Below, piece by piece: positions 1 through 15,624 of a stretch of DNA of 15,624 nucleotides. Each line of letters begins with the position of its first letter. The stretch's first letter is position 1. Origin of the DNA: a bacterium (lineage in GTDB: Bacteria > UBP14 > UBA6098 > JAFGQG01); the NCBI GenBank assembly GCA_016930435.1, contig JAFGGQ010000142.1, positions 1-15,624 of the forward strand, written 5' to 3'. The notes under the pieces were generated by a model. The model had not been told where the DNA came from. It saw nothing but the letters and a program-made list of their open reading frames with translations, and ran no database searches. A program made the position numbers and the translations under genes.

Positions 1-1
1 A

Positions 2-133
2 GTTGGTTATTTGACATTGCCTATGAATCTTATGGCCGGGAAATATGTCCTGAAGGTCTGGGGTGAAGATTTCGCCCATAATACAACGGTGAAGGAAATA
101 GAAGTGAACCTGGTAGCATCCGGAAAACCCTGA
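2..133 (+). CDS. C-terminal end of an unidentified protein (partial)
   Basis: An open frame enters from the left edge and ends at a TGA at 131-133, giving 43 residues with no internal stop. The visible peptide includes MAGKYVLKVWGEDFAHN followed by an alternating beta-strand-like stretch ending VASGKP. This resembles the last strands of an Ig-like or macroglobulin-like beta-sandwich of a secreted protein, but that is only an impression from residue pattern. It has no YPNPFN sorting motif, unlike the neighbouring secreted proteins. It converges on the beta-helix gene with only about 20 bases between the two stop codons, which supports it as a real gene end. Function is unknown because most of the gene is outside the window. 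Confidence 0.6.
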   Translation, partial: VGYLTLPMNLMAGKYVLKVWGEDFAHNTTVKEIEVNLVASGKP

Positions 134-154
134 TCAAGAACCTCCTGAAGAGCT

Positions 155-1849
155 TTACTTCATGAAAATTACTTTGGCAGTTTCAGTGCGATTAGCATAA
201 TCTGCTTTCAGAAGATATAGGCCGCTGCTAAGCTCATAATGGGGTTCCCATCTTATTCTTGGTTCGCCCAGGATACGTAAGTCTTTCAATTCATAAATAC
301 ACCTGCCGGAAAGATCGTAGATACCCAGATTACAGGGTTCGGATAGCTCGATCAGCAGGCTGGCATTAAAAGGATTGGGATAGGCCATAAGGGCATTTGA
401 GACCGGCGCGAGAAGGCTATTCCCGATGGCAGTATAGGGTGATTCATCCGCCCCAATATCCCAGAATTCAACCATTGGCCTTGCCTCCTCATCAATATCC
501 ACCGAAGGCGCCCAGAATGAATCACCCCGGAAAGACTCCATTTTCTCCGCTCCGGTATTTACATTGGGGGATCTGTGCCCTAGGTGAAATGAGGACTCGA
601 AAAGTGGATCCCCGGCCAGAATCACCTCGCCCCAGATGATCGCCCCGGCATCATCTTCAATTTGACACTCAAATGAATCTATATTGCAGTATGCTACAAA
701 CAAGGAACACGGATTGCCTGTCCACCTCTTCAGGTAGATTTCGTTTCCGGAAAGAGCGTTATCTGCCCAGAAAATCGTATTAAAGAGGACCGGTGATGAA
801 CCCTTACCGGCATATAACCCGCCCCCGATATCACCGGTTTCATTTTGACTTACTGTGCAATTGATTACTACCGGTGAAGATTCAGTAAGACATAATCCGC
901 CCCCATAATAAGCTGCTTCGTTATCTGCGATAATATTATTTTCCAGGGTGGGATTGGAATTATTTAGGTAAATCCCGCCACCATCATAGGTTGCCGTGTT
1001 GAACTGGATGTAATTACCGAAAATATTAGGGTGTGAATCATCGCTGCCTATTCCACCGCCAAACCGGGCTGTATTATAGAGTATCAGTGAAAAACCGATT
1101 TCAGGATGCGAATTTTGGCAGGATATCGCTCCCCCTTTACGCATTGCTGCAAGATTTCCCCGGAAGATGCAATGATCGATATGAGGACTGGAGAAATAAC
1201 ACTCAATACCACCCCCCTCATCGGCGCGATTATCAATGATATTACAATGGCTGATTGATGCCCCCGATTGATATAAGCTCAATCCTCCGCCAGATTCAGC
1301 CTGGTTATTGCTAATGCCACAACCCTCGATAATTGGATTGGATACATTACAATATATCCCACCACCTTCCTCCGCGTTGTTTTTGGTGATTGTACAATTA
1401 ATTATAAAAGGACTCGTGTAATAACAATAGACTCCTCCACCCCGGTTATCAGAAGTACCGGTAAGTGCGTTTCCATACTCAACCCGGCAATAGTAAAGAC
1501 TGCAACTATTATCGCAATGCAAAAAACGTAAACCGCCATGTCCTCCGGAAGAACTGCTCAATATGGTATCTGTTGCCGTGAAAAGGATAGAGTCATCTTC
1601 TTCGCCTATTGCCCTCAGAATAGCATCGCTATAAATACGAAATGCATAATGACCGGTAAAGACAACCTCAACACCGGAAGATATTACCAGAGTGCAACCA
1701 ATGGGAATATCGATATCCCCGGTGATCATGTATGGTGAATGCTCCGCTTCCCAGGTTCCGGTCACGGACCCGGATACGTAGCTGCTATCTGCATACAGGA
1801 AAACAATGATAACAGATAACCAAACCCACCCAATTAAAAAATATTTCAT
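155..1849 (-). CDS. Secreted right-handed parallel beta-helix repeat protein with C-terminal sorting domain
   Basis: A 564-residue protein. Residues 1-20 form a signal peptide (short basic start, then hydrophobic WVWLSVIIVFLYA). Residues about 135-362 hold nine imperfect repeats of about 25-27 residues, each carrying GGG(I/V/L) or KGGAI (near 137, 162, 187, 212, 239, 264, 290, 316 and 342) and an N-N/D-A turn. This is the coil periodicity of a pectate-lyase-like or polymorphic-outer-membrane-type beta-helix. A short module ending DIDEEARPM...DIGADE (about 450-470) is the usual close of such helices. Residues about 485-564 are a YPNPFN domain (AYPNPFN at 489-495) ending IFMK, the type IX secretion sorting-signal type, so surface display or release is inferred. 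The start is supported by GAGG five bases upstream of the ATG. No catalytic residues of a polysaccharide lyase could be assigned, so adhesin or glycan-binding roles are equally possible. Confidence 0.88.
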   Translation of the reverse strand: MKYFLIGWVWLSVIIVFLYADSSYVSGSVTGTWEAEHSPYMITGDIDIPIGCTLVISSGVEVVFTGHYAFRIYSDAILRAIGEEDDSILFTATDTILSSSSGGHGGLRFLHCDNSCSLYYCRVEYGNALTGTSDNRGGGVYCYYTSPFIINCTITKNNAEEGGGIYCNVSNPIIEGCGISNNQAESGGGLSLYQSGASISHCNIIDNRADEGGGIECYFSSPHIDHCIFRGNLAAMRKGGAISCQNSHPEIGFSLILYNTARFGGGIGSDDSHPNIFGNYIQFNTATYDGGGIYLNNSNPTLENNIIADNEAAYYGGGLCLTESSPVVINCTVSQNETGDIGGGLYAGKGSSPVLFNTIFWADNALSGNEIYLKRWTGNPCSLFVAYCNIDSFECQIEDDAGAIIWGEVILAGDPLFESSFHLGHRSPNVNTGAEKMESFRGDSFWAPSVDIDEEARPMVEFWDIGADESPYTAIGNSLLAPVSNALMAYPNPFNASLLIELSEPCNLGIYDLSGRCIYELKDLRILGEPRIRWEPHYELSSGLYLLKADYANRTETAKVIFMK

Positions 1850-2096
1850 CTTTACCTCTTTTTTTTTGAGTAGAAAACTATATGAGAAATTAAGCGTTTT
1901 TAATTTTCTTTAGCAAGTAAATTTGCATTTTTTCGTACAATTCGTAATACTCATAAACCCATGTTCACCAATATATAACGTATATTCAACATTATCAACT
2001 ACATTTTTCGGGTTAAACGTCAGAAGCATGGCTTTTGAAGGGGTCTAAACCTGGACTTTAAATCGCTTGTCCATATTAAGTCTCTAAACCCTGCTA
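1850..2096. other. AT-rich intergenic region between two secreted-protein genes
   Basis: This stretch separates the 894-residue protein gene from the beta-helix gene, both on the minus strand. It holds the GAGG ribosome site of the beta-helix gene and a T-run on the plus strand at about 1859-1867, which is an A-run in the transcript leader. It also has an AT-only inverted repeat (AATATA/TATATT, 1970-1986). Near the end of the upstream gene there is a direct repeat of TCTAAACC (2044-2051 and 2083-2090) flanking a short hairpin (TGGAC 2052-2056, GTCCA 2069-2073). No convincing sigma70 promoter or U-tract terminator was found. Confidence 0.4.
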
Positions 2097-4781
2097 CTAT
2101 TTAAGAAGTAATAGCTTTTGGGTGATAATACGGTCCTGGCTTACTGCCCGGAAAAAATAAATCCCGGAAGGCAGGGTTAAGTCAGGCTCCCATTTAATGA
2201 TAGATTCTCCGGGACGTTCCGGAAACAATCTTGAACTGTCAATCAGTTTGCCACTAAGATCATAAAATTGGTAGTGAATAACTGATTTGGCGTGGACCAT
2301 GAGTTTCAGGTTAACCATGGAATTGAATGGATTTGGGTAAGCTGAAAGCAATTCGAAGTAATGAGGAGCAGATGGTCTTTGGGGGATATCGTAATAGCTG
2401 TCGAACCATTCCAGGACGGCCCAAAGCAGCTCCTCCCGGGTGGCGAAGGCGGGATTATCGGCCATGCCCTCCATTCCGAACCCCAGGTACACTAATTTAG
2501 CTCCGCTTGATGGATTGGAGTATCTCAAGCCTCCATACCCTGTGGTATCACCGGCATAGCGGAATAGTGGAGCCGCTTGGGGTGAAGGTCCGATAATGTC
2601 GGGGGCCTCCTGGTTATTTGCAGAACCATTACCCCCAAGCATGATCATTCTCAGTGAACCGGATACATCATCCCCAGAAATGCTCTCAAGGATGAACTGA
2701 CTGGTATTCCCAAGGTATTCGGCTTGAAGGAAATCAGCATAAAATCCGGTACTGCCCAGATCCTCGCCAATGCCCTGACCGGTGATGATCAGGTTGAACC
2801 CTCTCTCCATAGCTCGGATCAGGGTATCCTGGTCAGCTTCAGTAATAGTAGCAGTGGAACAATCCCCAGTGAACCATATCGCTACCGGTGTATTTAGCAT
2901 TGCCAACTGATTAACCGGAAATAGTCCCCTGAGCTGGTAATCCCAGTGATAGTAACGGATACCCAGATTATCCATGGCGTGCTGGTAGTATTCCTCGTAA
3001 TTATTTCCGGCATCGTCATCAACCAGCATAAGGTCCGCGACCGGAGGGGCAATTTCGATGAATGTAGTCTCGCCGGGAGATACTAGTAGCGAATCGGTTT
3101 CCGATTCCACATTGGGGAATTGGGGTAATAAGTGCAGCTTGTAGTATCCGGCGGGAAGATCCTGTGAGAAATATCCAGAAAAACTATCGCTGTAAGAATT
3201 TGTATATACCCAGAGCGTTGTATCCTGGCAAATATTGAATAGTATTTCAGAGAAAATGCCGCTTCCAGAAGTACCGAGTATGAAGCCCTGAACCGTCCCA
3301 AGAGGGGTGATCTCAAGCATCGTTGTGAGGGTGTCATTAGTATTATTCTCGTCTCCAGGTGTAGATGTTTGGAGGATAATGTAGTGGATTTCTTCGGAAG
3401 CTGGAACCCATTTTACGGGATTATCCAGTGAGAAATTCTGACCGTAAGCCAAGGAGATAGATGTATCCAGCAGAATGATGCTATCCGCATATAAGGTCAG
3501 GAAAACATGGTCCAGATTATTTTTGCCGAAATTGGCAATGGTGAAATTAACCGCAACTGTATCGTAAAGCGTGAGGGGACTGCGGTATTCAAGGTTAATC
3601 TCAATTGCTCCAGCATCTGTCCCGGGAATGGAATCCAGGATATCGGGAAGTCCCATCAGTATCAAATAGGCGGAGATCCAGGTCATATCTTCTTCCGGGG
3701 GGTGCATAAATGAAGAGGGGATACCACCGTCGTTATCGGTGTCCTGAGAGAGCAAGTAGTCGAAAATATGGCGGAAACGATGGTAAAATACCGAATCAGG
3801 CAGAAATTCGCAGATTGTCCGGTAGCAATTTGCGTACCAGATATTCCAGGAGTTATCCCAGAGGTAGGGATCATATTCTGTTGCGGGGTCTGCCATTTCC
3901 GGTAAATACCGGGAATAATAACTGATCCAGTCCCCGGCTTCCTCGGGGTATTCCCGGAAGTAAGAATTGAGTACGCCCCACATAGCAGTACCCGATGACA
4001 TTGCCCAGACCGACCAGTTGAGATGCAGAGAGGGATAGTCTTCTATCCATTCCTTGACCAGACTACCCCACTCCAGAGCTTCAGATCTATAGTACTCATT
4101 ACCGGTTTCCAATCCATAGAGGTAAAGAGCACCGGCGCAGAATCCGGTAACCATAGGATGGAGGATGCGGTAATAGGGTTCTGAATGGGTGAAGGACAGG
4201 GGATTGTTGATTATATGCTGAGCGCAGCTATCTGCATATCCGGAGTATGTTGTGTCGCCATAGGCTTGGCGGTACTGCATTTCAGCCAGCAGACCCAGTC
4301 CACAATTCCAAACCGGATAATAGTAACTGGAGGCGGAATGCTCTTCCTCGTAAGCCGGGAATCGCATTACATAGCTCCATGCATACTCAAGATGATGATT
4401 ATATGTTGTACGGCCGGTATAATCGTGAAAATAACACCAATCCCAGATGACTTCCTGAGTATTGTCGGTTTGAATGACATTCCTTAATTCACCGCTTTCC
4501 GCTTCAATTATTCCCCCGTGATCGGCAGAGTCAGGGTCCAGCAATTGCCAATCAGCGTAGAATTGCACAAGCTGGCTGAGTTTAAGGGGGTAAGACAAAC
4601 GAAGAGCGGAGTTGTATTCAAGTGGAAAAAGAGCTTTCGACCCGTCGCAATAACGCTGGTAGCTTCTCTCAAACTGACTGAAATCATCGTCGTTCCAGAA
4701 AGGCTGTCCAAAGAGGTTAAAAGCTCCCGTAAGGCTCAGAAGACAGACTAAAAAGGGGGCAATTGAAGTTATTTTCCTCAT
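2097..4781 (-). CDS. Secreted multidomain protein: toroid-like helical domain, Ig-like domains, GATase-like domain, sorting domain
   Basis: An 894-residue protein with a signal peptide at 1-26 (hydrophobic core FLVCLLSLTGAFNLFG). Residues about 35-385 are rich in Trp and Tyr with helical periodicity and contain DTDNDGGIPSSF (347-358). This resembles an (alpha/alpha) toroid of the terpenoid-cyclase or glycan-lyase class, but no active site could be assigned. About 390-490 looks like a CARDB-type Ig fold and 495-575 like a carboxypeptidase-regulatory beta-sandwich. About 581-795 begins LMLVDDDAGNNYEEYY and has an alternating alpha/beta pattern resembling the glutamine-amidotransferase-like domain common in secreted proteins of candidate phyla. 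The end is a sorting domain with AYPNPFN (814-820) closing on LLLK. The gene starts 13 bases after the sat stop, so co-transcription with sat is possible. Unlike the sat operon genes it has no recognisable Shine-Dalgarno sequence. The substrate is unknown. Confidence 0.85.
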   Translation of the reverse strand: MRKITSIAPFLVCLLSLTGAFNLFGQPFWNDDDFSQFERSYQRYCDGSKALFPLEYNSALRLSYPLKLSQLVQFYADWQLLDPDSADHGGIIEAESGELRNVIQTDNTQEVIWDWCYFHDYTGRTTYNHHLEYAWSYVMRFPAYEEEHSASSYYYPVWNCGLGLLAEMQYRQAYGDTTYSGYADSCAQHIINNPLSFTHSEPYYRILHPMVTGFCAGALYLYGLETGNEYYRSEALEWGSLVKEWIEDYPSLHLNWSVWAMSSGTAMWGVLNSYFREYPEEAGDWISYYSRYLPEMADPATEYDPYLWDNSWNIWYANCYRTICEFLPDSVFYHRFRHIFDYLLSQDTDNDGGIPSSFMHPPEEDMTWISAYLILMGLPDILDSIPGTDAGAIEINLEYRSPLTLYDTVAVNFTIANFGKNNLDHVFLTLYADSIILLDTSISLAYGQNFSLDNPVKWVPASEEIHYIILQTSTPGDENNTNDTLTTMLEITPLGTVQGFILGTSGSGIFSEILFNICQDTTLWVYTNSYSDSFSGYFSQDLPAGYYKLHLLPQFPNVESETDSLLVSPGETTFIEIAPPVADLMLVDDDAGNNYEEYYQHAMDNLGIRYYHWDYQLRGLFPVNQLAMLNTPVAIWFTGDCSTATITEADQDTLIRAMERGFNLIITGQGIGEDLGSTGFYADFLQAEYLGNTSQFILESISGDDVSGSLRMIMLGGNGSANNQEAPDIIGPSPQAAPLFRYAGDTTGYGGLRYSNPSSGAKLVYLGFGMEGMADNPAFATREELLWAVLEWFDSYYDIPQRPSAPHYFELLSAYPNPFNSMVNLKLMVHAKSVIHYQFYDLSGKLIDSSRLFPERPGESIIKWEPDLTLPSGIYFFRAVSQDRIITQKLLLLK

Positions 4782-4794
4782 CGTGATTTATTGT

Positions 4795-5940
4795 TTAATC
4801 GACGAATGGATTTTTATTTTGAATAATAATATCAGCTACTTCCGGTCTGACCAGTAATTCAGATGGTCTTTCCCCCTTTTGGAGCAGGTTTCTGATCTCG
4901 GTGCCTTTGAACATGATGTGATCGGAAATGGGATGGGGACAAATCTTCTCGTTAACTACTGACCCGCATTTCTTGCAGTATGAGAAGGAACGGAAGAAGA
5001 GTGGGGTTATGCCCAGATCCGGAAAATCATCGAATATTTCCTGTGCAGCAAATGGCTCGTAAAAATTTCCCACACCAGCATGGTCCCGGCCAACTATGAA
5101 ATGCGTGCAACCGAAATTCTTTCGCATTATTGCATGGAAAATAGCCTCCTTGGGTCCCCCATAGCGCATCTCAGTCTCCAAAATAGCCAGCAGTGAGTTC
5201 TCCTTCAGAAAATAATGCTCCATAAGAACCTCATAGGATTTGAGAATGACCTCGTCTTTGAAATCACCAGATTTCTTCCTGCCAATCAAGGGATTAATAA
5301 GTATCCCATCAACGAAAGTAAGGGCAGCCTTTTGAACATACTCATGTCCTATGTGCGGAGTATTACGTGTTTGAAAGGCGACGATAGTCCTCCAACCCTT
5401 TTCCTCAAACAGGATCCTGGTTTCGATGGGAGCCAGGCTATACTTGTAATATTCCTTAGGAGTTTTATTGATAAGGTCTATAGGCCCTCCCAGGAGTGTT
5501 TCATTCATATTATTGATCTTAGAGACCCCAGGGTGGTCGGGACTGGTTGTTCCGAAAACATTCTTTGAGTATTCCTCCTTATTGAGGCTATATTTATCCT
5601 CGATATAGAGGAGAGCGAGGGGTTCATTATTGTAGGTGAGCAGAAGTTTATCGCCAATGGTCAGCCTATTGGCTAAGGCCGGTTCGATGTCCAGGGTCAA
5701 TGGGATTGTCCAGGCGGTATCGTTGGCAAGCCTGCTGCGGTGAATGATGGAATCATAATCTTCTTTGCATACGAATCCCTGCAGGGGGCTGAATACCCCA
5801 ACAGCAATGTTCTCAATGTCCTTGGCTGCATCTTTGTCAACTGCCAGCCTGGGGAATTCATCTATGTGTCCAAGCAAATCCTTTCGGGCTTCTTCCGAAA
5901 GAACTCTGTTTACAAGTTTTCCGCCATGTGGTTTTTGCAT
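4795..5940 (-). CDS. sat: ATP sulfurylase (sulfate adenylyltransferase)
   Basis: Catalyses ATP + sulfate -> adenylylsulfate (APS) + pyrophosphate in the cytoplasm, the first step of sulfate activation. It is the single-chain Sat type, not CysD/CysN. Numbered from the GTG at 5955, the nucleotide-binding motif is QTRNTPHIGHE (195-205) and the second is GRDHAGVG (289-296). The family more often has Pro where this protein has Thr199. A likely zinc site is C327, C330, C339 and H341, as in Thermus-type and dissimilatory-type Sat. I chose the ATG at 5940 over the GTG at 5955 because AAGGAG lies five bases before it. The protein is then 381 residues. It begins 14 bases after the upstream RHH stop and is the last sulfate gene of the operon. 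Without aprAB in view, an assimilatory or PAPS-forming role with the nearby cysC is more likely than sulfate respiration. Confidence 0.95.
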   Translation of the reverse strand: MQKPHGGKLVNRVLSEEARKDLLGHIDEFPRLAVDKDAAKDIENIAVGVFSPLQGFVCKEDYDSIIHRSRLANDTAWTIPLTLDIEPALANRLTIGDKLLLTYNNEPLALLYIEDKYSLNKEEYSKNVFGTTSPDHPGVSKINNMNETLLGGPIDLINKTPKEYYKYSLAPIETRILFEEKGWRTIVAFQTRNTPHIGHEYVQKAALTFVDGILINPLIGRKKSGDFKDEVILKSYEVLMEHYFLKENSLLAILETEMRYGGPKEAIFHAIMRKNFGCTHFIVGRDHAGVGNFYEPFAAQEIFDDFPDLGITPLFFRSFSYCKKCGSVVNEKICPHPISDHIMFKGTEIRNLLQKGERPSELLVRPEVADIIIQNKNPFVD

Positions 5941-5945
5941 TTTAT

Positions 5946-5951
5946 CTCCTT
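5946..5951 (-). promoter_or_regulatory. Ribosome binding site deciding the sat start
   Basis: The minus strand reads AAGGAG five bases before the ATG at 5940. The alternative in-frame GTG at 5955 overlaps the last base of the upstream stop codon and is itself upstream of this site, so the ATG is the better start. Confidence 0.75.
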
Positions 5952-5954
5952 GCA

Positions 5955-6170
5955 CTATTTAATATAACCTAAATCACGCAATTTCTTCTTGATACTTTCC
6001 TTTTCCATATCGGACAGGCCTGAATCATGCTGTTCTTCTTTGTCAAGTATCATTCTGGTAGCATACACAATATAATCAGAAACTGAACAGAACTTGGTGT
6101 TACAAAGGTGTTCTTCGATTTTTGCAAATAGCGATTTGGGAATCTCTATTTGAACAGATTGATCATTCAC
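5955..6170 (-). CDS. Small ribbon-helix-helix (CopG/Arc-like) protein with LGY tail, paralogue 1
   Basis: A 71-residue protein. Residues 4-14 (QSVQIEIPKSL) form the short beta strand and helix cap of an RHH fold. Residues 15-42 supply the two helices, with the usual S-V-S-D start of helix B (29-32). After a polar linker the protein ends in a charged amphipathic tail (52-71) closing IKKKLRDLGYIK. The same tail ends the paralogue at 10026-10247 and CysC. The start is a GTG supported by AGGAGG five bases upstream (6176-6181). It sits between the phosphodiesterase gene (33-base gap) and sat (14-base gap), so it is co-transcribed with them. RHH proteins usually repress by binding an operator as dimers, often autoregulating. 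Here the position inside a sulfate operon suggests regulation of sulfate activation, but DNA binding is not shown. Confidence 0.85.
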   Translation of the reverse strand: MNDQSVQIEIPKSLFAKIEEHLCNTKFCSVSDYIVYATRMILDKEEQHDSGLSDMEKESIKKKLRDLGYIK

Positions 6171-6175
6171 GTTAA

Positions 6176-6181
6176 CCTCCT
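6176..6181 (-). promoter_or_regulatory. Ribosome binding site supporting a GTG start
   Basis: The minus strand carries AGGAGG five bases before the GTG at 6170. No in-frame ATG lies nearby; the ATG read from 6166 is out of frame. This supports GTG as the initiation codon of the first RHH gene. Confidence 0.75.
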
Positions 6182-6203
6182 CATTATGAATTATCCATTA
6201 AAT

Positions 6204-7544
6204 TTATACTATGATCCTGGAGTCAAGGTTGCCCGGCAAGGGTATGTCCATAAGGTGCAATATTGTTGCGAATCCATCGTACACATAGATCGGGTCGATA
6301 GCCTTGAACGCCTTATTGCGTATATACATAAAAGCATCGTCATAGGTATGCATACCCTGGAGATGGGTATGACCGAAGAGGGATTCCGGATATAGTTGTC
6401 CCTTGAAATCATAACCATCGACAGGGAGAACCACCATATCGGGTGCCTGATCCATAAGATCACCGCTATAGACTTCCTCTTTTCGGTAGCATTTATTGAC
6501 CACCGGCATGCCCTCTGGGTCCTTTAAATTGGTCATGAGTTCAATGGTTTGCTCTATTACCTCCTCATACTCCGTACCAGGGTTAACCGTTCCATGCTCC
6601 TCCCTCCCTTTAAGATTAACATAGAACCGTCCTGGTATCAGGCTGTAGATCCTGGTTTCAGGTGCAATATCCAATAATCCTCTTTGAGGAGGAATAGATT
6701 TGAATTGTAGCAAACCATTGTCAAGCAATAATTTATTGGGTTGTACCTCGCTTTTTATCCCACAGAAACCATGGTCAGAGAGGAGGAGTAGAGAGACCTC
6801 CTCACCAATATCCTCAATGACCCCTCCGATGATCCTGTCGATCTGCTGATAAAATCTCAGAAAATGGTCATGGTATTCACCATTTTCTTCATAATCTTTC
6901 CAGTAGAAATGGTTAATGCGGTCGGTCTCCATAATATGGCACATAAAGAAATCCCAATCCCTGTTCTTATAGAGATAACGAGCGACCTCCATCCTTTTTT
7001 CCAGGATAAAGAAGAGGTCATGCATTAATTCGGACTTATTCTCACGCGCTTTACCGGAATCTGCATCGATAACATATCCACGGTCCTTGAAGGTTTTGAC
7101 CTCCCTGGAAGGATAAACGGCATTATCGATTTCAGAGGCAAGAAAGCCGGAGATAAGTATCCCATTAACCTTTCGAGGGGGATAGGTTTCCGGGACATTC
7201 ATGACGATTACTTTTTTACCATGACTGCTGATGTATTCCCAGAGGGTTTCTGTACGGATGTCTTTACCGGTAGGTATGAGCATTTCCATGGGGTTGGGAT
7301 TGCGGTCCACAAAGCCGAAAATCCCGTGCTTTGCAGGATTCTTGCCAGTCATAAAACTGCTCCACGCAACAGAGGAGATCGGGGGAATAACCGAATGCAT
7401 ACGGCGCATAGAGCCGATCTCCAATAAGCTTTTAAAATTGGGCATTAAACCCTCTGATATAAGTTTATCAAGAAAGGTAAATGGGGTACCATCAAGACTA
7501 AGAACGAATACTTTCTTGGAGCTTTTGCGTTTTCGAAATATCAT
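6204..7544 (-). CDS. Alkaline-phosphatase-superfamily phosphodiesterase/phosphohydrolase (COG3379-like), operon copy
   Basis: A 446-residue cytoplasmic protein without a signal peptide, of the type I phosphodiesterase/nucleotide pyrophosphatase kind. The two-metal site can be read: D18 in LSLDGTPF, the nucleophile region PPISSVAWSSF (54-64, probably S57), D208 and H212 in ETDRINHFYW, D257-H258 in SDHGF, and H399 in GMHT. There is no C-x-P-x-R formylglycine motif, so it is not a sulfatase. It lies between cysC (21-base gap) and the RHH1 gene, which ties it to sulfate activation. Possible substrates include APS, PAPS or the by-product adenosine 3',5'-bisphosphate, or a sulfated or phosphorylated metabolite. 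None of these can be chosen from sequence. It is a paralogue of the gene at 10501-11874, sharing the IPPI(S/T)(S/T)xAW and FxTGKxP motifs, but has a Ser pair where that protein has a Thr pair. Confidence 0.88.
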   Translation of the reverse strand: MIFRKRKSSKKVFVLSLDGTPFTFLDKLISEGLMPNFKSLLEIGSMRRMHSVIPPISSVAWSSFMTGKNPAKHGIFGFVDRNPNPMEMLIPTGKDIRTETLWEYISSHGKKVIVMNVPETYPPRKVNGILISGFLASEIDNAVYPSREVKTFKDRGYVIDADSGKARENKSELMHDLFFILEKRMEVARYLYKNRDWDFFMCHIMETDRINHFYWKDYEENGEYHDHFLRFYQQIDRIIGGVIEDIGEEVSLLLLSDHGFCGIKSEVQPNKLLLDNGLLQFKSIPPQRGLLDIAPETRIYSLIPGRFYVNLKGREEHGTVNPGTEYEEVIEQTIELMTNLKDPEGMPVVNKCYRKEEVYSGDLMDQAPDMVVLPVDGYDFKGQLYPESLFGHTHLQGMHTYDDAFMYIRNKAFKAIDPIYVYDGFATILHLMDIPLPGNLDSRIIV

Positions 7545-7565
7545 AATGAATTTATCCTTCCTGGT

Positions 7566-8174
7566 TTAGAGATAGCCCAGGGACTCTAAACGCTTTTTAA
7601 TTTCTTCCTCTTCTTCTGGGCTATAGGCTTCAGAACTTCTAATTTCAGAAATTAACTTCATTTCCCTTAAGCCCTTGATCACCTTTTCAGTACTCTCATC
7701 AATGGTTTCTTTATCGGTCTCGAGAGTAATCTCGGGATTTTCAGGTTCTTCGAATGGATGGTCAATACCGGTGAAATCCTTAATTATACCGGCTCTGGCT
7801 TTTGCGAACATTCCCTTGACATCCCTCTTTTCGCAGACACTCAACGGGCATTTGACGAATACTTCAACAAAATTCGTGGTTTCTTCTCTGACATGTTGAC
7901 GGATGGAACGGTAAGGGGAGACGAATGCGGCCAAAACCCCGACTTCATTGCGGCTTAATAATTTGGCTACGAAAGTAACCCGTTTAATGTTCTCGTTCCT
8001 GTCCTCCTCGCTAAAGCCAAGATCGCGGGTGAGACTCTGACGGACAATATCACCATCCAGACGCTCGATCTTGAAGCCCTCTTTTTTAAGCCTTTCCGCA
8101 ACTGCATCCGCTACGGTCGATTTACCCGAACAAGGCAAACCGGTGAACCAAAGGGTGAATCCTTTTTGAGACAT
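7566..8174 (-). CDS. cysC: Adenylylsulfate (APS) kinase with extra C-terminal LGY tail
   Basis: Phosphorylates APS at the 3' hydroxyl with ATP to give PAPS, the sulfuryl donor for sulfotransferases or for PAPS reduction. The P-loop is GLPCSGKST (12-20). It is followed by LDGDIVRQ (39-46), DLGFSEEDRNENIKRV (51-66), the VSPYR segment with Ser86 at the conserved serine position, and KARAGIIKDFTGIDHPFEEPENPE (125-148), all typical CysC motifs. The catalytic domain ends near residue 175. It is followed by about 25 extra residues ending in a tail (184-202) that closes IKKRLESLGYL, matching the ends of both RHH proteins in the operon. AAGGAGG lies 7 bases before the ATG, inside the end of the upstream Usp gene, with two bases between the genes. 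The identification is firm. The tail function is unknown. Confidence 0.95.
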   Translation of the reverse strand: MSQKGFTLWFTGLPCSGKSTVADAVAERLKKEGFKIERLDGDIVRQSLTRDLGFSEEDRNENIKRVTFVAKLLSRNEVGVLAAFVSPYRSIRQHVREETTNFVEVFVKCPLSVCEKRDVKGMFAKARAGIIKDFTGIDHPFEEPENPEITLETDKETIDESTEKVIKGLREMKLISEIRSSEAYSPEEEEEIKKRLESLGYL

Positions 8175-8176
8175 AG

Positions 8177-8611
8177 TTAATCCTCCTTCTTGTTTTTTAC
8201 ATCTATTACCGAATATCCTTTTTCCCCTATTTCTTTCACCAATTTCTCAGCAATAATAGTGTTTACACTATTCTCCCTTGCTACTTCCAAAATACTTGAA
8301 ATGTAAGGGCCTTCTATTAAAATGATCTTAACCGGAATGCCTATTTTGTCAGCTATGGACTTGATTGCACATAATTTTTTAGAGATTACCTGTCGTTGGA
8401 CATCAGAAATCTCCTGCTCAAGTTTTTCCCGGACAACACGGCCCAGAAAACCGATGTCACAGGAAAGCCGAAGTGTTTGGCCGGAGACCTCTTTTTCCAG
8501 AACATCCAGTAAGAGCAACTGTGCCCCATTTTTAGCGGCATAATCCAGAGAAAATTCTGCGAGTTCCCGTGGGATAAAGACAGAAGAAAATACCACCATT
8601 ACCGTTTTCAT
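8177..8611 (-). CDS. UspA-like universal stress protein domain
   Basis: A 144-residue protein. It opens MKTVMVVFSSVFIPRELAEFS (beta 1 and helix 1), then an AAKNGAQLLLLDVLE strand (25-39), a long charged helix (about 58-90), a strand at IPVKIILIEGP (92-102), and a helix and strand at ISSILEVARENSVNTIIAEK (104-123). This is the alpha/beta order of the UspA fold. The ATP-binding signature G-2x-G-9x-G-(S/T) of the UspFG branch is absent near the C-terminus, so it is more like non-nucleotide-binding UspA. GGAGG lies upstream of the ATG, within the 17 bases separating it from the transporter stop. Usp proteins next to transporters often act as regulatory or stability partners. Here its location between an SLC13 transporter and cysC suggests modulation of uptake, which is an inference. 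Confidence 0.75.
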   Translation of the reverse strand: MKTVMVVFSSVFIPRELAEFSLDYAAKNGAQLLLLDVLEKEVSGQTLRLSCDIGFLGRVVREKLEQEISDVQRQVISKKLCAIKSIADKIGIPVKIILIEGPYISSILEVARENSVNTIIAEKLVKEIGEKGYSVIDVKNKKED

Positions 8612-8628
8612 TACTTATATCCTCCGAA

Positions 8629-10026
8629 TTAATTCAATATATCAATACCTATTAATGGCCAATAAACCAAACCAATTATTAAAAAGAGCAACCAGGCCAG
8701 AATATTCATAATCAGGCCTGGCTTTAAAATGTCCTTGATCATATAATATCCTGATGAGTAGGCTATGGCACTGGGAGGAGTTCCAATTGGAAGCATGAAC
8801 GTAAGACCAGAAGGGATGGCTACAGCAAAAACCAGTACTTTAGGATTAATATGAGCTTGGGGCCCGATAGCAAAGGCAATGGGCAGCAAAATTGCTACCG
8901 CGGCAGTATTACTGATACCTTCGGTAATTATCTTTGCGATTAGTGCGATCAAGGCAATAAATAAAAGCGGTGAAATGTGGGAATTATCCAGTAACCAGGT
9001 CATTAACCATTCAGCTCCTTTGGTATGGGCCAAAGCAGCCCCCAGAGAAATGGCGCCGCCATACATCAGGATTACTCCCCAGTTAACATAACTCTCTACA
9101 TCCTCCCATTTAATAAGATTGAGTATAAATAAAAAACAGGTGGAAAGTAGCGCGATAACTGCTAATCCAAGTCGTCCACTAACAAATACCCAGCAAATAA
9201 CCGTAAGCGCTACAATAAATGCCACTTTTTTCTCAGGAATTGTGAATTTGCCGATTTTTTTTAGCTCATCCTGTAAACCCAGGATCGCTTGGCTGATATT
9301 CAAAGGCTCTGGTTTGAAAAACTTGAAAAGAATGTAAACAGCAATGAGTAATAGGATCACTACCAAAGGGAAAGTAGCCAGAAACCACTCGAAAAAGCCA
9401 ATGCTAATACCTGCATTATCTTTTAGAAAGGCAATAGCAAGAGGATTCCGGGCACCTCCCAGGAAAGTGCCAATCCCTCCGATAATAGCCCCCCAGGCCA
9501 TTGATAGAAAAAGAAGCTTTCCATAATTACTCTTCTGAGGCTCTATATCAAGATTATTAGCGATCACCATAACCACCGGAAACATGATGGCCGCTACAGC
9601 ATGCTCGGGCATTATGAAGGAAAACAGGGCGCAGGTAACTAAAATCCCTACGATCAGTTTTCGGGGACTATCCTGGAACTTGGAGATCATCATCAGGGAA
9701 AGCCTTCGACTTAAACCGGTCTTCATCATTGCAGCCGCTAAAATCAACGCCCCTAATATAAAAAAAACTGCTGAATTCCCAAAAAGAGCAAAAGCTTCTG
9801 AAGCCTCCAATATACCCGCTAAAGGGATCAAGGCTATGATCAGAAGGCCGGTAACCGGAAGAGGAAGGGCATTGGTGAACCAGAGCATAGAAGCCATAAC
9901 AAATAGCCCAAGAGCCTTTTGACCCTCAAGGGTTAAACCCGAAGGAGTAGGGAGAAAGGTAATTATCAAAAATAGTAAAAAAGCGATAATTACAAACAGG
10001 ACCTTCTTGGACACCAGTTTCTTCAT
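8629..10026 (-). CDS. SLC13/DASS-family anion transporter, probably sulfate uptake
   Basis: A 465-residue membrane protein with many hydrophobic segments, starting with residues 9-27. The second family signature, ISNTAAVAILLPI (371-383), and the following MLPIGTPPSAIAYSSGY (411-427) are clear DASS (sodium/dicarboxylate/sulfate symporter) motifs. In the first inverted-repeat half the usual SNT is replaced by FIMPEHAVAAIMFPV (137-151), and the partner GTPPN loop reads TFLGGARNPLAIAF (187-200). The start codon overlaps the upstream RHH2 stop as TAATG, so translation is coupled. Family substrates include dicarboxylates, sulfate and related anions. Sulfate is inferred only because sat and cysC are in the same operon. 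Phosphate, thiosulfate or a dicarboxylate cannot be excluded. Confidence 0.9.
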   Translation of the reverse strand: MKKLVSKKVLFVIIAFLLFLIITFLPTPSGLTLEGQKALGLFVMASMLWFTNALPLPVTGLLIIALIPLAGILEASEAFALFGNSAVFFILGALILAAAMMKTGLSRRLSLMMISKFQDSPRKLIVGILVTCALFSFIMPEHAVAAIMFPVVMVIANNLDIEPQKSNYGKLLFLSMAWGAIIGGIGTFLGGARNPLAIAFLKDNAGISIGFFEWFLATFPLVVILLLIAVYILFKFFKPEPLNISQAILGLQDELKKIGKFTIPEKKVAFIVALTVICWVFVSGRLGLAVIALLSTCFLFILNLIKWEDVESYVNWGVILMYGGAISLGAALAHTKGAEWLMTWLLDNSHISPLLFIALIALIAKIITEGISNTAAVAILLPIAFAIGPQAHINPKVLVFAVAIPSGLTFMLPIGTPPSAIAYSSGYYMIKDILKPGLIMNILAWLLFLIIGLVYWPLIGIDILN

Positions 10027-10247
10027 TACTCAAGGTATCCTAAGTTTTTAAGCCGGTTCCTGATTAAATCAATTTCACGTCCGGAAAGCTTTTCCGCATT
10101 ATCAAGGTGGCCACCAGCAAGGATGTCCCTCATTACCCATACCATGAAATCGGTAACCGAACTGAAGCCAGTATTCTCTATGAGATCCTTTAACTGATTG
10201 TATAGATGTCTGGGTATCTTGATGGTAACTTTGCTTTCTTTTTCCAT
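10026..10247 (-). CDS. Small ribbon-helix-helix (CopG/Arc-like) protein with LGY tail, paralogue 2, first gene of operon
   Basis: A 73-residue protein. KVTIKIPRHLYNQL (6-19) is the RHH beta strand and start of helix A. NTGFSSVTDFMVWVMRDIL (25-43) matches residues 24-42 of the first paralogue (shared N-T-x-F-x-S-V-x-D-x-x-V and R-x-I-L). The C-terminus (54-73) is the charged tail closing IRNRLKNLGYLE. The ATG has GGAG seven bases upstream, and its TAA overlaps the transporter ATG. As the first gene after a strong promoter (10282-10309), it is a good candidate for an autoregulator. A 7-base inverted repeat (10261-10267 and 10287-10293) spans that start region. Binding to that site is a hypothesis. 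Confidence 0.85.
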   Translation of the reverse strand: MEKESKVTIKIPRHLYNQLKDLIENTGFSSVTDFMVWVMRDILAGGHLDNAEKLSGREIDLIRNRLKNLGYLE

Positions 10248-10260
10248 ATCAACACTCCAA

Positions 10261-10293
10261 TTATACTCTTATTGTAGCCTAAATATAGTATAA
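10261..10293. promoter_or_regulatory. Candidate operator: inverted repeat over the operon start site
   Basis: TTATACT (10261-10267) and AGTATAA (10287-10293) form a perfect 7-base inverted repeat with 19 bases between. It is centred on about 10277, next to the predicted transcription start and overlapping the -10 box. The first gene encodes an RHH protein, so autoregulation is plausible. The site is AT-rich, and single copies of the half-site also occur elsewhere, including inside a coding region at 9122-9128. The evidence is therefore modest. Confidence 0.35.
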
Positions 10294-10309
10294 GTAGAAT
10301 CTTTGTCAA
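10282..10309 (-). promoter_or_regulatory. Sigma70-type promoter of the sulfate-activation operon
   Basis: On the minus strand the -35 box is a perfect TTGACA (10304-10309) and the -10 box is TATATT (10282-10287), with a 16-base spacer. Transcription would begin near 10275, giving a leader of about 28 bases before the RHH2 ATG. All operon genes downstream have short gaps or overlaps, so this may drive everything from RHH2 to sat, and possibly the 894-residue secreted protein. Confidence 0.7.
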
Positions 10310-10500
10310 CTGAAAATGTGATTTTACACAAATTAAATGCAAATTATATTCTGAAGTTTATATTCTAATATCCTGTTTTTCGATATTTCAGGCATTATAG
10401 TTAATTGCAGCTGCATTAAACGGGTTCAATAATCCAAATAAAGCCCCGATTGCAGAGCCGAAAGGTTTCTTAGGGATATTTCAGCTTTTTTATCTTTGGA
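10310..10500. other. AT-rich spacer between the second phosphodiesterase gene and the operon promoter
   Basis: No open reading frame of useful size. It contains a near-palindrome around TGCAGCTGCA (10406-10415, flanked by TTAAT and TTAA) and a 10-base direct repeat GATATTTCAG at 10382-10391 and 10475-10484. No stem-loop with a U-tract was found after the phosphodiesterase stop, so read-through from that gene into the operon cannot be excluded. Confidence 0.4.
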
Positions 10501-11874
10501 TTATCGGATAACTTTCCCCTGGATATCCTGGGGAATTTTCATGTCATAGAAGTCCAAAATAGTAGGACACACATCCAGGATATTAAATTGCTGTTCCCGT
10601 GGATCATTTCCTAACTTGCTATTTGAGATGATCAGGATGCCGTGTTGTGCATGGTTGGAGTCATCGGGCCCTGTATCATTTTCATGAAGCCAGAAAGTAT
10701 TGTGTCCGACTGTTCCTGCTGAACGCCAGTAAAGGTTTCCGAAGATAACGATCAGATCGGGGGGGATCCGGTTGACATTGGCATAGATATCCTCAGCCCG
10801 GTAAACCTTTGTTCCGATGGGCTGGCCGTTTTCATCACCGAGTTTTTCTAACCGGGTTTTTATCTCCGCCCGAAGTGCTTCGTATTCATCCGGTTCCACC
10901 ACACCCTGGGGCTCTCTACCTTTCACATTCATAAAGATCCGGCTGTAGTAACCCCCGGAACCCCATACCTTGGTTCTGCTAAAATCTATCTTATCCCAGG
11001 TCAGTTTAGTTACGTCCTTGGGCTTTTCTTTTAAGAAGAGATAGCCCTTATCAATGAGCCAGTCATTTATGCAGATGGCCCCGTCCATTCTTTGGGCTCC
11101 ATGGTCCGATACTACTATTATAGTTGTGTCCTTATCCACAACTTCAATCAATTCGCCGATTTTTTTATCGATAAACTGATAGTATTCCAATCCGGCATTC
11201 TCAAAAGGGTTGCCCGGTTCGAAGTGACGGTGTTCAGGATCGAAGTATTTCCAAAAGGCATGATGAAGCCGGTCAATACCCATTTCCACGAACATGAAGA
11301 AATCCCAGGGTTTCGTCCGAATAAAATGTTTTGCTACCTTGAACCGTTGTTCGGACATCTCGTAAAGCCTTTTCAGCAAACTGGCTTTGTCCTCGGTACG
11401 GAAACCTGTTACGTCAAAAATATATTCACCAACCAGGTCTTCTACTTCTTTCTTCAGGGAAACGGGATAGGTGAACTGGGATTGAGCCGAGGGGGTGAGG
11501 AAAGCAGTGATCATCCAGCCATTTAATTCTTTGGGGGGATAGGATGGCGGAAATCCTATCACGAAGGATTTTTTATCTGCCTCGCCAAGGTAATCCCATA
11601 CCGTTTTATCATTAATGAATTTTGAGTTCACTATCGCCAGATCGGAATAATCGTAGGCTTTTCTGTTACGGAACCCGTAAAATCCGAGCGTTCCGGGGTC
11701 TTTTCCGGTAAACATACACGCCCAGGCAGGGGTGGTAATAGGGGGGATAGTGCTTTTCAACCTTCCATGAATACCGTTTTTCATCAGCCTGTCCAGATTG
11801 GGCAATTTAGAACGCCACTGCTCGAAGATAAATTGCGGTGTCGCACAGTCAAGACCGATCACTATAACTTTCAT
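10501..11874 (-). CDS. Alkaline-phosphatase-superfamily phosphodiesterase/phosphohydrolase (COG3379-like), upstream copy
   Basis: A 457-residue protein without a signal peptide, opening directly on the core strand MKVIVIGLDCATP with metal ligand D9. The nucleophile region is IPPITTPAWACMFTGKDPG (43-61, probably T47). Other ligands are D201 and H205 in GIDRLHHAFW, D257-H258 in SDHGA, and H408 in NHAQHG. All are in the order expected for type I phosphodiesterase/nucleotide pyrophosphatase enzymes. Lack of a C-x-P-x-R motif argues against a sulfatase. The start is supported by AAGGAG about five bases upstream. It is separated from the sulfate operon by 253 bases and is divergent from the methyltransferase/deacetylase pair, so it could serve either group. 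The nucleophile region and spacing match the 6204-7544 paralogue. In other bacteria COG3379 members often lie near glycan or lipid genes, and the substrate is unknown here. Confidence 0.88.
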   Translation of the reverse strand: MKVIVIGLDCATPQFIFEQWRSKLPNLDRLMKNGIHGRLKSTIPPITTPAWACMFTGKDPGTLGFYGFRNRKAYDYSDLAIVNSKFINDKTVWDYLGEADKKSFVIGFPPSYPPKELNGWMITAFLTPSAQSQFTYPVSLKKEVEDLVGEYIFDVTGFRTEDKASLLKRLYEMSEQRFKVAKHFIRTKPWDFFMFVEMGIDRLHHAFWKYFDPEHRHFEPGNPFENAGLEYYQFIDKKIGELIEVVDKDTTIIVVSDHGAQRMDGAICINDWLIDKGYLFLKEKPKDVTKLTWDKIDFSRTKVWGSGGYYSRIFMNVKGREPQGVVEPDEYEALRAEIKTRLEKLGDENGQPIGTKVYRAEDIYANVNRIPPDLIVIFGNLYWRSAGTVGHNTFWLHENDTGPDDSNHAQHGILIISNSKLGNDPREQQFNILDVCPTILDFYDMKIPQDIQGKVIR

Positions 11875-12012
11875 TATGACTCCTTAATAAATTAACGAAA
11901 AAAATTCAAAATAGCATATAAGGATATACCTTACCATAAATAAATCAAGAAAAATTTGGTTTATATTTTATTATACTTGACATATCACTCAAATTGTTTC
12001 ATCATATAGGCA
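11875..12012. promoter_or_regulatory. Divergent promoter region between phosphodiesterase and methyltransferase genes
   Basis: A 138-base AT-rich spacer between divergent genes that must carry both promoters. On the plus strand TTGACA occurs at 11977-11982, but no good -10 lies 16-18 bases on; the nearest AT-rich match is around 12002-12008. On the minus strand TATAAT occurs at 11970-11975, without a good -35. The AAGGAG of the minus-strand gene is just outside its ATG. The exact promoters are not assigned. Confidence 0.4.
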
Positions 12013-12789
12013 ATGTTAATAAATATGATAAAAGAACCTCTTCATGTTTTGCAGCAGCTTCGGCAGCAAGGTGATTATTCCGGCTTGTTCTCGGAGATAG
12101 AGCTTGATGTATCAATTGAGCAATACAGCCGGGGGATAGAGTATTATCAGGAGCAATTAAAGAAGATTGGTTTTGAGGGTATGGACAACCTTCTTGATGC
12201 CGGTTGCGGGCCTGGTCAGTGGAGTATCGCTGCGCTTAACAGCAATAGTAAAATATATGGAATTGATCCAACTGAAGGTTATATTGAGATTGCGCAAACG
12301 GTAGCATCCCGTTGCGGTTTTCCCCGGGAAAGGATATGTTTCCAGGTGGGGAGTGTCGAAAAAATAGGGTATCCGGACAACTCCTTCGATGGATTGTTTT
12401 GTTATGGGGTATTGATGTTTACTGATTATAAGGCGGCCCTTGGGGAGTTTTTCAGGGTACTAAAACCCGGTGGCAAACTTTATATCCTGGCTTCGGATTT
12501 GGGTTGGTACCTTTATTATTTCCTGGGGAAAGGGCTTTTTAAATTGAATTTTGATCAGATGCGTCTGGGAGCGGGGGTAATCATCAATACATTCAGGTTC
12601 CGCAAGAAACCCTTCAGGGCTACTCAAAAATTCTTTTTTATCAGGGCATCCGAAATAATAAAAAACCTTCAGACTCAGGGATTTGAGAAAATATCAAGGG
12701 AAGTGGACATTAAAGACTCATATTCACGTTCCCGTTACCTCGGCATGACCGCTGTTTATGAGATACTCTGTAGTAAGCCTTTGCGATGA
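12013..12789 (+). CDS. Class I SAM-dependent methyltransferase
   Basis: A 258-residue protein. SAM-binding motif I is LLDAGCGPGQWSIAAL (60-75), the acidic end of strand 2 is IYGIDPTEGY (81-90), motif II/III is EKIGYPDNSFDGLFCYGVLMF (116-136), and LKPGGKLYILA (150-160) completes the Rossmann-type fold of the Methyltransf_11/25 group. A C-terminal part rich in aromatic and basic residues (165-258) probably binds the acceptor. The ATG at 12013 has only a weak AGG two bases away. An in-frame ATG at 12025 would give 254 residues, and neither has a strong ribosome site. Its last codon overlaps the next gene as ATGA, so the two are translationally coupled. The acceptor is unknown. The deacetylase-like partner hints at a glycan or lipid-linked sugar, which is an inference. 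Confidence 0.88.
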   Translation: MLINMIKEPLHVLQQLRQQGDYSGLFSEIELDVSIEQYSRGIEYYQEQLKKIGFEGMDNLLDAGCGPGQWSIAALNSNSKIYGIDPTEGYIEIAQTVASRCGFPRERICFQVGSVEKIGYPDNSFDGLFCYGVLMFTDYKAALGEFFRVLKPGGKLYILASDLGWYLYYFLGKGLFKLNFDQMRLGAGVIINTFRFRKKPFRATQKFFFIRASEIIKNLQTQGFEKISREVDIKDSYSRSRYLGMTAVYEILCSKPLR

Positions 12790-14099
12790 TTATGAAAGAC
12801 CAGCCCCGGAGCCAAGAAGAGATATTTCCCCGGAAATATCCATATCCTTATCGGGCGGCGCTGACTATATGCTCAGATATAGACGCTACGGATTACCAAA
12901 GCTTTATCCTGGTTCAAAAATTTTTAAATACCGTCAAGGAAACCCCTTTGGGGAAGGGATTAGGATTAGAAATCGGTAATTCTTTCTGGTTTTATTCGGA
13001 CCCTGCAAACCCGGACCATGCCTTATCCTATTTCGAACCGGATAAACGCACCCTTTCCCCTTACGCAGAGAATCTACGCGAACTGATCCGGGCGGGTTAT
13101 TTAGATGTGTTGCATAGTTATGGAAATTTTTCACGGGATTATCCATTTAAGCGAGAGCTTGCTGAAAGGGCGATTCAGGAATTGATCAGGTACAACCTCC
13201 AGATTAAGGTTTGGACCAACCACGGCGACCGTTTTAATTGCCAGTCAATTGGTGCCGGTTCAGCGGGAGCGGGGGATATACCCCCTTCCCCGGATTGCCC
13301 TAATCCATGCTATCATTGCGATCTGTTAAAAACTTTGGGCATCCGGTATTTCTGGGAGTCTGAAAGAGGGCTTACTGAGCTGGCTGGTCAGGAAAGAAGA
13401 TTAAACAGTAGCGATTCAGCGCTATTAAATCCTGCTACCGATCTACCTGTGAAATTGCGGAAATTATTCCATAGCATTTTGGTATTTTTCCCTAAAAGCA
13501 GAGACGCATTATCGGGTTATACACATTTAAGCCGGAAAAATGATCTGATTGAGCCTATAATTCTGAGGGATGGGACACCAATGATCAGATTTTGCCGTTT
13601 TGGTCATGCCCGTTTTGATTGGGGAGATGACCTGCCCAGAATCATGAATCAGCGCTTTCTGGAGTGTTTACTGAAAAACCAGGGGATAAGTATTATTTAT
13701 ATACATCTGGGCGATAGAAGGAGAAAGGGGAACTCAGCCCTTACCCCAAAAACGATCCATAGCCTGCGGATACTGACAAGTTATTATGATCAGGGTCGTA
13801 TGCTGGTTTCCACAACATGCCGCCTGCTCGGATATATTACCATGTTTAAATTGCTTAATTACGCCATACAGCGTGGTAATACCACCGATATTCTTGTGGA
13901 TTTTCCGGATGCTTTTTCCTCCTTCGGATTAAAGATCGGGGTTGAAGACCTGCAAGGTTTAACCTTTTATACCAAGGAGCCCATCAAGACCCGCATCATT
14001 TTTGAGGGAAAGACCCTGCCTACGGTAATCAACCCTCCTGATGGCTCTGGAATGTCCAGTATAATGGTACCTTGGGAGAAGCTGACCTTCCCGCTCTGA
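12786..14099 (+). CDS. Polysaccharide-deacetylase-like (NodB-fold) protein
   Basis: A 437-residue protein with no signal peptide. YRAALTICSDIDATD (22-36) looks like a divergent first motif of the carbohydrate esterase 4 (NodB) fold, with D31 and D33. DVLHSYGNFSRD (107-118) would supply a metal-binding His (H110). KVWTNHGDRF (141-150) and IIYIHLGD (303-310) resemble the later catalytic and His-bearing strands. A cysteine-rich insertion, CPNPCYHC (171-178), is unusual. The C-terminal 60-70 residues look like a beta-sandwich. It overlaps the methyltransferase stop by four bases (ATGA) and ends seven bases before the convergent peptidase-like gene. Substrate and even deacetylase activity are unproven, because the canonical H-x3-H spacing of motif 2 is not seen. 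It may be a catalytically altered member. Confidence 0.65.
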   Translation: MIMKDQPRSQEEIFPRKYPYPYRAALTICSDIDATDYQSFILVQKFLNTVKETPLGKGLGLEIGNSFWFYSDPANPDHALSYFEPDKRTLSPYAENLRELIRAGYLDVLHSYGNFSRDYPFKRELAERAIQELIRYNLQIKVWTNHGDRFNCQSIGAGSAGAGDIPPSPDCPNPCYHCDLLKTLGIRYFWESERGLTELAGQERRLNSSDSALLNPATDLPVKLRKLFHSILVFFPKSRDALSGYTHLSRKNDLIEPIILRDGTPMIRFCRFGHARFDWGDDLPRIMNQRFLECLLKNQGISIIYIHLGDRRRKGNSALTPKTIHSLRILTSYYDQGRMLVSTTCRLLGYITMFKLLNYAIQRGNTTDILVDFPDAFSSFGLKIGVEDLQGLTFYTKEPIKTRIIFEGKTLPTVINPPDGSGMSSIMVPWEKLTFPL

Positions 14100-14106
14100 T
14101 ACTGCA

Positions 14107-15624
14107 TTACTTTAACAGTATTATTTTATTCTGGATGGTTGAATGATCGGTTTTCAGAACCAGAAAGTAGATTCCTGATGAGAGACCATCGGCCTGGATT
14201 TTCAGAGTATGCCTGCCAGCTTCATGGAAATTGCTATCGATTAACTGCCGTTCTTTGCCGAGGAGGTCGTAAATTGCTAATTTAACCTTGCCCGGTTTGG
14301 GAAGGTCAAAATTAACCGTGGCGGCAGTATTGAATGGATTAGGATAGGATGCTAACCCTAATCGTTCGGGCATACTAACTGAAGCGGTTGGATCCACGCC
14401 GGCGTGGCCGATATAGTATTTATAGAACCGGTGAATGGTATAAGCTTCCTCGGGAGCCACTTTCTCAGTGGCGCTGAGTTCAGGATGATAGGGCAACACA
14501 TCCTGAGAAGGGAAGAAAAGGGTGTCTTCGGGATCATCCTCACTTCTCTCGAGCCGGTAAGAAAAGAGGGAAAGGTAAATAGTATCGGAATATGAAAAAG
14601 CGGTTCGGGGGACTTTCACTTCGCAGATGGAGTTCGGAACGCTGAATGTGACGTCCCCACCCATGCTATTGATGGACGTTGAGTTAGTAAAGCCGCCTTC
14701 GGTCCAGAAGTGGAATGTCTCTTCCCACCAGCAGTAAGTTCCGCTATAGGGGTGGTATTTCAGCATCAGGATGGCCCAGACGGGGTGATCCGGATCAAAG
14801 GCCAGGTAGATGTCATCCGGTATTGTAGTTTCCCCTTCGATGCCGGTATAACCCCAGTCGGTATAACCGAAGGAGATCCCGTAGCCCCGCTCCCCCCAGT
14901 TGGCATTACAGATGTTGAATGCGATATACCAATTGTCCGGGTCATAACCCAGCCAGATACTATCCAGGTTAAACATCAGTGGGTCATAGTAAGTGGCGGT
15001 TTTGGCATTTCCGAAGAAGGGTTCCAGGGTATCCCAATCATTCATAGAGCCATCTATAATGATGGGATCGTTGGTCCAGTTGAACATTACCCGGTCATCC
15101 TTGCCGTAATTATCTTCCAGGATGAACAGGTACTGCTTGCCTTCTATCAGGTCGGTCAATTCTAAGGAGTGAGTTGCTTCGGAGTATTCCTCGCTGAATA
15201 CGATACGTTTATTTGTGAGGTCATACAAGCGGCCTCTGGGTGAGGAGAATGAGCTATCGATATTCACACGGATCTCCTCCCGGGCATTAAGAATGGCATA
15301 GCCGTTGCGGTTACCGAAATCGCATTCGGTCAGGCTGATGCCGGGATATGGGTCCCGGTGGGGGTTGCCAGGTATCTCAGGCAATAACAAGGCTGGATCC
15401 CCAAATAGGGTAGTTTCCCAGTAAAAAACGGTATCATACTTGCTGTCGATAGCGAAGAGATCGAGGTATTCTTCCCAACTGCGAAGCCATACTCTTCCGG
15501 TGTAGTACTCCCGGTCATTATAATTTTTTATAAAGAGCATTCCCTGCCCGAACGCGCATGCCGGAGGGCCCTGGTAAAGCTCTCCCCAGGAGAAATAACT
15601 TCGCACTCCACCGAAGGAGACCCG
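14107..15624 (-). CDS. C-terminal part of a secreted protein: gingipain (C25)-like end, CBM9-like domain, sorting domain (partial)
   Basis: The frame is open through the window edge (RVSFGGV... precedes the internal GTG at 15606), so 505 C-terminal residues are visible and the N-terminus is outside. Residues 1-85 (FGGVRSYFSWGE, then ETTLFGDPALLLPE at about 70-83) resemble the closing segment of C25 cysteine peptidases, where a 'GDPxL' element ends the catalytic domain. The catalytic His/Cys would lie outside the window. Residues about 187-395 start IDGSMNDWD (190-198), the hallmark of CBM9/DOMON-like carbohydrate-binding domains. The end is a YPNPFN sorting domain (427-432), closing ILLK. C25 peptidases with such C-terminal domains are exported by type IX secretion in Bacteroidota. 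Assignment to C25 from this fragment alone is an inference. Confidence 0.75.
   Translation of the reverse strand, partial: RVSFGGVRSYFSWGELYQGPPACAFGQGMLFIKNYNDREYYTGRVWLRSWEEYLDLFAIDSKYDTVFYWETTLFGDPALLLPEIPGNPHRDPYPGISLTECDFGNRNGYAILNAREEIRVNIDSSFSSPRGRLYDLTNKRIVFSEEYSEATHSLELTDLIEGKQYLFILEDNYGKDDRVMFNWTNDPIIIDGSMNDWDTLEPFFGNAKTATYYDPLMFNLDSIWLGYDPDNWYIAFNICNANWGERGYGISFGYTDWGYTGIEGETTIPDDIYLAFDPDHPVWAILMLKYHPYSGTYCWWEETFHFWTEGGFTNSTSINSMGGDVTFSVPNSICEVKVPRTAFSYSDTIYLSLFSYRLERSEDDPEDTLFFPSQDVLPYHPELSATEKVAPEEAYTIHRFYKYYIGHAGVDPTASVSMPERLGLASYPNPFNTAATVNFDLPKPGKVKLAIYDLLGKERQLIDSNFHEAGRHTLKIQADGLSSGIYFLVLKTDHSTIQNKIILLK

Follow-up and report, generated by a model that had tools for sequence, protein, structure and literature searches.

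The window, 15,624 nucleotides long, makes up all of contig C5, which belongs to a draft genome of 2.85 Mb. On its minus strand, to which all of the features named below belong, lies an operon with the gene order AP2, RHH2, SLC13 symporter, Usp-like protein, CysC, AP1, RHH1, Sat. The cysC gene (7566..8174) encodes an APS kinase of 202 aa whose kinase domain is complete: PF01583 matches residues 4-151 with 205 bits against a cut-off of 21.1 (E 6e-61), and the NCBIfam model TIGR00455 matches with 236 bits against a cut-off of 138.7. The latter model ends at residue 175, so that about 27 residues lie beyond the domain; the preliminary description had put the extension at about 25. Sat is an ATP sulfurylase (4795..5955; PF01747, E 5e-87) and the symporter is of the SLC13/DASS sulfate type (8629..10026; PF00939, E 4e-73), while the small Usp-like protein (8177..8611) reaches 21.1 bits with PF00582, below the cut-off of 24. 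AP1 (6204..7544; 446 aa) and AP2 (10501..11874; 457 aa) are AP-superfamily enzymes that match PF01663 at 147 and 168 bits, respectively, against a cut-off of 23 (E 2e-42 and 7e-49); a PDB sequence search with AP2 found nothing.

The two remaining genes encode small RHH-like proteins, RHH1 (5955..6170; 71 aa) and RHH2 (10026..10247; 73 aa), which are homologous to each other by alignment (E 6e-7). Neither matched any family among the Pfam and NCBIfam curated profiles, and the related RHH_63 type matches RHH_1 at E 0.02 only. An AlphaFold model of RHH2, made with 34 alignment rows, predicts helices at residues 13-23 and 31-43, preceded by a VTIKIP-like segment and followed by a linker and a separate helix at 56-69 (pLDDT about 85 in the block). 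Foldseek comparison of this model with the PDB gave weak matches, with E above 1, but mostly to RHH proteins, NikR and ParD among them. The RHH genes have AP, Sat, CysC, SLC13 and Usp-like neighbors and no toxin-like gene beside them; an assignment as RHH antitoxins of type II toxin-antitoxin systems was rejected because no small toxin gene is adjacent.

CysC, RHH1 and RHH2 end in a common tail of about 20 residues with the consensus xSxxExxxIKxRLxxLGY[IL]. The tails are encoded at 7569..7628 in CysC (AYSPEEEEEIKKRLESLGYL), 5958..6020 in RHH1 (GLSDMEKESIKKKLRDLGYIK) and 10029..10091 in RHH2 (KLSGREIDLIRNRLKNLGYLE), where the separate helix of the RHH2 model is found. The preliminary description had proposed such a tail, and both the ORFs and the tails were found where it had placed them; all three match S-x-x-E-x3-I-x3-L-x-x-LGY-(I/L), the spacer between E and I being x3 in each. 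Seven of the 19-21 aligned columns are invariant, and none of 200,000 composition-preserving shuffles attained that number, which places the resemblance beyond chance. A profile built from the three tails gave three strong matches in the window's own genome (E about 1e-10, a circular value because the same rows built the profile), the next match having an E of 0.25. A profile from which the window's lineage had been left out, with both the window and its sister genome excluded, detected the tails of CysC, RHH1 and RHH2 with E values of 4e-10, 6e-6 and 5e-5. With a profile of seven archaeal RHH tails, those of CysC and RHH1 were found strongly and that of RHH2 weakly (E 0.03). The tails are thus detected far above random charged helices and are homologous. 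The plain DNA pattern for LxxLGYh, by comparison, is useless as a marker, with 79 matches in the genome against 66 in a reversed control. A weak fourth copy ends a 483-aa sulfatase elsewhere in the genome (C11:23165; EDQNKLEQRLKDLGYF), in agreement with the statement of the preliminary description that bacterial sulfatases frequently end in a similar way. Every tail keeps the same hydrophobic face and Gly-Tyr cap. The shared tail is real and conserved, and apparently has not been described before: literature searches found no description of it, and its profile matched only short partial helices in the PDB, none of them informative, so that no solved structure carrying the tail was found.

Comparison with the sister genome (L063) shows that the tail is under purifying selection. 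Of 19 codons of the CysC tail, 14 differ synonymously, 4 are identical and 1 differs nonsynonymously; in the linker before the tail 5 of 14 residues are kept. Changes in the RHH tails are mostly synonymous too, and the tail has therefore been selected as protein. Across phyla, tails of one carrier type have a mean identity of 0.63 for CysC and 0.62 for RHH2, while tails of different carriers are as dissimilar within a locus (0.44) as between loci (0.43). Since they group by carrier type and not by locus, the tails are not recent copies of one another, and recent gene conversion inside the operon was ruled out on the same ground. The grouping indicates that the carriers have long maintained separate versions of the tail. 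Complete or partial versions of the operon RHH(tail)-Sat-AP2-CysC, in which AP1 may or may not be included, were found in Aminicenantes, Lokiarchaeota, Altiarchaeales, Thermofilaceae, Geothermarchaeota, Omnitrophota, Anaerolineae and Deltaproteobacteria, a distribution that marks the operon as old and widespread.

A survey profile of 35 tail rows was run on 25 genomes reached via CysC relatives, on 149 genomes of the Aminicenantes phylum (the main survey), on 200 genomes of the Geothermarchaeum phylum (Thermoproteota) and on 7 genomes of another phylum. Carriers were classed from the surrounding DNA, by similarity of the ORFs to representatives; the survey was mostly conditioned on finding the tail, and one phylum dominates it. 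The 60 tail-bearing regions of the main survey held 78 tails, which belonged to 41 RHH-like proteins, 20 CysC and 17 AP-superfamily proteins and to no other kind of protein. All but one of these (77/78) lie within 4 residues of the C-terminus, the exception being located where an AP domain meets TPR repeats. In the Thermoproteota 16 of 200 genomes had the tail; together with a small second survey they yielded 25 RHH-like carriers, 2 CysC and 1 unclassified protein of 57 aa that adjoins an AP gene. Those AP carriers that were examined have matches to PF01663 or PF00884. The non-C-terminal tails that were read (L284, L196) directly follow an AP or sulfatase domain and are themselves followed by TPR repeats. 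The tail was also found on one DUF2061 membrane protein (L192). After the tail's Tyr come one or two variable residues (L, I, F, ID, IE, IK, IS or LG). A C-terminus of the HbYX type, which docks on the proteasome, was considered and set aside, as Gly invariantly precedes the Tyr in the survey alignment and one or two residues follow it.

The tail carriers are linked in position to AP genes. An AP gene lay within 6 kb of 52 of the 61 RHH or CysC carriers in the main survey and of 24 of 27 in the archaeal set. Among 80 loci found with CysC, in a search that made no use of AP, 36 had both a tail (on CysC or RHH) and an AP gene, 12 a tail only, 2 an AP gene only and 30 neither; the Fisher p of 4.5e-10 is only indicative, because the search peptides included part of the tail and the loci are phylogenetically non-independent. 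Both of the loci with an AP gene only are on short contigs, where the gene upstream of Sat would fall off the contig. A link of tailed CysC with tailed RHH genes, implied by the preliminary description, was borne out in the main-survey regions, where 11 of the 20 tailed CysC genes share their stretch with a tailed RHH gene; with the profile result above, neither of the two refuting outcomes named in that description was observed. RHH tails were also found beside triple AP clusters that lack sulfate genes. The preliminary description had suggested a fit with sulfur metabolism; because many carriers are in AP clusters without sulfate genes, we reject this as the main axis, and what the tail loci share is neither sulfur metabolism nor this operon but the AP superfamily (PF01663/PF00884). 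Across bacteria and archaea, the tail is almost confined to RHH-type proteins and APS kinases that lie beside AP enzymes and to AP enzymes themselves.

Within the AP superfamily the tail is distributed by subfamily. The subfamilies of the RHH/CysC operons, AP_1 (0/40) and AP_2 (0/53), are without it, as is the 700-aa type AP_702 (0/61), which sits in clusters of the order AP430-AP710-AP665-RHH63; none of these 154 proteins is tailed. By comparison, 36 of 50 are tailed in cis among the 550-aa types of polysaccharide clusters (AP_543, 13/17; AP_550, 13/15) and the 470-aa type (AP_478, 10/18). Loci with a cis-tailed AP gene had no carrier in trans in either the 149-genome set (0/16) or the 25-genome set (0/19); however, tails in cis and in trans occur together at loci L106 and L110, counter to this split. 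Genes that look like glycosyltransferases and flippases, as read from sequence with no profile, are near the cis-tailed AP genes. Some carriers have no AP gene nearby. Among these are tailed RHH genes beside PstC/A-type transporters (L251, L247, L254), beside a TauE-like permease (L203), or beside Sat-CysC alone (L252 and several Aminicenantes), and three tailed CysC genes have Sat alone nearby (L243, L244, L248).

Together, Sat and CysC produce PAPS. A search for PAPS reductase (PF01507) detected none in the window's genome, which is 90% complete, nor in 6 of 10 other carrier genomes tested, and therefore the PAPS made here is probably used for sulfation. In Halobacterium, the AP-superfamily proteins VNG1056C and VNG1057C are N-glycan sulfotransferases, a function that was confirmed both by deleting them and by transferring them to Haloferax (PMC11980604). 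By analogy, AP1 and AP2 are most likely sulfo-transfer enzymes that would use PAPS for glycan sulfation.

The anatomy of the tail was also seen in a model of the cis-tailed AP protein of locus L110. This has a confident NPP-like core, with matches to NPP and phosphonoacetate hydrolase, a linker at residues 507-519 that is predicted to be disordered (pLDDT about 40, below 50) and a tail helix at 520-532 with pLDDT about 65. In this model, for which the alignment held 3 tailed rows only, the tail is not docked with confidence on the AP domain of the protein itself. A linker followed by a tail helix appears in both this model and that of RHH2, and in the two proteins a flexible linker is predicted to carry a free helix.

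Its carrier specificity and its linkage to AP genes make the tail look like an undescribed docking tag. The reading that we tentatively favor, and to which we give nearly an even chance, is that it serves AP-enzyme modules as a flexible helix for docking, whether present in cis or supplied in trans, and would bind the AP domain. The tail would then be a short amphipathic helix with the hydrophobic face I-x3-L-x2-L, a Gly cap and a Tyr, carried on a flexible linker, and an ancient element, maintained separately, of modules that center on AP-superfamily enzymes of the NPP/sulfatase fold. Some AP subfamilies would have the tail in cis, while AP1, AP2 and the 700-aa type may receive it in trans from a neighboring RHH protein or APS kinase. 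In the operon described here, the three tails would bring the PAPS-making CysC, together with RHH1 and RHH2, to AP1 and AP2 as the proposed partners, and the RHH proteins might tie the complex to DNA or regulation. The docking or co-assembly suggested in the preliminary description is thus plausible on comparative grounds, in that one tail on unrelated folds, linked in the genome and kept by selection, fits docking, but its setting is shifted from sulfur metabolism to AP-superfamily modules, and the degradation tag that it had also offered is disfavored. A broader form of this reading is rather doubtful: the tail might act generally, in archaea as in bacteria, as a code for recruitment to AP-superfamily sulfo-transfer enzymes, which would bring in a PAPS kinase for substrate channeling and a DNA-binding RHH protein that couples the state of the enzyme to transcription, and so replace the cis tail. 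The tail is an unannotated but sharply defined tag marking RHH proteins, APS kinases and AP enzymes that may work together in bacteria and archaea. It would predict physical complexes for a large and poorly understood group of enzymes, and it connects the making of PAPS, where reductive assimilation is absent, with AP-fold enzymes of a kind recently found to sulfate glycans.

The lack of confident docking in the L110 model would also be expected if the tail bound a common third partner encoded elsewhere, such as a scaffold, a chaperone or a membrane receptor, and the linkage to AP genes reflected shared oxyanion and glycan pathways only. The tailed RHH genes that have transporters for phosphate or sulfite/sulfate, but not an AP gene, beside them, and the tailed DUF2061 membrane protein, are consistent with this. 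However, the recurrent neighbors of tail loci were a 277-aa membrane protein found in AP_702 clusters only, glycosyltransferases near cis-tailed AP genes and housekeeping genes of the lineage, and a search among them found no extra gene family common to all loci. In addition, the carriers are predicted to be cytosolic in the case of CysC, RHH, AP_543 and AP_550, yet 6 of the 10 tailed AP_478 proteins lie behind an N-terminal hydrophobic segment; with carriers predicted in two compartments, one soluble partner would need to act in both. We consider a third partner unlikely, though it is the strongest of the alternatives.

The constant hydrophobic face and Gly-Tyr cap, and the frequent presence of several tailed proteins in one operon, would also suit tails that bind each other. 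They could pair as short helical bundles through a d-a-d heptad of I10, L14 and L17, so that tailed CysC, RHH and cis-tailed AP proteins co-assemble while untailed AP proteins are recruited otherwise. RHH proteins are typically dimers and would present two tails, which favors such pairing. The tail is only about two heptads long, however, and tails of the same locus are no more alike than tails of different loci; pairing also leaves unexplained why AP1, AP2 and AP_702 are never tailed (none of the 154) and why only one gene is tailed at many loci. It therefore seems to us distinctly improbable.

A C-terminal tag for degradation or localization, recognized by a protease or a sorting machinery, would account for the terminal position of nearly all main-survey tails, but the residues after the Tyr vary and so provide no fixed terminal residue, the tail is internal in two AP types, where TPR repeats follow it and an AP domain precedes it, and is present on AP proteins predicted to be exported, and restriction to three families is unlike a general degron; we give this reading very little weight. 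Least probable is a generic resemblance by convergence, with LxxLGY as an ending common among helices, a reading suggested by the likeness of h-x3-L-x2-L-G-Y to a Schellman-type cap, by the similar end of the native last helix in some APS kinases (...VIQKLNDLGYLE) and by the commonness of the plain DNA pattern, but largely refuted by the survey, in which the full profile found no main-survey carriers beyond RHH, CysC and AP proteins, as well as by detection of the window tails with the leave-lineage-out profile and by purifying selection on the tail and not the linker.

The docking helix that we favor has partial counterparts in known systems. C-terminal domains of antitoxins generally bind the partner, and RHH proteins with partner-binding C-terminal extensions are well known among antitoxins (PMC4803016). 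Like the ParD/RelB-type RHH antitoxins, the proteins described here combine a small RHH-like protein, a flexible linker and a C-terminal helix with an enzyme in the same operon; unlike them, they stand beside AP, Sat and CysC genes with no toxin-like gene, and their tail is shared by AP enzymes and by a kinase of metabolism. The Sat-CysC pair with its complete kinase domain and sulfate-type symporter resembles a sulfate-activation operon, but the CysC has an additional conserved tail, the operon includes two genes each for AP enzymes and RHH proteins, and no PAPS reductase was detected in the genome. The cis-tailed AP genes near glycosyltransferase- and flippase-like genes, and AP1 and AP2 beside genes for PAPS synthesis, recall VNG1056C and VNG1057C, AP proteins that sulfate lipid-linked sugars, although AP1 and AP2 are likened to these at the superfamily level and the accessible part of that report mentions no tail, CysC or RHH partner (PMC11980604). 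The place of the tail on its carriers also has parallels. Encapsulation peptides and docking domains are, as the tail is, short terminal helices that a flexible linker joins to unrelated folds; among the recurrent neighbors of the tail loci no gene for a shell or an assembly line was recognized, and, unlike those elements, the tail is specifically associated with the AP superfamily.

The C-terminal helix (tail) common to the window's CysC, RHH1 and RHH2 was also found in a recurrent cluster of alkaline-phosphatase-superfamily (AP) genes. The order AP430 - AP710 - AP665, followed by a tailed 63-aa ribbon-helix-helix (RHH)-like protein, recurs in surveyed loci L242 (1053-6720), L269, L270, L278, L340 and L341, and in 26 loci the cluster is joined by a membrane protein of ~277 aa without a Pfam match. 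Tailed RHH genes also adjoin permeases, PstC/PstA-like at L251 (5781-7073), L247 and L254 and TauE/SafE-type at L203 and L329, an arrangement that suggests a part for RHH proteins in the uptake of oxyanions.

An internal position also occurs: at L284 (4874-7024) and L196 (1509-3731), a single protein has an AP domain followed by the tail and then by TPR repeats. At L192 (5144-5692) it (ELTPEDMDTVREQLKSLGYID) ends a DUF2061 membrane protein, possibly a fourth carrier fold after RHH-like, CysC and AP proteins.

The window's own genome has another APS-kinase-like ORF, a weak match (E 4e-10), on contig C180 (9088-9516; L034). Within the window, a 437-aa ORF adjoining a methyltransferase gene (12786-14099, + strand) had no match in a Pfam profile search. 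As read from sequence, the domain that ends three large minus-strand ORFs (155-1849, 2097-4781 and 14107-15606) is of the YPNPFN...GLYxLK type and resembles sorting domains of type IX secretion.
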